64,000 nucleotides of DNA from Flavobacteriales bacterium (GTDB taxonomy: Bacteria; Bacteroidota; Bacteroidia; Flavobacteriales_D; Crocinitomicaceae): contig CANFJL010000005.1 of the NCBI GenBank assembly GCA_947447525.1, forward strand, positions 1 through 64,000. Reading direction: 5' to 3'. A program made the translations under genes and the position numbers. The notes beneath the pieces were generated by a model. The model had not been told where the DNA came from. It saw nothing but the letters and a program-made list of their open reading frames with translations, and searched no databases. Positions 1 to 64,000 of the stretch are shown here, in pieces; the stretch's first letter is position 1, and each line of letters opens with the position of its first letter.

Positions 1-354
1 GCGAGTGGTGATAATTACTACCGTTTGCGCCAAGTAGATATCGATGGCGTTGAGAAACTATACGATGTTATTGCAGTAACTTGTGCAGCAGGAAGCGATC
101 AATACATCATGACGTATCCGAATCCAAGTGAACAAAATTTCCATGTAGCATTGCTAGACGAAAACTTGATTGGAACCGCAACTTTAAGCATGGTAGATGC
201 TCGAGGAGTTTTAATTCACAGCGAACTCCTAGAAGTAAAAGCAGGAACTAATTTATTCTTGTTCAACAATACAGGCTTGGCTCCCGGGATTTACTATTTG
301 AAAATTTCCAAAGGAACTTATAGTTCTTCGGTGTTGAAGCAAGTGGTAAGATAA
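1..354 (+). CDS. Secreted protein with T9SS type A sorting domain (3' end only)
   Basis: Open from the first base of the window (frame 1) to the TAA at 352-354; the true start lies upstream, so the TTG-initiated ORF at 25 is not the real beginning. The visible 117 codons begin with 'NYYRLRQVDIDG', the stretch that commonly precedes the sorting domain in Bacteroidota secreted proteins. A C-terminal domain of about 75 residues follows, with 'YPNPSEQNF', 'MVDARGVLI' and 'LAPGIYYLKIS'. That is the T9SS type A (Por secretion tail) pattern, so the protein is predicted to cross the outer membrane through the PorSS/T9SS and be anchored or released at the surface. The functional domain lies outside the window, so no activity can be assigned. 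Confidence 0.9.
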   Translation, partial: ASGDNYYRLRQVDIDGVEKLYDVIAVTCAAGSDQYIMTYPNPSEQNFHVALLDENLIGTATLSMVDARGVLIHSELLEVKAGTNLFLFNNTGLAPGIYYLKISKGTYSSSVLKQVVR

Positions 355-365
355 CATATAGTCGG

Positions 366-390
366 TTTCGACTACGCTCAACCCACTTTT
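366..390 (+). repeat. REP-like element, copy 1
   Basis: The 25-base stretch containing 'TTTCGACTACGCTCAA' recurs in inverted orientation at 1410-1434 with 23 of 25 bases identical. A shorter related copy, 'CTCGACTACGCTCGATGAG', lies at 1295-1313. Short 'CGACTACGCTCA' words of this sort are typical of extragenic palindromic-type repeats in Bacteroidota; that family assignment is from memory, while the repetition is seen directly. Confidence 0.6.
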
Positions 391-409
391 AAGGCTTATC
401 GATTACCGA

Positions 410-500
410 AACAGAGTTAGAGTTGGACTTGGAGGTTGGACGTAGAGGTTAGAGATAGAGTTGGACATAGAGGTTAGAGGTTAGACTTGGAATTGGAGCG
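410..500. repeat. Hexamer-like GTTAGA/TAGAG degenerate tandem repeat, left cluster A
   Basis: About 90 bases made of variants of 'GAGTTAGAGTTGGACTTGGA', 'GGTTAGAGATAGAG' and 'GGTTAGACTTGGA'. This is a degenerate tandem repeat with a 6/7-base sub-period. The reverse complement resembles the 19-bp array at 62159-62437. Confidence 0.7.
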
Positions 501-560
501 AGGTCCTTACTTTATTTTGTATACGACAACCCGTTGTTTTGTAAATAATAACATTCTATT

Positions 561-622
561 TTTAGACCTTGCAATAGGAGGTTTTTCAAACCCATTGAAT
601 TTGGTATATGCTAAGACTAGCT
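561..622 (+). repeat. 62-bp direct repeat, copy 1
   Basis: A 62-base block beginning 'TTTAGACCTTGCAATAGG' and ending 'ATGCTAAGACTAGCT' is identical to 823-884. It contains a small hairpin, GGTTT-TTC-AAACC. Upstream flanks of both copies are also similar ('TTTTGTAA..TAATAAC' versus 'TTTTGTAATTAGTAAC'), so the duplicated unit is longer but degenerate at its left side. Confidence 0.85.
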
Positions 623-630
623 TGTTCTCT

Positions 631-655
631 CTACTTTTTTTCCGCAAAAAAGTAG
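631..655. repeat. A/T-stem inverted repeat, hairpin 1
   Basis: CTACTTTTTT (631-640), loop TCCGC, AAAAAAGTAG (646-655): a perfect 10-bp stem with a 5-base loop. The same design recurs at 1008-1034. It looks like a dispersed palindrome rather than a gene's terminator, because no gene ends just upstream. Confidence 0.7.
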
Positions 656-822
656 CAAAAAGCTCGGTGCTGGTTTTTGTAATCGGCGTTCCACTTTTGA
701 AAGCCGACCTTCTCAGCGAGCTTGCAGCTTCTTCATGGTACCCGACTTTCAATACGCTATTCTTGATTAAAAAAAAATGCACCAACTTAAAAGAAAAAGT
801 TTTGTAATTAGTAACCTACTAA

Positions 823-884
823 TTTAGACCTTGCAATAGGAGGTTTTTCAAACCCATTGAATTTGGTATATGCTAAGACTAGCT
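823..884 (+). repeat. 62-bp direct repeat, copy 2
   Basis: Identical to 561-622 over 62 bases. After the end of the repeat the two copies diverge: copy 1 continues into hairpin 1, copy 2 into the 'TCGCTAGCATCC' repeat. Confidence 0.85.
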
Positions 885-894
885 GAAAGCTCAG

Positions 895-982
895 TCGCTA
901 GCATCCAAATTTGAAGGGGATTAAAAATACTTCGAACTTTCTCAGGAATGAGTTAATTATAGGTGCGTCGAAGTAAAGCGCA
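895..982 (+). repeat. 'TCGCTAGCATCC' direct repeat, copy 1
   Basis: Starts 'TCGCTAGCATCCAAATTTG', continues 'GGGGATTAAAAATACTTCGAAC' (split here), and ends 'GTCGAAGTAAAGCGCAT'. A near copy lies at 1049-1137. The two ends are better conserved than the middle. Confidence 0.75.
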
Positions 983-1007
983 TTGATAAGTCAGCTCCTT
1001 TTTTTGT

Positions 1008-1034
1008 TACTTTTTTTTGAGATAAAAAAAAGTA
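1008..1034. repeat. A/T-stem inverted repeat, hairpin 2
   Basis: TACTTTTTTTT (1008-1018), loop GAGAT, AAAAAAAAGTA (1024-1034): a perfect 11-bp stem. It sits between the two copies of the 'TCGCTAGCATCC' repeat. It has the same architecture as hairpin 1 with a different loop, so the stem rather than the loop is the conserved part. Confidence 0.7.
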
Positions 1035-1048
1035 AAGAAATAGATCAA

Positions 1049-1137
1049 TCGCTAGCATCCAAATTTGGTGGGGATTAAAAATACTTCGAACCTACTCAGA
1101 GTTTAGAAGATTGCATGTTCGTCGAAGTAAAGCGCAT
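1049..1137 (+). repeat. 'TCGCTAGCATCC' direct repeat, copy 2
   Basis: Second copy of the element at 895-982, with the same start and the same 'GTCGAAGTAAAGCGCAT' end. The motif 'GCGCATCTCGACTAC' at its right border occurs again at 1289-1303. Confidence 0.75.
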
Positions 1138-1182
1138 CTCGACTACTAAAATAGAGTTACCCTTCGATGAGCTCAGGGCGAG

Positions 1183-1285
1183 AAGGTTAGACTTGGAGGT
1201 TAGAGTTTAGACATAGAGCTTAGAGCGCATCTCTAAAACTGAAACAGAGTTGGACTTGGACTTAGAGGTTGGAGATAGAGGTTCG
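1183..1285. repeat. Hexamer-like GTTAGA/TAGAG degenerate tandem repeat, left cluster B
   Basis: Contains 'TTAGACTTGGAGGTTAGAG', 'TTTAGACATAGAGCTTAGAG' and 'GGACTTAGAGGTTGGAGATA'. The first of these matches the reverse complement of the 19-bp unit at 62159 at 17 of 19 positions, so it is the same repeat family. Confidence 0.7.
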
Positions 1286-1409
1286 ATAGCGCATCTCGAC
1301 TACGCTCGATGAGCTTTCAGAAGTGGATTGAACTGCTTGTGCTGAGCTTGTACTCCCCAGAGCATATCGAAGGGCCGAAGTAAGTCGAAAGACACTGTGT
1401 TGAGCTCTA

Positions 1410-1434
1410 AAAAGTGGATTGAGCGGAGTCGAAA
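1410..1434 (-). repeat. REP-like element, inverted copy
   Basis: Inverted copy (23/25 identical) of 366-390, reading 'GTGGATTGAGCGGAGTCGAA' on the plus strand. Related words, 'AGAAGTGGATTGAAC' at about 1319 and 'AAGTAAGTCGAAA' at about 1378 and 1454, surround it. Confidence 0.6.
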
Positions 1435-1505
1435 GAGACTGACACTTGTGTCGAGTAAGTCGAAATCCACGAACAATTCCATGAAATCATTTGCTTGATT
1501 TAGTG

Positions 1506-1513
1506 TAACTTTG
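1506..1513 (+). promoter_or_regulatory. Bacteroidota -7 box TAACTTTG before the aminotransferase
   Basis: Matches the Bacteroidota sigma consensus TAnnTTTG. Its last base is only 5 nt before the ATG at 1518, so a start site at the usual distance would give a transcript with almost no leader. No clear -33 TTTG at the canonical 19-nt spacing is seen. Confidence 0.55.
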
Positions 1514-1517
1514 TTTT

Positions 1518-2705
1518 ATGAATAAAGAAAATTATTTCATTAAGCATCTGGGTCAAACCTCTCCATTTCCCTTTTTGATTGATATTCAAAGTGCCGAAGG
1601 AATTTATATTATTGATAAAAACGGCAAATCCTACATGGATATGATTGCCGGTGTTGCTGTTAATAATATCGGCCACCGTCATCCTAAAGTTGTAGCTGCT
1701 CTAAAAGAGCAAATTGATCACTATATGCATGTTATGGTGTATGGAGAATTTATTCAAGAAGCACAAATTAATTTAAGTGCCGCGCTTCAATCGGTTTTAC
1801 CTCCAACGCTGAATGCTGTATATCCCGTCAATTCAGGAACAGAAGCTATTGAAGCAGCTATAAAATTGGTCAAACGGGCAACACGTCGTACTGAAATTAT
1901 TTCGTTTAAAGGTGCTTATCATGGCAGTACAAATGGTGCCTTAAGTATTTCCTCCAATGTTATAAAAAAACAAGCCTTTCGTCCCTTATTACCAGACATT
2001 AATTTTATTAATCTAAATAGTTTAGAGGATCTTGAACGCATTACCAATCGTACCGCTGGAGTTTTTCTAGAAACGGTGCAAGGTGATGCTGGCGTTCGTA
2101 TCCCTGAAAAAGCATTTATGGAAGCATTGCGCAAGCGCTGTGATGAAGTTGGTGCACTCTTGGTGTTTGATGAAATTCAATGTGGAATGGGAAGAACGGG
2201 TAAAATGTTTGCTTTTGAGCATTATAATTGTATACCCGATTTACTTACCTTAGGAAAAGCCCTTGGAGGTGGAATGCCCATTGGAGCTTTGGTTTGCAAT
2301 CAAAATTTGTTGCGGAATTTTTCTCATGATCCCATGTTAGGTCATATTACAACTTTTGGTGGTCACCCTGTGATTTGCGCTGCAGCAGTCGCTTGCCTTG
2401 AGGTAATGAAATCTGAAATTGATTTCAATGAGGTAAATCGTTTGGGGGCTATGCTTGCTGAATTAATCGGAAAGGAAAAGGAAATTATTGCTGTCCGACA
2501 GATTGGAATGATGTTCGCATTTGATATGGAATCTCCTGAAAGGGTTGAGAAAATTGTGATGCGTTGTCTGGAGAAAGGGGTTTTAACTTTTTGGTTTCTA
2601 TCTCATCCCTATAGTTTCCGCTTGTCTCCGCCTTTAAATATTACGGAAGATGAGATCATAAAAGCAGCGCAACTCATTCGTGAAGCAATTAATGAAACAG
2701 CTTAG
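1518..2705 (+). CDS. Class III (acetylornithine/ornithine-type) aminotransferase
   Basis: A 395-residue PLP-dependent fold-type I aminotransferase of class III. The PLP-binding lysine is K247 in 'TLGKALGGGMPIGA' and the cofactor-contacting Asp is D218 in 'FDEIQCGMGRTG'; 'GTEAIEAAIKLVKR' forms the phosphate-binding region. Length and motifs match the acetylornithine/4-aminobutyrate/ornithine transaminase group, usually annotated in Bacteroidota as 'aspartate aminotransferase family protein'. The substrate cannot be told from sequence: no arginine-synthesis genes are adjacent, and the next gene is metF, 63 nt downstream. The ATG at 1518 is preceded by a promoter box rather than a ribosome binding site. 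Confident for family, uncertain for substrate. Confidence 0.9.
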   Translation: MNKENYFIKHLGQTSPFPFLIDIQSAEGIYIIDKNGKSYMDMIAGVAVNNIGHRHPKVVAALKEQIDHYMHVMVYGEFIQEAQINLSAALQSVLPPTLNAVYPVNSGTEAIEAAIKLVKRATRRTEIISFKGAYHGSTNGALSISSNVIKKQAFRPLLPDINFINLNSLEDLERITNRTAGVFLETVQGDAGVRIPEKAFMEALRKRCDEVGALLVFDEIQCGMGRTGKMFAFEHYNCIPDLLTLGKALGGGMPIGALVCNQNLLRNFSHDPMLGHITTFGGHPVICAAAVACLEVMKSEIDFNEVNRLGAMLAELIGKEKEIIAVRQIGMMFAFDMESPERVEKIVMRCLEKGVLTFWFLSHPYSFRLSPPLNITEDEIIKAAQLIREAINETA

Positions 2706-2744
2706 TTTTTCACTCTTTAATTTATTATTCACCTTGAAACGCAC

Positions 2745-2752
2745 TATCTTTG
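2745..2752 (+). promoter_or_regulatory. Bacteroidota -7 box TATCTTTG before metF
   Basis: A TAnnTTTG match in the 63-nt gap before metF, ending 17 nt before its ATG. It suggests metF can be transcribed separately from the aminotransferase. Confidence 0.5.
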
Positions 2753-2768
2753 TACCCATAACTTTAGC

Positions 2769-3719
2769 ATGAAAGTAACCGAACATATAGCAGCTGCGAA
2801 GGACACTCTGTTTTCCTTTGAAATTCTTCCTCCTCTGAAAGGAAAAAGTATTCATTCTATTTTTGATGGGATTGATCCTTTAATGGAATTTCAACCCAAA
2901 TTTGTTAATGTGACCTATCATCGCGAAGAATATATTTATAAGGAGCGAGAGAATGGTTTGCTAGAGAAAATAGCCATTCGTAAAAGACCAGGTACCGTTG
3001 GTATTTGTGCAGCGATTATGAATAAATATAATGTTGATGCAGTGCCTCATTTAATTTGTGGTGGATTTAGTAAAGAAGAAACTGAAAATGCCTTAATAGA
3101 TCTTCAATTTTTAGGTATTGATAATGTATTGGCTTTGCGTGGAGATTCCATTAAAACAGAGTCTGTTTTTCGTCCACATACCGATGGACATGCCTTCGCT
3201 GTAGAGTTGATTGAGCAAATATCTGATATGAATAGTGGAAATTATATCATGGATGATGTGCAACTAGAACCAACAAATTTCTGTATCGGTGCCGCTGGTT
3301 ATCCAGAAAAGCATTTTGAAGCCATGAATATGAATACGGATTTGATGAATGCAAAAAGGAAAGTAGATGCTGGTGCTTCTTATCTTGTGACACAAATGTT
3401 TTTCGATAATCAAAAATATTTCGACTTCGTTGCTTCATGTCGCACTATCGGAATTGATGTTCCAATCATTCCCGGAATTAAACCACTGAATAATTTAAAT
3501 CATATTTCTTTTATTCCTAAATCTTTTCACATTGATTATCCAATAGCGCTATCAAATGAACTTCTGAAATGTAAGGACAATAAGTCTGTAGCACAGGTTG
3601 GGATCGAATGGGGAATTCAACAATCAAAGGAGTTAAAAGCTGCAGGGGTTCCTTGTATTCATTATTATACCATGTCTAATTCAACTTCAGTAAAAGCGAT
3701 AGCTTCTGAGATATTTTAA
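2769..3719 (+). CDS. metF: 5,10-methylenetetrahydrofolate reductase
   Basis: A 316-residue FAD-dependent TIM-barrel enzyme that reduces 5,10-methylene-THF to 5-methyl-THF for methionine synthesis. Family features visible: 'FSFEILPPLKG' near the start (catalytic Glu region), 'VNVTYHREE', 'PHLICGG' and 'NVLALRGD', and the C-terminal 'TQMFFDNQKYFDF' and 'IIPGIKPL'. Length matches short bacterial MetF (about 290-320 residues). The ATG at 2769 keeps the conserved N-terminus. The next gene starts 8 nt downstream but has no evident link to one-carbon metabolism. Methionine synthase is not in the window. Confidence 0.95.
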   Translation: MKVTEHIAAAKDTLFSFEILPPLKGKSIHSIFDGIDPLMEFQPKFVNVTYHREEYIYKERENGLLEKIAIRKRPGTVGICAAIMNKYNVDAVPHLICGGFSKEETENALIDLQFLGIDNVLALRGDSIKTESVFRPHTDGHAFAVELIEQISDMNSGNYIMDDVQLEPTNFCIGAAGYPEKHFEAMNMNTDLMNAKRKVDAGASYLVTQMFFDNQKYFDFVASCRTIGIDVPIIPGIKPLNNLNHISFIPKSFHIDYPIALSNELLKCKDNKSVAQVGIEWGIQQSKELKAAGVPCIHYYTMSNSTSVKAIASEIF

Positions 3720-3727
3720 CCTTTGCT

Positions 3728-4261
3728 ATGAAAAATCTGTTTTTTGTTTCTTTCGTTTTATTGATGTTTTTCCCTGCATTATCTCAAGGTATCAAGTTAA
3801 AAAATGCTCTCGTGGTGGGTCAATTCGATAAACCTGAGGATCGTTTTTCTGTAGAAATTAATTTAACTGAAATGTTGAGTATGCAAGGTGTGAAAGCATT
3901 CCCTTCTTTGAATATGTTAAAACAAGGTGCTGATCAGTCATTATTAGCATCGGATACGATAACACAAGCGGTATTATTAAAAGGTTATGATACTTATCTA
4001 GTGGTGAATGTAAAAGGCTACGATAGAAAGTTTAAAAAATCTCTTGTCCTTCCTGTCTTGACTGAAGCACTTAATAGGGTGAGTTTGTATCATATTTTTA
4101 AAGATGAAGTAACTTCTGTTACCTTTGAATTTACTTTTTATCGTTCCAATCAACCTATTTATACTGAAATATTGAAGTGTGGAAATGTTTCTAATCGGGA
4201 GGATGTAGTTAAAAAGTTGAGAAAGAAAATGCCGAAATTAATCGAAAAATGGAAGCAATAA
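3728..4261 (+). CDS. Secreted protein of unknown function, 177 aa
   Basis: Begins with a clear Sec signal peptide ('MKNLFFVSFVLLMFFPALSQ', likely cleavage after Ser-Gln or nearby). The mature part is about 155 residues of mixed alpha/beta character, ending in a lysine-rich helix ('KKLRKKMPKLIEKWKQ'). There is no lipobox, so a periplasmic location is likely. No motif I can name with confidence; the spacing of hydrophobic strands is loosely like small periplasmic domains of the CsgG/DUF4136 kind, but that is only an impression. It follows metF by 8 nt and so is probably co-transcribed, and is convergent with the minus-strand gene ending at 4267. Confidence 0.75.
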   Translation: MKNLFFVSFVLLMFFPALSQGIKLKNALVVGQFDKPEDRFSVEINLTEMLSMQGVKAFPSLNMLKQGADQSLLASDTITQAVLLKGYDTYLVVNVKGYDRKFKKSLVLPVLTEALNRVSLYHIFKDEVTSVTFEFTFYRSNQPIYTEILKCGNVSNREDVVKKLRKKMPKLIEKWKQ

Positions 4262-4266
4262 TCTAA

Positions 4267-5154
4267 TCAATTATTCATCCTAAAGCCTTTGTCTTTCTCC
4301 ATGTCTTTCGGATCACCATAGGCTCCACACTTCGGCTGACTCTCAAAAAGCTTAATAAATTTAATTTGTGCTTGAATAGGGCGGTAGGTAGATGAAAACC
4401 AATTCATTTTCGCATTAATCCCATTATAATCGTGTATTCCGATGAGTGGCAAATAAACTCCTGGCACCATCATCCACGCACGATTGATTCTAATTCCAAG
4501 TCCCAAAGAATAATGAAATTGTACCACTAATGGGCTATGAAAATTAAATGCTTGAAGGTTATTCCCTTCAGCGTAAACTTGTTCTCCTTGAAATAAATTG
4601 TAATCAAAGTTAAACCCAATGGCATTATCAATAAAATATTTTCTTGTTACATCAATTTTTTTCTTTCCAATATAAATTAGAGAATGCGCAGAGAACCGGC
4701 CATAAAGAAATCCGTTGGTAAAATTACCATGACTTTCAACGCTCGAAGTTACTTCTCCTAAGGCATTGGTGTAATCTAAATGGGTGAGTTCAGTTCCGCG
4801 AAACTGTTTGTATCCAATCCCCCAGTCAACAAAATCCATTAATCTAGATTTTTTAAGTGCTTTGATCGGTAATTTCCCTTTCCATTTTGGAAAATGAACC
4901 ATCCCTAATTCTGCATGGAATCCAATTTGACCAGCTGGATCGATGTAATATTTCCCTCTTTGTCCGCTGTTGTCCGTTAAGATAAATGTAGGTGAATCTT
5001 TGGGTGTGATTTGATAGGTAGCTCCAAAATTAAATTGAATCCCATCATTGGTCACCATCCGATAGGCATCACCTTCTCTTACTCCCTTTTTAAACCCGTA
5101 TTGGCTGAAACTACCAAATGGAAATAAGAGTAATAGTAAAATTAATTTTTTCAT
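4267..5154 (-). CDS. Predicted outer-membrane beta-barrel protein, 295 aa
   Basis: Signal peptide 'MKKLILLLLLFPFGSFSQ', then a run of alternating amphipathic strands with aromatic-rich turns ('YGFKKGVREGDAYRMV', 'GIGYKQFRGTEL', 'LGLGIRINRAWMMVPG'), the look of a Bacteroidota outer-membrane barrel. The last 20 residues are charged ('PKDMEKDKGFRMNN') rather than ending in an aromatic residue. Its start overlaps the stop of kmo by 4 nt (ATGA), so the two are translationally coupled. Function unknown; a role linked to kynurenine metabolism is not implied by the sequence. Confidence 0.75.
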   Translation of the reverse strand: MKKLILLLLLFPFGSFSQYGFKKGVREGDAYRMVTNDGIQFNFGATYQITPKDSPTFILTDNSGQRGKYYIDPAGQIGFHAELGMVHFPKWKGKLPIKALKKSRLMDFVDWGIGYKQFRGTELTHLDYTNALGEVTSSVESHGNFTNGFLYGRFSAHSLIYIGKKKIDVTRKYFIDNAIGFNFDYNLFQGEQVYAEGNNLQAFNFHSPLVVQFHYSLGLGIRINRAWMMVPGVYLPLIGIHDYNGINAKMNWFSSTYRPIQAQIKFIKLFESQPKCGAYGDPKDMEKDKGFRMNN

Positions 5155-6518
5155 ACTTGAAAGTTAAACTGTTTACTTTTTTCTACTAAATAGTTCATGA
5201 TCTCCTCACTTTCCCAATTTTTTTCAATCTCGGGTAATGCCATCACTTCATCCATAATTGAATTTTGTAGATTCCCTTGAGCATAAGCAACACTATATTT
5301 TATATTGCTAAAAGTCACTTGCGAATATAACGGCATCCATCGTTCTGGATACAAAGAACTGAATTTTGCTTCTATTTTTTTTCTTAGAATAAAAGCGGGA
5401 TCTCCAACAAAATCACGCATAACAAAATAATTGTCTAAAGATAAATCTTGAAGTGCATCTCCATCTGCTTTTCTCGTTCTACTGTATTCATCAAAAACAA
5501 GCGGCCAATTTTCCTTGTGTTTTTGCATTAAGCCCCAAAGCACCGAACAGTCTTCGAAACCAGCATTCATACCTTGACCATAAAAAGGCACCGTTGCGTG
5601 CGCAGCATCTCCCATTAGGGCAACTTTTCCTTTATGCCAAGGATAACATCTAATGATGGCTAAATTTGATAAAGGATGATCTTCCCATGCATCTGCGATA
5701 TTGGGCATCATTTTATAAAAATCAGGAAATACATCTAAGAAAAATGTATTTACCGCTTCACGAGAATTTAATTTATCAAAGGCATATTTATCTCCTTCAT
5801 GTGGCATGAAAAGTGTACAAGTAAAGGAACCATCTTCATTGGCAAGTGCAATAAGCATGAATCTTCCTCTTGGCCAAATATGTAAAGAATTCTTATCCAT
5901 TCTGTAATTCCCATTCTCATCGGCTGGCAAAAGAATTTCACGATAACCATCTGCAATAAAATTTTGGCTGTAGGTAAAGCGCTCCATTTTCTGCATAGAG
6001 TTGTAACGAACATTTGAAAAGGCACCATCAACTGCAAATATCACCTCAGATTCAACAGTGAAGGTCTTATTGTTTATGGTATCAGTTAGTGTCACTATCC
6101 CGTTTTCTAAATCTACTTTTTGACAGGTGTGATTGTAATGAATGGTTGCACCACCATGTGTTTCGGCAATATCCATCATTTTCGCATTTACCTTACCTCT
6201 AGAAACAGAATAAATGGCTTCTCCCTCTTTTCCGTATTGTTGAAAATTTAAATTACCTTCTACATCATGCATCATACGACCATACATTGGAATTGCTATT
6301 TCGCGAATTTCATCACCAACTCCGACAGCATCAAGCGCGGTCCAGCCACGAACAGACAAGGCCAAATTAATTGATTTTCCTGCACTTATTTCGGCTTTTC
6401 TAATATCACTTCTACGCTCATAAATGGTAACTTTATAGCCTGCTTTTGAAAGATATACGGCCCAAAGGGAACCAACTAGACCTGCTCCGATTATTACTGC
6501 TGATTTTTGTTGTTCCAT
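5151..6518 (-). CDS. kmo: Kynurenine 3-monooxygenase
   Basis: A 455-residue FAD-dependent aromatic hydroxylase that converts L-kynurenine to 3-hydroxykynurenine with NADPH and O2, a step in the tryptophan-to-quinolinate route to NAD. The N-terminal Rossmann motif 'VIIGAGLVGSLWAVYL' is followed by the FAD ribose Glu in 'VTIYERRSDIR'. The second FAD motif, 'GDAAHATVPFYGQGMNAGFE', is at about residue 303, and a C-terminal hydrophobic/substrate region includes 'RWMPLYSQVTFSN'. Length matches bacterial and eukaryotic KMO. Tryptophan dioxygenase, kynureninase and HAAO genes are not in the window. It is followed by a coupled outer-membrane protein gene. Confidence 0.93.
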   Translation of the reverse strand: MEQQKSAVIIGAGLVGSLWAVYLSKAGYKVTIYERRSDIRKAEISAGKSINLALSVRGWTALDAVGVGDEIREIAIPMYGRMMHDVEGNLNFQQYGKEGEAIYSVSRGKVNAKMMDIAETHGGATIHYNHTCQKVDLENGIVTLTDTINNKTFTVESEVIFAVDGAFSNVRYNSMQKMERFTYSQNFIADGYREILLPADENGNYRMDKNSLHIWPRGRFMLIALANEDGSFTCTLFMPHEGDKYAFDKLNSREAVNTFFLDVFPDFYKMMPNIADAWEDHPLSNLAIIRCYPWHKGKVALMGDAAHATVPFYGQGMNAGFEDCSVLWGLMQKHKENWPLVFDEYSRTRKADGDALQDLSLDNYFVMRDFVGDPAFILRKKIEAKFSSLYPERWMPLYSQVTFSNIKYSVAYAQGNLQNSIMDEVMALPEIEKNWESEEIMNYLVEKSKQFNFQV

Positions 6519-6571
6519 GTTCTTTTTTTTATTGGGTAATATTTAATTTCAATGGGTTATAATACTATTTA

Positions 6572-6579
6572 CAAAAATA
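6572..6579 (-). promoter_or_regulatory. Bacteroidota -7 box TATTTTTG for kmo
   Basis: On the minus strand the sequence reads TATTTTTG, a TAnnTTTG match about 54 nt before the kmo ATG. It lies in the 208-nt divergent gap that also holds the panB box. Confidence 0.4.
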
Positions 6580-6700
6580 AACAGATTGTTATACTTGTAT
6601 TCGTGTTTTATCAACACTTATTCACATGATAAAGTTCGTTGTCCTCTAGATTAATATTTGTTTGATCTTGCTTATTTTATAGCTTCCAAAAAACTATTTG

Positions 6701-6708
6701 TACATTTG
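6701..6708 (+). promoter_or_regulatory. Bacteroidota -7 box TACATTTG for panB
   Basis: A TAnnTTTG match ending 19 nt before the panB ATG. A TTTG occurs further upstream, but not at the consensus 19-nt spacing. Confidence 0.5.
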
Positions 6709-6726
6709 TTATCTTAATTTAGGCTT

Positions 6727-7542
6727 ATGTCCGTTCACAAAAATGTAAAAAAGATTACAACCCACACCTTGCAAGAAATGAAAAGTCAAGGTCAGCGTAT
6801 TTCTATGCTTACAGGGTATGATTTTTCTATGGCTCGTATTCTCGATCAAGCTGGAATTGATGTTATTCTTGTAGGTGATTCTGCTTCAAATGTGATGGCT
6901 GGACATGAAACAACCTTACCCATTACTTTAGATCAAATGATTTATCATGGAGCCTCGGTTGTTCGTGCCATTGAGCGCGCATTGGTCGTTGTTGATCTCC
7001 CTTTTGGTTCGTATCAAGGCAATTCGAAAGAAGCCCTTTCAAGCGCTATTCGTATTATGAAGGAAACGGGTGCGCATGCTGTGAAAATGGAAGGGGGACA
7101 AGAAATTCTTGAGTCTATTCAGAGAATTTTAACCGCTGGAATTCCTGTCATGGGTCATTTAGGTTTAACACCTCAATCAATTTATAAATTCGGAACTTAT
7201 ACCGTTAGAGCAAAGGAAGAAAGTGAAGCAAATCAATTGATTGAAGATGCTTTGGCTTTAGAAAAAGCAGGTTGCTTTGCTATAGTTCTAGAAAAAATTC
7301 CGGCAGTTCTCGCTGAAAAGGTTTCAAAAATGTTACACATTCCTATTATTGGTATCGGTGCTGGAAGTGGTGTTGATGGTCAAGTGCTTGTCGCTCATGA
7401 TATGTTGGGCATCAATAATGAATTTAATCCAAGGTTCTTACGCAAATACAATAACTTGCACGAACAGATGCTCACCGCTTTTCAATCTTTTATTACTGAT
7501 GTAAGGTCTGGTGATTTTCCGAATGAAAAAGAACAGTATTAA
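6727..7542 (+). CDS. panB: 3-methyl-2-oxobutanoate hydroxymethyltransferase
   Basis: A 271-residue ketopantoate hydroxymethyltransferase that transfers a hydroxymethyl group from 5,10-methylene-THF to 2-oxoisovalerate, the first step of pantothenate synthesis. Characteristic motifs: '[19 protein letters not shown]', '[17 protein letters not shown]' (metal/substrate binding), 'KMEGGQE', '[11 protein letters not shown]' and '[16 protein letters not shown]'. Length is typical. It is followed after only 7 nt by a periplasmic-binding-protein ABC operon, so the four genes are probably one transcript, which is unusual for panB. panC and panD are not present; coaX, the later step, is far away at 61138. 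Confidence 0.96.
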
Positions 7543-7549
7543 TTCTTAA

Positions 7550-8617
7550 ATGAAAACGCCTCTTTTTTTTAGTATCTTGTTTCTATTGGCATGCTCTACC
7601 AGTCATAAGCCAGTTGGACCAGAATCAGAAACCAATAGTTATTCAAAGTGGCTTTCTATAAAAGAATCAAAACGAGGTGTATTTATTACAATTACCAATC
7701 CCGACAAATCTTCGGAGCAATTCAATTATTTTATTGGAACCCATACCCCTGAAAACTACACCAATATTTCAGTAGGTCCTAAGGGTATTGCTGCACTTTC
7801 TTCGACTCACATTGGAATGTTGTCTCAATTGGGTTCCATAAAGTCAATTTCCGCAGTGGGAGATAAAAAATTGATTTACAATCAAGAATTAAAGAAAAGA
7901 ATTTCTAAAGGATGGGTTGCTACGCTGGGTCAAGAAGGTGATCTTTCGGTAGAAATGTTGTTACAATCTAAGTCAAAAACACTCGTTTATAGTGCTTTCT
8001 CAGGAAAATTATCCATCGAAAATAAATTAAAAAAGCTAGGAATTGTTGCAATTCCAAATTTTGATTGGCGTGAAACTCATCCTTTAGGAAGAGCAGAATG
8101 GATCTTGCTTTTTGGCTATCTTATCGGAAATCAAGAAAGAGCAAAAAAAGAATTCGCTGAAATAGTAACTCAATATTTGACGATTCAAAATAAAAGTAAA
8201 TCTTCTGAGAAAGTCGCTTTGGTGGGAAATGTTACGGGTGATTTTTGGTATGCACCGGCTGGTGATAGTTACAATGCGAAGTTACTTCAAGATGCCGGAG
8301 TTAATTATATTTATAAGAATTCTAAAGGAACGGGAAGCTTATCTTTGACTTTAGAACAAGTATTTAAAAAGTCAGATCAGGTAGATTTATGGTTAAATCC
8401 TGGTTTTGCCTCTAAAAAATTAATCCTATTTCATAATCCTAAAGCTAAGTATTTTTCGATGTTTTCAAAAGGTGAAATTTATTGCTATGCCCAAAACATG
8501 AATCGCTACTGGGAAATGGCTGCAGTGCAACCACATTTAATATTATCAGATTTACAGCAAATAATCGATTCAAGTCTTCCCAATAAGAAGCTGCATTTTT
8601 ATCAGAAGGTGGAATGA
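7550..8617 (+). CDS. ABC transporter substrate-binding lipoprotein (BtuF/FecB-type)
   Basis: A 355-residue lipoprotein: signal 'MKTPLFFSILFLLACSTS' with lipobox Cys at residue 15. It is followed by the two-lobed helical-backbone fold seen in cobalamin/siderophore/heme binding proteins ('GIAALSSTHIGMLSQLG', 'SISAVGDKKLIYN', 'WILLFGYLIGNQERAKKEFAEI', 'YAPAGDSYNAKLLQDAGVNY'). It overlaps the next gene by 4 nt. In Bacteroidota this family often serves iron or corrinoid uptake together with a TonB-dependent receptor; none is in the window, so the ligand cannot be assigned. The family is clear; the exact substrate is not. Confidence 0.88.
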   Translation: MKTPLFFSILFLLACSTSHKPVGPESETNSYSKWLSIKESKRGVFITITNPDKSSEQFNYFIGTHTPENYTNISVGPKGIAALSSTHIGMLSQLGSIKSISAVGDKKLIYNQELKKRISKGWVATLGQEGDLSVEMLLQSKSKTLVYSAFSGKLSIENKLKKLGIVAIPNFDWRETHPLGRAEWILLFGYLIGNQERAKKEFAEIVTQYLTIQNKSKSSEKVALVGNVTGDFWYAPAGDSYNAKLLQDAGVNYIYKNSKGTGSLSLTLEQVFKKSDQVDLWLNPGFASKKLILFHNPKAKYFSMFSKGEIYCYAQNMNRYWEMAAVQPHLILSDLQQIIDSSLPNKKLHFYQKVE

Positions 8618-9609
8618 TGAAACGAAGAATTCTTTTCTATTTATTGTTGGCGACTATTTTGTTGCTTGTATTTTCTATACTCCATCTTTTTGTAGGACAA
8701 ATTTCTTTGTCATCTAGTGATTTTTTCGGAGCAGTTTTTAAAAACGGAAATTATTCTAATGAGGAAATTCTCATGCGTGAATTTCGAATTCCAAGACTGT
8801 TAATGGCTATTGTTGCTGGAGGTGGATTGGCTTTAGCTGGAATGTTAATGCAAACGCTGTTTAATAATCCCTTGGCTGGACCTTATGTGCTTGGGATTAA
8901 TTCAGGTTCTAGTTTATTGGTCGCTTTGTCCATTTTAACGGGCTCAACCTTCTTAGGTTCTGAATTAAGTCTTGTCTTTTCGGCAATTGTTGGGGCGTTT
9001 ATTTTTGGACTCCTAATTCTTTTGTTTTCGCTCTCTGTTAAATCACACCTTTCCTTATTGTTGATTGGCCTCATGCTCGGAAGTTTTACCTCTGCTCTTG
9101 TTTCAATTTTGGAAATGGGCGCTGGAGCAGAGCAATTTAAAGCCTTTGCTTTTTGGGGGATGGGTTCCTTGCAACAAATAGAATTGTCTCAGATTTCGAT
9201 CCTCATGCTTACTTTTTTAGGGAGTATTGGAGCTTCTTTTTTATTGGTTAAACCTCTAAATATGTTGGTCATTGGAGAAAATTCCGCCGTAATGCTTGGT
9301 TTATCTCTGAGAAAAACAAGAATTTTAGTCATAGCTGTTACGGCACTTTTCACAGGTCTTATCACCGCTTTTTGTGGTCCAATTGCTTTTGTTGGTTTAG
9401 CCGTTCCTAATATCACAAAATTGGTTTTCAGAACGCAACAACATGCTTGGTTGATTTTAGGAAATGTGCTGATTGGCGCTTTGTTTTTAGTGGTGTGTGA
9501 TGTTTTGATCCAAAGTCTTGAATCTCTTATTCACCTTCCTTTAAATGCTTTGACCTCTATCATTGGTGCTCCATTTGTGATTTTTATCCTCTTAAAAAAA
9601 GTGAGATGA
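8614..9609 (+). CDS. FecCD-family ABC transporter permease
   Basis: A 331-residue inner-membrane permease with about nine or ten predicted helices, the BtuC/FecCD architecture. Family hallmarks: 'REFRIPRLLMAIVAGGGLALAGMLMQ' near the N-terminus, 'NPLAGPYVLGINSGSSL', 'GEnsAVMLGLS'-type loop, and 'CGPIAFVGLAVPNITKLVFR', which forms the coupling helix to the ATPase. It ends in 'TSIIGAPFVIFILLKK', typical of the family. Overlaps of 4 nt on both sides link it to the binding protein and ATPase. It would transport the ligand delivered by the upstream lipoprotein, probably an iron chelate or corrinoid. Confidence 0.94.
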   Translation: MMKRRILFYLLLATILLLVFSILHLFVGQISLSSSDFFGAVFKNGNYSNEEILMREFRIPRLLMAIVAGGGLALAGMLMQTLFNNPLAGPYVLGINSGSSLLVALSILTGSTFLGSELSLVFSAIVGAFIFGLLILLFSLSVKSHLSLLLIGLMLGSFTSALVSILEMGAGAEQFKAFAFWGMGSLQQIELSQISILMLTFLGSIGASFLLVKPLNMLVIGENSAVMLGLSLRKTRILVIAVTALFTGLITAFCGPIAFVGLAVPNITKLVFRTQQHAWLILGNVLIGALFLVVCDVLIQSLESLIHLPLNALTSIIGAPFVIFILLKKVR

Positions 9610-10310
9610 TTGGTTTTAAAAACACTCTTATTGGTTTTAAAGCGAGTCTGTTTGAAATAGAAAACTTGGATTTATTTCCCGGAAATCTTTACTTATTGGC
9701 CGGTAAAAATGGAACTGGAAAAACAACTTTTCTAAAAACAATTATGCGAACGGTTCCGCTTCATGGTGGAAGTATTCAAATTAAAGGAACTGATCTTAAA
9801 AATATTGAAAGCAGGACATTACCTCTTTTAGTTGCTTTCGTTGAAAGTCGCTTCGTTGGAATTCCTTTCCTTTCTTTAAAAGAATATATTGCTCTAGGAA
9901 GAGCGCCGCATACCAATGCCTTTGGAAGATTAACACCAAAGGATAATGATAAAGTTGATGAGGTGATTTCCTTGCTTAATCTATCTTCGTATCAAGATAA
10001 ATTCACAGATGAGTTGAGCGATGGAATTCGTCAATTGGGAGCCATCGCTAAAGCATTAGTGCAAGAAGCACCCATCCTTTTGTTAGATGAACCAACTGCA
10101 TTTTTGGATTTTGAAAACAAGGATTTGTTGATGAAAACCTTAAAAGAAATTGCTCTTTCTCAAAACAAATGCATCATTTGTTCTTCACACGATCTCGATT
10201 TAAGCATTGAATTAGCTTTGCCAACTTTAGCAGTGTCTTCCGAAGAAAATAAACTTATCTTATTGGATTCCCCACTAAACAAACAGGAAATAATTGGGCT
10301 TATTTGCTAA
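9606..10310 (+). CDS. ABC transporter ATP-binding protein (BtuD/FecE-type)
   Basis: A 234-residue nucleotide-binding domain energising the upstream FecCD permease. Walker A 'GKNGTGKTT' lies at about residues 33-41, the Q-loop position carries 'VESRFVGIPFLSLKEYIALG', Walker B is 'ILLLDEPTAFLD', and the H-loop is 'CSSHDLDLS'. The signature motif reads 'LSDGIRQ' rather than LSGGQ, a variant common in this subfamily in Bacteroidota. It is slightly shorter than usual (about 255). It overlaps the permease by 4 nt and ends 1 nt before the convergent hydrolase gene. Confidence 0.93.
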   Translation: MIGFKNTLIGFKASLFEIENLDLFPGNLYLLAGKNGTGKTTFLKTIMRTVPLHGGSIQIKGTDLKNIESRTLPLLVAFVESRFVGIPFLSLKEYIALGRAPHTNAFGRLTPKDNDKVDEVISLLNLSSYQDKFTDELSDGIRQLGAIAKALVQEAPILLLDEPTAFLDFENKDLLMKTLKEIALSQNKCIICSSHDLDLSIELALPTLAVSSEENKLILLDSPLNKQEIIGLIC

Positions 10311-10311
10311 G

Positions 10312-11697
10312 TTAATTAACTAAAAACTTCTTGGTTGTGTAGCGCCCATTTTCATAAATCTTGAGTAGATAAGAGCCTTTTGATAAATTCGAGCAATCAA
10401 TTTTTAATTGATTTGAATTCACAGCTTCTTTCGTCAATGCCCTACCTGAGACATCTAAAATTTCATAGTGTCCATGGAGCTGTTTTTGAAATCCCACATT
10501 TAAAATGGCATTCGTTGGGTTAGGATAAAGACTAAAGTTTAGCTGTTCTTCACCAACACTTCCTTGCAAGGTTATAAAATTACTGGTATCACATCCATTG
10601 GCGGACATAACAGAAACGGTAAATGTCCCACCGAAATCTACGGGGATAATGAGAGTATCATTTGTTTCACCCACCATTATTTGACCGTTGACATACCATT
10701 GGTAATAATCACCCGGCGTTGGGGTGCTCATAGTTTGAATATTGTCATAATAAATTAGCGCATTGATACCAGGTTGGGCACAAGTCGTTTGATTCACCGT
10801 TCCGGCAGTATTAATTAAACTGGCTTGAAAATCTGCTAAAGCATAACAATCGGTATTCAATACATAATGCAACCAAGGATCTAAAATTTCAAATGTTTTT
10901 TGTTGTTGTTCAGCACGCGTTATTGAAATTCCTTGCGATGAGGTGCTTTCTCCAAAGTCACAATTGAAATTTGAATTTGCGAAATAACAATGAGCCCCAC
11001 CTGTGATACTCACATAAGATTTACAAGCAGAGGCTAACCCTTGATACATGGGAAGATGGTTATCGATAGGCGGCGTTACACCATCATTACTACCTGAAAA
11101 AATGAGGGCAGGAACACTAATGTTTCCACACACCGAAACCGCAGAAGGATTCGTTTCTGCCGGTGCTAGGCCAACAATTCCGGCAATCGAAGAATTATTT
11201 TCAGCAGCGAGCATCGTGGCTCCTCCGCCCATGGAATGTCCCATAATTACGACTTTTTGCTTTACTTTTCCATTGAAAAGTGATCCAACGTTGCCATTCA
11301 AAGCCAACATTTTTGTCGCCACAAGGGCTAAATCGTCGCCGAAATCTCCATGACTTGGAGCAGGAATTAAACTTCCTTCTGTGCGCACAAAAGCTAAGAT
11401 ATATCCTTGAGGCACCAAGTGCTGCCAAATGTTGGAGTAGGCATCCCATGACATAGCAAACCCATGACCAAATACAATAACAGGAAAGTTTGGATAACTT
11501 GCAACTGCTGTGTTCTCTCCAGCGGTAAAGCTAGGATAATAAATTTCTGTTTGAATTTGTCGGCCCGCACCACCGCCAGTCCCAAAACCTCCCGTTCTTG
11601 AAGGGTCATTAAAAGTAATGGTGGTATGTCCAATGGAAAATTGTGCCATCAATTGTAATTGAAGTAACAATACAAAAAGTAAAAGAGAAAGCTTCAT
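10312..11697 (-). CDS. T9SS-exported alpha/beta hydrolase
   Basis: 461 residues with three parts. First is a signal peptide ('MKLSLLLFVLLLQLQLMAQ'). Then comes an alpha/beta-hydrolase domain of the chlorophyllase/PET-hydrolase-like group to about residue 290: 'VFGHGFAMSWDAYSNI' (oxyanion region), nucleophile elbow 'GHSMGGGAT', 'SGSNDGVTPP' holding the likely Asp and 'GAHCYF' the likely His. A linker with an Ig/PKD-like 'YYQWYVNGQIM' follows, then a T9SS sorting domain ('LYPNPTNAILNV', 'LSKGSYLLKIYENG'). Predicted to be a surface or secreted esterase/lipase-like enzyme; substrate unknown. It starts 33 nt downstream of the YifB gene on the same strand. Confidence 0.88.
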   Translation of the reverse strand: MKLSLLLFVLLLQLQLMAQFSIGHTTITFNDPSRTGGFGTGGGAGRQIQTEIYYPSFTAGENTAVASYPNFPVIVFGHGFAMSWDAYSNIWQHLVPQGYILAFVRTEGSLIPAPSHGDFGDDLALVATKMLALNGNVGSLFNGKVKQKVVIMGHSMGGGATMLAAENNSSIAGIVGLAPAETNPSAVSVCGNISVPALIFSGSNDGVTPPIDNHLPMYQGLASACKSYVSITGGAHCYFANSNFNCDFGESTSSQGISITRAEQQQKTFEILDPWLHYVLNTDCYALADFQASLINTAGTVNQTTCAQPGINALIYYDNIQTMSTPTPGDYYQWYVNGQIMVGETNDTLIIPVDFGGTFTVSVMSANGCDTSNFITLQGSVGEEQLNFSLYPNPTNAILNVGFQKQLHGHYEILDVSGRALTKEAVNSNQLKIDCSNLSKGSYLLKIYENGRYTTKKFLVN

Positions 11698-11730
11698 GAC
11701 TTATTTTTTATAAAAATATAAAATTTATAT

Positions 11731-13275
11731 TTAACAAGCACTCGTCCAATTGCTTCGGTCCAAGCTTCTAAACTGAATCGCTTCGGCAACATGTTGCACT
11801 TCTATTTTTTCGTTCCCTTCTAAATCGGCTATGGTCCTTGCTACTTTTAATATTCGATCATAAGCACGGGCAGACAAGCCGAGCTTTTCCATGGCTAATT
11901 TTATGATTTTCTGTCCCGAAAGGTCTGTTTTACAAAACAAGTCAAATTCAGACTTGCTCATTTGCGCATTGCAATGCGTCGATAAACTCTCCTTATATCT
12001 TGTTCCTTGAATTTTTCTGGCATTGACCACCCGATGGCGAATGGTTTGACTGTCTTCACTTGAGGCTTCACCACTCAACTCATCAAAGCTTACAGGACTA
12101 ACTTCCACATGCAAATCAATGCGATCCAATAAGGGACCTGAAATTTTGTTTAAATACCGCTGAACCACACCTGGTCCACAAACACATTCTTTTTCAGGAT
12201 GGTTAAAATAGCCACAAGGACATGGGTTCATTGCAGCAACAAGCATAAAACTAGTGGGATAATCCACAGTGAATTTTGCTCTCGAAATGGTCACATATCG
12301 ATCTTCTAAAGGTTGCCTCATTACTTCTAGTACGGTTCGTTTGTACTCTGGTAGTTCGTCTAAAAATAACACTCCGTTATGCGCCAAAGAAATCTCACCC
12401 GGTTGCGGAAAACTCCCCCCACCAACCAATGCGACATCTGAAATGGTATGGTGAGGTTTTCTGAAGGGTCTTTGAGTGATCAATCCACTTTTCATTTTTA
12501 ACTTCCCTGCAACACTATGTATTTTTGTGGTTTCCAAAGATTCTTCCATCGTCATGGGGGGTAAAATACTCGACAACCTCTTGGCGAGCATGGATTTTCC
12601 TGATCCTGGTGGACCGATCAAAATGATATTGTGACCCCCAGAAGCAGCAATTTCAAAAGCTCTTTTGATATTCATTTGTCCTTTTACATCTTTAAAATCA
12701 GCATCATCAAGAGAGGCTGAAGCACTAAAGTGTTTCTTTTCATCAAAATCAGCTAAGAATAGGGGTCCTGTTCCGTCCAAAAAAGAAACCACTTCCTTCA
12801 AGTTATGCGCTCCTCGCACTTCAATTCCAACTACAACAGATGCTTCTTCACAATTTTCAAACGGTATTATAATTCCTTTATAGCCCTCTTTTTTTGCTTG
12901 AAGCGCAATGGGCAACACTCCTCTTGTAACTTGGATCGATCCGTCTAGGGAGAGTTCACCTATGAGAATGTATTCTTTGAGTAGGGTTGTTTGAACTTGT
13001 TCACTCACCGCTAAAATCCCAATTGCAATGGGAAGGTCGTAAACGGAACCCTCCTTTCTAATATCTGCCGGAGCAAGGTTAACGGTGATTTCTTTACCAG
13101 GAAATTTGAAATCATTATTCTTAAAAGAGGCTCGAATGCGCTGCTGACTTTCTTTAACAGCATTATCGGGTAAGCCAACCATAAAAAAATTGACTCCAAT
13201 ACCTAAGTTTACTTCAATGGTTATGGTGGTAGCAGTAATTCCGAAGACACTGCTGGTATATGTTTTCACTAACAT
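11731..13275 (-). CDS. YifB/ComM-family Mg-chelatase-like AAA+ ATPase
   Basis: 514 residues. The N-terminal ChlI-like domain (about 20-140; 'GLPDNAVKESQQRIRASFKN', 'LPIAIGILA') is followed by an AAA+ domain with Walker A 'IGPPGSGKSMLAKRL', Walker B/DELP 'LFLDELPEYKR', and a C-terminal Mg-chelatase domain ('LLDRIDLHVEV', 'LSARAYDRILKVARTIADL'). In Gammaproteobacteria the homologue ComM is a helicase that extends branch migration during natural transformation, so a DNA recombination role is inferred. Four cysteines in 'MNPCPCGYFNHPEKECVCG' form a likely zinc-binding insert typical of the family. The promoter region is shared with the divergent export operon. Confidence 0.95.
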   Translation of the reverse strand: MLVKTYTSSVFGITATTITIEVNLGIGVNFFMVGLPDNAVKESQQRIRASFKNNDFKFPGKEITVNLAPADIRKEGSVYDLPIAIGILAVSEQVQTTLLKEYILIGELSLDGSIQVTRGVLPIALQAKKEGYKGIIIPFENCEEASVVVGIEVRGAHNLKEVVSFLDGTGPLFLADFDEKKHFSASASLDDADFKDVKGQMNIKRAFEIAASGGHNIILIGPPGSGKSMLAKRLSSILPPMTMEESLETTKIHSVAGKLKMKSGLITQRPFRKPHHTISDVALVGGGSFPQPGEISLAHNGVLFLDELPEYKRTVLEVMRQPLEDRYVTISRAKFTVDYPTSFMLVAAMNPCPCGYFNHPEKECVCGPGVVQRYLNKISGPLLDRIDLHVEVSPVSFDELSGEASSEDSQTIRHRVVNARKIQGTRYKESLSTHCNAQMSKSEFDLFCKTDLSGQKIIKLAMEKLGLSARAYDRILKVARTIADLEGNEKIEVQHVAEAIQFRSLDRSNWTSAC

Positions 13276-13392
13276 GTAATAGATTTTTATTTATTTCTAT
13301 TTAAGTTAATGAATATTTTTCGGTTTCTTATTTTTTTAACATTCTAAGACATTAACATGACTAATATCATAATTTAAGAAAATCCTTACTCT

Positions 13393-13400
13393 TAGCTTTG
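13393..13400 (+). promoter_or_regulatory. Bacteroidota -7 box TAGCTTTG for the export operon
   Basis: A TAnnTTTG match ending 17 nt before the ATG of the HlyD-type adaptor, inside the 141-nt divergent gap with yifB. No TTTG at -33 spacing was found. Confidence 0.45.
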
Positions 13401-13416
13401 TTCAATAATAGAAAAT

Positions 13417-14496
13417 ATGCTGCGAATTCTACCCGTTTTAATCATTGTTCTGCTTTATTCTTGCAGTACAAAACAGACTGAATCTCATGCCATGAGAAAA
13501 GATTTGGTAGAGAGTGTTTATGCGAGTATCAATATCATTCCAAAGGATGTGTATAAGGTCAATGCTTCTATCTCTGGATATTTAGATCAAGTGAATGTTG
13601 AGGAAGGTGATCTTATTAAAAATGGTCAGGTCTTATTTGTGATCTCGAATGATCCGATTAAACTTAATGAACGCAATGCAGAATTAAATTATGAGCTTCT
13701 TCAAGACAACTTAAAAGGGGAGGCCAATATGCTCGAGGAACTTAAATTAAGTTTGAATTCAGCAAGAATTAAACAAAAAAATGACTCTCTTAATGCAGAA
13801 AGAATGAAGGTGCTTTATTTTAAAAGTGCGTGTAGTAAGTTTGATATGGAAAATTCTATTGCTGCATATGATTTTTCAAGAAATAATTATTTAAGCCTTA
13901 AAAATCAACTCAAAAGAAAACAAGTAGAATTAAAAAATCAACTTGCGCAATCTCAAAATAATGTTGCCGCTTCAGCTTCAAGGTCGGGAGATTATTTAAT
14001 TAAATCAAATCAAAATGGTAAGGTTTATCAAATAAATAAAGAGCGTGGAGAATTGGTCTCTTTGCAAGAACCTATCGCTGTTATTGGTCAAAAAGATAAT
14101 TTTATTATTTCAATGATGGTGGATGAGGTTGATATTGCTCAAATTGAACTAGGGCAATCTGTTTGGGTGACATTGGAAGCATTTCCATCACAACCTTTTG
14201 AAGCTAAAGTCACCAAAATAGCACCTAAAATGGATGAAAGGACGCAAGGATTTAAACTTGAAGCTCAATTCATTCACGCTCCAAAAAAAATGTATATGGG
14301 GCTATCTGGCGAAGGGAATATTGTGATTCGCAAGGTTAAAAATGCTTTGGTTATCCCAAAAGAATATTTGCTTCCTGGTTCTTATGTTCTTACCAATCAA
14401 GGAAAAATAAAAGTGAAGACAGGAATTTCTAATTGGGATTATATTCAGATTTTAAAAGGAATAAATGAGAAAACAACTTTGATTATTCCAGAATAA
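13417..14496 (+). CDS. HlyD/RND-type periplasmic adaptor lipoprotein
   Basis: 359-residue membrane-fusion protein. N-terminal lipobox 'VLLYSC' with Cys at residue 16, a biotinyl-lipoyl-like half motif ('ISGYLDQVNVEEGDLIKNGQVLFVI'), a long coiled-coil hairpin (about residues 85-185, rich in Lys/Glu/Asn/Gln), and the second lipoyl half ('LIKSNQNGKVYQINKERGELV'). A beta-barrel domain with 'VDEVDIAQIELGQSVWVTLEAFP' follows. It would bridge the permease to an outer-membrane channel. It is immediately upstream of, and shares a base (TAATG) with, the FtsX-type permease gene. The gene order adaptor-permease-ATPase resembles DevBCA/MacAB exporters. No TolC gene is seen nearby. Confidence 0.9.
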   Translation: MLRILPVLIIVLLYSCSTKQTESHAMRKDLVESVYASINIIPKDVYKVNASISGYLDQVNVEEGDLIKNGQVLFVISNDPIKLNERNAELNYELLQDNLKGEANMLEELKLSLNSARIKQKNDSLNAERMKVLYFKSACSKFDMENSIAAYDFSRNNYLSLKNQLKRKQVELKNQLAQSQNNVAASASRSGDYLIKSNQNGKVYQINKERGELVSLQEPIAVIGQKDNFIISMMVDEVDIAQIELGQSVWVTLEAFPSQPFEAKVTKIAPKMDERTQGFKLEAQFIHAPKKMYMGLSGEGNIVIRKVKNALVIPKEYLLPGSYVLTNQGKIKVKTGISNWDYIQILKGINEKTTLIIPE

Positions 14497-15755
14497 TGAA
14501 TTTTAAATTATTGCTTTCGATTTCTAAAACGCACTTGTTAACGCGCAAAAAACAAAGTGCAATTGCAGCCTTAGGGGTTACCTTTGGTATTGGAACCTAT
14601 ATTATCATGATGGGTTTTATGAATGGATTGAATGGCTTACTTGATGGCTTAATTCTTAATAGAACTCCTCATATTCATTTGTTTAATGAAATTAAACCTG
14701 CATCTAAACAGCCACTGCAAAAGGTGATTCAATATAAGAATATGGAAATTATGGTCCATAGTATCAAGCCAAAAAGGGTCCAATTAAAGATTCATAATGC
14801 GCTTCCAATTATGAAATATTTAAATGAACGAAAAGAAGTTCTAGGTTTATCTGCTCAAGTAAAAGTTCAAGGTTTTTATTTAGGAGGAAATACCCAATTG
14901 TCAGCGATGATGATTGGAGCTGATCCGATGAAAGAAAAGGAATTTTATAAATTGAATGAATATATCGTACAAGGAAGTTGTGAGGAATTAGAAAAAACAG
15001 ACAAGGGTATTTTACTTGGAGCAGGTGCAGCAAAAAAACTTTCTGTAAATGTTGGGGATTTCGTTCAAGTATCTTCAATTACTGGTGAAATAATCTCTCT
15101 AAAAATTGTAGGGCTCTATCAAAGTGGCATGGCAGATGTTGATAATGTCCAAAGTTTCATTAATCTTCCTATGGCCCAATTGCTCCTGGGTGAGTCTAAA
15201 GATTATATTACTGATATTAATATCAAGATTAAAAATTTAGAGAAAGCACCCGACCTAGCCAAAGAATTGTCTGAGCAATTTAATACCACAGCGATAGATA
15301 TTCAAACTGCAAATGCTCAATTTGAAACAGGCTCCTCTATTCGAACTTTAATTTCCTATGCTGTTTCAATCACACTACTCATCGTGGCTGGATTTGGGAT
15401 TTATAATATTCTTAATATGCTGATCTATGAAAAAATGAATGATATTGCTATTTTGAAAGCAACTGGGTTTTCTGGAAAGGATGTGAAATGGATCTTTATT
15501 AGTCAAGCCCTAATAATTGGAATGGTTGGTGGTTCTCTTGGCTTATTAATGGGATATGGCGTTGCAGTTATTATTGATAATACTCCTTTTGAAACCGCTG
15601 CCTTGCCCACCATCAAAACCTATCCAATCGATTATAATATTAAATATTATATCATTGGACTTGCATTTTCTTTGATTGCGACATTTTTTGCAGGATATTT
15701 CCCTTCTAAAAAGGCTGAAAAAATAGATCCTGTTGATATAATTAGAGGTCAATAA
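14496..15755 (+). CDS. FtsX/MacB-type ABC transporter permease
   Basis: 419 residues: TM1 at about 20-45 ('AIAALGVTFGIGTYIIMMGFMNG'), a large periplasmic MacB-PCD-like domain, then three C-terminal helices in the FtsX domain ('SYAVSITLLIVAGFGIYNILNMLIYE', 'IFISQALIIGMVGGSLGLLMGYG', 'YYIIGLAFSLIATFFAGYFPSKKAEKIDPVDIIRG'). The closing 'KIDPVDIIRGQ' is the standard end of LolC/DevC/MacB permeases. Such mechanotransmission transporters extrude molecules from the periplasm or outer leaflet; with the adaptor lipoprotein upstream, export rather than lipoprotein release is favoured. The gene overlaps both neighbours by one base. Confidence 0.93.
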   Translation: MNFKLLLSISKTHLLTRKKQSAIAALGVTFGIGTYIIMMGFMNGLNGLLDGLILNRTPHIHLFNEIKPASKQPLQKVIQYKNMEIMVHSIKPKRVQLKIHNALPIMKYLNERKEVLGLSAQVKVQGFYLGGNTQLSAMMIGADPMKEKEFYKLNEYIVQGSCEELEKTDKGILLGAGAAKKLSVNVGDFVQVSSITGEIISLKIVGLYQSGMADVDNVQSFINLPMAQLLLGESKDYITDINIKIKNLEKAPDLAKELSEQFNTTAIDIQTANAQFETGSSIRTLISYAVSITLLIVAGFGIYNILNMLIYEKMNDIAILKATGFSGKDVKWIFISQALIIGMVGGSLGLLMGYGVAVIIDNTPFETAALPTIKTYPIDYNIKYYIIGLAFSLIATFFAGYFPSKKAEKIDPVDIIRGQ

Positions 15756-16426
15756 TGATGAAGGTACTAGAAACTAAACACATCAGTAAGGTGTTCCGTA
15801 ACCCAGATGAGGTAAAGGTATTAAATGATATTTCTATTTCAATTGATGCAGGTGAGTTTGTTTCTATTCAAGGGAAATCTGGCTGTGGAAAATCTACTTT
15901 ATTGTATATTTTATCAACTATGGATACCGATTATTCAGGGGAGTTATTTCTAGATAATCAATTATTAACAGGACAAAAACCTGATTTTTTAGCTAAAATT
16001 AGAAATGAAAAAATCGGATTTGTTTTTCAGTTTCATTATCTTTTGGCTGAGTTTACAGTTCTTGAAAATGTCATGCTTCCAGCACGAAAATTAGGATTGA
16101 AATCGGACAAAGAAATAGAACATGATGCTATGGAAAAGTTAAAACTACTTGGAATTGCTGAACATGCCTTGAAAATTTCATCTCGTATTTCAGGTGGACA
16201 AAAACAACGAGTTGCCATTGCTAGAGCGTTGATTAATGAGCCCTCTATTATCATGGCTGATGAACCTACAGGAAATCTGGACAGTAAAAATGCTGACATT
16301 GTTTTTTCTATCTTTAAGGAATTATCTGTGGAGCAAAATCTTTCATTCCTAATCGTAACTCATGATGATGATTTTGCAAATCGAACAGATCGTATAATAC
16401 AAATGGGGGATGGCAGGATTATCTAA
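15755..16426 (+). CDS. ABC exporter ATP-binding protein (MacB/LolD/DevA-type)
   Basis: 223-residue ATPase. Walker A '[11 protein letters not shown]' at about residue 39, Q-loop '[22 protein letters not shown]' (the LolD/MacB-type sequence), signature '[15 protein letters not shown]', Walker B '[15 protein letters not shown]' and H-loop 'VTHDDDFA'. Length fits the stand-alone LolD/DevA class. It partners the preceding FtsX-type permease; the TAATG junction implies coupled translation. The 3' end is overlapped by the small unknown gene at 16410 by 17 nt, in another frame. Confidence 0.94.
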
Positions 16427-16763
16427 AGTAAATTGGTTAGAAAATATTCAAGAAATATCGATAGAATTTAAAAATTCTTTGGTCCTTGAAACTTGTTTGC
16501 AATTTCAAAAGGATTTATACTCTTGCGGTTTGGAGCTAAGCGAATTTCATACCAATCAGGCGCATGAGTTATATGATTTTACTTTCAATTATTTAAAATG
16601 TTTAGAGGGTTCCAAATTGCAAGACCTGCTTTATCGTGTAGATGTACCAGAATCTTTAATGAATAACATTGGTCTTGAGGAAGGTTATTTTGAAGCGCTT
16701 ACTGATTTGATTCTGCATAGAGAAGCCATGAAGGTGTTCTTTCGCCAATACTATTCTTCCTAA
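16410..16763 (+). CDS. Small unknown protein overlapping the exporter ATPase gene
   Basis: 117 residues, not recognised. Predicted mostly helical, with one acidic stretch ('LKCLEGSKLQDLLYRVDVPES') and no signal peptide or membrane segment, so cytoplasmic. The ATG at 16410 lies inside the last codons of the ATPase gene (17-nt overlap). There is no better ATG near the start, and the protein's composition is like its neighbours rather than like a shadow ORF. It may be translated by coupling to the ABC operon. It could equally be an independent small gene; only conservation of the overlap in relatives would tell. Confidence 0.65.
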   Translation: MAGLSKVNWLENIQEISIEFKNSLVLETCLQFQKDLYSCGLELSEFHTNQAHELYDFTFNYLKCLEGSKLQDLLYRVDVPESLMNNIGLEEGYFEALTDLILHREAMKVFFRQYYSS

Positions 16764-16823
16764 GGTATTTATTGTCCAAGCCCTAAATTGAAAGTGTATT
16801 TAATACCTAGCGCAAAAAAATAA

Positions 16824-16854
16824 TTTAGATTTCGCTCGAATTACCTTACTTTTG
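16824..16854 (+). promoter_or_regulatory. Promoter for prfA-pyrF (TTTA-N19-TACTTTTG)
   Basis: TACTTTTG at 16847-16854 matches TAnnTTTG, and TTTA at 16824-16827 sits at exactly 19 nt spacing, one mismatch from the -33 TTTG. The predicted start is around 16858-16860, about 18 nt before the prfA ATG. Confidence 0.6.
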
Positions 16855-16876
16855 CAACATTCTATTGACAAAAAAT

Positions 16877-17956
16877 ATGAGTGATTTACTTTCCAAATTA
16901 GAGGCAATCCACTTTAGATTTGTTGAGGTTGGTAAAATGATTACCGATCCAGACATTATCTCTAATATGGAGCGCTTTGTTAAACTGAACAAGGAATATC
17001 GTGATTTGGAAACACTTGATGTTGTCTATAAAGATTACAAAAATCTAATCGATAATATAAGCAGTACCCGTTCCTTACTTGAATCTGAAACAGATCCTGA
17101 AATGAGGGAAATGGCTAAAATGGAATTGGATGATCTTGAAACGAGAAGGCCAATTTTGGAGGAAGATATCAAATTAATGCTGATTCCAAAGGATCCTGAG
17201 GATGATAAAAATGCCATCATGGAAATTCGCGCTGGAACAGGTGGGGATGAAGCATGTATTTTTGTGGAGGATATTTTCAGGATGTATACCATGTTCTTCA
17301 AAGAAGTTGGTTGGCAATATGAAATAATTAATTCTTCTGAAGGTACCGTAAAAGGATATAAAGAAATCTCTTTGAGTGTCTCTGGTCAAGGGATATATGG
17401 AATGCTCAAGTTTGAATCAGGTGTTCATCGCGTGCAACGCGTTCCGGAAACTGAATCTCAAGGTCGAGTGCATACTTCTGCTATCACTGTAGCAATTTTA
17501 CCGGAAGCAGAAGAAGTGGATTTTGTATTAGATATGAATGATGTACGCAAAGATACTTTTCGTGCTTCAGGTGCAGGGGGACAACACATTAATAAAACTG
17601 AATCAGCCATCCGTCTTACCCATATTCCAACAGGTGTCGTGGTGGAATGTCAAGATGGTCGTTCACAACACAAAAATTTGGCGCAAGCAATTTCTGTATT
17701 AAGATCTCGTTTGTATCAAGCCGAATTGGACCGTTTGCATGAAGAAAGAGCAGCGCATCGCAAAACATTGGTTTCTACTGGTGATAGATCCGCTAAAATT
17801 AGAACGTATAATTATCCTCAAGGTCGCATAACAGATCACCGCATTAATAAAACTATGTATAATCTAAGTGTCTTTTTGAATGGTGATATTAAGGAAATGA
17901 TCGATGCTCTTAAGATGGCTGAGAATGCAGAAAAATTGAAAGGAGAAACGCTATGA
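16877..17956 (+). CDS. prfA: Peptide chain release factor 1
   Basis: 359 residues from the ATG at 16877; the ORF track extends to an upstream TTG at 16865, but 'MSDLLSKLEAI' is the natural start. It recognises UAA and UAG stop codons and triggers peptidyl-tRNA hydrolysis. The GGQ loop 'GAGGQHINKTESAIRLTH' is intact. The class-I specificity tripeptide is PxT as 'VPETESQGRVHTSA', marking it as RF1 rather than RF2. Length is typical. It overlaps pyrF by 4 nt (ATGA), a tight pairing with a pyrimidine gene that suggests translational coupling. Confidence 0.97.
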   Translation: MSDLLSKLEAIHFRFVEVGKMITDPDIISNMERFVKLNKEYRDLETLDVVYKDYKNLIDNISSTRSLLESETDPEMREMAKMELDDLETRRPILEEDIKLMLIPKDPEDDKNAIMEIRAGTGGDEACIFVEDIFRMYTMFFKEVGWQYEIINSSEGTVKGYKEISLSVSGQGIYGMLKFESGVHRVQRVPETESQGRVHTSAITVAILPEAEEVDFVLDMNDVRKDTFRASGAGGQHINKTESAIRLTHIPTGVVVECQDGRSQHKNLAQAISVLRSRLYQAELDRLHEERAAHRKTLVSTGDRSAKIRTYNYPQGRITDHRINKTMYNLSVFLNGDIKEMIDALKMAENAEKLKGETL

Positions 17957-18768
17957 CAAAACAGGAATTAATTCAGCAAATTAAAATTAAACAATCCTTT
18001 CTTTGTGTGGGATTAGACCCTGATCTTTCTAAGTTTCCACCTCATATCTTAGAACTTGAAGATCCGATTTTTGAGTTTAATAAAGCCATTATTGATGCCA
18101 CTAAAGATTTGTGTGTAGCCTACAAACCAAATACTGCTTTCTATGAAGCATACGGTGTTAAAGGTTGGCAAGCGCTTGAAAAAACAATAAATTATATACC
18201 GAAAGATTGTTTCATCATTGCAGATGCTAAAAGAGGTGATATTGGCAATACTTCCAAGTCTTATGCGAAAGCATTCTTTGAAACTTTAAAAGCAGATGCC
18301 ATAACCGTTGCTCCTTACATGGGAAGCGATAGTGTTTTGCCCTTTTATGAATTTAAAAATAAATGGGTAGTGCTCTTAGCGCTAACCTCCAATCAAGGAG
18401 CCGCTGATTTTCAAATGTTGCCTATCGGGAATAAAAAATTATATGCTGAAGTAGTCGAAAAAGCAACTCAATGGGGAACTAGTGAGAACACTATGTTTGT
18501 AGTGGGTGCAACGCAAACCTCAGAAATAGCTGAATTAAGATCCTTGGCGCAGGATTATTTCTTTCTTGTTCCTGGTGTAGGAGCTCAAGGTGGATCGTTA
18601 AAAGAAGTTTTTGATTTTGGTGCTAATGCCGATTGTGGCTTATTAGTCAATTCATCGAGAGCGATAATTTATGCCCAAAAAGATGAGAATTTTGCACTTG
18701 CTGCAAAAAAAGAAGCGCTGAAGATGCAAACCGAAATGGCTCTGTATCTTCAGCGCTTAGTTGATTAA
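17953..18768 (+). CDS. pyrF: Orotidine 5'-phosphate decarboxylase
   Basis: 271-residue OMP decarboxylase of the longer type II group, catalysing the last step of UMP synthesis. The catalytic motif 'IIADAKRGDIGNTSKSYA' carries the Asp-Lys-Asp tetrad. Other conserved pieces are 'LCVGLDPDLSKFP' at the N-terminus, 'KPNTAFYEAYG', 'VAPYMGSDSVLPF' and the phosphate loop 'LVPGVGAQGG'. The start overlaps the prfA stop by 4 nt. The gene ends 4 nt before the convergent small lipoprotein gene. Confidence 0.97.
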   Translation: MTKQELIQQIKIKQSFLCVGLDPDLSKFPPHILELEDPIFEFNKAIIDATKDLCVAYKPNTAFYEAYGVKGWQALEKTINYIPKDCFIIADAKRGDIGNTSKSYAKAFFETLKADAITVAPYMGSDSVLPFYEFKNKWVVLLALTSNQGAADFQMLPIGNKKLYAEVVEKATQWGTSENTMFVVGATQTSEIAELRSLAQDYFFLVPGVGAQGGSLKEVFDFGANADCGLLVNSSRAIIYAQKDENFALAAKKEALKMQTEMALYLQRLVD

Positions 18769-18772
18769 ATTC

Positions 18773-18919
18773 TTATTTAGAAGCTAAATCGCTCGTTTGA
18801 TTTACTGTTGTTCCATTAGAACCATAAGCATCACAACCAGCTTTGCGAGAAGCACCACAAGAAGAAAGAATAACTGTTACTGCAGCTAAAAGAAGAAATA
18901 AATTTAATTTAGTTTTCAT
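18773..18919 (-). CDS. Very small lipoprotein, 48 aa
   Basis: The ATG at 18919 ('MKTKLNLFLLLAAVTVILSSCGASRK') gives a textbook lipoprotein signal with lipobox L-S-S-C, Cys at about residue 21. The ORF track begins 14 codons earlier at a non-ATG start, but the lipobox position favours this shorter start. The mature peptide is only about 28 residues ('CGASRKAGCDAYGSNGTTVN...'), with a second Cys. Such tiny lipoproteins ('entericidin-like' in size) are frequent in Bacteroidota. Function unknown. Confidence 0.7.
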   Translation of the reverse strand: MKTKLNLFLLLAAVTVILSSCGASRKAGCDAYGSNGTTVNQTSDLASK

Positions 18920-19040
18920 AATGTTTGTTTTTGTTGTTTGTGACTTCTCTAACGGGACCACATATAGTAAAGTTACATATTTTAAAATTATGGAAGTGTT
19001 TTTTTTAAATTCTTTATCTAAATAAATAAAAATTATCGCT

Positions 19041-20741
19041 TTGATATTTGGTAAGAAATATGCTCTTCTTGTACTTGTTTCGCTACTTTCAGTCTATTTA
19101 CAGGCACAAAGTTCGATAGGAAAATTTCATTATGAATCCGATGAAGAACTTTTGAAAAAACCTGTTTATTTTAAATCAAAATCGCCGCTTGCTTCTAATA
19201 TTTATCTTCAATCCATGCGACTTGAATGGATTGGAAAAGGATATCTTTTGGCAAATATTGATTCTGTTCGAATTGTGAAAGATTCCCTTCATGCTTATGT
19301 TTATATTGGACCTAAATTCCCAAAAATAAATTTGGATTGCGCTACTTCCAATGATTTTTTGGAATCTATTGGGATTTTTAATACCTCTAAAAAAGGAGCA
19401 ATTAAGCCAATAGAGGCAAAAGAATTGAGCGCACTAATGCAAAATATTCTTTTTAAACTCAACGCAATGGGTTATCCTTTTGCAAAGGTTAGTTTGCTGA
19501 ATTCAGAAATTAATGGAACTCAAATTAGTGCAGCGTTAGACATAGATCTTGGACGACACATGGTTTGGAAGTCGATTGAAGTTAAAGGAGATTCAACCTT
19601 TTCGAGTAATTCAATAGCCCATATAACTGGGGTGCACATTGGGGATGATTTTGATGAAAATTTATGGCGATTTGTTGATTCAAAATTGCAACAAATGAGC
19701 TACTTACAAATCATTAAACCATCTGAAATTCTTTTCACTCCCGAAGGTGCGGAACTTTTTGTTTTTCTTAAAAGCGCTAAAATTTCAAGTTTTAATGGTG
19801 CAATTGGTTTACAGCCAAATCCCGTAAGTCAAAAACTAGCTTTGACAGGTGAGCTGCAACTTAAGTTAATTAATGCATTGCATCAATCTGAACAATTTGA
19901 TTTTCATTGGAAAAGTATTCAAATAGCAACCCAATATCTGGCTATAAAACTGAATTATCCCTATCTGTTTAAATCAAATTTTGGAACGGATTTAAAATTT
20001 AATCTTTATAAAAGAGATTCTACCTTTTTAGAATTGAAATCAGCATTGGGAATTCAATATCAATTGAAAAGTGGACTTTTTATAAAAGGAATTTATCAGT
20101 TTTTTGAGACAGATCGCTTGGCTGGAGCTGGAGGGAATAGTCTTTTTAATCAATCCGTATCGTGTAAAACACAATCATATGGACTTTCAATTTCTCAACG
20201 AAAAATAGACTACATACCAAATCCATCAAAGGGTTTTTACTTTTACTTAGATGCCTTCGCTGGTCGTCGTAATTCAAATAATAATGGTGTCGCTGAGTCG
20301 TCAACGGTTTTTAAAGGCGCCATTACTTTTGAAAAATACCTCCCGCTCTTCAAACGAAATATTCTAAAGTTAGCTTTGAATTATGAATCTTATCAAGCGC
20401 CAGTTATATACCAAAATGAGCGCTACCGTTTTGGTGGACTAAGCAGCTTAAGGGGATTCAATGAGGAAGCTTTGTTTGCGACATCAAAAGCTATTTTTTC
20501 ACTTGAATATAGATTTCTCCTAGATAAAAATTCTAATGTTTTTGTTTTTTATGATCAAGGATATTATGAAGATCGTTCTGTTTCTTATACAAAAGACCAC
20601 CCTTTTGGTTTTGGATTAGGGACTTCGATTGGATCCAAATTTGGAATTTTTTCAATAAGTTACGGCCTGGGTCGGCAATTTCAAAATTCATTTGACTTAA
20701 AGCAAGGTAAAGTTCATTTTGGTTATACAGCCTACTTTTAA
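19041..20741 (+). CDS. BamA/TamA (Omp85)-family outer-membrane protein
   Basis: 566 residues. There is no in-frame ATG near the start; TTG at 19041 gives a normal signal peptide ('IFGKKYALLVLVSLLSVYLQAQ'), so TTG initiation is likely. The N-terminal half (to about residue 260) has POTRA-like character ('KSIEVKGDSTFSSNSIAHITG'). The C-terminal half is a barrel with Omp85 motifs: 'YRFGGLSSLRGFNEEALFA' and the aspartate/glycine-rich 'VFYDQGYYED', ending in an aromatic ('GYTAYF'). It is shorter than true BamA (about 800) and closer to TamA/ShlB size. Likely an outer-membrane translocon or insertase with unknown substrate. The next gene, a glycosyltransferase, starts 18 nt downstream. Confidence 0.85.
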   Translation: MIFGKKYALLVLVSLLSVYLQAQSSIGKFHYESDEELLKKPVYFKSKSPLASNIYLQSMRLEWIGKGYLLANIDSVRIVKDSLHAYVYIGPKFPKINLDCATSNDFLESIGIFNTSKKGAIKPIEAKELSALMQNILFKLNAMGYPFAKVSLLNSEINGTQISAALDIDLGRHMVWKSIEVKGDSTFSSNSIAHITGVHIGDDFDENLWRFVDSKLQQMSYLQIIKPSEILFTPEGAELFVFLKSAKISSFNGAIGLQPNPVSQKLALTGELQLKLINALHQSEQFDFHWKSIQIATQYLAIKLNYPYLFKSNFGTDLKFNLYKRDSTFLELKSALGIQYQLKSGLFIKGIYQFFETDRLAGAGGNSLFNQSVSCKTQSYGLSISQRKIDYIPNPSKGFYFYLDAFAGRRNSNNNGVAESSTVFKGAITFEKYLPLFKRNILKLALNYESYQAPVIYQNERYRFGGLSSLRGFNEEALFATSKAIFSLEYRFLLDKNSNVFVFYDQGYYEDRSVSYTKDHPFGFGLGTSIGSKFGIFSISYGLGRQFQNSFDLKQGKVHFGYTAYF

Positions 20742-20745
20742 ATTG

Positions 20746-20753
20746 TATCTTTG
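20746..20753 (+). promoter_or_regulatory. Bacteroidota -7 box TATCTTTG next to the glycosyltransferase start
   Basis: A TAnnTTTG match whose last base is 6 nt from the ATG at 20759, so any transcript from it would be nearly leaderless. It lies in an 18-nt gap, so read-through from the upstream gene is also possible. Confidence 0.45.
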
Positions 20754-20758
20754 TTTGT

Positions 20759-21988
20759 ATGTCAAAGCATGTAGTTTACTTGTCTTATGATGGCTTAACG
20801 GAAGCGCTAGGTCAATCTCAAATTCTTCCCTACTTAACTGGACTTGCTTCATTAGGGTATCATTTTCACATCATAAGTTTTGAGAAAGCATCTGATTTCG
20901 AGAAAAGAAAAGAAGGGGTTTATCAAAGTATTGTTAAATTAAATATTTCTTGGCACCCTTCTATTTATACCAAAAAACCACCGGTACTTTCAACACTTTA
21001 TGATTTATATAAAATGCATGCTAAGTCGAAGGATATCATACAAAAATTCCCAATTGCTTTGGTACATTGCCGAAGTTATTTACCTGCAATTATTGGTAAA
21101 GGCCTGCAGAAAAAATATAAAATCCCTTTTCTATTTGACATGAGAGGGTTTTGGGCAGATGAGCGGATAGAAGGTGGTATTTGGAAGCTTTCAAATCCAT
21201 TGTATCGTTTGATTTATAAGTTCATTAAAAAACAAGAGCAACTTCTTTTCGAAAAAGCACCGGCTATAGTTTCCTTAACCGAAAATGGAAAAATGGCCAT
21301 TCAAGAAATCTATCCAAATCTTAAGACGGGACAGAAAACATTTGTCATTCCTTGCTGTGTTAATCTCAAGCAATTTAAACGAGATGAAAATTTAGAAGAG
21401 ATTCAGCGCTTAAAATCTAAGCTCAATATTCCATTATCAGATAAAATATTAGTGTATCTCGGTTCTATCGGAACTTGGTATATGCTGGATGAAATGCTGA
21501 TTTTTTATAAGTGTCAGCTCAAAAAAAATCCTGCCTTACGTTTTCTGTTTATTACAAACGAAAAAGAATCTTTTATTCATATGAAAGCTGCCTTACTTGA
21601 GGTTCCGACGGATAAAATTCATGTTGTTTCGGTTCCTTATTCCGAAGTTGCGTCTCATTTAAGCCTGGCTGATTATTCGATCTTTTTTATTCGACCTACT
21701 TTTTCAAAACGCGCCTCTTCACCTATCAAACAAGGTGAGTTAATGGCCATGGGTATTCCAATTATTTGTAATGATCATATTGGAGATTCCAGTCAAATTA
21801 TCTCACAAAATGCTGCAGGTGTGGTAATGGAAGAATTAACAGAAACAGCTTTTAATGCCATCGACCTCGAGCAAATTTCTTTTGATCAGCCAAGAGTGAT
21901 TGCCGCGGCAAATACCATTTATTCTCATGAGAAAGGTATAACTTCTTATACCAAGATTTATGCTAATTTAATCGGAACGCATGAGTAA
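20759..21988 (+). CDS. Glycosyltransferase, GT-B fold (family 4-like), 409 aa
   Basis: GT-B glycosyltransferase. N-terminal domain: 'YLSYDGLTEALGQSQILPYL', 'FDMRGFWADERIEGGIWKL'. C-terminal nucleotide-sugar domain: 'KILVYLGSIGTWYMLDEML', 'ADYSIFFIRPTFSKRASSPIKQGELMAMGIPIICND', whose Glu in 'KQGELMAMG' corresponds to the EX7E-type contact. Likely cytoplasmic-face enzyme for surface polysaccharide or glycolipid. It overlaps the second glycosyltransferase by 8 nt. No polymerase or flippase gene is nearby. Confidence 0.88.
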   Translation: MSKHVVYLSYDGLTEALGQSQILPYLTGLASLGYHFHIISFEKASDFEKRKEGVYQSIVKLNISWHPSIYTKKPPVLSTLYDLYKMHAKSKDIIQKFPIALVHCRSYLPAIIGKGLQKKYKIPFLFDMRGFWADERIEGGIWKLSNPLYRLIYKFIKKQEQLLFEKAPAIVSLTENGKMAIQEIYPNLKTGQKTFVIPCCVNLKQFKRDENLEEIQRLKSKLNIPLSDKILVYLGSIGTWYMLDEMLIFYKCQLKKNPALRFLFITNEKESFIHMKAALLEVPTDKIHVVSVPYSEVASHLSLADYSIFFIRPTFSKRASSPIKQGELMAMGIPIICNDHIGDSSQIISQNAAGVVMEELTETAFNAIDLEQISFDQPRVIAAANTIYSHEKGITSYTKIYANLIGTHE

Positions 21989-23057
21989 TCCCATTCGCAT
22001 CGCTATATTAGCACCGTACCCCAGACATGAAGCCCCATCTCAGCGCTTTAGGTTCGAACAGTATTTAGGTTTCTTAGAGGAAAATGATATTTCGATTAAG
22101 TTTTATCCGTTTTTGAATAATAAGGCATGGACTATTTTTTATCATGAAGGCAAGTATTTACTTAAAGCCGTTTTTTTATTACTAGGTTTTATAAAGCGAT
22201 TTCTACTCTTGTTTTCACTTTTGAAATATGACTTTATTTTCATTCATCGTGAAGCTGCTCCGATGGGACCTCCAATTTTAGAATGGATTATTGCTAAGGT
22301 GCTTCGAAAAAAATATATTTATGATTTTGATGACGCCATCTGGATGCCAAACTATTCCCAACAGCATGCTCGTTTTCACCGTATGAAAGCGTATTGGAAA
22401 ATAAAACACATCATTAAATGGTCCTATAAAGTAAGCGCTGGAAATGCTTTCTTAGCCGCGTACGCTCAGAATTACTGCAATAATGTGGTCTTAATTCCAA
22501 CGACAATTGACACAGAGTATTTACATATTTCCAATACTGTATCCGCTTCATCAGAAATCGTTATTGGCTGGACGGGTTCACATTCTACGCTTCCTTATTT
22601 AAATAGTCTACTTCCCGTTCTTGCTCAACTTTCTGAAAAATATACTTTCACTTTTCGTGTAATTTCTAATGAGAAACCAAATTTTGATATAAATAATTTG
22701 TCCTTCATAAAATGGAATAAGGAAACAGAAATCGAGGATCTTGCTACTTTTTCTATCGGTGTAATGCCCTTAACCAATGATGCTTGGTCGGAAGGAAAGT
22801 GTGGTTTCAAAGCGCTTCAATATATGGCTTTGAGTATACCTACCGTGCTCTCTCCTGTTGGTGTGAATGTTGAAATCGTTCAAGATCAAGTCAATGGTTT
22901 GTTTGCTGATACAGAATCTGAATGGTTTGCTCAATTGGAGCTTTTAATTAAAGAGGAACGCCTTAGGAAACAAATAGGTGAGGCAGGAAGAAAAACAGTT
23001 ATTGCTTCTTATTCTGTTCTTTCCCAAAAAGAAAACTATCTAAAATTATTTAAATGA
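21981..23057 (+). CDS. Glycosyltransferase, GT-B fold, 358 aa
   Basis: Second GT-B glycosyltransferase of the pair. N-terminal 'IAILAPYPRHEAPSQRFRFEQYL' is typical of a family-4 subgroup found in Bacteroidota. A hydrophobic stretch at about 60-85 ('VFLLLGFIKRFLLLFSLLKY') may be a membrane-association helix. The acceptor region 'YIYDFDDAIWMPNYS' and C-terminal 'IVIGWTGSHSTLPYLN' and 'CGFKALQYMALSIPTVLSPVGVN' complete the family pattern. It overlaps the upstream glycosyltransferase by 8 nt and rdgB by 4 nt, so all are in one transcript. Confidence 0.86.
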   Translation: MSNPIRIAILAPYPRHEAPSQRFRFEQYLGFLEENDISIKFYPFLNNKAWTIFYHEGKYLLKAVFLLLGFIKRFLLLFSLLKYDFIFIHREAAPMGPPILEWIIAKVLRKKYIYDFDDAIWMPNYSQQHARFHRMKAYWKIKHIIKWSYKVSAGNAFLAAYAQNYCNNVVLIPTTIDTEYLHISNTVSASSEIVIGWTGSHSTLPYLNSLLPVLAQLSEKYTFTFRVISNEKPNFDINNLSFIKWNKETEIEDLATFSIGVMPLTNDAWSEGKCGFKALQYMALSIPTVLSPVGVNVEIVQDQVNGLFADTESEWFAQLELLIKEERLRKQIGEAGRKTVIASYSVLSQKENYLKLFK

Positions 23058-23647
23058 TTCAATTAATTTTTGCCAGTCATAACGAAAATAAAACAGCTGA
23101 AATTCGTGCGATGTTACCCAATGATATACAATTAATTTCACTCAATGAGCTCAATTATTTTGACGAAATTGAGGAGGCAGAGTCAACACTTGAGGGGAAT
23201 TCATTGCTCAAAGCAAAGACAATTTTCGAGCATTTCCAACTTCCTTGTTTTGCAGATGATTCTGGTTTGGAAATCGATTTTCTGGATGGTAAACCAGGCG
23301 TTTTTTCTGCTCGATATGCTGGAGAACCAAAAAATGACCAAGAAAACATTAAGAAGGTATTGGATGAACTTAAAGATACTGAGGAGCGCCAAGCTAGATT
23401 TAGAACTGTAATTACGCTTGTTGCTAAGAATCAAATAAATGCATTTGAAGGCAGTATTCAAGGCAGCATTACAAAAAGTCAGAAAGGAACTGATGGTTTT
23501 GGTTATGACCCAATTTTTCAACCGGAGCAACAAACGGTGACTTTTGCCGAAATGACTAAATCTGAAAAAAATAATTTAAGTCATCGCACTTTAGCCTTGC
23601 AAAAGATGATAAGCTTTCTAACTTTGAATAAAATAACACTTCAATGA
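23054..23647 (+). CDS. rdgB: Non-canonical purine NTP pyrophosphatase (RdgB/HAM1 family)
   Basis: 197-residue house-cleaning pyrophosphatase that hydrolyses dITP/ITP/XTP to the monophosphate. Diagnostic motifs: 'FASHNENKTAEIRAML' at the N-terminus, 'ADDSGLEIDFLDGKPGVFSARYAG', and 'GTDGFGYDPIFQPE' with 'SHRTLALQKM' near the end. Length is typical (about 190-200). It overlaps the preceding glycosyltransferase and the following pepT gene by 4 nt each. Confidence 0.96.
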   Translation: MIQLIFASHNENKTAEIRAMLPNDIQLISLNELNYFDEIEEAESTLEGNSLLKAKTIFEHFQLPCFADDSGLEIDFLDGKPGVFSARYAGEPKNDQENIKKVLDELKDTEERQARFRTVITLVAKNQINAFEGSIQGSITKSQKGTDGFGYDPIFQPEQQTVTFAEMTKSEKNNLSHRTLALQKMISFLTLNKITLQ

Positions 23648-24897
23648 TAATTTCAAGTTTAGAGGAACGATTCCTTAGATATGTTCAAATTGATACGACT
23701 GCAGATCCAGAAGCAACTTGCTTTCCATCTACAGAGAAACAAAAGGATTTATCTCGCTTATTGGTTACTGAACTAAAAGCAATGGGCATAGTTGATGCAG
23801 AAATGGATCAATGGGGTTATGTTTATGCTACTATTCCGAGTAATTCAGAAAATAAATCGATTCCCACCATTTGTTTTTGTTCGCATGTTGATACCGCTCC
23901 AGATTGTAGTGGCACTGGTGTAAAACCAATGGTACATAGAAATTATCAAGGACAGGATATTATTTTACCAGATGATAACAGTCAAATAATTACTACAGCA
24001 AAACACCCGTATCTAAATTCTAAAATAGGGGATGATATCATTACCGCAAGTGGACTAACCCTTTTGGGTGCTGATGATAAAGCTGGAGTTGCCATCATTA
24101 TGGATTTTGCTCAATACATGATGCAAAACTCTTCGATAGTTCATGGAGATATAAAAATTCTTTTCACGCCTGATGAAGAAATTGGAAGAGGCGTAGAGCA
24201 TATCGATATGAATCGTTTGAATGCTGATTTTGCTTATACTTTGGATGGTGGACCATTAGGTGATATTGAAGATGAAACGTTTTCTGCGGATGCAATGGAT
24301 ATTACTTTTGAGGGCTTGAGTGCTCATCCTGGATACGCCAAAGGAAAAATGATCAATGCCATTAAATTGGCCGCTGAATTTGTTTCAAAATTACCCCATA
24401 CGAACTTATCTCCTGAAACCACTTCGGGAAGAGAGGGATTTGTTCATCCTACCTCTGTTTCTGGTGGATTAGAGAGCGCATTGGTTCAATTTATTATTCG
24501 CGATCATGACACGAGTAAATTAAAAATTTATGAAGATTTATTGGTCGAATTGGCTCAATCTATAGTGGATCAGTATAAAGGTTCGAAATTTACTTTTGCA
24601 GTGAAAGAACAATATCGCAACATGAAGGAAGAATTGGTAAAAGTTCCTTTTGTTGCAGATTATGCCGTCGAAGCCATGATGAAAGCAAATGTTACGCCTA
24701 AGCGCGCTATTATAAGAGGTGGCACAGATGGTTCAAGACTTTCTTTCATGGGACTGCCTTGTCCGAATATTTTTACAGGGGAAATGGCAATTCATTCTCG
24801 CCATGAGTATGTTAGTGTTCAAGATATGCTGGCTGCAAAAAATACTTTAATTGAGTTGGTGCAAATATGGACAAATCACAAGACTAAAAATGGATAG
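23644..24897 (+). CDS. pepT: Peptidase T (tripeptide aminopeptidase, M20 family)
   Basis: 417-residue zinc-dependent M20 peptidase that removes the N-terminal residue of tripeptides in the cytoplasm. Metal and catalytic residues are visible in 'CFCSHVDTAPD' (His and Asp), 'LLGADDKAGVAIIMD' (bridging Asp), 'FTPDEEIGRGVEHID' (Glu-Glu) and 'IHSRHEYVSVQDM' (final His). The dimerisation insert includes 'SAHPGYAKGKMINAI'. It overlaps rdgB by 4 nt and holA by 8 nt. Confidence 0.96.
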   Translation: MIISSLEERFLRYVQIDTTADPEATCFPSTEKQKDLSRLLVTELKAMGIVDAEMDQWGYVYATIPSNSENKSIPTICFCSHVDTAPDCSGTGVKPMVHRNYQGQDIILPDDNSQIITTAKHPYLNSKIGDDIITASGLTLLGADDKAGVAIIMDFAQYMMQNSSIVHGDIKILFTPDEEIGRGVEHIDMNRLNADFAYTLDGGPLGDIEDETFSADAMDITFEGLSAHPGYAKGKMINAIKLAAEFVSKLPHTNLSPETTSGREGFVHPTSVSGGLESALVQFIIRDHDTSKLKIYEDLLVELAQSIVDQYKGSKFTFAVKEQYRNMKEELVKVPFVADYAVEAMMKANVTPKRAIIRGGTDGSRLSFMGLPCPNIFTGEMAIHSRHEYVSVQDMLAAKNTLIELVQIWTNHKTKNG

Positions 24898-25888
24898 TAA
24901 GTCATTAATTAAAGATATTAAAGCAGGAAAATTTTTACCTGTCTATGTGCTGCATGGTGATGAAGCGTATTACATAGATGAGATTTCTGACGCCATTCAA
25001 GAACATGCTTTGGAAGAACATGAAAGGGATTTTAATCAATCGATTGTTTATGGTAAGGAAGCAGATTTATTGACACTCATCAGTGATCTTCGTTCGTATC
25101 CTTTGATGTCGGAAAGACGACTGCTCATTTTGAAGGAAGCTCAAGATTTTAAGTTATTGGAAGAATTAAATGCCTATATCGAAAATCCATTAAGTTCTAC
25201 TGTGCTGGTAATTTGTCATAAATATAAGGCAATCGATGCCCGTAAGAAGTTATTGAAATCAGCTGCAAAAGTAGGGGTAATTTTTAAGTCAGATAAGGTT
25301 AAAGAATATCAATTGGTCGATTGGACTTTAAACATGGTTAAAGCAAAAGGTTTTGGAATTACTTCTAAAGCAAATATGCTCTTGGTGGAGTCTCTTGGAA
25401 ACGATCTGAGCCGAATTGTTAACGAAATTAATAAGTTGGCCATATTCATTGAACCTGGAACAACCATTAATGAAGTGCATATTGAGGAAAATATTGGTAT
25501 TTCAAAAGACTATAATATTTATGAATTGGCCAATGCAGTCGCGGTTAAAGATTATTTAAAGGCGATGAAAATTGTTAATTATTTCGATCAAAATCTTAAA
25601 CCAGGCGATTTTATTCCTATTTATTCGAGTCTATTTAAGTTTTTCACGCAAATTATGAGGATTCATTTTCTCCCTAATAAATCTCAAGAAGCAGTTGCTC
25701 GAGCCTTGCAAATTCATCCCTTCGTGGCAAACGGACTCTTGAGTTCTAAAAATAATTATTCACCTAAGAAAATCGCAGCCAATATTGAGCTATTGCATAT
25801 CTATGACCTTAAGGCAAAAGGTGTGGGCAATCAATCAATGCCTGCTGGTGAACTGATGCGTGAATTGGTATTTCAATTACTACACTGA
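24890..25888 (+). CDS. holA: DNA polymerase III delta subunit
   Basis: 332 residues from the ATG at 24890; the ORF track's upstream TTG start at 24851 would overlap pepT by 47 nt and adds non-conserved residues. Delta opens the beta clamp as part of the clamp loader. N-terminal 'KFLPVYVLHGDEAYYIDEISD' is the classic delta opening ('LYGDEPYLI'-like). A middle helical region has 'LLVESLGNDLSRIVNEINKLA', and a C-terminal collar domain follows. There is a TGATG overlap with rsmE downstream. Confidence 0.93.
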   Translation: MDSKSLIKDIKAGKFLPVYVLHGDEAYYIDEISDAIQEHALEEHERDFNQSIVYGKEADLLTLISDLRSYPLMSERRLLILKEAQDFKLLEELNAYIENPLSSTVLVICHKYKAIDARKKLLKSAAKVGVIFKSDKVKEYQLVDWTLNMVKAKGFGITSKANMLLVESLGNDLSRIVNEINKLAIFIEPGTTINEVHIEENIGISKDYNIYELANAVAVKDYLKAMKIVNYFDQNLKPGDFIPIYSSLFKFFTQIMRIHFLPNKSQEAVARALQIHPFVANGLLSSKNNYSPKKIAANIELLHIYDLKAKGVGNQSMPAGELMRELVFQLLH

Positions 25889-26571
25889 TGGCTCAATTCT
25901 ACGCTCCCAATCTTCAAATAATAGACACTTCTTATTTTTTAACTGAAGAAGAGTCCAAGCATTGTATTCGTGTCTTGCGCATGCAAGTAAATGACACCCT
26001 AGAATTAATTAATGGAAAAGGATTAGTCTTTCAAGTAGTAATTATGGAAGCGCATCCAAAAAAATGTGCCGTCAAAGTGCTCAGCGTTGTTCAAATGCCT
26101 GCTCCGAAAAAAGAGATTCATATCGCAATTGCTCCCACAAAAAATATGGATAGGATGGAGTGGTTCGTTGAGAAGGCTGGTGAAATCGGCTTGACAAAAT
26201 TGTCCTTGATCAAATGTCATAATAGTGAACGAAAAGTTTGCAATCTGGAGCGTATGCAAAAAATTGCAATTGCCGCAATGAAACAATCAAAACAGTATTA
26301 TCTGCCCGAAATCGAAGAGCTAATTAACTATAATGCCTTCCTTGCTAAATATCCAAAAGGAATGATAGCGCATTGTTATCAAGAGCAGAAATCAGATATT
26401 GCTACTACAACTGTGACTGGTCCTCTGTTGATTGGTCCAGAAGGAGATTTCTCCAAAGAAGAACTAGCGCTTGCCCTTAAGTCAGGATACCTTCCTGTAA
26501 GTTTAGGAGAAAATCGTTTAAGGACTGAAACTGCGGCTTTACTGGGAGCGTTTCATCTTTCTATCCGATAA
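25888..26571 (+). CDS. rsmE: 16S rRNA (uracil1498-N3)-methyltransferase
   Basis: 227-residue SPOUT methyltransferase of the RsmE family, which methylates U1498 in 16S rRNA. Visible pieces: N-terminal PUA-like 'ESKHCIRVLRMQVNDTLELINGKG', then 'IAIAPTKNMDRMEWFVEKAGEIG', and the SPOUT knot 'LLIGPEGDFSKEEL' and 'VSLGENRLRTETAA'. Slightly shorter than E. coli RsmE (243). It shares one base with holA at the TGATG junction. Confidence 0.95.
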   Translation: MAQFYAPNLQIIDTSYFLTEEESKHCIRVLRMQVNDTLELINGKGLVFQVVIMEAHPKKCAVKVLSVVQMPAPKKEIHIAIAPTKNMDRMEWFVEKAGEIGLTKLSLIKCHNSERKVCNLERMQKIAIAAMKQSKQYYLPEIEELINYNAFLAKYPKGMIAHCYQEQKSDIATTTVTGPLLIGPEGDFSKEELALALKSGYLPVSLGENRLRTETAALLGAFHLSIR

Positions 26572-26627
26572 TCGTTTTAACAAGTGTTTTGATTAACTTC
26601 GTGTTAAATTAATATGAAGTTGCCGTT

Positions 26628-28472
26628 ATGTTGAAAGCTATTTTAAAAATAGTATTTATTCCCCTTGTTTTTGCTTGTGTTGATGTCTATCTCAGATCAT
26701 CACTTCTCGCTTTATACAGTACAAAACAGTTGGCTTTTTATTTTTTTTCGGTACTGTTATCCATAAGTTATTTTATCTTGATCTCTCTATTTTTAAAGAG
26801 AATTTCTGCTAATAAATATAGTTTTTATCTCTTTGCTCTAGTATTACTTTCGCCGCTTTTATTGTCGTTTATTGCCTCCTACGCTTACTTTTCTCTCAAT
26901 GGGATTTTTCCGAATTATTATACGCTGCTCTATTTTAAAACAGAACCCAAAAGCGCTATGATGATTGTTCGCGATGTCGCAGGATGGCGCGAAGTAATTT
27001 TCTTCGGATTGCTCCTAGTACTCGTACTATTTGGAATGCGTTGGTTTGTGAAAAAACAAGTACCTGAAATGAAGCCTTCTTCACTTTTAATTTATTTAGG
27101 GATTCAATTTATCGCCTTTCAATTTTTGGTATTTCACCACAAAAAGTTTGATCAATGTGCCATGGTGGACACTAATTTTGCTGCCTGTGTCCAAAGACAC
27201 TTATTTACTTGGGATGACCACAGTGAATTTAAAGGCAAAGGTTTAGGTTGCCATGAAGCATTTCCGTTTAAATCATCTTCCCCAGATCAAAAAGTAAATG
27301 TGTTGGTGGTTGTTTTTGAAAGTTGTCGAAAAAATAGCATGCAAATTTATGGTCATGATAGAAATACAACGCCTTACCTATCCAAATTTGCATCTGAAAA
27401 TAGGGATGATTTTTATACTTTTCAGCAGGCGGTGAGTGTCTCGACCACTACTATGTTGGCTGTTCCGGCCATACTAACCGGAATTGGTCCGTTTCAAGAT
27501 TCTAGTGTGCTTTATCAGCAACCTTTTATTTGGGATTATGCTAAAATGGCTAATGCCTCTACCTTCTTTCTTTCTTCACATACCTTGAAGTGGTATCGTT
27601 TTGATCGATTCTATAAGAAAGCCAAATTAGATTTGTGGTGGAATAAAGATAATTCGGGTTTGCCTTTCTATAATGATTTGGGAATAAGGGATGCCGCTAC
27701 CATTCAAAAATTGAATAAAACCTTGTCGATACAAAAAGATCAGAATTTTATGGGGGTAGTACAGTTAAACACAAGCCATTATCCTTACAAGATTCCTCAA
27801 GAGTATTTAAAGTGGAAAGATACTTATGCTTCCTCTTATGATAATGCAATACTGTATCAGGATTTTTTGATGGGTAAGATGCTTAAACAACTAAAAGCTC
27901 AAAAAATATTGGACAATACAGTGGTATTTTTTGTAAGCGATCATGGTGAATCATTAATGGAACACAAAAGTATTGGTCATGTTGAAAATAATTACACTGA
28001 AACAATTAGCATTCCGATGATGGCCTATATTCCGAGTAAATTATTAAACAAAAAGCAAATAAAAGCTTTGCGATACAATACCAAACAATTAACTGCAAAT
28101 GTTGATTTAGCCCCAACGCTTGTAGAATTATTGGGACTCAAAAATCATAAAGAAGTACGTCCCTATTTATCTAATTTCTCAGGATATAGTTTGCTTCAAC
28201 CCATTGAATCTGACAGGAAGGTAATTTCTTTAAATAACAATCAAATCGCTTCCTTTAATACTGGAATTTCCATAGCGCATAAGAATTGGCATTATCTTTA
28301 CCGGACCAATATTGTTCCAAATAAAGAAGAGTTGTATTTTTGGAAAAAGGATTTGGGTGAAATGCATAACAAGGTAAATTCTTTATCAAAAACACAAAGA
28401 CAAGGAATTATTAATTTTATCTCTACTTATCCAGTCTGTTCCAAATTTATTACGCTAATGTCAACAAATTAA
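26628..28472 (+). CDS. Membrane-anchored sulfatase-fold enzyme (LTA synthase/EptA-like)
   Basis: 614 residues: about four or five membrane helices in the first 190 residues, then an alkaline-phosphatase-superfamily periplasmic domain. Catalytic-type motifs are 'VLVVVFESCRKNSMQIYGHDRNTTPYLS' (metal-binding Glu/Asp region), 'SVSTTTMLAVPAILTG' (nucleophile Thr expected here) and 'FFVSDHGESLMEH' (Asp-His). The family includes lipoteichoic acid synthases, phosphoethanolamine transferases (lipid A or glycan) and OpgB-like phosphoglycerol transferases. In a Gram-negative bacterium a phosphoethanolamine or phosphoglycerol transfer to lipid A or glycans is the better guess. Substrate not determined. 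Confidence 0.85.
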   Translation: MLKAILKIVFIPLVFACVDVYLRSSLLALYSTKQLAFYFFSVLLSISYFILISLFLKRISANKYSFYLFALVLLSPLLLSFIASYAYFSLNGIFPNYYTLLYFKTEPKSAMMIVRDVAGWREVIFFGLLLVLVLFGMRWFVKKQVPEMKPSSLLIYLGIQFIAFQFLVFHHKKFDQCAMVDTNFAACVQRHLFTWDDHSEFKGKGLGCHEAFPFKSSSPDQKVNVLVVVFESCRKNSMQIYGHDRNTTPYLSKFASENRDDFYTFQQAVSVSTTTMLAVPAILTGIGPFQDSSVLYQQPFIWDYAKMANASTFFLSSHTLKWYRFDRFYKKAKLDLWWNKDNSGLPFYNDLGIRDAATIQKLNKTLSIQKDQNFMGVVQLNTSHYPYKIPQEYLKWKDTYASSYDNAILYQDFLMGKMLKQLKAQKILDNTVVFFVSDHGESLMEHKSIGHVENNYTETISIPMMAYIPSKLLNKKQIKALRYNTKQLTANVDLAPTLVELLGLKNHKEVRPYLSNFSGYSLLQPIESDRKVISLNNNQIASFNTGISIAHKNWHYLYRTNIVPNKEELYFWKKDLGEMHNKVNSLSKTQRQGIINFISTYPVCSKFITLMSTN

Positions 28473-28484
28473 GGATTTTTTCTT

Positions 28485-29165
28485 GTGTCAAAATTAAGAT
28501 TACTAGATGATAAAATTTGGTTTCCTCCTCCTGAGGAAGCTCAAGAAGATGGTTTACTTGCCTACGGTGGAGACTTGAGTGAAGAAAGATTACTATTGGC
28601 ATATCGTTCAGGTATTTTTCCATGGTTTGAAGATGAACTTCCATGGTTGGAAGAAAGTTTACCGCTTTGGTGGCATCCTGACCCTCGCTTTGTACTTTAC
28701 CCTAAGGATTTGAAGATTTCAAAAAGTATGCGAAAAATCTTAGAAAAAGGACAGTTTGAATTTAAAGTAAATTCCGATTTTGAACAAGTTATTCGCGCTT
28801 GTCAGAAAATTGAACGCAAAGATCAAGACGGCACTTGGATTACCAATAGTATGATAGCAGCTTATTCGCGTTTGCATTTATCTGGAACCGCTTTTTCTGC
28901 TGAAGCTTGGTTGGATGGAAAATTAGTAGGTGGACTTTATGGTGTCTTGCTGGGAAAAGTTTTTTTCGGGGAAAGTATGTTTAGTCATGCCAGTAATGCA
29001 AGTAAATTTGCATTTATTCATTGGGTAAAGTTGTTGGAAAGTAAAGGGATTGAACTCATAGATTGTCAAATGCATACGAAACATCTTGAAAGCTTAGGTG
29101 CTACATTTGTATCGAGACAAAAATTCATGGATTTATTAAATCAATTTATTCCCCCGCTGAACTAA
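28485..29165 (+). CDS. aat: Leucyl/phenylalanyl-tRNA-protein transferase
   Basis: 226-residue L/F-transferase of the N-degron pathway: it adds Leu or Phe from aminoacyl-tRNA to proteins with N-terminal Arg or Lys. Starts with GTG at 28485. Family motifs: 'WFPPPEEAQEDGLLAYGGDLS', 'RSGIFPWFEDELP', 'WWHPDPRFVL', 'TWITNSMIAAYSRLH', 'GESMFSHASNASKFA' and 'IDCQMHTKHLESLGA'. Its 3' end overlaps the convergent exonuclease gene by 20 nt. ClpS, the partner adaptor, is not in the window. Confidence 0.96.
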   Translation: MSKLRLLDDKIWFPPPEEAQEDGLLAYGGDLSEERLLLAYRSGIFPWFEDELPWLEESLPLWWHPDPRFVLYPKDLKISKSMRKILEKGQFEFKVNSDFEQVIRACQKIERKDQDGTWITNSMIAAYSRLHLSGTAFSAEAWLDGKLVGGLYGVLLGKVFFGESMFSHASNASKFAFIHWVKLLESKGIELIDCQMHTKHLESLGATFVSRQKFMDLLNQFIPPLN

Positions 29166-29859
29166 TATTTGCCTCTGAAACCAAACTTTCACCATTCATT
29201 TTGAGGTACAATTGGATGAGCGCAATGACATCTTTCTCGCAGTATATTCTAATCCTATTTAAATCTTTCTCTTCATAATATACGCGCGCTACATCCGCTC
29301 CAGTAATATCGTCTTTGGGTGTTGGAATTTCAAATACATGACACAGAAGTGATAAAGAAGTGTATGCTTTGTAATCTCCAAATTTCCACATTTCCATCGT
29401 GTCCACATGTTTTATTTCCCAAGGTTTTTTACCTGTTAAATTCAAAATGTTCGGAAGACCAATTCCATTAATCAACATTCTTCTGCAGAGGTAAGGGAAA
29501 TCAAATTCTTTGGCATTGTGTCCGCAAAGTAAATGATCATGTCCGTTGTAATGGTCTTCTAAAAGTCTTTTGAATTGGAGCAATAAAGTCTCTTCATCAT
29601 CGTGAGCAAATGACTTTAAGCGAATCGTTCTGCCTAAAGTGGAGTTGCGCAACATCCCAACGGAAATACAAATAATTTTCCCGAATTCTGAAAGTATTCC
29701 GCCTTTCTCATTGTAAATCATTTCAAATGATTTCTCTTCATTTTGTGCAAATCTATTCTTTGCGTTAAATAATTCCTTTGTCTTATCATCTAAATCTTGA
29801 TAAGCATAAGTTTGAGGTACAGTTTCTATATCTAGAAATAATATTTTATCGTAGGACAT
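29146..29859 (-). CDS. DEDD-type 3'-5' exonuclease (PolB-like)
   Basis: The ATG at 29859 gives 237 residues beginning 'MSYDKILFLDIETVPQTYAY', which is the conserved ExoI motif. The ORF track's 306-residue version runs back under the divergent gene and adds 69 implausible residues. Exo motifs: 'FLDIETVPQ' (D/E), 'LCGHNAKEFDFPYLCRR' (D), and 'YCEKDVIALIQLYLKM' (D). It is related to predicted PolB-like 3'-5' exonucleases common in Bacteroidota. Likely DNA or RNA maintenance; exact substrate unknown. The 95-nt divergent gap to the fRMsr gene probably holds both promoters. Confidence 0.9.
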   Translation of the reverse strand: MSYDKILFLDIETVPQTYAYQDLDDKTKELFNAKNRFAQNEEKSFEMIYNEKGGILSEFGKIICISVGMLRNSTLGRTIRLKSFAHDDEETLLLQFKRLLEDHYNGHDHLLCGHNAKEFDFPYLCRRMLINGIGLPNILNLTGKKPWEIKHVDTMEMWKFGDYKAYTSLSLLCHVFEIPTPKDDITGADVARVYYEEKDLNRIRIYCEKDVIALIQLYLKMNGESLVSEANISSAGE

Positions 29860-29954
29860 GCTTGGTGAACATTGGTTATTAATATTTATTGAATATACAA
29901 TTTCTTTTTGTTTTATCCAACTAAAAATCTGATTTTTGTCCAATAATAGTTGCA

Positions 29955-30422
29955 TTGGAACAGATTCATTTTGCTGGCATAAGTAAGGAAGATAAGTATA
30001 AGAACTTATTACCTCAACTGCACGCGCTACTTTTAGATGAAAAGGATCGTATTGCAAATTATGCAAATGTCTGTGCTGCCCTTCAATCTATTTTTAATTT
30101 TCATTGGATAGGTTTTTATCGCGTGCTTGAAGATGAATTGGTTCTAGGTCCATTTCAAGGTCCTGTAGCCTGTACAAGGATAAAAAAAGGTAAAGGTGTT
30201 TGTGGCAGTGCTTGGGAACAGAAACGAACTATATGCGTCCCCAATGTGCATGAATTTGAAGGACATATTGCGTGCAGTCCTTTGTCTAATAGTGAGATTG
30301 TAGTGCCTGTTTTTGTGAATCATGAGCTCGTAGCGGTCCTCGATGTAGACAGTAGTGCTCTCGATTATTTTGATACGATAGACCAAGAATATTTAGAAAA
30401 AATATGCGAATGTTTAAATTAA
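29955..30422 (+). CDS. msrC: Free methionine-(R)-sulfoxide reductase (GAF domain)
   Basis: 155-residue GAF-domain protein of the fRMsr type, which reduces free methionine-(R)-sulfoxide with thioredoxin. The conserved core is present: 'NFHWIGFYRV', 'LGPFQGPVACTRIKKGKGVCGSAWEQ' and 'HIACSPLSNSEIVVPVF', carrying the three cysteines used in catalysis and resolution, plus 'LAVLDVDSSALDYFDTIDQEYL'-like end. No in-frame ATG precedes the core; TTG at 29955 is the plausible start, and the total length is then normal. Its 3' end overlaps the next gene by 19 nt. Confidence 0.9.
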   Translation: MEQIHFAGISKEDKYKNLLPQLHALLLDEKDRIANYANVCAALQSIFNFHWIGFYRVLEDELVLGPFQGPVACTRIKKGKGVCGSAWEQKRTICVPNVHEFEGHIACSPLSNSEIVVPVFVNHELVAVLDVDSSALDYFDTIDQEYLEKICECLN

Positions 30423-31948
30423 TATATCTTTTTATTTTCAGTCTACTCTTGTTCTCCTGTGCGCAAATAGGAACCATTACGGGTGGACAAAAAGATGTTG
30501 TCGCTCCTGGAATTGTTAAAATTCAACCAGAAAATTATCAATTGAATTTTAATGACAAGCAATTGAAAATTACTTTCGATGAATATTTTACTTTAAATAA
30601 AGCAGAGCAAAATATCATTATTGTTCCACCAGATGCTGCATTACATGCTCTAATCGACAGAAAAAGTTTAATTCTGAATTGGGAAGAAGGCTTAAGAAAA
30701 AACACCACCTATTCCATTTATTTTAACAAAGCAATCAAGGATGTGACCGAAGGAAACGACTCCATTATGAGTATTGTCTTCTCAACAGGTTCCACCATTG
30801 ATTCTCTTTCTCTGACGGTATTTCTTAAAAATGCTTTTACCAATGCTCCAGTAAAAAATGCCGTATTTGGTTTGTATGATTCTTTATCAGCACTTAGTCC
30901 TCGATATTTTATTTCTAGTGATGTAGACGGTAAAGCGACTTTAAGTCATATTTCAGAAGGTACCTATTTTCTGAAAGCCTTTGAAGATGTGAATAATGAT
31001 TTGTTGGTTCAAGCACAAGAATTGCAAGGTTTATTATTTAATAGTATTCTTTTGGATCAGGATTTTTCGGATACACTTGTCTTAAGATTATCTCATCCTT
31101 TATATGAAACAAGAATTAAAAATGTAAAATTTATTCCACCCGGAATGATAGGGATGCATGTACCTGAAAATTTTAATCCTGAACACCTAAAGTTTCTAGA
31201 TCAAACGGTAAAATCAGAGGGGTGTTTTTATCCTAAAAGAGATAGCGTGATCCTTTTTACAGGACCCTTGGCGCTAGATAACGGAACCTTAGTGTATGAG
31301 CAGGATACTATTTCCATACGCTTTCCTGAGAAAGACCGTAAATTGAATATGAGTGTGAAGTTAAAAGCACTAGAGCAATTGCTTAGTAATAAAAATCCAC
31401 TCGTGATAGAGGTAAATGATAAGGTTATGGCAGTTGACGCTTCTAACTTGTCCTTGCTTAATGCTGCTGATAGCACTTCAATATCCATCGATTCTATTAA
31501 ATGGCAACAACAACAAATCTTTGTTTATGCCGATTGGAAGAATTCAAATAAACTCTCCATTCAACTTAAGAAAGATGCCGTTCAAGGGATGTCAGGAACT
31601 TCTAACAATCCAGCAAGCTATTCCCTAAAAAGACAAATTAGTAAAGATTTCGGAGCTCTAAAAGTTACTTTGTCTGATACTATCATAAAAGGAGTATTGG
31701 AACTTGTAAAAGGGCTTGAAGTACTTAGAAGTCAAACTATTGATGGGAAAAGTAATTTTGTATTCACGGATTTGATTCCAGGGGAATATTATTTCAGAAT
31801 TATTTTAGATGAAAATCAAAATGGAATTTGGGATCCCGTTCAACCTGTATTGCAACGACAAGCAGAACAAGTGCTGTGGTTTAAGACTCCTATAAAATTA
31901 AGAGCCAATTGGGAAGTGGAATCTCAGTTAGAAATTATTCAGCCTTAA
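30404..31948 (+). CDS. Ig-like domain lipoprotein
   Basis: 514 residues. Signal 'MRMFKLIYLFIFSLLLFSC' with lipobox Cys at residue 19; a second ATG two codons in gives nearly the same signal. A bacterial Ig-like (Big_5-type) domain follows: 'VKIQPENYQLNFNDKQLKITFDEYFTLNKAEQNIIIVPP', then beta-rich segments with carboxypeptidase-regulatory-like folds ('NAVFGLYDSLSALSPRYFISSDVDGKATLSHISEGTYFLKAF', 'YYFRIILDENQNGIWDP'). Widespread in Bacteroidota as an outer-membrane lipoprotein; function not established. The 19-nt overlap with the fRMsr gene suggests coupled translation. Confidence 0.85.
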   Translation: MRMFKLIYLFIFSLLLFSCAQIGTITGGQKDVVAPGIVKIQPENYQLNFNDKQLKITFDEYFTLNKAEQNIIIVPPDAALHALIDRKSLILNWEEGLRKNTTYSIYFNKAIKDVTEGNDSIMSIVFSTGSTIDSLSLTVFLKNAFTNAPVKNAVFGLYDSLSALSPRYFISSDVDGKATLSHISEGTYFLKAFEDVNNDLLVQAQELQGLLFNSILLDQDFSDTLVLRLSHPLYETRIKNVKFIPPGMIGMHVPENFNPEHLKFLDQTVKSEGCFYPKRDSVILFTGPLALDNGTLVYEQDTISIRFPEKDRKLNMSVKLKALEQLLSNKNPLVIEVNDKVMAVDASNLSLLNAADSTSISIDSIKWQQQQIFVYADWKNSNKLSIQLKKDAVQGMSGTSNNPASYSLKRQISKDFGALKVTLSDTIIKGVLELVKGLEVLRSQTIDGKSNFVFTDLIPGEYYFRIILDENQNGIWDPVQPVLQRQAEQVLWFKTPIKLRANWEVESQLEIIQP

Positions 31949-32024
31949 TTTCAGAATTAGTTTTCAACAAATAGGGATTTAATTTACAATTTCCTTAACT
32001 TTAAAATTCCAATTTTTCCCAATT

Positions 32025-35000
32025 ATGTATTTGGTTTTTGATACTGAAACAACAGGTTTACCGCGTAATTTTAATGCACCTATTACGGATGTAGAGAACT
32101 GGCCAAGAGTGGTTCAGTTGGCTTGGCAAATCCACGATGCTGATGGTGTACTTGTTGAACAGAAAGATTTTTTAATCAAACCAGTTGGTTTTAATATTCC
32201 AATTAAAGCGGAAGAAATACATGGAATTTCGACGGCATTGGCTGATTTGGCTGGAGAAGAATTGTCAGATGTACTTTTCTTGTTCAGAAAGGCAATAGAA
32301 AAAGTTGATTTTGTGGTAGGACACAATGTTAATTTTGATATTAATGTGATGGGTTGTGAATATGTTAGGAATCAAGAAGACACACCTTTTACCCTTCCAG
32401 TTTTAGATACCTGTACTGAAAAAACTGCAACATTATGTCAACTTCCAGGAGGTAGAGGCGGTAAATTTAAACTCCCTACGCTATCTGAACTATACCGCTT
32501 CTTATTTAACGAATCTTTTTCAGAAGCACACAATGCAACGGCGGATGTCGAAGCAACTACAAGATGTTTTTTAGAATTAGTCAGAAAAAATTATTTTTCC
32601 AATACCGAACTCAATAAAGACCAAGGATATTCAGCTCAATTTAATGCGCTTAATCCTGGAACTATTCCTTTAATTGGTTTACAGCACTTAAATCTAAAAG
32701 CTGAAAGTGCCAAATTAATTGCACCCAAAGAAGTAAAGACTACTCCACCGACAACTGTTTATAATCTAGGTGAACTTACAGACATTCCCTTTGTTCATTT
32801 GCACAATCATACCCAGCATTCTATTTTACAATCTACTACAGACGTAAAGGCTTTGATTTCAAAGGCTGTTTCCTTAGGAATGCCCGCTGTTGCATTAACG
32901 GATACAGGAAATATGATGGCTGCTTTTCATTTTGAAAAGGCAGCAAATGAATACAATCAAAGTGTAAAACGTGAACGCATTGCCGCTGAAAAAGAAGGAA
33001 TTCCCTTTGATAAAAAAGAAATCATACCGATTATTGGTTGCGAATTTAATATTTGTCGCAATCACATAGATAAGTCTGTACAAGACAATGGCTATCAAGT
33101 TGTTCTCTTAGCAAAAAACAAAATAGGATATAAAAATCTGATCAAATTAGCTTCCATTGCTTACACCAAAGGAATGTATTATGTCCCGAGAATTGATCGG
33201 GAATTATTACTTGCGAATTGTGGTGACTTAATCGCTTTATCGGGCAATTTAAATGGTGAAATACCAAGTTTAATACTCAATGTTGGAGAGGTTCAAGCGG
33301 AAGAAGCTTTGCTCTGGTGGAAAGAAACTTTTAATGATGATTTTTATATCGAATTAGGGCGTCATAATCTTCCATCTGAAGATTTGGTTAACAATAATTT
33401 ACTCGAGCTTGCGAAGAAACATCATGTGAAAATTGTCGCTACTAATAATACCTATTACATTGAACAGAAAGATGCCGTTGCTCATGATGTTTTACTTTGT
33501 GTAAAAGCAAATGAATTGGTCAATACTCCGAAAGGTCGCGGCAGAGGCTTTCGTTTTGGACTAGAGAACAATGAGTATTATTTTAAGTCGCAAGAGGAAA
33601 TGAAGAGCTTATTCTTAGATCTTCCCGATGCTATTAGTAATACGATGGAAATTGTTTCTAAATGTGAAGTTTATCATTTAGCACATGAAGTATTATTACC
33701 TGCATTCGATATTCCTAGCGAATTTATTGATGACGGTGATGCGGCTTCAGGAGACAAAATAGGGGAGAACAATTATTTGAAGCACTTGACTTATGAAGGG
33801 GCCAAAAAACGCTACGGAACCCTTAGTGATGCACTTGTAGAAAGAATAGAATTTGAATTAGCAACAATAAAAAATACAGGATATCCTGGTTACTTTTTGA
33901 TTGTACAAGACTTTTGTCACGCAGCTCGAAAAATGGGTGTTTCTGTTGGTCCTGGCCGTGGTTCAGCAGCCGGTTCTGTGGTTGCGTATTGCAATTGGAT
34001 TACGAATATTGATCCCATTAAATATGATTTACTTTTCGAAAGATTTTTAAATCCAGATCGTATATCCATGCCCGATATTGATATTGACTTTGATGATGAA
34101 GGCCGGAGTAAAGTGATTGATTATGTTATTGATAAATATGGAGCCAATCAAGTTGCTCAAATAATTACCTATGGTACCATGGCTGCAAAATCTGCAGTAA
34201 GAGATACAGCTCGGGTTATGAATTTATCCTTGCCGGAAGCAGATCGATTGGCCAAATTAATTCCAGATATTTCTCTAAAAAAATTATTTGGCTTAGAGGA
34301 TATGTTGCTCAGTGAGGCACTAAAGAATAATCAAGAAGCGCTCTCTAACGCTAAGGAATTACGCCGTATTTATAGAGGTACAGATATGCAAGCGGTGGTT
34401 CTTCAGAAAGCAATGGAAATTGAAGGTTCATTGCGGAATACTGGAATTCATGCCTGTGGTGTTATCATTACTCCTGGAGACATTTCTGATTTTGTACCCG
34501 TTGCTACGGCAAAGGATTCAGATATGGTTTGTACGCAATATGACAATTCAGTTGCCGAAGCAGCTGGTCTATTGAAAATGGATTTCTTGGGATTGAAAAC
34601 GCTTACTTTAATTAAAGATGCGGTCAAAATAATTAAAGAAAATAGAGGGATTGATCTCGATCCAGAAGAATTCCCAATTGAAGATCTAGCGACTTTTGAG
34701 TTGTTTCAAAGAGGAGAAACGGTGGGTATTTTTCAGTATGAATCGGTTGGAATGCAGAAGAATTTGAAGGAGCTTAAACCTACCGAATTTGCCGATTTAA
34801 TTGCAATGAATGCCTTGTATCGTCCGGGACCTATTGAGTACATTCCTTCTTTTATAAAACGAAAACATGGAATAGAGCCCATTATATATGATTTAGATGA
34901 TTGTGCGGAATATCTTAAAGAGACTTATGGTATTACCGTCTATCAAGAACAGGTAATGTTGTTATCTCAAAGTTTGGCTGATTTCACCAAAGGTGAAGCA

Positions 35001-36377
35001 GATACTTTGCGGAAAGCAATGGGTAAAAAAGATGCGAAGGTTCTAGAAAAAATGAAACCTACTTTTATAGAAAGAGGTGGTTTAAAAGGACATGATGCTA
35101 CTAAATTGGAGAAAATTTGGAAAGACTGGGAAGCTTTTGCTTCTTATGCTTTTAATAAATCTCACTCTACTTGTTATGCTTGGGTTGCCTATCAAACAGC
35201 CTATTTAAAAGCAAATTATCCAGCAGAATACATGGCCTCAGCCTTGAGTAATAACATGAGTGATATCAAACAAGTAACTTTCTTTATGGATGAATGCAAA
35301 CGGATGGGAATTCCAGTTCTTGGTCCTGATGTGAATGAGTCTAAATTGAATTTCACCGTAAATAAGAATGGAGCTATTCGCTTTGGAATGGGAGCCATTC
35401 GTGGTTTAGGTTCTGTTCCTGTTGAAGAAATCATCCGAGAACGACAAAATGGTCCTTTTAACTCTGTCTTTGAATTTTCAAAACGCGTAAATTTAAAGTT
35501 GTGCACGAAACGAATTTTTGAAGCATTAGTATTTGCTGGTGGATTTGATTCTTTTTCAGGAGTGCATCGCGCTCAATATTTTGTCATGGATGCCAAAAAT
35601 CGCAACTTCTTGGAGATTGCCTATAAATATGGGGAGTCATTTCAAAATAATAGTAACTCCAATCAAAGTGACATGTTCGGTGAAGGTTCTGGATTCTCAC
35701 TTCCTGAACCAACGGTTCCTATGTGCGATCCATGGTCGAGTAGTTATGCACTCAGTAAGGAGAAAGAAATGATTGGAATTTTTATCTCCGGTCATCCACT
35801 AGATGATTATAAGGTTGAAATCGACTCATTCTGTTTTGCCAATGTGGGAATGTTACAAGATCTAGAAAAGCATAAAGGTGTCGATTTAATGATGGCAGCC
35901 ATTGTTACCCAAGTCGAACACCGTTTGACGAAAAATGGCGATCCTTTTGGCACTTTGGTTTTTGAAGATTATACGGATCAGTATAGACTTAACATTTTTC
36001 AAGAAACCTATCTTAAGTTTAAACACTTCTTAACCCCTGGGGTATTTATAACGGTTCGTGGTCGTATTGAAGTTCCGCGAAGAAGAACTGAATTGGAGTT
36101 TGTTTTAAATAATATTGAACTCTTGCAGGATTTGCGTGAAAAGCGCGCTAAAAATATGCAGTTAAAAATATCTAACAAAGAATTAAACCATCTGATGATT
36201 GATAAATTGAATGGATTATTTACCTCAAATATTGGTGATATACCAGTTCAGTTTATTGTTTATGATCATTTAGATGGTGTCGAAGTGAGCTTGCCTTCTA
36301 AATCAATACGCATTAAGCCAAATCCAATTTTGTACAAGGAATTGTCAGCAATGGATATTGAATTCAAACTGAATTAA
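32025..36377 (+). CDS. dnaE: DNA polymerase III alpha subunit with N-terminal proofreading exonuclease
   Basis: 1450 residues, about 290 longer than E. coli DnaE. Residues about 1-190 are a DnaQ-type DEDDh exonuclease ('VFDTETTGLP', 'VGHNVNFDINVM', 'EAHNATADVEATTR'). A PHP domain starts at about 259 ('HLHNHTQHSILQ'), the catalytic palm carries 'PDIDIDFDDEGRSKV' near 684, 'GPGRGSAAGSVVAY' precedes it, and the finger, (HhH)2 and OB regions follow. The exonuclease-polymerase fusion is known in Bacteroidota. Several PHP metal ligands are changed: TDHG is 'TDTG', the HLVLLAKN His is Gln ('QVVLLAKN'), and NDxHY is 'NNTYY'. The PHP nuclease is thus probably dead and proofreading supplied by the fused domain. 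Confidence 0.97.
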   Translation: MYLVFDTETTGLPRNFNAPITDVENWPRVVQLAWQIHDADGVLVEQKDFLIKPVGFNIPIKAEEIHGISTALADLAGEELSDVLFLFRKAIEKVDFVVGHNVNFDINVMGCEYVRNQEDTPFTLPVLDTCTEKTATLCQLPGGRGGKFKLPTLSELYRFLFNESFSEAHNATADVEATTRCFLELVRKNYFSNTELNKDQGYSAQFNALNPGTIPLIGLQHLNLKAESAKLIAPKEVKTTPPTTVYNLGELTDIPFVHLHNHTQHSILQSTTDVKALISKAVSLGMPAVALTDTGNMMAAFHFEKAANEYNQSVKRERIAAEKEGIPFDKKEIIPIIGCEFNICRNHIDKSVQDNGYQVVLLAKNKIGYKNLIKLASIAYTKGMYYVPRIDRELLLANCGDLIALSGNLNGEIPSLILNVGEVQAEEALLWWKETFNDDFYIELGRHNLPSEDLVNNNLLELAKKHHVKIVATNNTYYIEQKDAVAHDVLLCVKANELVNTPKGRGRGFRFGLENNEYYFKSQEEMKSLFLDLPDAISNTMEIVSKCEVYHLAHEVLLPAFDIPSEFIDDGDAASGDKIGENNYLKHLTYEGAKKRYGTLSDALVERIEFELATIKNTGYPGYFLIVQDFCHAARKMGVSVGPGRGSAAGSVVAYCNWITNIDPIKYDLLFERFLNPDRISMPDIDIDFDDEGRSKVIDYVIDKYGANQVAQIITYGTMAAKSAVRDTARVMNLSLPEADRLAKLIPDISLKKLFGLEDMLLSEALKNNQEALSNAKELRRIYRGTDMQAVVLQKAMEIEGSLRNTGIHACGVIITPGDISDFVPVATAKDSDMVCTQYDNSVAEAAGLLKMDFLGLKTLTLIKDAVKIIKENRGIDLDPEEFPIEDLATFELFQRGETVGIFQYESVGMQKNLKELKPTEFADLIAMNALYRPGPIEYIPSFIKRKHGIEPIIYDLDDCAEYLKETYGITVYQEQVMLLSQSLADFTKGEADTLRKAMGKKDAKVLEKMKPTFIERGGLKGHDATKLEKIWKDWEAFASYAFNKSHSTCYAWVAYQTAYLKANYPAEYMASALSNNMSDIKQVTFFMDECKRMGIPVLGPDVNESKLNFTVNKNGAIRFGMGAIRGLGSVPVEEIIRERQNGPFNSVFEFSKRVNLKLCTKRIFEALVFAGGFDSFSGVHRAQYFVMDAKNRNFLEIAYKYGESFQNNSNSNQSDMFGEGSGFSLPEPTVPMCDPWSSSYALSKEKEMIGIFISGHPLDDYKVEIDSFCFANVGMLQDLEKHKGVDLMMAAIVTQVEHRLTKNGDPFGTLVFEDYTDQYRLNIFQETYLKFKHFLTPGVFITVRGRIEVPRRRTELEFVLNNIELLQDLREKRAKNMQLKISNKELNHLMIDKLNGLFTSNIGDIPVQFIVYDHLDGVEVSLPSKSIRIKPNPILYKELSAMDIEFKLN

Positions 36378-36381
36378 TAGA

Positions 36382-36417
36382 CAAAAAAAAAGCCCTGCAG
36401 ATGCAAGGCTTTTTTGT
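36382..36417. terminator. Bidirectional Rho-independent terminator between dnaE and the zinc-ribbon gene
   Basis: 'AAAAAAAAGCCCTGC' followed by 'GCAAGGCTTTTTTG' forms a GC-centred stem with A runs on one side and T runs on the other. It can terminate dnaE in one direction and the minus-strand zinc-ribbon gene in the other. Confidence 0.8.
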
Positions 36418-36428
36418 AATTTTTATAT

Positions 36429-37178
36429 TTATTCTTCACCAGAAAAAGGTGTTAGGATACGACCACAATGTTCGCAAACTAATATTTTCTTCTTAGTAAC
36501 AATGTCTAATTGTCTTTGTGGTGGGATTTTATTAAAACATCCTCCACATGCACCTCTTACTACTTCTACTACTGCAAGACCATTCTTAGAATTCAATCTT
36601 AATCTTGAATAAGCAGCAAGTAATCGCTCTTCAATGTTCTTCTTTGCATCAGTTGAAGCTTTTGTTAAGCGGTCTTCATCTTTCTGAGTTTCACTAACAA
36701 TAGCATCTAATTCAGCTTGTTTTAATGCTAAATCTGATTTCTTTTCTGCTAGACGCTCTTCTGCTTCTGTAATAATTTCTTTTTTCCCTTCAATCTTAAT
36801 CTTCCCTTCTTTACCCTTCTTCTCGTGAAGTTTGATCTCTAATTCTTGAAATTCAATTTCCTTAGCAAGAGATTCGAATTCTCTATTATTTCTTACATTG
36901 TCTTGTCTTTCTTTGTACTTAATGATAGCAGCTTCCGAATCTTTTGATTCTTGCTTTCTATCTACCATTTCAGTTTCTAAGTTTTTCAACTCATCATTAA
37001 GCTTCGCTAAACGCGTTTCTAAGCCACCAATTTCATCCTCTAAATCTTGAACCTCTAATGGAAGTTCACCACGAATCGTTCTTATACGATCTATTTCAGA
37101 GTCAATTTTTTGAAGTTCAAAAAGTGTATCTAGCTTGCTTGCTATTGTTACTTCTTTTTTGCTTGCAGTTGCTGCCAT
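36429..37178 (-). CDS. C4-type zinc-ribbon coiled-coil protein
   Basis: 249 residues from the ATG at 37178 (the ORF track starts at a TTG two codons earlier). Residues about 15-185 are a long coiled coil ('LDTLFELQKIDSEIDRIRTIRGELPLEVQDLEDEI...'), followed by a zinc ribbon with two Cys pairs ('RGACGGCFNKIPPQ', 'ILVCEHCGRILTPF'). This is the CT398/FlgZ-like family common in Bacteroidota and Chlamydia, whose proteins are proposed to act in nucleic-acid or secretion contexts; no function is proven. It starts 2 nt after the end of the NIF3-family gene, so both are in one operon. Confidence 0.88.
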   Translation of the reverse strand: MAATASKKEVTIASKLDTLFELQKIDSEIDRIRTIRGELPLEVQDLEDEIGGLETRLAKLNDELKNLETEMVDRKQESKDSEAAIIKYKERQDNVRNNREFESLAKEIEFQELEIKLHEKKGKEGKIKIEGKKEIITEAEERLAEKKSDLALKQAELDAIVSETQKDEDRLTKASTDAKKNIEERLLAAYSRLRLNSKNGLAVVEVVRGACGGCFNKIPPQRQLDIVTKKKILVCEHCGRILTPFSGEE

Positions 37179-37180
37179 AT

Positions 37181-38275
37181 TCAAAGGTAGTTAATCGGAT
37201 TTGTATTTAATTCACTTAAACGGACGGCAAAGTTAGTAAAATTTTCTTTAAGTTTTTCTACCAATAAATTTGAAGTGAATTGCTCACTTTCATAATGCCC
37301 AATATCCAGGTACATAATTTTATCTTCTGCATCAAAAAATTCATGGTATTTCATGTCTGCAGTGATGTAGCAATCTGCACCAGAAGCAAGTGCTCGATGT
37401 CTAAGAAAACTACCTGAACCCCCACATAATGCTACTGTTTTGATGTGTGTGATGTGTGCTTTTGTATGGCGAATCACACCACAATTAAAGGTGTTTTTTA
37501 CCTGTGCTAGAAATTGATTCACCTCCATTGCTTCGGCTAATTCACCAATCAAACCCGCACCGAAAGATGTTTGTTTATTTTTTAATTGGATTAAATCATA
37601 CGCTACTTCTTCGTAGGGATGTGCCGATTTCATCGCTGCTAAAACTTTTGTTACTTGGGTTTGGTGTACTAAATATTGGGCACTGTTTTCTTTGATTGAA
37701 CTGCGCTCACCAATTTTCCCAACGCTAGGACTTGCCTCCTCTTTCGGAGTAAATGATCCGATTCCTTCGCTAACAAAATTGCATGCTTCATAGTTTCCGA
37801 TACTTCCCGCTCCAGCAGCGAACAAAGCAGTGTCAAGTTTTTCTTGGGCTTCCTGTGGCACAAATACTACCAATTTATAAAATTGCCCTTCCATCGCTTG
37901 TAAAACCCCTGTATTTAGAAGATTCAATCTTCTGCCTATTTCTGCATTAACGCCTAAAGGATGGTTGTCTAAATTGGTATGGATGGAAAATAAGGTAATA
38001 TCGTTTTTAATGCATTTTCGTACGATTTTTTCAATAGAGGAATGATTTCCAATTTGCTTTAATCCCACAAATAATAGTGGGTGATGGCTGATAATTAAAT
38101 TACAGTTTTTTGAAATGGCTTCGTCAACGATTGCCTCTGTGCAATCCAAGGAAACTAAAATATTTTTTACTTCTAAATCAATTTCACCTAGTTGTAATCC
38201 TGAATTATCATAATGCTCCTGTAATTCAATAGGAAATTCATTGCTAAGCCAATCGCAGACAGTTTTAATTTTCAT
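37181..38275 (-). CDS. NIF3-family dinuclear metal-centre protein
   Basis: 364 residues of the NIF3/YbgI family. Metal-binding motifs: 'LIISHHPLLF' (His-His) near residue 60, 'SIHTNLDNHPLGVN' (His/Asp), and C-terminal 'YITADMKYHEFFDA' and 'DIGHYESEQF' (His, Glu). The central YqfO-type insertion, about residues 130-240 ('FYKLVVFVPQEAQEKL', 'HPYEEVAYDLIQL'), explains why it is longer than E. coli YbgI (247). Hexameric dinuclear metal proteins have no firmly established reaction, though GTP cyclohydrolase-like activity has been proposed for relatives. The start shares one base with the upstream barrel gene. Confidence 0.93.
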   Translation of the reverse strand: MKIKTVCDWLSNEFPIELQEHYDNSGLQLGEIDLEVKNILVSLDCTEAIVDEAISKNCNLIISHHPLLFVGLKQIGNHSSIEKIVRKCIKNDITLFSIHTNLDNHPLGVNAEIGRRLNLLNTGVLQAMEGQFYKLVVFVPQEAQEKLDTALFAAGAGSIGNYEACNFVSEGIGSFTPKEEASPSVGKIGERSSIKENSAQYLVHQTQVTKVLAAMKSAHPYEEVAYDLIQLKNKQTSFGAGLIGELAEAMEVNQFLAQVKNTFNCGVIRHTKAHITHIKTVALCGGSGSFLRHRALASGADCYITADMKYHEFFDAEDKIMYLDIGHYESEQFTSNLLVEKLKENFTNFAVRLSELNTNPINYL

Positions 38276-39009
38276 TATTCGATGTTTTTACTTAGTCCAA
38301 AACTTAAACCCAGTCCTTTTGAAAGGTGTTGATAATCTGCTGTTTTAATATAAGTATTGGTGATTTGATAACGATAGGTCATTTTGCAAAATACACCATA
38401 ATTATTTTTACCAAAATAATGCAAACCCATTTCGCCTAAAGCGCTAAGCGCAAAGGAATTGCAATAAAGATTTTGTTCTATCTTAGCTTCTTTAGGGCCA
38501 CCTAAACTCGTCGTCCATTGTTGATTTTGTAAATAGTTGATGTAAAGTTGTGCTTGTAATCCCCCTCCAATTGAAAATCGAAATTGATTTCCTTTTTCCC
38601 ATTTTATCTGTAAAGGCATACTCAAATAACGATATTTGCTTTGAGCGTTAAAGGTACTATCTCCTCCTAATGCACCTTGATAAGTGTATTGCTCCCCGGT
38701 TTGAAGAAATTTCATACCCCCCTCAAATCTTAAATTTGGTTTGATTCCCGTATTGATTCCTAATTGGTAAGACCAAATTTTTAAAGCTTCTTCATAAGCC
38801 CTTTCACCTAATGGAATGGTTAAAAAATCGGTGTTTTGTGACAAATCTCGAAAACTATTGGTGTGGTTAAAATCAATAAAAGCATAAGTTGGTAAAATTT
38901 TCTTTTCTTTGACTTTTTTAAGCTCTTCTGTATTATTCCCAATGATTTGAGCGATCAACGATGGACTAATCATAAGCATTAACAAGCTCAAAAATATAGT
39001 ATTTTTCAT
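38275..39009 (-). CDS. Predicted outer-membrane beta-barrel protein, 244 aa
   Basis: Signal peptide 'MKNTIFLSLLMLMISPSLIAQ', then beta-strand pairs with alternating aromatic residues ('GINTGIKPNLRFEGGMKFL', 'FRFSIGGGLQAQLYINYL', 'GLHYFGKNNYGVFCKMTYRYQI'), ending 'GLGLSFGLSKNIE'. This resembles PorT/OmpW-like small barrels, but no named family is assured. It is the first gene of a three-gene minus-strand operon with the NIF3 and zinc-ribbon genes. An imperfect -7 box (TAAATTTA) sits 5 nt before its ATG. Confidence 0.75.
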   Translation of the reverse strand: MKNTIFLSLLMLMISPSLIAQIIGNNTEELKKVKEKKILPTYAFIDFNHTNSFRDLSQNTDFLTIPLGERAYEEALKIWSYQLGINTGIKPNLRFEGGMKFLQTGEQYTYQGALGGDSTFNAQSKYRYLSMPLQIKWEKGNQFRFSIGGGLQAQLYINYLQNQQWTTSLGGPKEAKIEQNLYCNSFALSALGEMGLHYFGKNNYGVFCKMTYRYQITNTYIKTADYQHLSKGLGLSFGLSKNIE

Positions 39010-39082
39010 TTCGTAAATTTACATAAATAAAGTAATTCAGAAAATCCTAACCTAGGTCATTTTTTCTTGCTTTCAAAGGTCT

Positions 39083-39090
39083 TACTTTTG
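39083..39090 (+). promoter_or_regulatory. Bacteroidota -7 box TACTTTTG for the YceI gene
   Basis: A TAnnTTTG match ending 26 nt before the ATG of the YceI-like gene, within the 106-nt divergent gap. Confidence 0.5.
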
Positions 39091-39115
39091 TCTTTTAATT
39101 TTAAAAAATATAATT

Positions 39116-39643
39116 ATGACAACTACTTGGAATTTAGACAGCATGCACAGTGAAATTGGTTTTAAAGTGCGTCACATGATGATTTCAAACATCAGTGGAT
39201 CTTTTGGTGCCTTTTCAGCAAATGTTGCAAGCGAAGGAGATGATTTTTCTAATTCAAACATCAACTTTGAAGCAGAAATAGACAGTATTAATACGGGTGT
39301 TGCTGATCGTGATGGTCATTTAAAGTCCGCTGACTTTTTTGACGGAGCAACGTATCCAAATTTAAATTTTAAATCTACTTCAGTTGCTAATAATGGGGAA
39401 GGTAACTTAACGATTACAGGTGATTTAACAATCAAAGGTGTTACTAAAGCAGTTACCTTAGATGCTGAATTATCTGGAGTTGCAGTTGATCCTTATGGTC
39501 AAACGAAAGTAGGTTTATCTGTATCTGGTAAAATCAAAAGAAGTGATTTTGGTTTATCTTGGGGTGCTGTTACTGAAGCTGGACATGTTGTTTTAGGTGA
39601 TGACATCAAAATTAATAGCGAATTGCAGTTCATAAAGCAATAA
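39116..39643 (+). CDS. YceI-family lipid-binding protein
   Basis: 175 residues forming the YceI lipocalin-like barrel that binds polyisoprenoid or other lipids. Motifs: 'WNLDSMHSEIGFKVRHMMISNISGSFGAF', 'INFEAEIDSINTGVADRDGHLKSADFFD', 'YPNLNFKSTSV', 'TGDLTIKGVTKAVTLDAE' and 'IKRSDFGLSW'. There is no signal peptide, so this copy is predicted to be cytoplasmic, as in some Bacteroidota. It has its own promoter box upstream and a terminator downstream, so it is probably a single-gene unit. Confidence 0.92.
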   Translation: MTTTWNLDSMHSEIGFKVRHMMISNISGSFGAFSANVASEGDDFSNSNINFEAEIDSINTGVADRDGHLKSADFFDGATYPNLNFKSTSVANNGEGNLTITGDLTIKGVTKAVTLDAELSGVAVDPYGQTKVGLSVSGKIKRSDFGLSWGAVTEAGHVVLGDDIKINSELQFIKQ

Positions 39644-39662
39644 GTAATAAATATCAATATGG

Positions 39663-39700
39663 AGATCCCTTTTAGTTTTTACTAGAAGGGATTTTTTATT
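39663..39700 (+). terminator. Rho-independent terminator after the YceI gene
   Basis: 'ATCCCTTTTAGT' pairs with 'ACTAGAAGGGAT' around a short loop, followed by a run of T residues ('TTTTTTATT'). It is placed 20 nt after the stop codon. Confidence 0.8.
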
Positions 39701-39760
39701 AAAGTCTATTTTGATTGACATTCTACCCCTTAAATTCCTAAGAATTACGCTTATTCTCCT

Positions 39761-39768
39761 TAACTTTG
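39761..39768 (+). promoter_or_regulatory. Bacteroidota -7 box TAACTTTG at the aroC start
   Basis: A TAnnTTTG match whose last base is 5 nt from the aroC ATG at 39773, the same geometry as at the aminotransferase gene. It predicts a leaderless or near-leaderless aroC transcript. Confidence 0.55.
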
Positions 39769-39772
39769 GACC

Positions 39773-40840
39773 ATGGCAGGATCGAATTTTGGTACTCTTT
39801 TTACACTAACTTCCTTCGGAGAGTCGCATGGAATTGCCCTTGGTGGGGTAATTGATGGTATGCCTGCAAATATTGAAATAGATTTCGAAGCCATTCAATC
39901 AGAATTAGACCGCAGAAAACCAGGACAATCTGATTTGGTAAGTCCAAGAAAAGAAAAAGATGTGGTGGAATTTCTCTCCGGATTTTTTGATGGAAAATCT
40001 ACAGGAACTTCAATTGGATTCATTATAAAAAATGATGACCAACAGTCAAAAGATTATGAAAATATAAAAGATAGTTTCCGTCCCTCGCATGCTGACTATA
40101 CTTATGCTGAAAAATATGGCATCCGTGATTATCGTGGTGGTGGAAGATCTAGCGCCCGAGAAACCGTGGCAAGAGTAGTTGCAGGGGCTTTAGCAAAACA
40201 AGTATTAAATCATTTAGACATTCGATTCTCTACTTATGTTTGTCAAGTAGGAACTATTTCTTTAGAACAATTGGGTTTTTATCCAAAAGAACTAATTGAA
40301 GCCTCTTTGGTGCGCTGTCCAAATGAATCAACTGCTTACAAAATGATTCAAGAAATTGAGCAAACTCGCTTGGCAGGTGATACTATCGGGGGCCTTATTG
40401 CCTGTTGTATTGAAAATGTCCCAGCTGGAATAGGGGAGCCCGTTTTTGATAAATTACACGCGGAATTAGCTAAGGCCATGTTATCCATAAATGCAGTAAA
40501 AGGATTTGAAATTGGAAGTGGTTTTGCTGCAGCTGCAATGAAAGGATCAGAACACAATGATTTATTTAATGCGGACGGAAGTACTAAAAGTAATCACTCA
40601 GGAGGTATTCAAGGAGGTATCAGCAATGGCATGCCAATTGAATTCAAGGTTGCCTTTAAACCTGTTGCTAGTATTCTTCAAACTCAAGAAATGCTCACAA
40701 AAGATGGTGCATTGAAATCTTCTGAAATTAAGGGCCGTCATGATGCTTGTGTTGTGCCTAGAGCAGTTCCTATTGTAGAAGCTATGGCGGCAATGGTGAT
40801 TTTAGATTTCTACCTTCGCAATAAGTCAGTACATTTGTAA
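39773..40840 (+). CDS. aroC: Chorismate synthase
   Basis: 355-residue FMN-dependent enzyme converting EPSP to chorismate, the branch point for aromatic amino acids. Motifs: '[23 protein letters not shown]' at the start, '[40 protein letters not shown]' (split here) with the conserved His, and '[26 protein letters not shown]' near residue 280. '[18 protein letters not shown]' closes the domain. Length is normal. It is followed 12 nt later by a DUF4293-type membrane protein gene. Confidence 0.97.
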
Positions 40841-40852
40841 AAAAAATAAAAA

Positions 40853-41305
40853 ATGATTCAACGTATTCAACATTTATATTTGACTTTTGTAATAATAAAT
40901 CTTTGTGTATTATTAAGTGGTGTACATTTGGCCAGTTATGAAGCAAAAAACTTAATGCATCAATGCACTGTTTATGGCTTCTTGGAAGGAAAAAATATGG
41001 TGCATAATTTCCCCCTTTATATTATTGTATTAGTGCTCATTGCCTTCTTGATCTTTAGCATTAGTCAATTTAAAAAATTAAAACTTCAACTGAAAATAGT
41101 GCAAATGACTTTTGTACTTTACCTCTTATTTACTTTAGGGGTCACCGCTTTGTTTTTATTTAAATTAATGCCCAATGTCCCTGAGACGGTAAGTTTAGAA
41201 TTGGGTTATTATTTATTAGTTCTTGGTTTACCTTTTACTTATTTAGGGATGCGAGGAATTAAACGAGACAAGAATTTACTTGACTCTCTCAACAGATTAC
41301 GTTAA
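40853..41305 (+). CDS. DUF4293-like four-helix membrane protein
   Basis: 150 residues with four predicted membrane helices (about 7-27, 51-73, 83-105, 118-135). The opening 'MIQRIQHLYLTFVIINLCVLL' and the overall layout match the DUF4293 family of Bacteroidota integral membrane proteins. The C-terminus is basic and probably cytoplasmic ('GIKRDKNLLDSLNRLR'). Its stop codon is 1 nt before the ATG of the ABC-F gene, so translation may be coupled. Function unknown. Confidence 0.85.
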   Translation: MIQRIQHLYLTFVIINLCVLLSGVHLASYEAKNLMHQCTVYGFLEGKNMVHNFPLYIIVLVLIAFLIFSISQFKKLKLQLKIVQMTFVLYLLFTLGVTALFLFKLMPNVPETVSLELGYYLLVLGLPFTYLGMRGIKRDKNLLDSLNRLR

Positions 41306-41306
41306 C

Positions 41307-43184
41307 ATGAATTATTTATCGGTAGAAAACCTAACCAAATCTTTTGGTGAACGCATACTTTTTGAAGATCTAACTTTTGGAATTGATCAAGGACAAAAAG
41401 TGGCAATTGTTGCAAAAAATGGAGCAGGTAAAACTACGCTTCTACGCTGTTTAATGGATATGGAGCAGTATGATAGTGGTCGTATTGTTTATCGAAATGA
41501 TATTCGTGTTGCTTTTATGGAACAAACAGAATCGCTCAATCCTGATCAATCTATTCTAGAAGCGGTATTTGATCATGATATTCCAGCACTTCAGTTAATC
41601 AAGACCTACAATCTTGCTATGGCAACGAATGATGAGGATGCTTTAGCGGATTGTTATCAAGCGATAACGGAAATGAATGCTTGGGATATAGAAGTGAAAG
41701 TGCAGCAAATTCTATCGGTTCTTAAATTAGATCAAACGGATCAAAAAATTGGTTCTTTGTCCGGAGGTCAAAAAAAGAGAGTAGCATTAGCAAAAGTATT
41801 ATTGTCTGAGGCTGATTTTTTAATTTTAGATGAACCTACCAATCATTTGGATTTGGATATGATTGAATGGCTTGAGTCTTACCTCTCGGCATCCAAGTCC
41901 ACTTTATTGATGGTGACTCACGATCGTTATTTTTTGGAGGTGGTGTGTGATACCATTTTTGAACTAAGCGATCGTACGATATATAAGTATAAAGGTAATT
42001 TCTCTTATTATTTGGAGAAGAAGGCTGAACGTGAAGAACAATTACAATCTACTGTTGAGAAAGCTAAAAACACTTTCCGCAAAGAGTTAGATTGGATTAG
42101 GAGACAGCCAAAAGCAAGAGGTACCAAACAAAAAGCTCGAGTTGATGCCTTTGATGGTATTAAGGCAACGGCACAAATGCGCTTGGATGAGGATGAAATG
42201 GAATTACCAATTAAAATGGAGCGTTTAGGTTCCAAAATAGTGGAGTTCCATAAGGTAAGTAAGTCTTATGATCCTAAGGTTATTTTGGAGGACTTCTCTT
42301 ATCATTTCCAGAGAAAAGAACGCTTGGGTATTGTTGGTAATAATGGAACAGGAAAAAGTACTTTTTTAAATATGCTGATTGGCGAAGAGCCAACAGATAG
42401 AGGGAAGGTAGTTATCGGTGATACGATTGTCTTTGGTTATTACAGTCAAGATCTTATAAAGGTTGATGACAATAAGAAGGTGATTGATGTGGTAAAGGAT
42501 GTTGCAGAATTTATTCCGCTAGAAAAAGGAAAAGAGCTTTCTGCTGCGCAATTATTGGAGCGATTTTTATTTAATCGCGATATGCATTATAATTTCGTAC
42601 ATAAATTAAGTGGTGGTGAAAAACGCCGTCTGAAGTTGCTGAAGGTCTTGATGAGTAATCCTAATTTCTTAATCTTGGATGAACCTACAAATGATCTTGA
42701 TATTTTTGCAATGAGTGTCCTAGAAGAATATTTGCGTGGATTTCAAGGTTGCCTAGTGGTGGTATCGCATGACCGTTATTTTATGGATAAAATGGTGGAT
42801 CACCTTTTTGTTTTTGAAGGTGAAGGCGTTCTAAAGGATATCGTAGGTAATTATACGGAATTTAGAAAAGCTCAAATTCAAAAAGCACGCAATTCAAAGG
42901 ACAATAAGACGACAACTGAAAAACCTGAAAAGGATGAGTTTAAAGAAAAATTAATTTCAACTTCTAGCGAAAAACGCAAGTTGAGCTTCAAGGAAAAAGC
43001 TGAATTTGAAAGTTTGGAGCGTGACTTGGAATTACTGGAAGAGAAAAAAAATGCTTTAACGGAAGCCTTACTTAATCCTGAAAATAGCGCTAAACTATAT
43101 GAAATCGGACAAGATTTAGGAGTACTGGTGACGGAATTGGAAAGTAAAACGGATCGATGGTTGGAATTATCCGAATTCGTTTAG
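41307..43184 (+). CDS. ABC-F family ATPase
   Basis: 625 residues from the ATG at 41307 (the ORF track's TTG at 41280 overlaps the upstream gene). Two ATPase domains in one chain without membrane segments. Domain 1: Walker A 'AKNGAGKTTLL', signature 'LSGGQKKRVALAKVLL', Walker B 'FLILDEPTNHLD'. Linker (P-site tRNA interaction motif) 'EEQLQSTVEKAKNTFRKELDWIRRQPKARGTKQ'. Domain 2: 'GNNGTGKSTFL', 'LSGGEKRRLKLLKVL', 'FLILDEPTNDLD'. The C-terminus is a coiled coil (about 545-625). It is of Uup/EttA type: it resolves ribosome states and may confer tolerance to ribosome-targeting drugs. Ends with a 4-nt overlap with a convergent gene. Confidence 0.93.
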   Translation: MNYLSVENLTKSFGERILFEDLTFGIDQGQKVAIVAKNGAGKTTLLRCLMDMEQYDSGRIVYRNDIRVAFMEQTESLNPDQSILEAVFDHDIPALQLIKTYNLAMATNDEDALADCYQAITEMNAWDIEVKVQQILSVLKLDQTDQKIGSLSGGQKKRVALAKVLLSEADFLILDEPTNHLDLDMIEWLESYLSASKSTLLMVTHDRYFLEVVCDTIFELSDRTIYKYKGNFSYYLEKKAEREEQLQSTVEKAKNTFRKELDWIRRQPKARGTKQKARVDAFDGIKATAQMRLDEDEMELPIKMERLGSKIVEFHKVSKSYDPKVILEDFSYHFQRKERLGIVGNNGTGKSTFLNMLIGEEPTDRGKVVIGDTIVFGYYSQDLIKVDDNKKVIDVVKDVAEFIPLEKGKELSAAQLLERFLFNRDMHYNFVHKLSGGEKRRLKLLKVLMSNPNFLILDEPTNDLDIFAMSVLEEYLRGFQGCLVVVSHDRYFMDKMVDHLFVFEGEGVLKDIVGNYTEFRKAQIQKARNSKDNKTTTEKPEKDEFKEKLISTSSEKRKLSFKEKAEFESLERDLELLEEKKNALTEALLNPENSAKLYEIGQDLGVLVTELESKTDRWLELSEFV

Positions 43185-44206
43185 GGTTTATTTTTCAATA
43201 CGTCCAAGTGAAGTAATTTATTAGCGACAATACTACCGGTCTTATCTCTAAGTTGAACTTCAATTGTTTTTTCCAAAGCATCTATTTCTATCAGTCCAAA
43301 ATTATTCTGCATCATGGGTCCTGCAATCCTATTTTTATTAGGTGTGGCAAAACGCCATTCTTGGGTGAGACCACTGGAAGTAAAATCAAATATCGGGTAA
43401 GATTCTTTATTTGTCAATTCAGAAAATTCTCCGTAATGCACATCTCCAGATATAAAAATCACTCCATTTGCTTGCGTTTCTTTAATCAATTGAAGCATTT
43501 TGTTTTGTTCAGAAGGAAAATTTGCCCATGATTCATAACCATTGTATTCGATTCCAAATTGTGTAGAGGAAGCAATAATTCTGTAATCTGCAGCTTGAGA
43601 TAATACTCCCTTCAACCAAGTCCATTGTTGTCTTCCTAAAATAGTTTTACTCGAATCTGTATGCGGAGTATAAGTAAGTTCATACTCAGGATTGTTTGTC
43701 CCACGATTTTTACGCTTCGTCCTTATCAATTGATCTCTAAAGGTTCGGGTGTCAAGTAAAATCACTTGCACTTTGGCACCTTCAAGTTCAAAAATATAAC
43801 TGGTATATATTCCATCGTGTACCCAGCGATCTGAGGCAATTGGTTCCTTGAAAAAGTTGAGAAAAATTTTCTTATTTTGTTTTTTCTTGGTGTATTCTTT
43901 GCCTGCGTCATCTTTTCCAAAATCATGATCATCCCATGTTGCAAGGATGGAAGTATTGGCGTTCAAAAGTTGAAAGGAGGGAATAGCGCCAAGCTGCTCA
44001 TATTTTTTTTTCATCACAGATTTTCGCTTGGAATCTCCGTAGATATTGTCCCCTAAAAAAACAAAGTAATTGGGTTGTAGCTTGGCTACTTCAAATAGTA
44101 TTGGTAAGTCTGTATCTTGATGTCCGCACGAACCAAAAGCAAGGGTCAACTTCGTTTGCGAATGACAGATAAGTGGTGCAAAAAGAAAAACAAAAAATAA
44201 TTTCAC
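43181..44206 (-). CDS. PhoD-like secreted phosphatase
   Basis: 341 residues, starting with GTG at 44206. Signal peptide 'MKLFFVFLFAPLICHSQ' (no lipobox at the Cys). Alkaline phosphatase D-type metallophosphatase motifs: 'FGSCGHQDTDLP', 'YFVFLGDNIYGD', 'ILATWDDHDFGKDDAG', 'ILLDTRTFRD', 'GVIFISGDVHYGEFSEL' and 'FDFTSSGLTQEW'. The metal ligands Asp, Asn and His are present. It would hydrolyse phosphate esters or diesters in the periplasm or at the surface. It is convergent with the ABC-F gene (4-nt overlap). No Pho regulatory element was identified. Confidence 0.9.
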   Translation of the reverse strand: MKLFFVFLFAPLICHSQTKLTLAFGSCGHQDTDLPILFEVAKLQPNYFVFLGDNIYGDSKRKSVMKKKYEQLGAIPSFQLLNANTSILATWDDHDFGKDDAGKEYTKKKQNKKIFLNFFKEPIASDRWVHDGIYTSYIFELEGAKVQVILLDTRTFRDQLIRTKRKNRGTNNPEYELTYTPHTDSSKTILGRQQWTWLKGVLSQAADYRIIASSTQFGIEYNGYESWANFPSEQNKMLQLIKETQANGVIFISGDVHYGEFSELTNKESYPIFDFTSSGLTQEWRFATPNKNRIAGPMMQNNFGLIEIDALEKTIEVQLRDKTGSIVANKLLHLDVLKNKP

Positions 44207-44311
44207 AAGCTAAAGATAAAGGATATTGTCTTTATGTAGACTCGCTTTTTATTTTTCATTACTTTTAACTTCCACGAAAGCACCCTGCTTTCCAAATTAT
44301 ATTTAGTGATT

Positions 44312-45790
44312 ATGGCAGAAGAAAAACATGATTTTCAGCGCTCTTTAGGATTAATGGATGCTACTGCAATTGTAGCAGGTTCCATGATTGGATCCGGAAT
44401 CTTTATCGTAAGTGCTGATATGGGGCGTATGGTGGGTTCGGCAGGATGGCTTTTAGTTTTGTGGTTATTGACAGGTCTCATTACCTTGATGGCCGCTTTG
44501 AGTTATGGTGAATTAGCAGGCATGATGCCTAAAGCAGGTGGACAATTTGTTTATATTGAAAAAGCATGGGGAAAATTCACTGCTTTTCTTTACGGATGGA
44601 CGGTTTTTACAGTAATTCAAACCGGTGTAATCGCCGCAGTGGCAGTTGCATTTGCAAAATATACTGCTTATTTCTTTCCCGAATTGGGACCTGATCACAT
44701 ACTCTTATCATTAGGAAATTTTGAAATTTCAGCGGCTCAAGTTCTTGCTATAGCAAGTATTTTTCTCCTGACTTTCATCAATAGTAGAGGATTGAAAAGC
44801 GGTAAAATTATTCAAATGGTTTTTACAAGCGCTAAACTTTTAGCCTTACTCGCATTGATTGTCCTTGGCCTAGCGATTGGCTTAAAAGGGGAGGTCTTTT
44901 CTCAAAACATGGCGCACATGTGGGACGCAGCGCCTACATGGATCAGTAGTGATGGGGGAAAAAACTGGACGGAATCCATTTCACCAATTACTGGAGTTGC
45001 CCTGATGCTCGCGCTCGGCACCGCTATTATCGGTTCCTTGTTTTCAAGTGATGCTTGGAATAATGTGACCTTTATTGCGGGTGAAATTAAAAATCCGAAG
45101 AAAAATATTCCTTTGAGTTTGCTCCTGGGTACCAGTATTGTTACGATTTTGTATGTATTGGCCAATTTAGCTTATTTAGCCTTGATTCCTTTGCATGGAA
45201 GTCCAGACGGAACAGACATCATGTCTCAGGGAATTCAATTTGCAGGTGCAGGAACAGATCGTGTTGGAACAGCAGCTGCTTCTCAAGTCTTTGGAGATTT
45301 TGCAGCAGGTTTTATGGCGATTCTCATTATGGTATCTACTTTCGGTTGCAATAATGGATTAATCCTCTCAGGAGCCCGAGTTTATTATGCCATGGCAGAA
45401 GATGGCTTGTTCTTTAAAAGAGCCGCTCAATTAAATAAAAATTCCGTTCCTTATTTCTCTTTAATGATTCAGGCAGTTTGGGCAAGTGTGCTATGTTTGA
45501 GTGGGTCTTATGGAGATCTGTTGGACTATGCTACTTTTGCTTCTTTGATTTTTTATATCATTACTATCGCAGGAATTTTCAAACTTCGAATTAAAGAACC
45601 TAAAGCAGAAAGGCCCTACAAGGTTATTGCTTATCCGTTTACTCCAGCACTTTATATTCTCCTAGCAACTACTATTTGTGTAATTTTATTGATTACGAAA
45701 ACTCAAAATACGCTTTTAGGCCTGCTTATTGTTGGTCTAGGAATTCCTGTATTTTTTATTCGTAATTATTTCGCTAAAAAAAATAGTTAA
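44312..45790 (+). CDS. APC-superfamily amino acid permease
   Basis: 492 residues from the ATG at 44312 (the ORF track starts at a GTG two codons earlier). About twelve membrane helices. The N-terminal 'SLGLMDATAIVAGSMIGSGIFIVSADMGRMVG' holds the APC substrate-binding GSGIF loop, and 'AGGQFVYIEKAWGKFTAFLYGW' follows. A periplasmic insertion around residues 195-220 ('HMWDAAPTWISSDGGKNW') is notable. Family assignment to the amino acid/polyamine/organocation superfamily is secure; the substrate is not. Its stop is directly adjacent to the ATG of the VOC gene (0-nt gap). Confidence 0.92.
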   Translation: MAEEKHDFQRSLGLMDATAIVAGSMIGSGIFIVSADMGRMVGSAGWLLVLWLLTGLITLMAALSYGELAGMMPKAGGQFVYIEKAWGKFTAFLYGWTVFTVIQTGVIAAVAVAFAKYTAYFFPELGPDHILLSLGNFEISAAQVLAIASIFLLTFINSRGLKSGKIIQMVFTSAKLLALLALIVLGLAIGLKGEVFSQNMAHMWDAAPTWISSDGGKNWTESISPITGVALMLALGTAIIGSLFSSDAWNNVTFIAGEIKNPKKNIPLSLLLGTSIVTILYVLANLAYLALIPLHGSPDGTDIMSQGIQFAGAGTDRVGTAAASQVFGDFAAGFMAILIMVSTFGCNNGLILSGARVYYAMAEDGLFFKRAAQLNKNSVPYFSLMIQAVWASVLCLSGSYGDLLDYATFASLIFYIITIAGIFKLRIKEPKAERPYKVIAYPFTPALYILLATTICVILLITKTQNTLLGLLIVGLGIPVFFIRNYFAKKNS

Positions 45791-46198
45791 ATGTCCATTT
45801 CAGATCTTTGGTTGAATTTATCTGTGAAAAACATAGAGGATTCTAAAGCATTTTTTACCGCTATTGGTTTTGAATTAAGTGAGGGTCCTGGCAATAGTGC
45901 AACTTCTGCTTGTATCCTTATGGGAACGAAGAAAGTGGTTGTAATGCTTTTTCAAGAAGAAGTTTTTAATGGTTTCATTAATCAGAAAGGAACTTTTTCG
46001 TCTCCTCATCCTTCATTAATTTCGATAAGTGTTGATTCTAAAGAGGCTGTTGATGCCCTTGCTCAAAAAGTCATCAATGCCGGAGGTACTTGTTCGCATG
46101 AACCTAAGGAAATGAAGGATTGGATCTATGCTTGTAATTTTTTAGATCTGGATCAGCACCAATGGAATGTAGTTTATATGAAAAATGATGCCGTATGA
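45791..46198 (+). CDS. VOC-family (glyoxalase/bleomycin-resistance fold) protein
   Basis: 135 residues with the paired beta-alpha-beta-beta-beta units of the vicinal-oxygen-chelate fold: 'LWLNLSVKNIEDSKAFFTAIGFEL' in the first half, 'LISISVDSKEAVDALAQKVINAGG' and 'YACNFLDLDQHQWNVVYM' in the second. It belongs to the extradiol-dioxygenase/glyoxalase-like group often annotated only by fold. No substrate inferred. It immediately follows the permease and overlaps the M1 peptidase gene by 4 nt. Confidence 0.85.
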   Translation: MSISDLWLNLSVKNIEDSKAFFTAIGFELSEGPGNSATSACILMGTKKVVVMLFQEEVFNGFINQKGTFSSPHPSLISISVDSKEAVDALAQKVINAGGTCSHEPKEMKDWIYACNFLDLDQHQWNVVYMKNDAV

Positions 46199-47835
46199 AA
46201 ATTTTAATATTATGCTTGCTATTTTTTGGTTCCATTGGGATGGTACGGTCTCAAAAGTATAACCATGAAGATTCATTGAGGGGAAGTATTGGCAAGGAAA
46301 GGGCATGGTGGGATGTGCAAAAGTACAGTCTTAGTTTTGAAGTTTACCCTTCTAGTAAAAGCATTAAGGGAAAAAATGTAATTCGTTATAAGGTGCTATC
46401 GGTTCAACAAGAAATGCAGATTGATCTTCAGTATCCTATGAAAATAGTTTCTGTGATGCAAGATGGAATTTCCCTTGCCGTTCGTGATGATGGGAATGCC
46501 CATTTTATTTCATTAGCAAAAAAACAAATGGTAGATTCTAGCTATGATTTGGAAATTATCTTTGAGGGTATACCTGTAAGAGCTAAAAATCCACCGTGGG
46601 ATGGAGGCTTTACTTGGACGAAGGATAAATCGGGTAAAGATTTTGTAGCAACCTCATGTCAAGGAATAGGAGCGAGTCTGTGGTGGCCTTGTAAAGATCA
46701 CATGTCTGATGAACCAGACCAAGGAATGTTAATTTCAGTTGAAGTACCCAAGGGTTTAATAGCAGTTTCAAATGGTCGCTTGAAATCTCAAAGTGCTACT
46801 GCCACCACAAGTACTTTTATCTGGGAAGTGCTGAATCCAATCTGTAATTATGGTGTCAATATAAATATTGGAAATTATGTCAATTTCAAGGAGCTTTATG
46901 CAGGAGAAAAAGGCCCCTTGGATATGGATTTTTGGGTGCTGAAGGAAAATCTAGAGGCTGCAAAAATTCAGTTTAAGGATGCAACAAGAATGATGAAGGC
47001 ATTTGAGCACTGGTTTGGTCCTTATCCTTTTTATGAAGATTCTTATAAGCTGGTTGAAGTGCCTTACTTGGGTATGGAACATCAAAGTTCAGTTACTTAT
47101 GGTAATAAGTTTAAAAATGGTTATTTAGGAAGTGATTTAAGTGGTTCTGGCTTTGGATTAAAATTCGATTACATCATTATTCATGAATCTGGTCACGAGT
47201 GGTTTGCCAATAATATTACCGCCAAAGACAATGCAGATTTATGGATCCATGAATCTTTTACTACTTATTCTGAAGCTTTGTTTGTTGAATATTATTATGG
47301 AAAACCTGCGGGAGCAAGTTATGTAAAAGGAATGCGAACGCGCATTGATGATATAGAGACTGTTCCTTTGGTTGGGCAATATGGGGTGAATGATTCTTAT
47401 TCAGGGAATATTTATTACAAAGGCAGTAATGTCCTGCATACTTTGCGGCAATTGGTCAACTCAGACGAGAAATGGCGCAGTATTTTGAGAGGATTGAATC
47501 AGGAGTTTTATCATCAAACGGTCACCACCGAACAAATAGAGTCTTATATTGCTCGGGAAAGCGGATTAAATCTAGATGCTTTTTTTGATCAATACTTAAG
47601 AGATACCCGCACGCCTAGACTCATTTATTCTATAGACAAGAAAAATGTACTTCAATTTAAATGGGAATCTTGTATTCCTACTTTTGATATGCCGATTAAA
47701 ATTAAATTTGAAGATACGATTCTGTGGATTAAACCAAGTACTTCATGGTCGAGTATAAAATTGAATTCTAAGGAAACGATTAAAGATATTGTGGTCGATA
47801 AGAGTTTTTATGTGAATACCCATATTGTAAATTAA
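46195..47835 (+). CDS. M1-family metallopeptidase (secreted)
   Basis: 546 residues. Signal peptide 'MKILILCLLFFGSIGMVRSQ'. An M1-type N-terminal beta domain is followed by the catalytic gluzincin domain: exopeptidase-type motif 'YLGMEHQS' (G-x-M-E-N-like, here with His in place of Asn), zinc motif H330-E331-x-x-H334 in 'IIHESGHEWFANN', and the third zinc ligand in 'WIHESFTTYSEALFVEY'. Shorter than full aminopeptidase N (about 870), lacking the C-terminal helical domain, as usual in Bacteroidota. Likely a periplasmic aminopeptidase feeding amino acid uptake; the linked APC permease upstream is consistent with that, though this is inference. Confidence 0.93.
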   Translation: MKILILCLLFFGSIGMVRSQKYNHEDSLRGSIGKERAWWDVQKYSLSFEVYPSSKSIKGKNVIRYKVLSVQQEMQIDLQYPMKIVSVMQDGISLAVRDDGNAHFISLAKKQMVDSSYDLEIIFEGIPVRAKNPPWDGGFTWTKDKSGKDFVATSCQGIGASLWWPCKDHMSDEPDQGMLISVEVPKGLIAVSNGRLKSQSATATTSTFIWEVLNPICNYGVNINIGNYVNFKELYAGEKGPLDMDFWVLKENLEAAKIQFKDATRMMKAFEHWFGPYPFYEDSYKLVEVPYLGMEHQSSVTYGNKFKNGYLGSDLSGSGFGLKFDYIIIHESGHEWFANNITAKDNADLWIHESFTTYSEALFVEYYYGKPAGASYVKGMRTRIDDIETVPLVGQYGVNDSYSGNIYYKGSNVLHTLRQLVNSDEKWRSILRGLNQEFYHQTVTTEQIESYIARESGLNLDAFFDQYLRDTRTPRLIYSIDKKNVLQFKWESCIPTFDMPIKIKFEDTILWIKPSTSWSSIKLNSKETIKDIVVDKSFYVNTHIVN

Positions 47836-47840
47836 AATTG

Positions 47841-48368
47841 ATGCGTTATTTATATGAAGATCAATTGTATTCTGATCGATTGTGTACTAGATTCCTTAGG
47901 CCTGAAGACATGGAGACATGGGAGCCATTTTTTAAAAATAAACTGTGTACGCAGTTTTTGTCAAATTTTCCAGATCTATCTCCAATGGAGAAAGCCAAAC
48001 ATATGATCGACAAACAATTAGAAAGGTACGATCAAAAGCGCTATGGACTTCAAGTGATTTCGAATCGCATAGATAATAAACCCTTAGGCTTGTGTGGCTT
48101 GTTGTTGCAGCAAGTAGATGATATTGTTGAATTAGAAGTAGGATATCATTTTTTATATCAACATTGGGGATTTGGCTATGCAACCGAGGCAGCTTCCATA
48201 ATGATTGAATATGCTAGAAAAAATAAACTTGCAGATTCTTTGATTTCAGTAATTGATTTATTGAATTATAAATCTCAAGCTGTAGCGGAACGCAATGGTT
48301 TTGTGCGGGAAAAAGAACTGCTTTATTTGGGAGATGAGGTTTATATCTATAGAAAATCACTTCTTTAA
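47841..48368 (+). CDS. GNAT-family N-acetyltransferase (RimJ/RimL-like)
   Basis: 175 residues starting at the ATG at 47841; the ORF track's start is the preceding TTG. GNAT fold of the RimJ/RimL type: '[23 protein letters not shown]', then acetyl-CoA loop '[28 protein letters not shown]', and '[34 protein letters not shown]', the ending typical of N-acetyltransferases acting on small substrates or protein N-termini. Substrate unknown. Its 3' end overlaps the convergent queG gene by 12 nt. Confidence 0.9.
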
Positions 48369-49283
48369 AAAAGAAATATTTCTCTTCAATCCTTCAAATT
48401 TGGTGCGTTTCACAGCACTATGCTTAAATAAATTTTGAAAAGTTTCTTTTTCTAAATCAATCCAATCCCCATGATTTAGATCTAGGAGTTGTGCACTGGG
48501 AACGAAGCGTTTTTCAGTATGTACTTTTGCAAATTTATTCCACGGACAAACCTCTTGACAAATATCACAACCAAACATCCAATTGTCCATTTTCCCTTTA
48601 AATTCATCTGGTAACAAGGCATCCTTGAGTTCAATGGTTAAGTGAGAGATGCATTTTGAACCATCAATGACATAAGGAGCAATTAGGGCCTCAGTTGGAC
48701 AAGCATCCAAACATTTCGTACAAGTTCCACAATAATCCTTCATGGGACCATCTGCTTCAAATTCTAAGTCTGTTATGAGTTCTGCAATAAAAAAATAACT
48801 TCCTTCTTGAGGATGAATGAGATTGGTGTTTTTTCCCATCCAACCTAAACCCGCTTTTTTGGCCCAAACTTTATCCATTACGGGAGCAGAATCCACAAAA
48901 ACTCGACCTTGAATATCTCCAATGGTCGTTTTCATATAATCAAGTAGCTCTTGTAATTTATCTTTAATTACAAAGTGATAATCTTCACCATAGGCATATT
49001 GAGATATTTTTGGTGCTTCAGGATCCGTTTGCTTGATTGGATTGTGATAATTGAGCAACAAAGAAATAACACTTTTTGCATCATCAACCAAAAGCCTTGG
49101 ATCTAAACGCTTATCAAAATGATTTTCCATATAGGACATGGAACCGTGATAGTTCTTTTGAAGCCAATGTTCGAGTCGAGGTGCTTCTTCGTTTAAGAAT
49201 TCGGCCTTCGAAAATCCACAGTGGAAAAAGCCTAAGGCCGCAGCTTTATTTTTAATATCCTGTTTGTATCGGGTTGCATTCAT
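48357..49283 (-). CDS. queG: Epoxyqueuosine reductase
   Basis: 308-residue cobalamin- and iron-sulfur-dependent enzyme that reduces epoxyqueuosine to queuosine in tRNA, the last step of queuosine synthesis. Two 4Fe-4S clusters are visible: '[12 protein letters not shown]' and '[13 protein letters not shown]'. Other motifs are '[14 protein letters not shown]' type loop ('[11 protein letters not shown]') and '[12 protein letters not shown]'. Length is normal (about 300-380). It starts 3 nt after the ruvB stop, so the two are one operon. Its cobalamin need fits with, but does not prove, a corrinoid role for the uptake system at 7550-10310. Confidence 0.96.
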
Positions 49284-49286
49284 GAA

Positions 49287-50306
49287 TTAGAACAAACCTC
49301 CTTGTGCCCAGCCCAACTCTTTACCTAAATGATTATAAGCTTTTTCAGTAGCCTTTCTACCTCTTGGGGTACGCATTAAAAATCCTTCCTGAATTAAAAA
49401 TGGTTCGTAGACTTCTTCTAAAGTTCCTGCATTTTCTCCAATTGCAGTTGCTATAGTCGTCAATCCTACTGGTCCACCGCTGAATTTATCAATGATGACT
49501 TTCAAGATTCGTATATCCATTTCATCTAAACCATTGGCATCAACATTTAATGCTTTTAAGGCAAATTCGGTAATAGCATCTTCTATTTTTCCGCTTCCTT
49601 TTATTTGAGCAAAGTCTCTAACGCGGCGCAACAAAGCATTGGCAATTCTTGGCGTTCCACGACTTCTACTCGCAATTTTGAACGCTGCATCTTCATCAAT
49701 GGCAATGTTTAATAATCCTGCTGATCGTTCAACAATACTGGTCAATGTTTTTGCATCGTAATATTCTAGGCGAGAATTAATCCCAAATCGTGCGCGCAAA
49801 GGAGAGGTCAATAAACCTGATCTTGTTGTAGCACCAATTAAAGTAAAGGGACTAAGATTTATCTGTATAGACCTTGCATTAGGTCCTGTATCTAATAATA
49901 TATCAATTACATAATCTTCCATTGCTGAATACAAGTATTCCTCAACTACTGGACTTAAACGATGGATTTCATCAATAAAAAGGACATCACCATCACTTAA
50001 ATTGGTTAGTAAGCCCGCCAAGTCTCCTGGTTTATCAAGTACAGGACCGCTCGTCACCTTAAATCCAACCCCCATTTCGTTGGCAATAATATTGGCTAAG
50101 GTAGTTTTTCCTAATCCTGGAGGTCCGTGCAGTAGAACATGGTCTAAAGGTTCATTTCTCAATCTTGCTGCCTGAACAAAGACTAATAAATTTTCGACAA
50201 TAGCAGGTTGTCCCGCAAAATCTGCAAGCGACTTGGGCCTTAATACCTTATCAATTTCTTGTTCTGGTTGTTCGGCGTTGTCTCTATAGTCAAATGATTC
50301 TTCCAA
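49287..50306 (-). CDS. ruvB: Holliday junction branch-migration ATPase RuvB
   Basis: 339-residue AAA+ motor of the RuvAB complex. Motifs: '[18 protein letters not shown]' at the N-terminus, Walker A '[18 protein letters not shown]', Walker B '[19 protein letters not shown]', '[18 protein letters not shown]', sensor '[19 protein letters not shown]', and arginine-finger region. The C-terminal winged helix ends '[28 protein letters not shown]'. Length is standard. It has its own promoter box upstream. Confidence 0.98.
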
Positions 50307-50320
50307 AAGAATTGTTTTTA

Positions 50321-50328
50321 CAAATTTA
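50321..50328 (-). promoter_or_regulatory. Bacteroidota -7 box TAAATTTG for ruvB
   Basis: On the minus strand TAAATTTG (plus strand CAAATTTA) lies 14 nt before the ruvB ATG in the 88-nt gap that separates ruvB from the HAD gene. Confidence 0.5.
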
Positions 50329-50394
50329 CAAAAGCACTTGAATTGACATTCATTTTATGTGTTTAATACAGAAAATCAAAAATTATCTAAGAAA

Positions 50395-51057
50395 CTAACG
50401 AATGGTTTCTAAAAAAGCACTCATGGTGTCAAATTGAAAATCCGCGAGCATTATTCTCGGATCTACCAAGTGTGTTTTTTCAGGAATACAAACTACTTTC
50501 ATCTTGGCTGCTTTACCTGCTATAATTCCATTAACTGAATCTTCAATCACAAGGCATTTTTCTGGATATACGATTAACTTTTTGGCCACACTTAAATAAA
50601 CCGCAGGATGAGGTTTGCCATAATGTTCTAATTCCGCAGAGTGGGTAAAGTTAAAATAGGACTTAATACGTAAAGATTCCACAACTACTCGAATGAGTCT
50701 ACTGGAGGAAGAGGTGGCCAATCCAATGGGCAAGTTAATACTTTGCAAATAGTCTAATGTGTCGATTACCCCAGGCAATGGAAATGGATTTTCGGCAATT
50801 AGTTTTTCCATCGCGGCAATAATCTGTTCTTCAACTTCTGATTCATCTGTCACTCCCCAATTTTCATGGAGATTCCAAAAATGAATTACTTCATCAATTC
50901 TTAAGCCAACGGTTTTTTGAAAGTCTGATTTTGTTAAAGTGGATCCGAGTTTTGAGAAAACTTCTTCCATGGCTATTTTCCATAAGGGTTCTGAATCAAT
51001 TAAGACCCCATCCATGTCAAAAATTACAGCATCAAAGTCTTGTATATCTAAATTCAT
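50395..51057 (-). CDS. HAD-superfamily phosphatase (beta-phosphoglucomutase-like)
   Basis: 220-residue HAD-IA protein. The nucleophile motif 'VIFDMDGVLIDSEPLWK' is at residue 10, motif II 'LATSSSSRLI' and motif III/IV 'YGKPHPAVYLSVAKKL', 'CLVIEDSVNGIIAGKAAKMKVV' follow. It resembles HxpB/YniC sugar phosphatases and beta-phosphoglucomutases; without the Asp/cap details, substrate cannot be decided. It is the last gene of a minus-strand run with CNNM, purD and purQ (6-nt gap). Confidence 0.88.
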   Translation of the reverse strand: MNLDIQDFDAVIFDMDGVLIDSEPLWKIAMEEVFSKLGSTLTKSDFQKTVGLRIDEVIHFWNLHENWGVTDESEVEEQIIAAMEKLIAENPFPLPGVIDTLDYLQSINLPIGLATSSSSRLIRVVVESLRIKSYFNFTHSAELEHYGKPHPAVYLSVAKKLIVYPEKCLVIEDSVNGIIAGKAAKMKVVCIPEKTHLVDPRIMLADFQFDTMSAFLETIR

Positions 51058-51063
51058 AAGAAC

Positions 51064-52320
51064 TTAATCAATTACGAAAACACGCACCAGTTCAATCCTT
51101 CTTTCACTTACTTCTTCTATTAAAAAGCGTAAGTTTTTGATGATGAAAGTGGCTCCAACAGCAGGAATTTCCTCTAATTCATTTAAAATGAATCCTCCTA
51201 GTGTTTCATATTCATCAGATTTCTCGAATTCTAAATCATATTCTTCATTCAAATAATCAATTTCAACCCTTGCGGAAAATAAATACTCCTTATCGCTTAT
51301 GCGTTCTTCCCTTAAGTCTTCCTTATCATGCTCGTCCTCAATTTCACCAAAAATTTCTTCAATAACATCTTCAATCGTTACCAATCCTGCCGTTCCACCA
51401 TATTCATCTGTCACGACTGCTATACTTCCTGATTGTTTGGTAAACATTTCTAACAATTCTTTACCTGACATTACCGCCGGAACAAATATGATTGGTTTCA
51501 TGACCAATTTTATCGATTTGGGAGATTTAAATAAGTCAAACGAGTGCACATATCCAATGATATTATCGATGGAATCTCTGTAAACGAGAATCTTAGACAA
51601 ACCTGTTTTAATAAACAATTGTTTTACTTCTTCTAATTCATCTTCAATGTCAACCACCACGATTTCTGTTCTTGGAATCATGCAGTCGCGTGCTTTCACA
51701 TGAGAGAAATCTAAGGCATTTCTTAAAATGGTCATTTCGTTACTCATGTGTTCTTCTGCATGAATACGCGATGAAATATCATCTACATAATGTTCTAAAT
51801 CTACTTTCGAGAAAACTTTTTCAGATGATTTTCCTTTTGAACCTGTTATTCTTAAAAACAACCAGCTGAACAATAAAATAAATTGGGTTGGAAAATAAAG
51901 CAGAATAAAGACGAGCAATAAAGGAATGCTTCCGATGTTAAGAAATCGATTTGGATTAATTTGAACAATTGCTTTCGGTAAAAACTCAGCGGTAATGAGA
52001 ACCAATAATGTTGATATTATGGTCTGTGATATCAGTAAAAGCGCTTCGTTTTCAACGCCAAATTGTTTTAGTATGGGATTAAGAATTGCTGCTGCACATA
52101 TTCCATAAATGACCAATGCTACATTGTTTCCAAGCAGCATCATGGCAATCATAGTTGATTGCTTCTTGTAAAAAATACTCTTTAATTTACCTTGCCAAGT
52201 TCCTTGTGATTTTTCTACTTCTATTTTTAATCGATTGGAAGACAAATAGGCAAGCTCCATTCCAGAGAAAAAAGCCGAAAAAAATAAAGCAAAGAAAAGT
52301 AAGATATAGTCTAAAGCCAT
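51064..52320 (-). CDS. CNNM/CorC (hemolysin-like, CBS-domain) membrane protein
   Basis: 418 residues: a DUF21/CNNM transmembrane domain with about four helices (residues 1-165; 'YILLFFALFFSAFFSGMELAYLSSNRLKIEVEKSQG'), a CBS-pair region ('ARDCMIPRTEIVVVDIEDELEEVKQLF', 'GSIAVVTDEYGGTAGLVTIEDVIEEIFGEIEDE'), and a C-terminal CorC_HlyC domain ('DYLNEEYDLEFE'). The CNNM group is implicated in Mg/Co efflux or transport; in Bacteroidota a relative, GldE, belongs to the gliding machinery. GldE neighbours (gldD, ssb, mutY) are absent here, so plain CNNM is the safer call. Confidence 0.9.
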   Translation of the reverse strand: MALDYILLFFALFFSAFFSGMELAYLSSNRLKIEVEKSQGTWQGKLKSIFYKKQSTMIAMMLLGNNVALVIYGICAAAILNPILKQFGVENEALLLISQTIISTLLVLITAEFLPKAIVQINPNRFLNIGSIPLLLVFILLYFPTQFILLFSWLFLRITGSKGKSSEKVFSKVDLEHYVDDISSRIHAEEHMSNEMTILRNALDFSHVKARDCMIPRTEIVVVDIEDELEEVKQLFIKTGLSKILVYRDSIDNIIGYVHSFDLFKSPKSIKLVMKPIIFVPAVMSGKELLEMFTKQSGSIAVVTDEYGGTAGLVTIEDVIEEIFGEIEDEHDKEDLREERISDKEYLFSARVEIDYLNEEYDLEFEKSDEYETLGGFILNELEEIPAVGATFIIKNLRFLIEEVSERRIELVRVFVID

Positions 52321-52326
52321 ACGGGG

Positions 52327-53604
52327 TTATTTGATGACATCTTTACCGATATCTCTCCTGTAGTAACTGTTTTCAAAGGAAATTTTTTGAATAGATTCGT
52401 ATGATTTTGCTACTGCTACTTCTATATTTTTTCCGTAGGAAGTCACTGCCAATACGCGTCCACCATTCGTGAGGACTTGTGGTCCATCGGCACTAGTTCC
52501 AGCATGAAACACCAAACTATCTGCAATATTATTTAAGCCATATATAGGAATTCCTTTTTCATAGTGATTGGGATAACCTCCTGCCACCATCATTACCGTT
52601 GCGGTACTTTTGTCGGTAAACTGCATGTCGCGCTCAGAAAGTGTATTGCTTGCAATTCCTTCAAATAAGTCTAAAAGATCAGATTTCATTCTTGGTATCA
52701 CTACTTCGGTTTCGGGGTCACCCATGCGACAGTTGTATTCAATCACATAAGGATCTCCTTTGACATTGATTAAACCGAAAAATATAAATCCTTTGTACGG
52801 AATTCCTTCACTTCTTAGTCCTTTTACTGTTGGGACAATTACCTGATTATGTACTTTATCCATAAAGGCTGCATCTGCAAAAGGAACGGGAGAAACAGCG
52901 CCCATCCCACCAGTATTTTCACCTGTATCACCTTCGCCAATGCGTTTATAATCTTTCGCTTCTGGCATGAGTTTAAACGATTGACCATCCGTCATGATAA
53001 AAACTGAAAGTTCTATACCGTCCAAAAATTGTTCAATAACTACCTTTTCACTTGCGGCACCAAATCTTTTATCCTTTAACATCGAGGTTAATTCCTTCTC
53101 TGCTGTGGCCAAATCTTTTAAAATCAACACACCCTTTCCAGCAGCTAATCCATCAGCTTTCAAAACATAGGGGGCAGCCATGCCGCGCAAAAAATTAATC
53201 CCTTCAGAAAGCGTTGCTTCTGTAAAAGTGCCGTATTTTGCAGTTGGAATTCGATGTCTAGCCATGAATTCTTTGGCGTAATGCTTACTTCCTTCCAATT
53301 TTGCACCTTCCTTGCTTGGACCAATTACCGCGCAGTTTTTTAATTCTGGATCAGCTTGAAAAAAGTCATAAATTCCTAAAACTAATGGTTCTTCTGGACC
53401 CACAACAAGCATGTTGATTTGATTGTCAAGAACGAATTTCTTTATGGCCTCAAAATCGACAATTGATAAATTTACATTTTTTCCAAATTGTTTTGTTCCT
53501 GCATTTCCGGGCGCAATGAATAATTCATCAAGAATTGAACTTTGTGAAATTTTCCAAGATAATGCATGTTCTCTACCTCCAGAACCGAGTAATAATACTT
53601 TCAT
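52327..53604 (-). CDS. purD: Phosphoribosylamine-glycine ligase
   Basis: 425-residue ATP-grasp enzyme making GAR from phosphoribosylamine and glycine. 'VLLLGSGGREHALSWKI' (N-terminal fold), 'PEEPLVLGIYDFF', 'VLKADGLAAGKGVLI' (ATP-grasp), 'GTGENTGGMGAVSPVPF', 'GFIFFGLINVKGDPYVIEYNCRMGDPETEVV' and 'MVAGGYPNHYEKG' are all family signatures. Length fits. It lies 4 nt after purQ and 6 nt before the CNNM gene, so a pur-centred operon is likely. Confidence 0.97.
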   Translation of the reverse strand: MKVLLLGSGGREHALSWKISQSSILDELFIAPGNAGTKQFGKNVNLSIVDFEAIKKFVLDNQINMLVVGPEEPLVLGIYDFFQADPELKNCAVIGPSKEGAKLEGSKHYAKEFMARHRIPTAKYGTFTEATLSEGINFLRGMAAPYVLKADGLAAGKGVLILKDLATAEKELTSMLKDKRFGAASEKVVIEQFLDGIELSVFIMTDGQSFKLMPEAKDYKRIGEGDTGENTGGMGAVSPVPFADAAFMDKVHNQVIVPTVKGLRSEGIPYKGFIFFGLINVKGDPYVIEYNCRMGDPETEVVIPRMKSDLLDLFEGIASNTLSERDMQFTDKSTATVMMVAGGYPNHYEKGIPIYGLNNIADSLVFHAGTSADGPQVLTNGGRVLAVTSYGKNIEVAVAKSYESIQKISFENSYYRRDIGKDVIK

Positions 53605-53608
53605 TGAA

Positions 53609-54295
53609 TTAACAATTTTCTAAGATAGATTCAAATAATAATTTTCCATCTGTATTGGCTAAAATACTGTCTGCAGCCCTTTCAGGATGTGGCATCATTC
53701 CAAATACATTTTTATTTTTATTGGTAACACCAGCAATATTATTCAGTGAACCATTTGGGTTGGATTCTAAATCTATTTTACCCGAGGCATCGCAGTAGCG
53801 AAATAATACTTGATCATTTTGTTCTAGTTGATCTATTGTCTTGGCATCGGCATAAAAACGACCTTCTCCATGGGCAATAGGTATTTTGAAAGTTCGATCT
53901 TTGTCCAAGCTTTTTGAAATCCCTGCACTTTTGGAGTCTGCCTTTAAAAAAATGTTCTTGCAAATAAATTTTTGCTGATCATTGTGTAATAAGGCACCAT
54001 CAAGCAAACCTGATTCTGTTAATATTTGAAAACCATTGCAAACACCAAGTACATAACCTCCACGATTTGCATGCGCCATTACTTCTTTCATAATAGGCGA
54101 AAATTTTGCAATCGCACCGGATCGTAAATAATCACCGTAAGAAAATCCACCTGGCAATACCACCATGTCTACATTTTTAATGCTGGTATCCTTGTGCCAA
54201 AGCTCTTCTACTTGCTGACCTAACAGGTTTCTCAAGACATAAATCATATCCTGATCACAATTAGAACCTGGAAATGTAATAACACCAAATTTCAT
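53609..54295 (-). CDS. purQ: Phosphoribosylformylglycinamidine synthase, glutaminase subunit
   Basis: 228-residue class I glutamine amidotransferase that feeds ammonia to PurL in the multi-subunit FGAM synthase. 'VITFPGSNCDQDMIYV' at the N-terminus, nucleophile elbow 'GVCNGFQILTESGLL' (Cys), and the His/Glu pair in 'GMMPHPERAAD'. Length is normal. The presence of separate PurQ implies this organism uses the small, three-part (PurS/L/Q) enzyme rather than the large fused PurL; purL and purS are not in the window. Confidence 0.97.
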   Translation of the reverse strand: MKFGVITFPGSNCDQDMIYVLRNLLGQQVEELWHKDTSIKNVDMVVLPGGFSYGDYLRSGAIAKFSPIMKEVMAHANRGGYVLGVCNGFQILTESGLLDGALLHNDQQKFICKNIFLKADSKSAGISKSLDKDRTFKIPIAHGEGRFYADAKTIDQLEQNDQVLFRYCDASGKIDLESNPNGSLNNIAGVTNKNKNVFGMMPHPERAADSILANTDGKLLFESILENC

Positions 54296-54335
54296 GGTAA
54301 ATCGAATTAAATTAATTGTTTTTTAAAATCTAATA

Positions 54336-54343
54336 CAAATGTA
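54336..54343 (-). promoter_or_regulatory. Bacteroidota -7 box TACATTTG for purQ-purD
   Basis: Minus-strand TACATTTG ends about 40 nt before the purQ ATG in a 56-nt gap. The resulting leader would be about 35 nt; no purine riboswitch-like structure was recognised in it. Confidence 0.5.
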
Positions 54344-54351
54344 ATGAAATA

Positions 54352-55320
54352 CTAGCTTGACCAGATTTGTGGAACGAAAAACTTAAGAACAGCATACCCT
54401 ATAGTTAAGTAAAACAATACACTTGCCATAATACCGAAACGCTTGTTAAGAAAAGAAAAAGAAAGAAGGATAGACAGTGGAATCATCAGCAAACTGAAGC
54501 GCTCAATTTGTTGATAAAAAATATAATCAACACCACCGATTACAACTGAAATAATTACCAAAAGCCAAATCATCTGAATTTGCTTTTTGAGTCGGTTGGA
54601 ACTGGTAATTAATCGATCCCTAATTCCAATTAAACTTAGTAGAAGGGAAGCACTGCATAATGAAAGGGAAACTATAAAGTCTTTATGTAAGTGAATTCGA
54701 GAATGTGTGAAAATTAGGTTCATATCAAAATGATGCTTGTGAAAGATTAAAAAGTAGGCGCCAAATAATAATGGACAAATATAACCAGCTATAAATAATA
54801 TTAATTCTCGAAAAACAAAAGGACGTATTATCAAAAACATCGCAATAAATACAGGGAAGAAAAGGAGTAATGGTGGATGAAGACTTGCAGCAATTCCTGC
54901 GTAAAATGCACCATTGAATATCTGCATCTTGCCGTCTTCATTTTGTTTAAGTAAGAAAAACTGATATAAACAGGCAATGATAAATAAATGAGATAATAAT
55001 ATTCCATCTAGCCTATAAAAAGAAAAATAAAAACTTAGTGAAATAACATAAAGTAATGATACAATATAGGAATTTCGGTCCTGGAATTCGTGCTTATTAT
55101 AGATGAAATTTAAAAATACAGCATTGATAGTAACCAAAAGAAACGCGAAAATTTGTGAAAGAATTAGTGAGGAAGGAAATAGGCCCGTCCACAATCCAAA
55201 GTCAACTTTCTCTGAAAAATCATAGTAATTCAACTGACCATTGAGCAAATAAAAGCCACCAATGATAATAGGAATAAAAAATAAAGCAATAATTCTATTG
55301 CCGAGAAAGAAGCGAATCAT
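54352..55320 (-). CDS. DUF6427-like multipass membrane protein
   Basis: 322 residues with about nine or ten predicted membrane helices throughout and aromatic-rich loops ('FFLGNRIIALFFIPIIIGGFYLLNGQ', 'LLLFFPVFIAMFLIIRPFVFRELILF'). The N-terminal 'MIRFFLGNR' and size fit the Bacteroidota DUF6427 family; this is from memory and not certain. No motif of transport or enzymatic activity. It is divergent from the DksA-like gene and lies 56 nt upstream of purQ on the same strand. Confidence 0.75.
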   Translation of the reverse strand: MIRFFLGNRIIALFFIPIIIGGFYLLNGQLNYYDFSEKVDFGLWTGLFPSSLILSQIFAFLLVTINAVFLNFIYNKHEFQDRNSYIVSLLYVISLSFYFSFYRLDGILLSHLFIIACLYQFFLLKQNEDGKMQIFNGAFYAGIAASLHPPLLLFFPVFIAMFLIIRPFVFRELILFIAGYICPLLFGAYFLIFHKHHFDMNLIFTHSRIHLHKDFIVSLSLCSASLLLSLIGIRDRLITSSNRLKKQIQMIWLLVIISVVIGGVDYIFYQQIERFSLLMIPLSILLSFSFLNKRFGIMASVLFYLTIGYAVLKFFVPQIWSS

Positions 55321-55399
55321 AATGCGAAAATAGAGATAATATTTTTGTCATGCATTAGCAAAAAAATGTAATTAATTTAAACTTAATGTTTTATTTCTC

Positions 55400-55428
55400 T
55401 TTGCACAAATGGAAAAATTATATATTTG
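55400..55428 (+). promoter_or_regulatory. Promoter for the DksA-like gene (TTTG-N17-TATATTTG)
   Basis: TTTG at 55400-55403 and TATATTTG at 55421-55428, spaced 17 nt (19 is the consensus). The leader would be about 35 nt to the ATG at 55467. Confidence 0.6.
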
Positions 55429-55466
55429 TTTTCCTTTTGTTTTTGGAAGGGATTAATAATAAGATT

Positions 55467-55850
55467 ATGTCAACAATTAAAAATAGGTACACAGATAAAG
55501 ACTTGGAAGAATTCAAGAATTTAATCAATGAAAAATTAAAGGTTGCTCATGTAGATTACAGTCTTTTAGTAGGATCACTATCTCATAATGATGATCATGG
55601 CACCGACGATACAGGTCGTTCTTTTAACATGATGGAAGATGGTTCAGAAACGCTTTCTCGTGAGGAAGTTGCTCAGTTAGCAGCCCGTCAAGAAAAATTC
55701 ATTCAAAGCTTAAATGCTGCTCTTGTGCGTATAGAAAATAAAACTTACGGTGTTTGTCGCGTTACTGGATTGTTAATTCCAAAAGAAAGATTGCGCTTAG
55801 TTCCTCATGCTACCATGAGTATTGACGCAAAAAATTCACAGAAGAATTAG
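55467..55850 (+). CDS. TraR/DksA-family protein lacking most zinc cysteines
   Basis: 127 residues from the ATG at 55467; the ORF track's 154-residue version begins in the promoter region with a hydrophobic run that is not part of the family. A coiled-coil N-terminal half ('DKDLEEFKNLINEKLKVAH') is followed by the DksA-like segment 'NAALVRIENKTYGVCRVTGLLIPKERLRLVPHATMS'. Only one Cys of the usual four is present, so zinc binding through a C4 site is not possible. This form is usual in Bacteroidota. It likely binds RNA polymerase's secondary channel, but that is inference. It shares one base with the lspA start. Confidence 0.88.
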   Translation: MSTIKNRYTDKDLEEFKNLINEKLKVAHVDYSLLVGSLSHNDDHGTDDTGRSFNMMEDGSETLSREEVAQLAARQEKFIQSLNAALVRIENKTYGVCRVTGLLIPKERLRLVPHATMSIDAKNSQKN

Positions 55851-56503
55851 TGAAAAAGAAGTTATCTATTGTCGCAATTGTTGTAGTTGCCTTATTAATT
55901 TTAGACCAAGTACTAAAAGTATACATCAAAACTTCTTTTCAACCAGATGAAACGAGGTATGTTTTTGGATCTTGGTTTGCATTGCATTATATTGAGAATC
56001 AAGGCATGGCTTTCGGGACTACTTTCGGATCTGGGATGCTACCAAAATTAGCTTTAAGTATATTTCGTATTGTTGCTATCGTATTTATTGCTATTTACTT
56101 CACAAGGGAACTTAAAAACGAAGCGAGTTTATTTTTTTTAGTAGCCATTGGTTTTGTTTGGGCAGGAGCAACGGGTAACTTGATTGACTCCATGTTCTAT
56201 GACTTTATTTTTCCATTCAATCCATGCGATGGCTTCAATCAAGTTGAGGGTTCAGGTGTTAAAAGAATTTGCTCTGATTATGGATTTTCTTATCCTGTTC
56301 ATGTTCGAAATCAAGGATTTCTGCTTGGAAATGTAGTGGATATGTTTCAGTTTGATGCGACATACCCGAGTTGGGTTCCCTATTTGGCTGGAAAACAAGT
56401 TTTTCCTGCTATTTGGAATTTAGCCGATGCTTCTATTACTACTGGAGTAGGCTTGATTATTATTCGTCAACGCTCTATTTTTTCAAAGAAAAAACAAGCA
56501 TAA
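55850..56503 (+). CDS. lspA: Lipoprotein signal peptidase
   Basis: 217 residues with a GTG start sharing one base with the upstream stop (TAGTG). It cleaves prolipoproteins before the lipid-modified Cys in the inner membrane. Four helices with the catalytic Asp pair D164 ('GNVVDMFQF') and D193 ('WNLADASIT'), and 'GATGNLIDSM' at 106-115. It is about 50 residues longer than E. coli LspA (164) because of a periplasmic insertion at 121-160 with Cys residues ('NPCDGFNQ', 'RICSDYG'), a form common in Bacteroidota. Matches the many lipoproteins in this window. Confidence 0.96.
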   Translation: MKKKLSIVAIVVVALLILDQVLKVYIKTSFQPDETRYVFGSWFALHYIENQGMAFGTTFGSGMLPKLALSIFRIVAIVFIAIYFTRELKNEASLFFLVAIGFVWAGATGNLIDSMFYDFIFPFNPCDGFNQVEGSGVKRICSDYGFSYPVHVRNQGFLLGNVVDMFQFDATYPSWVPYLAGKQVFPAIWNLADASITTGVGLIIIRQRSIFSKKKQA

Positions 56504-56504
56504 T

Positions 56505-58976
56505 TTAGAAATTCCATTTCATATTTCGATCGTCTAAGATCGCAAATGAAACTTTCCAAGTGGCTTTTAAAGGTGTTTGATTACCGTCTGATACGACTCC
56601 ATATAAACCAATTCTTAAGCGTCTTCTTGATAATTTGAAATTCCTTTCCAAACCAGCTAACAATTCATAATGTTGGTAGTTATACTGTTTTACATACATG
56701 GCGCCACCTCCTACAACCAATCCAATTCGTGTTTTTTTCATCAATGGAATTTTATTAATGATAGATCCGTTATCATGATGAACAAAATGAGCTTCATAAA
56801 TAAAGTCTTTGGTAACAAGACTTGAATCTAAGCCCTGAAAAGAATAGAGTGGATTTGAAAACCAAATGGGATCACTTCTTCTTTGATATTTATAATCAGG
56901 ATCTCTCAAAACTTTTGAACTTAGAAACTTCCCAACCGCAATTCTATAGCTTGTTGTTCCTAAAGTTTTGAATTTAAAGGTTTGCATGATATTAAAGTTC
57001 ATGTATTCATGATTGATGTCACTTCCAAACAATTTTGGAATTCCTCTTTCGTAGAATAAAGAAAATGTAGGATAAGCCGAGCCTAAAAGTACTTTTCGAT
57101 AAGGCTCTCGCATATATTTTTGGTAAGGAGTATAACTGATGCTAGCAATTCCAAGAAGAGCTTGATAGGTGTTAAATTCTTTGGGGTTATTGTTCGGGAT
57201 CGCATTATTGAATATGTTTACGAATTTATAATTTTCAATACTTCTCCTCTCTGAAAATTCAGTTTCTAAACCAAAATAAAAACCGTTAAATAATTCATAG
57301 GAAAATGAACCTCTTAGCTTAGTGGTCTCAATAAAGTTTTCTCTTTTATACACCTGAGTTATGGCATCATAGCCGCGAATTACATCAAAATCATGATTTA
57401 TTGAGGCACGAATGGTACCGAAATGAAAGGGATCAAATTTATATTTCCACCAAGTGTCCCCTTTAATGTCACCATTTATTAAACCGTAAGAAACTCTTGT
57501 GTAGGATTCAAGTGTGCGTTCATCTTTCCATTTTTTAAAATAATCGAAACTTGGGGTAAGTCTTGGTCCTGCAATATAAATAGGTTGTACAAATGTCGCA
57601 ACCGAACCAATGGTCCATTGTGTTTTGTTAGGGCGATTTCGGTGGTCTACACCAAACCAAAGTATTTTTAAGGCTGTTATTTTATTAAAGATACGGTCTA
57701 CAGAATCTAAATATTCAACTCTGTTTTGAGCGTCATGAATACTGTCCTTGATGAGGATGAATCTTTTTTCTGCATCACTTAAATTCGCTGGCCTGTTCGC
57801 AGCCCAATAAGCAGTATCTTTTTCATAGGCTTCTTGTGTAGTAACAGCCAATTCTGTTCCGAAAAATTTCGCGTCAAATTTAGGCTTGAAATTATAATTA
57901 TCGAAAAGAGCAATAGTTGAACAGGTAGAAGTTTCTGTTTTATATTTCACACCATACTCTAAAGTTTGATCAGAAAGTACACAAATGGAATCTCCAGGGT
58001 GGGTAAAGGTTTGTTTTATGGTGAAGTGATCGTAAATCAATAAATTTCCTTTATTCATGGTCAACTCCAATTTTTGCACCAACCACAAAGTATCAATTAC
58101 CCAGATATAACCTTCTAAGGTAGTGGTTGCTGTATTTCGTGGACTGATTTTAATCTTAGATATCATTTGACCGTTCTCTTCGTATTTTGCTTCTAATTTA
58201 TATTTATAAGAAAGTATACCAGGACTTGAAATGGGAGAGCTTACTGGAGTTTGGTGCAGATCATCTAAATGTAATAAGTTCTCGAAGAAGTTAAAATTAG
58301 ATTTTACCGTTGTTGTATAATACAGTGTTTTGTCACTTCCTCTTAAAGTATAGGCGTTTCGAAATTCCTTTACCTTACCAATGGGCATATAATTTCTTTG
58401 AAGATTAACTTCAACCAAGTTCATCTTATTGGCTTCCAGATTAACTTCTTTTTTTTCTTCCGCTAAGGGATCGTCATTGTCAACAACCTCTTTTTTGTTT
58501 TTTATATCCTTCTGTTTAAAATCAATTGTTTCACTGGCTTTGATATAAACATCAACTGAATGAGGGTAATTCCATGGATTAATCTGATCTCTTTTCGCAA
58601 CAACTTTTAACATAATATCCCTTCCAGGATTAGTTTTCTTGACTGAAAAATCTATGGATTCAAATTCTTGCACTTTACTTGGAAATAGTGTCATGTCTTT
58701 TTGCTGATCAGAATTACTAACACTTATATAGGTTTCGCGTACTTCAAATCCTGCAGCATCAAAGATCAAGAAATATTCACTTGGCATTAGGGACAATTCA
58801 TACACGCCTTCTACATCACTCACGGTGCGATATTCAGGTGCGTTTTTGACATAAATTTTGGTGAATGGAATTGGATTATTTTTTTCATCTACTACTTTAC
58901 CGCGTACAAATTGTTGACTAAAGGAAATAGTCGTAATTAATAAGAGGAAGAAAGTAAAAATTAAGCGCATAATCAT
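56505..58976 (-). CDS. DUF5686/CarboxypepD-regulatory-like outer-membrane protein
   Basis: 823 residues. Signal peptide ('MIMRLIFTFFLLLITTISFSQ'; a second ATG two codons in is equally possible), a carboxypeptidase-regulatory-like N-terminal beta sandwich ('FVRGKVVDEKNNPIPFTKIYVKN', 'VSDVEGVYELSLMP'), then a long beta-rich part ending as a barrel ('RRLRIGLYGVVSDGNQTPLKATWKVSFAILDDRNMKWNF'; the final Phe is typical of outer-membrane proteins). It fits the DUF5686 family of Bacteroidota. Role unknown; it is last in the coaX-lptC operon and may be cell-envelope related. Confidence 0.87.
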   Translation of the reverse strand: MIMRLIFTFFLLLITTISFSQQFVRGKVVDEKNNPIPFTKIYVKNAPEYRTVSDVEGVYELSLMPSEYFLIFDAAGFEVRETYISVSNSDQQKDMTLFPSKVQEFESIDFSVKKTNPGRDIMLKVVAKRDQINPWNYPHSVDVYIKASETIDFKQKDIKNKKEVVDNDDPLAEEKKEVNLEANKMNLVEVNLQRNYMPIGKVKEFRNAYTLRGSDKTLYYTTTVKSNFNFFENLLHLDDLHQTPVSSPISSPGILSYKYKLEAKYEENGQMISKIKISPRNTATTTLEGYIWVIDTLWLVQKLELTMNKGNLLIYDHFTIKQTFTHPGDSICVLSDQTLEYGVKYKTETSTCSTIALFDNYNFKPKFDAKFFGTELAVTTQEAYEKDTAYWAANRPANLSDAEKRFILIKDSIHDAQNRVEYLDSVDRIFNKITALKILWFGVDHRNRPNKTQWTIGSVATFVQPIYIAGPRLTPSFDYFKKWKDERTLESYTRVSYGLINGDIKGDTWWKYKFDPFHFGTIRASINHDFDVIRGYDAITQVYKRENFIETTKLRGSFSYELFNGFYFGLETEFSERRSIENYKFVNIFNNAIPNNNPKEFNTYQALLGIASISYTPYQKYMREPYRKVLLGSAYPTFSLFYERGIPKLFGSDINHEYMNFNIMQTFKFKTLGTTSYRIAVGKFLSSKVLRDPDYKYQRRSDPIWFSNPLYSFQGLDSSLVTKDFIYEAHFVHHDNGSIINKIPLMKKTRIGLVVGGGAMYVKQYNYQHYELLAGLERNFKLSRRRLRIGLYGVVSDGNQTPLKATWKVSFAILDDRNMKWNF

Positions 58977-58999
58977 TTAACAATCTAATGGTTGATTTG

Positions 59000-59230
59000 T
59001 TATTTCTTTTTATCGTTGGCCTCTTGTTGTGCTAAAAATGCCGCATGTTTCTCAAAGCGTTTCATCATCCAGGTTTTGAAAAAGTACATTCCTAAAGCCA
59101 TCGCTACAATAATATAATAAGACACCCAGCGATCAAAACCAACGGTGATTCCTTTAACGGTTACTATTAAAAACAAGACGATGCTCAATAGCAGCCAAAA
59201 ATATCTCATTACTTTATTATAGATTCCCAT
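59000..59230 (-). CDS. Small two-helix membrane protein, 76 aa
   Basis: 76 residues with two membrane helices (about 9-27 and 37-55) and a basic, lysine-rich C-terminal tail ('KHAAFLAQQEANDKKK'). Lies 4 nt after lptC and 23 nt before the DUF5686-type gene on the same strand, so it is a real operon member. No known family recognised. Its position next to LptC makes a role in LPS transport or envelope maintenance worth testing, but this is association only. Confidence 0.75.
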   Translation of the reverse strand: MGIYNKVMRYFWLLLSIVLFLIVTVKGITVGFDRWVSYYIIVAMALGMYFFKTWMMKRFEKHAAFLAQQEANDKKK

Positions 59231-59234
59231 AATT

Positions 59235-59807
59235 TCAATTTATTTCTTCTGATTTATCAATAGTAACCCTGCCACTCGGTTTTAAAATTTCAAAGCGACT
59301 AAAGTCTTGCTTGGTTTTAATTCCTTGTCCAATTAATATTCCTTTCGGTGATTTGACAATTACCTGTGCAGGTGTGAAAATAGTACTGTCTTTTTGAGTC
59401 CAATATAAAACTTCAGTTTCTAATGTTTGTTTTTTAGCGTAATTGTAAAGTCGAACTGAATCTCTAACCATAAGCTCTCCTTTATTGTAATTTATTTCAC
59501 CATAAAGTGCTGTTAATGTTGATATAATTTGACCTTTTTCAGAGAAAAAATTCACGCGCAAACTATCTCTTAATTTAGTTACATGATCCGGATGATGATA
59601 AGTTTCAGCTAGAGATGTTTTCAATTCAACTCGTGCATAACCTGCTTCAGCAAATATCATTTCTAAATCTTTAATCGTCTCGTCAGGAGATTTGGGATTG
59701 TAGGTAACCTTTTGTACGGCACTTAAATCATTTTCACAGGAAATGCTGAGTCCTATGGTAAGAACAACAAGTATTCCGCTTACAATTTTTTGTGCTGCTG
59801 CGATCAA
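59235..59807 (-). CDS. lptC: LPS export protein LptC
   Basis: 190 residues of LptC/YrbK type. The signal sequence contains 'GLSISCENDLS', a lipobox with Cys at about 24, so it is probably a lipoprotein rather than the usual N-anchored form. The mature domain has the LptC/LptA jellyroll signature strands ('LEMIFAEAGYARVELKTSLAETY', 'LTALYGEINYNKGELMVRDSVRLYN', 'VIVKSPKGILIGQGIKTKQD'). It passes LPS from the LptBFG complex to the periplasmic bridge. Adjacent: the barrel gene ends directly at its start (0-nt gap). Confidence 0.9.
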   Translation of the reverse strand: MIAAAQKIVSGILVVLTIGLSISCENDLSAVQKVTYNPKSPDETIKDLEMIFAEAGYARVELKTSLAETYHHPDHVTKLRDSLRVNFFSEKGQIISTLTALYGEINYNKGELMVRDSVRLYNYAKKQTLETEVLYWTQKDSTIFTPAQVIVKSPKGILIGQGIKTKQDFSRFEILKPSGRVTIDKSEEIN

Positions 59808-61145
59808 TTAATCTAATTTTCGTTTTCTAAACCAAGGTTCAAATCGAGCAGGAGAAAGGATCACTCCGAAGTTAATTCCAACATAACTTTCCATCAAATG
59901 TCCCGCTGAGAAAGTTCCTCGTTGACCTAAACTAATGCCAAAATTTAAGGTAGATAAAGATTGTTGAGCCAAGATAGGAATGCCAACACCAATGGTCAGA
60001 CCTTTATCAACATATTGAATTTGATCCTTGAAATACGGCAATTGATCTCGATAAGCTCCAATGCGATAGGATAGTTTGTCAAATGCTTTTAAACTGGCAA
60101 TATTCTCATAAATTTTTGATTCTGGACAAAATTGAATTCCGATTCCAAAATGTTGTCCATTTCCCGAATTCCAAGCCGCAATACTGTCAAAATCATGGGT
60201 AAATCCAGATTTGAAACTGTAAGATAAATTTAACATAAGATTAGGATGTAAAGTTCGTGCTTTTCTTTTCCAAGCGTCAAAGAAAAATCTATTGCTCATT
60301 CCAAAACTATAGGTCAAACCCGAAATGACATGTCCTGAATAAGTTACTGTACTCAAGGTATCATATTGAGTGGGATCACTCATATTATTTGAAGTGTAAA
60401 ATGCTGAAACATAAGTAGTATTCAGTTTTTGACTAGGGTCTATGGTACCTCCAAGAGACATTTGATAATGTCTACCAAATTGTTGTTTGTAGGAAAATCC
60501 AAAATCTAAATGAATTGTTTTCACCAAGAAGGAAGTGCTGCTTAAACCACCAGAATTGGAGGTGTTGCTGATCAATATACTGGAGCGGTCATTATATACA
60601 TTTCCAAATAAATAATTTACATTAGCCCCTAATGCGAAGTATGATTTCTTAGATTGCAAAAGGGCAAACGAAAATCCTACAAAAAAATCACTAACTGATC
60701 CTCTACCTGAATAATTATACTTTAAGGAATCTAAACCTGTATATATTTTTTCTGAAAAAGCATAACCTCTTTTCGCGTATGGTTTTAAACCAAAAGCCAA
60801 ACCCATTCTTTTTTTCATTTTAAATCCAAGTGCAAAATGGTCGGCTAATGCAAAAAATCGATTTGAAGTTGCAGCATCTTGTGAATATTGAGAAGCTCTA
60901 GCGTTAATCCCAATGGATAATAAGGTATTTCCTGTTGTGAGATTGGAATAAGTGGAAGGATTAAAAACATTCAATTGAGAAGAATCAAAATAAGAAACAT
61001 AGGTTCTACCTAAAGCATCGTAAATTGAATGTGACTGCTGACCAATTTCACCAATTCCATAGTAAGATACGGGATGAGTAGTCATGGTTTGACTTTGAGC
61101 GCCAAATGCAAGAGATAGTATTAATAGATTGAAAAAATTACGCAT
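59808..61145 (-). CDS. Predicted outer-membrane protein, 445 aa, between coaX and lptC
   Basis: Signal peptide 'MRNFFNLLILSLAFGAQSQ', then about 425 residues of long amphipathic strands ('IGINARASQYSQDAATSNRFFALADHFALGFKMKKRMGLAFGLKPYAKRG', split here) like a FadL/OMPP1-size barrel. The C-terminal 'SPARFEPWFRKRKLD' is basic, not a classical aromatic end. It overlaps coaX by 8 nt and directly abuts lptC. In Flavobacteriales this gene slot commonly sits between coaX and lptC; the function is not known. An outer-membrane role with LPS transport is an inference from position only. Confidence 0.8.
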   Translation of the reverse strand: MRNFFNLLILSLAFGAQSQTMTTHPVSYYGIGEIGQQSHSIYDALGRTYVSYFDSSQLNVFNPSTYSNLTTGNTLLSIGINARASQYSQDAATSNRFFALADHFALGFKMKKRMGLAFGLKPYAKRGYAFSEKIYTGLDSLKYNYSGRGSVSDFFVGFSFALLQSKKSYFALGANVNYLFGNVYNDRSSILISNTSNSGGLSSTSFLVKTIHLDFGFSYKQQFGRHYQMSLGGTIDPSQKLNTTYVSAFYTSNNMSDPTQYDTLSTVTYSGHVISGLTYSFGMSNRFFFDAWKRKARTLHPNLMLNLSYSFKSGFTHDFDSIAAWNSGNGQHFGIGIQFCPESKIYENIASLKAFDKLSYRIGAYRDQLPYFKDQIQYVDKGLTIGVGIPILAQQSLSTLNFGISLGQRGTFSAGHLMESYVGINFGVILSPARFEPWFRKRKLD

Positions 61146-61854
61146 TAAATTTATAGATTTCGTGAATTCCTTTCAAAGTTAAGTTTTCGTCTGCAAAGAT
61201 GTTGTTTTTTTGTGCTAAATCAAAATAAGAAGCATCTCCGCCGCTCACATAAATATTTAGATTAGGGAATTCAAGCTCATATTGAGCTATGCGCCATGAT
61301 ATTTCACCTTTCAAGTTTCCAATTACACCAGAAAGAATGCTAAGTTCGGTAGTATTGCCATACAAACTCGTGGTTTCTTTTGGGAATTCCAGCAAAGGTA
61401 AATTGGCAGTGTACTCATTCAACGCTTTCAATTGCATGCTGACACCAGGAGAAATTGATCCACCAAGATAGCCTCTAACACCATCAAGTAAATCAAATTT
61501 TAGGCAAGTTCCAATGTCAATGGATAAAGCATGCCTGTTCTCAGAGGAACGTTGGGCATACATTCCAGCAACATTACACAAACGATCTATGCCTAATCCT
61601 GCACTTCGGTAAAGATTCTGAAAGGGTGTTTTAAGAGTATTGTCTAAAACGCTTACATTGAATTGGTCTAATAATTCTTCCGTAATCGAGGCGTCTCTAA
61701 CCGATGCAAGTGCAATTACCGCATCTTTCGTTAAACTCGAAAATAAGGATTCTTTATCGTCAAAACGGTGATTTTCAATTAGGACTCCATTTTCAAATAC
61801 CCCTAATTTAATCGCGGTATTTCCTGCATCAATACAATGAATAATATCCTTCAT
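61138..61854 (-). CDS. coaX: Type III pantothenate kinase
   Basis: The ATG at 61854 gives 238 residues and places the ATP motif 'CIDAGNTAIKLGVFENG' at the normal distance; the ORF track start at 61929 adds 25 residues that run over a promoter box. CoaX phosphorylates pantothenate, the first committed step of CoA synthesis, and needs a monovalent cation. Other motifs: 'SAGLGIDRLCNVAGMYAQ', 'ALSIDIGTCLKFDLLDG' (catalytic Asp region), 'YLGGSISPGVSMQLKALNEYTANLPL' and 'YVSGGDASYF'. Its 3' end overlaps the barrel gene by 8 nt. panB is elsewhere in the window (6727). Confidence 0.95.
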   Translation of the reverse strand: MKDIIHCIDAGNTAIKLGVFENGVLIENHRFDDKESLFSSLTKDAVIALASVRDASITEELLDQFNVSVLDNTLKTPFQNLYRSAGLGIDRLCNVAGMYAQRSSENRHALSIDIGTCLKFDLLDGVRGYLGGSISPGVSMQLKALNEYTANLPLLEFPKETTSLYGNTTELSILSGVIGNLKGEISWRIAQYELEFPNLNIYVSGGDASYFDLAQKNNIFADENLTLKGIHEIYKFNA

Positions 61855-61860
61855 AGGTAA

Positions 61861-61868
61861 CAAAGATA
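61861..61868 (-). promoter_or_regulatory. Bacteroidota -7 box TATCTTTG for the coaX-lptC operon
   Basis: Minus-strand TATCTTTG (plus CAAAGATA) ends 7 nt before the coaX ATG at 61854. It supports that start codon and again predicts a very short leader. Confidence 0.55.
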
Positions 61869-61978
61869 AGTGCATCTGCCGTTTTGACTGCATTAAAATT
61901 GTTAAATCATTAAAAAAAGAAAAAATCAATTTTTTAGTCAGTGTTCATGAAAAAGTTGTCATTATAACAAGATTTCAC

Positions 61979-62008
61979 TTGCAATAAACCAAAAAAGTAT
62001 TAAATTTG
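61979..62008 (+). promoter_or_regulatory. Promoter for tRNA-Phe (TTG-N19-TAAATTTG)
   Basis: TTG at 61979-61981 and TAAATTTG at 62001-62008 are separated by exactly 19 nt, an almost perfect Bacteroidota promoter (TTTG-N19-TAnnTTTG). The predicted start is around 62012, about 11 nt before the mature tRNA 5' end. Confidence 0.75.
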
Positions 62009-62022
62009 CACCCACAACGAGC

Positions 62023-62095
62023 GGTGCCTTAGCTCAGTTGGTAGAGCAAAGGACTGAAAATCCTTGTGTCCCTGGTTCGATTCCTGGAGGCACCA
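62023..62095 (+). tRNA. tRNA-Phe (GAA)
   Basis: A 73-nt cloverleaf: acceptor GGTGCCT/AGGCACC with discriminator A, D-arm 'TAGCTCAGTTGGTAGAGCA', anticodon stem GGACT/AATCC-type with loop CTGAAAA giving anticodon GAA, and T-arm 'CCTGGTTCGATTCCTGG'. The CCA tail is not encoded; the genome has 'CAAAA' after the discriminator, as is common in Bacteroidota, so CCA must be added enzymatically. Confidence 0.97.
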
Positions 62096-62099
62096 CAAA

Positions 62100-62144
62100 A
62101 CAAAACGAGAATGATAGCGAGAGCGTCATTCTCGTTTTTGTTTT
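62100..62144 (+). terminator. Rho-independent terminator after tRNA-Phe
   Basis: 'AACGAGAATGA' (62104-62114) pairs perfectly with 'TCATTCTCGTT' (62126-62136) around an 11-nt loop, followed by 'TTTGTTTT'. The 11-bp stem and T-run are a classic intrinsic terminator. Confidence 0.9.
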
Positions 62145-62151
62145 ACATCAT

Positions 62152-62437
62152 TCTCTATCTCTAAACTCTAGGTCTAACTCTAAACTCTAAGTCTAACTCT
62201 AAACTCTAAGTCTAGCTCTAAACTCTAGGTCTAACTCTAAACTCTAGGTCTAACTCTAAACTCTAAGTCTAACTCTAAACTCTAGGTCTAACTCTAAACT
62301 CTAAACTCTAAACTCTAAGTCTAGCTCTAAACTCTATCTCTAAGTCTAACGCTAAACTCTATCTCTAAGTCTAACGCTAAACTCTAAGTCTATCTCTAAA
62401 CTCTATCTCTAAACTATAGGTCTAACTCTAAACTCTA
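62152..62437. repeat. 19-bp tandem repeat array (CTCTAAACTCTARGTCTAR)
   Basis: From 62159 seven consecutive 19-bp units (62159-62291) of the form CTCTAAACTCTARGTCTAR (R = A or G) are nearly perfect; variation is limited to the two R positions. After that the array decays into hexamer variants (TCTAAA, TCTAAG, TCTATC, TCTAAC, CGCTAAA) to about 62437. The reverse complement resembles the repeats at 410-500 and 1183-1285. There are no spacers, so it is not a CRISPR. It has an internal 6/7-base period. Confidence 0.9.
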
Positions 62438-62501
62438 TTTTTTGAGTTTAATTGCACGTCAAATTTTAAGTAGTTTCAAGTTTACTTAAATCGCGGTTTT
62501 A

Positions 62502-62509
62502 TAGTTTTG
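62502..62509 (+). promoter_or_regulatory. Bacteroidota -7 box TAGTTTTG for the last gene
   Basis: A TAnnTTTG match 58 nt before the ATG at 62567, just after the repeat array. Confidence 0.4.
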
Positions 62510-62566
62510 TAATTTATTTGGCTTGGAACTTTTTAATATTTTCGCAATCAAATTAATTTAATAGTT

Positions 62567-64000
62567 ATGGCAAAGTGTTTACTTTTAGTTTTATTATTTT
62601 TTGTTTCAATTGCTTACGGTCAAGAATATCCGTCAGCAAATATGGCAAGATGGGAATATGGGAGTGATGGTTATTCACTCAAATCATTTAAAATTGATAT
62701 CCAAAATAATTCACCTTATCTAATTAAAGAAATTAAGATGAGGGTTTGGGTTTATGATGATGAAGGTGAGTATTACGAACATAATAAAATTCAAACCTTT
62801 AAAGTTAATATTCAAGGTTATGAATTAGGTAAAACACCCGCAATTGCGCTTTCTAATAGAAGAATACTGCGATATTATAGAAGTTTTGAAGGCATGTCAT
62901 GGGGTTCTGAAATTTTGGATGTAAAATTTTATAAGACTCCTCAACAAATTGCAGAAGAGCGAGAAGAACAAGAGCGAGCTCGATTGGAGGCATTGAGATT
63001 AGAACAAGAGGAAATCGAACAAGAAAGGATAAGACAAGCGCAAATTGAACTTGAAAGAAAAATTGAACTTACACATTCAAAGGCTCTTGAATTTTATAGA
63101 AATAACAAATTGTACGAGGCGCAAAATTATTTCAAAGAAGTTCTTAAGTTAGATCCTAATCATGTAGATGCTAATCAAAAGTCGAATGAAATAGCTAGAT
63201 TTTTCTCGATTAGATCTGGTGCAGGTTACGTATATCGCGAAGAAAATAGCAATAGCTTAAACAACCTTAAAAGAGAAATCACTAATCTTTTAAATAATGA
63301 AATTAATGATACTCCTGAAGGTTCCTACCAATTCAAGGTTTCTATTCAGTTTGATACCAATGGAATAAATAATTCTCGAATTGAAGGTGTGGGTAATGAA
63401 GTTGTTCTTAAAAAGATAAGCAATATACTCACTTCTGGAACCTTATCGCCATCCAAGAAATTCAGCTATTATGTTAATTCTCACGATAGTTTTACTATTG
63501 ATGCCAATTGGAATTCATCTGAAGAGCATGTCGTTTCAGATGGAAAAGGGATTAATGGGCTTGATAAATATTTTAAAATTAATCCAAGTGATTTTAAGGA
63601 TTACATCAATGCTCAATCCTATAAATATGGCAAATTTAATTTTGATGTAAAATCTAAGGTTTTAAAAATCGATGGTAATCAGCAAGCTGATAAAGATATT
63701 AGGCTTATTGATTATAAGTTGAATGCAGGTCCACAATATGCTTTTTGTTCTTTGGTATTGCCAGGATGGGGTGCAAGTAAGGTTTCAAGTGGTCAAAATG
63801 GATATCTAACGGGATTCGCTTATCTCTTATCTTTATCTATGGCTGGTGTGACCAAAGTTTTGGAGAAAATCGATTACAAATCCTATCAAGAGGCGCAAAG
63901 TCAAAGTGTCGCAAGTGAAGCTTATGATGCTGTTAATGCAGATCGAAAATTATTTATGGTCTGTATAGGTGCTGTTGGACTTGCTTATGTTTATGATTTC
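62567..64000 (+). CDS. Secreted coiled-coil/TPR protein with DUF5683-like end (5' part only)
   Basis: Open from ATG 62567 to the last base of the window (478 codons, no stop), so it is truncated at the 3' side; it is missing from the ORF track for that reason. Signal peptide 'MAKCLLLVLLFFVSIAYGQ'. Residues about 20-125 are a beta-rich domain, 125-165 a charged Glu/Arg coiled coil ('EEREEQERARLEALRLEQEE'), then a TPR-like helix pair ('ALEFYRNNKLYEAQNYFKEVLKLDPNHVDA', split here). A beta domain and a C-terminal part with hydrophobic helices ('GWGASKVSSGQNGYLTGFAY') resembling the DUF5683 family complete the visible portion. Function unknown. Confidence 0.8.
   Translation, partial: MAKCLLLVLLFFVSIAYGQEYPSANMARWEYGSDGYSLKSFKIDIQNNSPYLIKEIKMRVWVYDDEGEYYEHNKIQTFKVNIQGYELGKTPAIALSNRRILRYYRSFEGMSWGSEILDVKFYKTPQQIAEEREEQERARLEALRLEQEEIEQERIRQAQIELERKIELTHSKALEFYRNNKLYEAQNYFKEVLKLDPNHVDANQKSNEIARFFSIRSGAGYVYREENSNSLNNLKREITNLLNNEINDTPEGSYQFKVSIQFDTNGINNSRIEGVGNEVVLKKISNILTSGTLSPSKKFSYYVNSHDSFTIDANWNSSEEHVVSDGKGINGLDKYFKINPSDFKDYINAQSYKYGKFNFDVKSKVLKIDGNQQADKDIRLIDYKLNAGPQYAFCSLVLPGWGASKVSSGQNGYLTGFAYLLSLSMAGVTKVLEKIDYKSYQEAQSQSVASEAYDAVNADRKLFMVCIGAVGLAYVYDF

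Follow-up and report, generated by a model that had tools for sequence, protein, structure and literature searches.

A dispersed, degenerate 6/7-bp tandem repeat family in intergenic islands of a Crocinitomicaceae genome, probably a young minisatellite

In Xanthomonas, tandem arrays of GGGAATC are dispersed between genes on both strands, show no preference for the leading or lagging strand, and often stand as facing pairs (Rehm et al. 2015, PMC4692102). TAACTGA heptamer repeats have been described from the Beggiatoaceae, cyanobacteria and some Bacteroidetes, with a patchy distribution across several phyla (MacGregor 2015, PMC4679880). As summarized in those two papers, Mrazek et al. (2007) found heptamers to be over-represented among the long simple sequence repeats of bacteria and proposed that they suit polymerase slippage. 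BIME, REP and REPIN sequences (PMC2817692, PMC3116915) form mosaics of short dispersed modules between genes.

Here we describe arrays of the unit TTRGAG(N) in a Flavobacteriales genome, starting from a window of 64 kb. Like the GGGAATC arrays, they are short tandem arrays, dispersed and mostly intergenic, lying on both strands without leading or lagging preference; they include facing pairs able to form stem-loops, and their length varies between relatives (PMC4692102). Whereas the Xanthomonas unit forms G-quadruplexes and its sites are mostly conserved, our arrays have no G-runs, mix units of 6 and 7 bp, are embedded in mosaic repeat islands, and often differ in site from those of a sister genome. 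With the TAACTGA repeats, which have a patchy, strain-specific distribution, they share the form of intergenic heptamer tandem arrays (PMC4679880), but the sequence differs, and many TAACTGA repeats lie in forward orientation immediately before start codons, an arrangement that our arrays do not show. A period of about 7 and a proposed slippage origin recall the long simple sequence repeats as the later papers portray them, from which our arrays are set apart by their degeneracy and their higher-order periods. The mosaic of dispersed modules resembles that of BIME, REP and REPIN sequences, but here no cognate transposase is linked, and neither palindromic nor inverted ends, of the kind that mark REPIN/RAYT systems and MITEs, were found on the window arrays. 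In unit size, number of loci, absence of strand preference and length variation the arrays agree with dispersed intergenic repeats of 6-9 bp, and the family joins an already known class of dispersed heptamer arrays.

The initial annotation had placed one repeat family at both ends of the window in opposite orientation, and our search confirmed this. Taking the sign of an array as the strand that reads GTTAGAG, the left end carries array 1 at 413..498 (+; 91 bits; TRF rows 418-475 and 435-491; starting GAAACAGAGTTAGAG), array 2 at 1184..1225 (+; 46 bits; TRF 1187-1225) and array 3 at 1246..1286 (+; 44 bits; starting GAAACAGAGTTGGAC). Near the right end, array 4 occupies 62153..62437 (-; 299 bits; TRF 62154-62437, 14.9 copies), directly downstream of tRNA-Phe(gaa) (62023..62096, +) and that gene's own terminator-like hairpin. 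Scores are from a cyclic 6/7-mer profile, for which six 64-kb first-order Markov sequences gave best values of 15.7-19.8 bits. The window opens contig C5 at base 1 and covers its first 64 kb, so the left arrays sit at an assembly edge. What had been read as a single stretch at 1183-1285 is two arrays with 20 bp of other sequence between them. We reproduced the reported best match of 17 of 19 positions to the 62-kb array for each of two left-end stretches; for 300 pieces of 100 bp taken at random from the window, the best 19-base match was 10-14, save for one of 15 and one of 16.

The basic unit is a degenerate hexamer or heptamer whose optional seventh base is mostly G, with 109 unit steps of 6 bp and 65 of 7 bp. 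Because 6- and 7-mers mix, periods of 13 bp (6+7) arise at many loci and one of 19 bp (6+6+7) in the 62-kb array. The left edge of the arrays is stereotyped and the right edge is not: by inspection, about 27 of the 35 arrays in the genome begin in an A-run of the form AAA[ACT]AGAG, across different flank classes, and all 12 exact AAAAYAGAGTTAGA sites in the genome lie at array starts. Several arrays have leaders in common, such as CCTTGCCCNCAAAAYAGAG, GGTCACAAAACAGAG and GAAACAGAGTTGGACTTGG. In the five longest arrays, ordinary and variant together, 77-87% of 16-mers recur within the same array, a mark of local homogenisation. A variant array, built of 13-bp units (GCTAGACATAGAG / GACAGACATAGAG) at L034:3240-3457 (C3:153739-153956), faces an ordinary TTRGAG array, and none of its 16-mers was found in arrays at other loci.

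Across the host genome (2.66 Mb in 22 contigs), the core pattern TTAGAGN{0,1}TTRGAG has 78 matches, against 2 for the reversed control. Our profile scan, which covered the stretches around these matches and may miss weak arrays elsewhere, called 35 arrays at 19 mapped loci on 9 contigs, 2,770 bp in total. Their scores of 24-573 bits, against a null maximum of 20, place these tandem units of 6-9 bp beyond chance. Nearly all of the arrays are intergenic; the only exception is a small one that overlaps a doubtful ORF of 219 bp. These counts support the earlier proposal of a genome-wide dispersed family in place of two local events. Its corollary, that local slippage is not at work, was too strong: array lengths differ in the sister genome, which indicates that the dispersed copies are also subject to local slippage or unequal exchange.

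The region between the left arrays of the window, 536-1144, is itself a dispersed repeat. It holds a first copy of module A (536..622, +; 59-bp core AGACCTTGCAATAGGAGG) and the 137-bp module B (626..762, +) with its CTACTTTTTTTCCGCAAAAAAGTAG hairpin, both with dispersed copies in the genome, followed at 799..1144 (+) by a second copy of module A and the repeated module C (888-983 and 1042-1137), which have related copies in six congeners. Short dispersed repeats lie on either side, TGAGCGTAGTCGAAA at 366..380 (-; 10 copies genome-wide against 0 in the control) and TGAGCGGAGTCGAAA at 1420..1434 (+). At seven loci, the left end of the window included, arrays share their intergenic space with modules A, B and C and with TGAGCGNAGTCGAAA, a repeat for which our literature search found no report; in six of these seven module-bearing islands the array stands ahead of module A in the same orientation (by inspection). 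The other loci, about 12 of 19, have no module nearby. Modules A-C were found also in G021 (the sister), G039, G044, G048, G049 and G006, and several islands lie at orthologous sites in the sister. Seven genomes of the genus contributed 23 copies to an alignment in which a module core some 240 bp long (within window 536-1144) is well conserved; only some of the copies contain a 13-bp hairpin insertion, CGAGGCGTCGGTA or CGACGCTTCGGTA. Several contig ends fall at islands, namely the start of C5, the end of C7, the end of C13 and the start of C17, and in the sister assembly the neighbours of C7 and C13 are joined through an island of this kind.

The array family is most likely a young, lineage-specific expansion. 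Each of 60 congeners yielded 0-4 matches to a longer array pattern, roughly as many as the reversed control gives, and the core pattern has 5 matches in the sister and 0-4 in the next five relatives. Flanks are 92-98% identical to those of the sister, and the arrays between them differ. The array downstream of tRNA-Phe measures 285 bp here, whereas its counterpart in the sister (L250) has about 40 bp, and that at C11:6.9 kb has 137 bp here against 28 in the sister alignment; the array at C6:99.97 kb is absent from the sister, and that at C6:68.7 kb is replaced there by other modules. These comparisons are with an assembly that is 89% complete in about 100 contigs, in which some long arrays may be collapsed or missing. 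In the window, to the left of an aminotransferase gene (1518-2705), the direct repeat AGCGCATCTCGACTAC stands on either side of arrays 2 and 3 (1131..1146 and 1288..1303, both +). The sister has a single AGCGCATCTCGACT and no array at this site, that is, one copy of the bounding repeat and no counterpart of the 157-bp segment 1147-1303, a difference that fits either gain here or loss in the sister.

The end of tRNA-Phe bears other sequences in three further relatives. L252 (G049), L253 (G039) and L255 (G048) each have one or more partial 3' copies of the tRNA (GATTCCTGGAGGTACCAC) downstream of it, every copy preceded by a GC-rich palindrome such as CTGTCCGCCTAGGCGGAC, and in L252 and L253 a small ORF lies between, GIY-YIG-like by eye. 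The partial copies look like the product of repeated insertion at the tRNA end.

Among the matches listed by a scan of all bacteria, nearly all are pure arrays of the heptamer NTTRGAG, and they come from many phyla; the motif class is thus common, which does not imply that the matches are related. Viral contigs held 33 stretches for the TTRGAG-type unit and 9, 4 and 53 for three scrambled units; as the third of these falls partly within the heptamer class itself, we claim no enrichment there. Searching the literature for the letters of the repeat turned up only unrelated virus-typing papers. In Chloroflexi contigs (L080, L100, L112, L113 and L194), runs of the heptamer TTRGAGA have inverted copies close behind (CAATCTCCAATCTCTAATCTC), so that an unrelated phylum also has heptamer arrays that face each other.

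It had been suggested that these repeats might be oriented motifs of chromosome architecture or replication, their orientation perhaps following the direction of replication; this reading is largely refuted and we give it next to no credence. As a proxy for replication direction we used GC skew at third codon positions, averaged over genes of both strands so that coding effects cancel. The skew has the same sign at 1-16 kb (0.092) and at 48-64 kb (0.098), which puts both window ends on one replichore, yet their arrays are opposite. By locus, 7 agree with the skew and 7 disagree, counting the 14 loci whose arrays all point one way and whose skew is clear (above 0.04 in absolute value, with segments pooled within 35 kb, both values of our choosing). 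Three loci hold both orientations (C3:153.7-154.8, C6:17.9-18.25 and C11:6.85-7.04 kb), and congeners nearly lack the arrays. A raw 20-kb GC skew did place the G-strand of 27 of 35 arrays on the skewed strand, but arrays within one locus are not independent, and this apparent bias is gone when loci are counted and the averaged third-position skew is used. The genome therefore shows copies without strand bias, the very outcome that the initial annotation had named as evidence against its proposal.

The suggested role in stopping transcription was not supported either. Such a role, in transcription ending or RNA stability, would be played by hairpins of facing arrays or by C-rich, unstructured RNA that loads Rho. 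In its favour, the arrays are nearly all intergenic, a transcript of the C-strand is C-rich and G-poor, and the facing arrays at C11:6.85-7.04 kb, between convergent genes, fold far better than shuffles (z -7.3). Against it, folding of the window arrays does not surpass that of shuffles (z 0.26 and 0.70), so that they lack the hairpin of an intrinsic terminator, tRNA-Phe has its own hairpin before array 4, and facing arrays occur at only 3 of 19 loci, with another pair, at C3, not significant (z -1.2). In a hand tally of the loci at which an array is read from a single flanking gene or from the tRNA, the C-strand is read 5 times and the G-strand 5 times, and array sites differ in the sister. 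We considered both Rho-loading and terminator roles, found neither supported, and regard a transcriptional function as improbable. Neither replication nor transcription is detectably reflected in the orientation of the arrays.

A stronger contender, though still an unlikely one, is that the arrays are one terminus of a small mobile element, non-autonomous and composed of the array with modules A, B and C, whose enzyme acts in trans, as RAYTs do for REPINs. The order and orientation of array and module A common to most module-bearing islands, the stereotyped left edges, and the presence or absence between sisters of a 157-bp array segment bounded by 16-bp direct repeats are what such an element might leave, and the genome has one IS200-like Y1 transposase gene. 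The direct repeats at 1131 and 1288 bound the segment as a target-site duplication might, but they belong to common island sequence, and the segment may have been gained here or lost in the sister. Neither a constant right end nor a target duplication is common to all copies. Most array loci lack a module, and most of the module-bearing islands have the same position in the sister, so no recent composite jump is seen. The lone transposase gene, the only one with PF01797 in the genome (C14:44900), has no array or island repeats beside it. The tandem palindromes ahead of it, of type TATTGAGCTTGCTTTTAAGCAAGC, are unlike the island repeats (C14:44200-45400, L339). A bolder form, which we hold to be improbable, is a composite non-autonomous element with the A-rich left end AAAAYAGAGTTAGAG, spread by an unknown enzyme and amplifying its own 6/7-bp tail; if this is true, the arrays would be the sign of a new class of mobile minisatellite in bacteria.

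We believe that the arrays are most likely a young, lineage-specific degenerate minisatellite, driven by slippage and recombination, within mosaic intergenic repeat islands. The sister length differences suggest that replication slippage or unequal recombination makes arrays longer or shorter where they stand. Since flank classes and companion modules are shared, we infer that on several occasions an array would also have been carried to a new island together with its flanks, through duplication or ectopic recombination between repeat modules. Facing arrays could form hairpins as a by-product. Slippage would then be the molecular step and recombination the spreading step of a nearly neutral process, and the window copies are probably without sequence-specific function. 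Two features count against the minisatellite interpretation. The recurrent A-rich left edge is not explained by plain slippage and could mark a defined end, and the order of array before module A in most islands means that at least part of the spread was as a composite unit and might be element-driven; on these two grounds a mobile composite element keeps some plausibility.

The family offers a clean example of a degenerate 6/7-bp minisatellite spreading in one bacterial lineage while nearly all sampled congeners are without it, and its sites in sister species display length change, gain or loss, and replacement. The arrays and their islands explain some of the contig breaks in the assembly, and the case is a warning that orientation signals should not be read from two copies.
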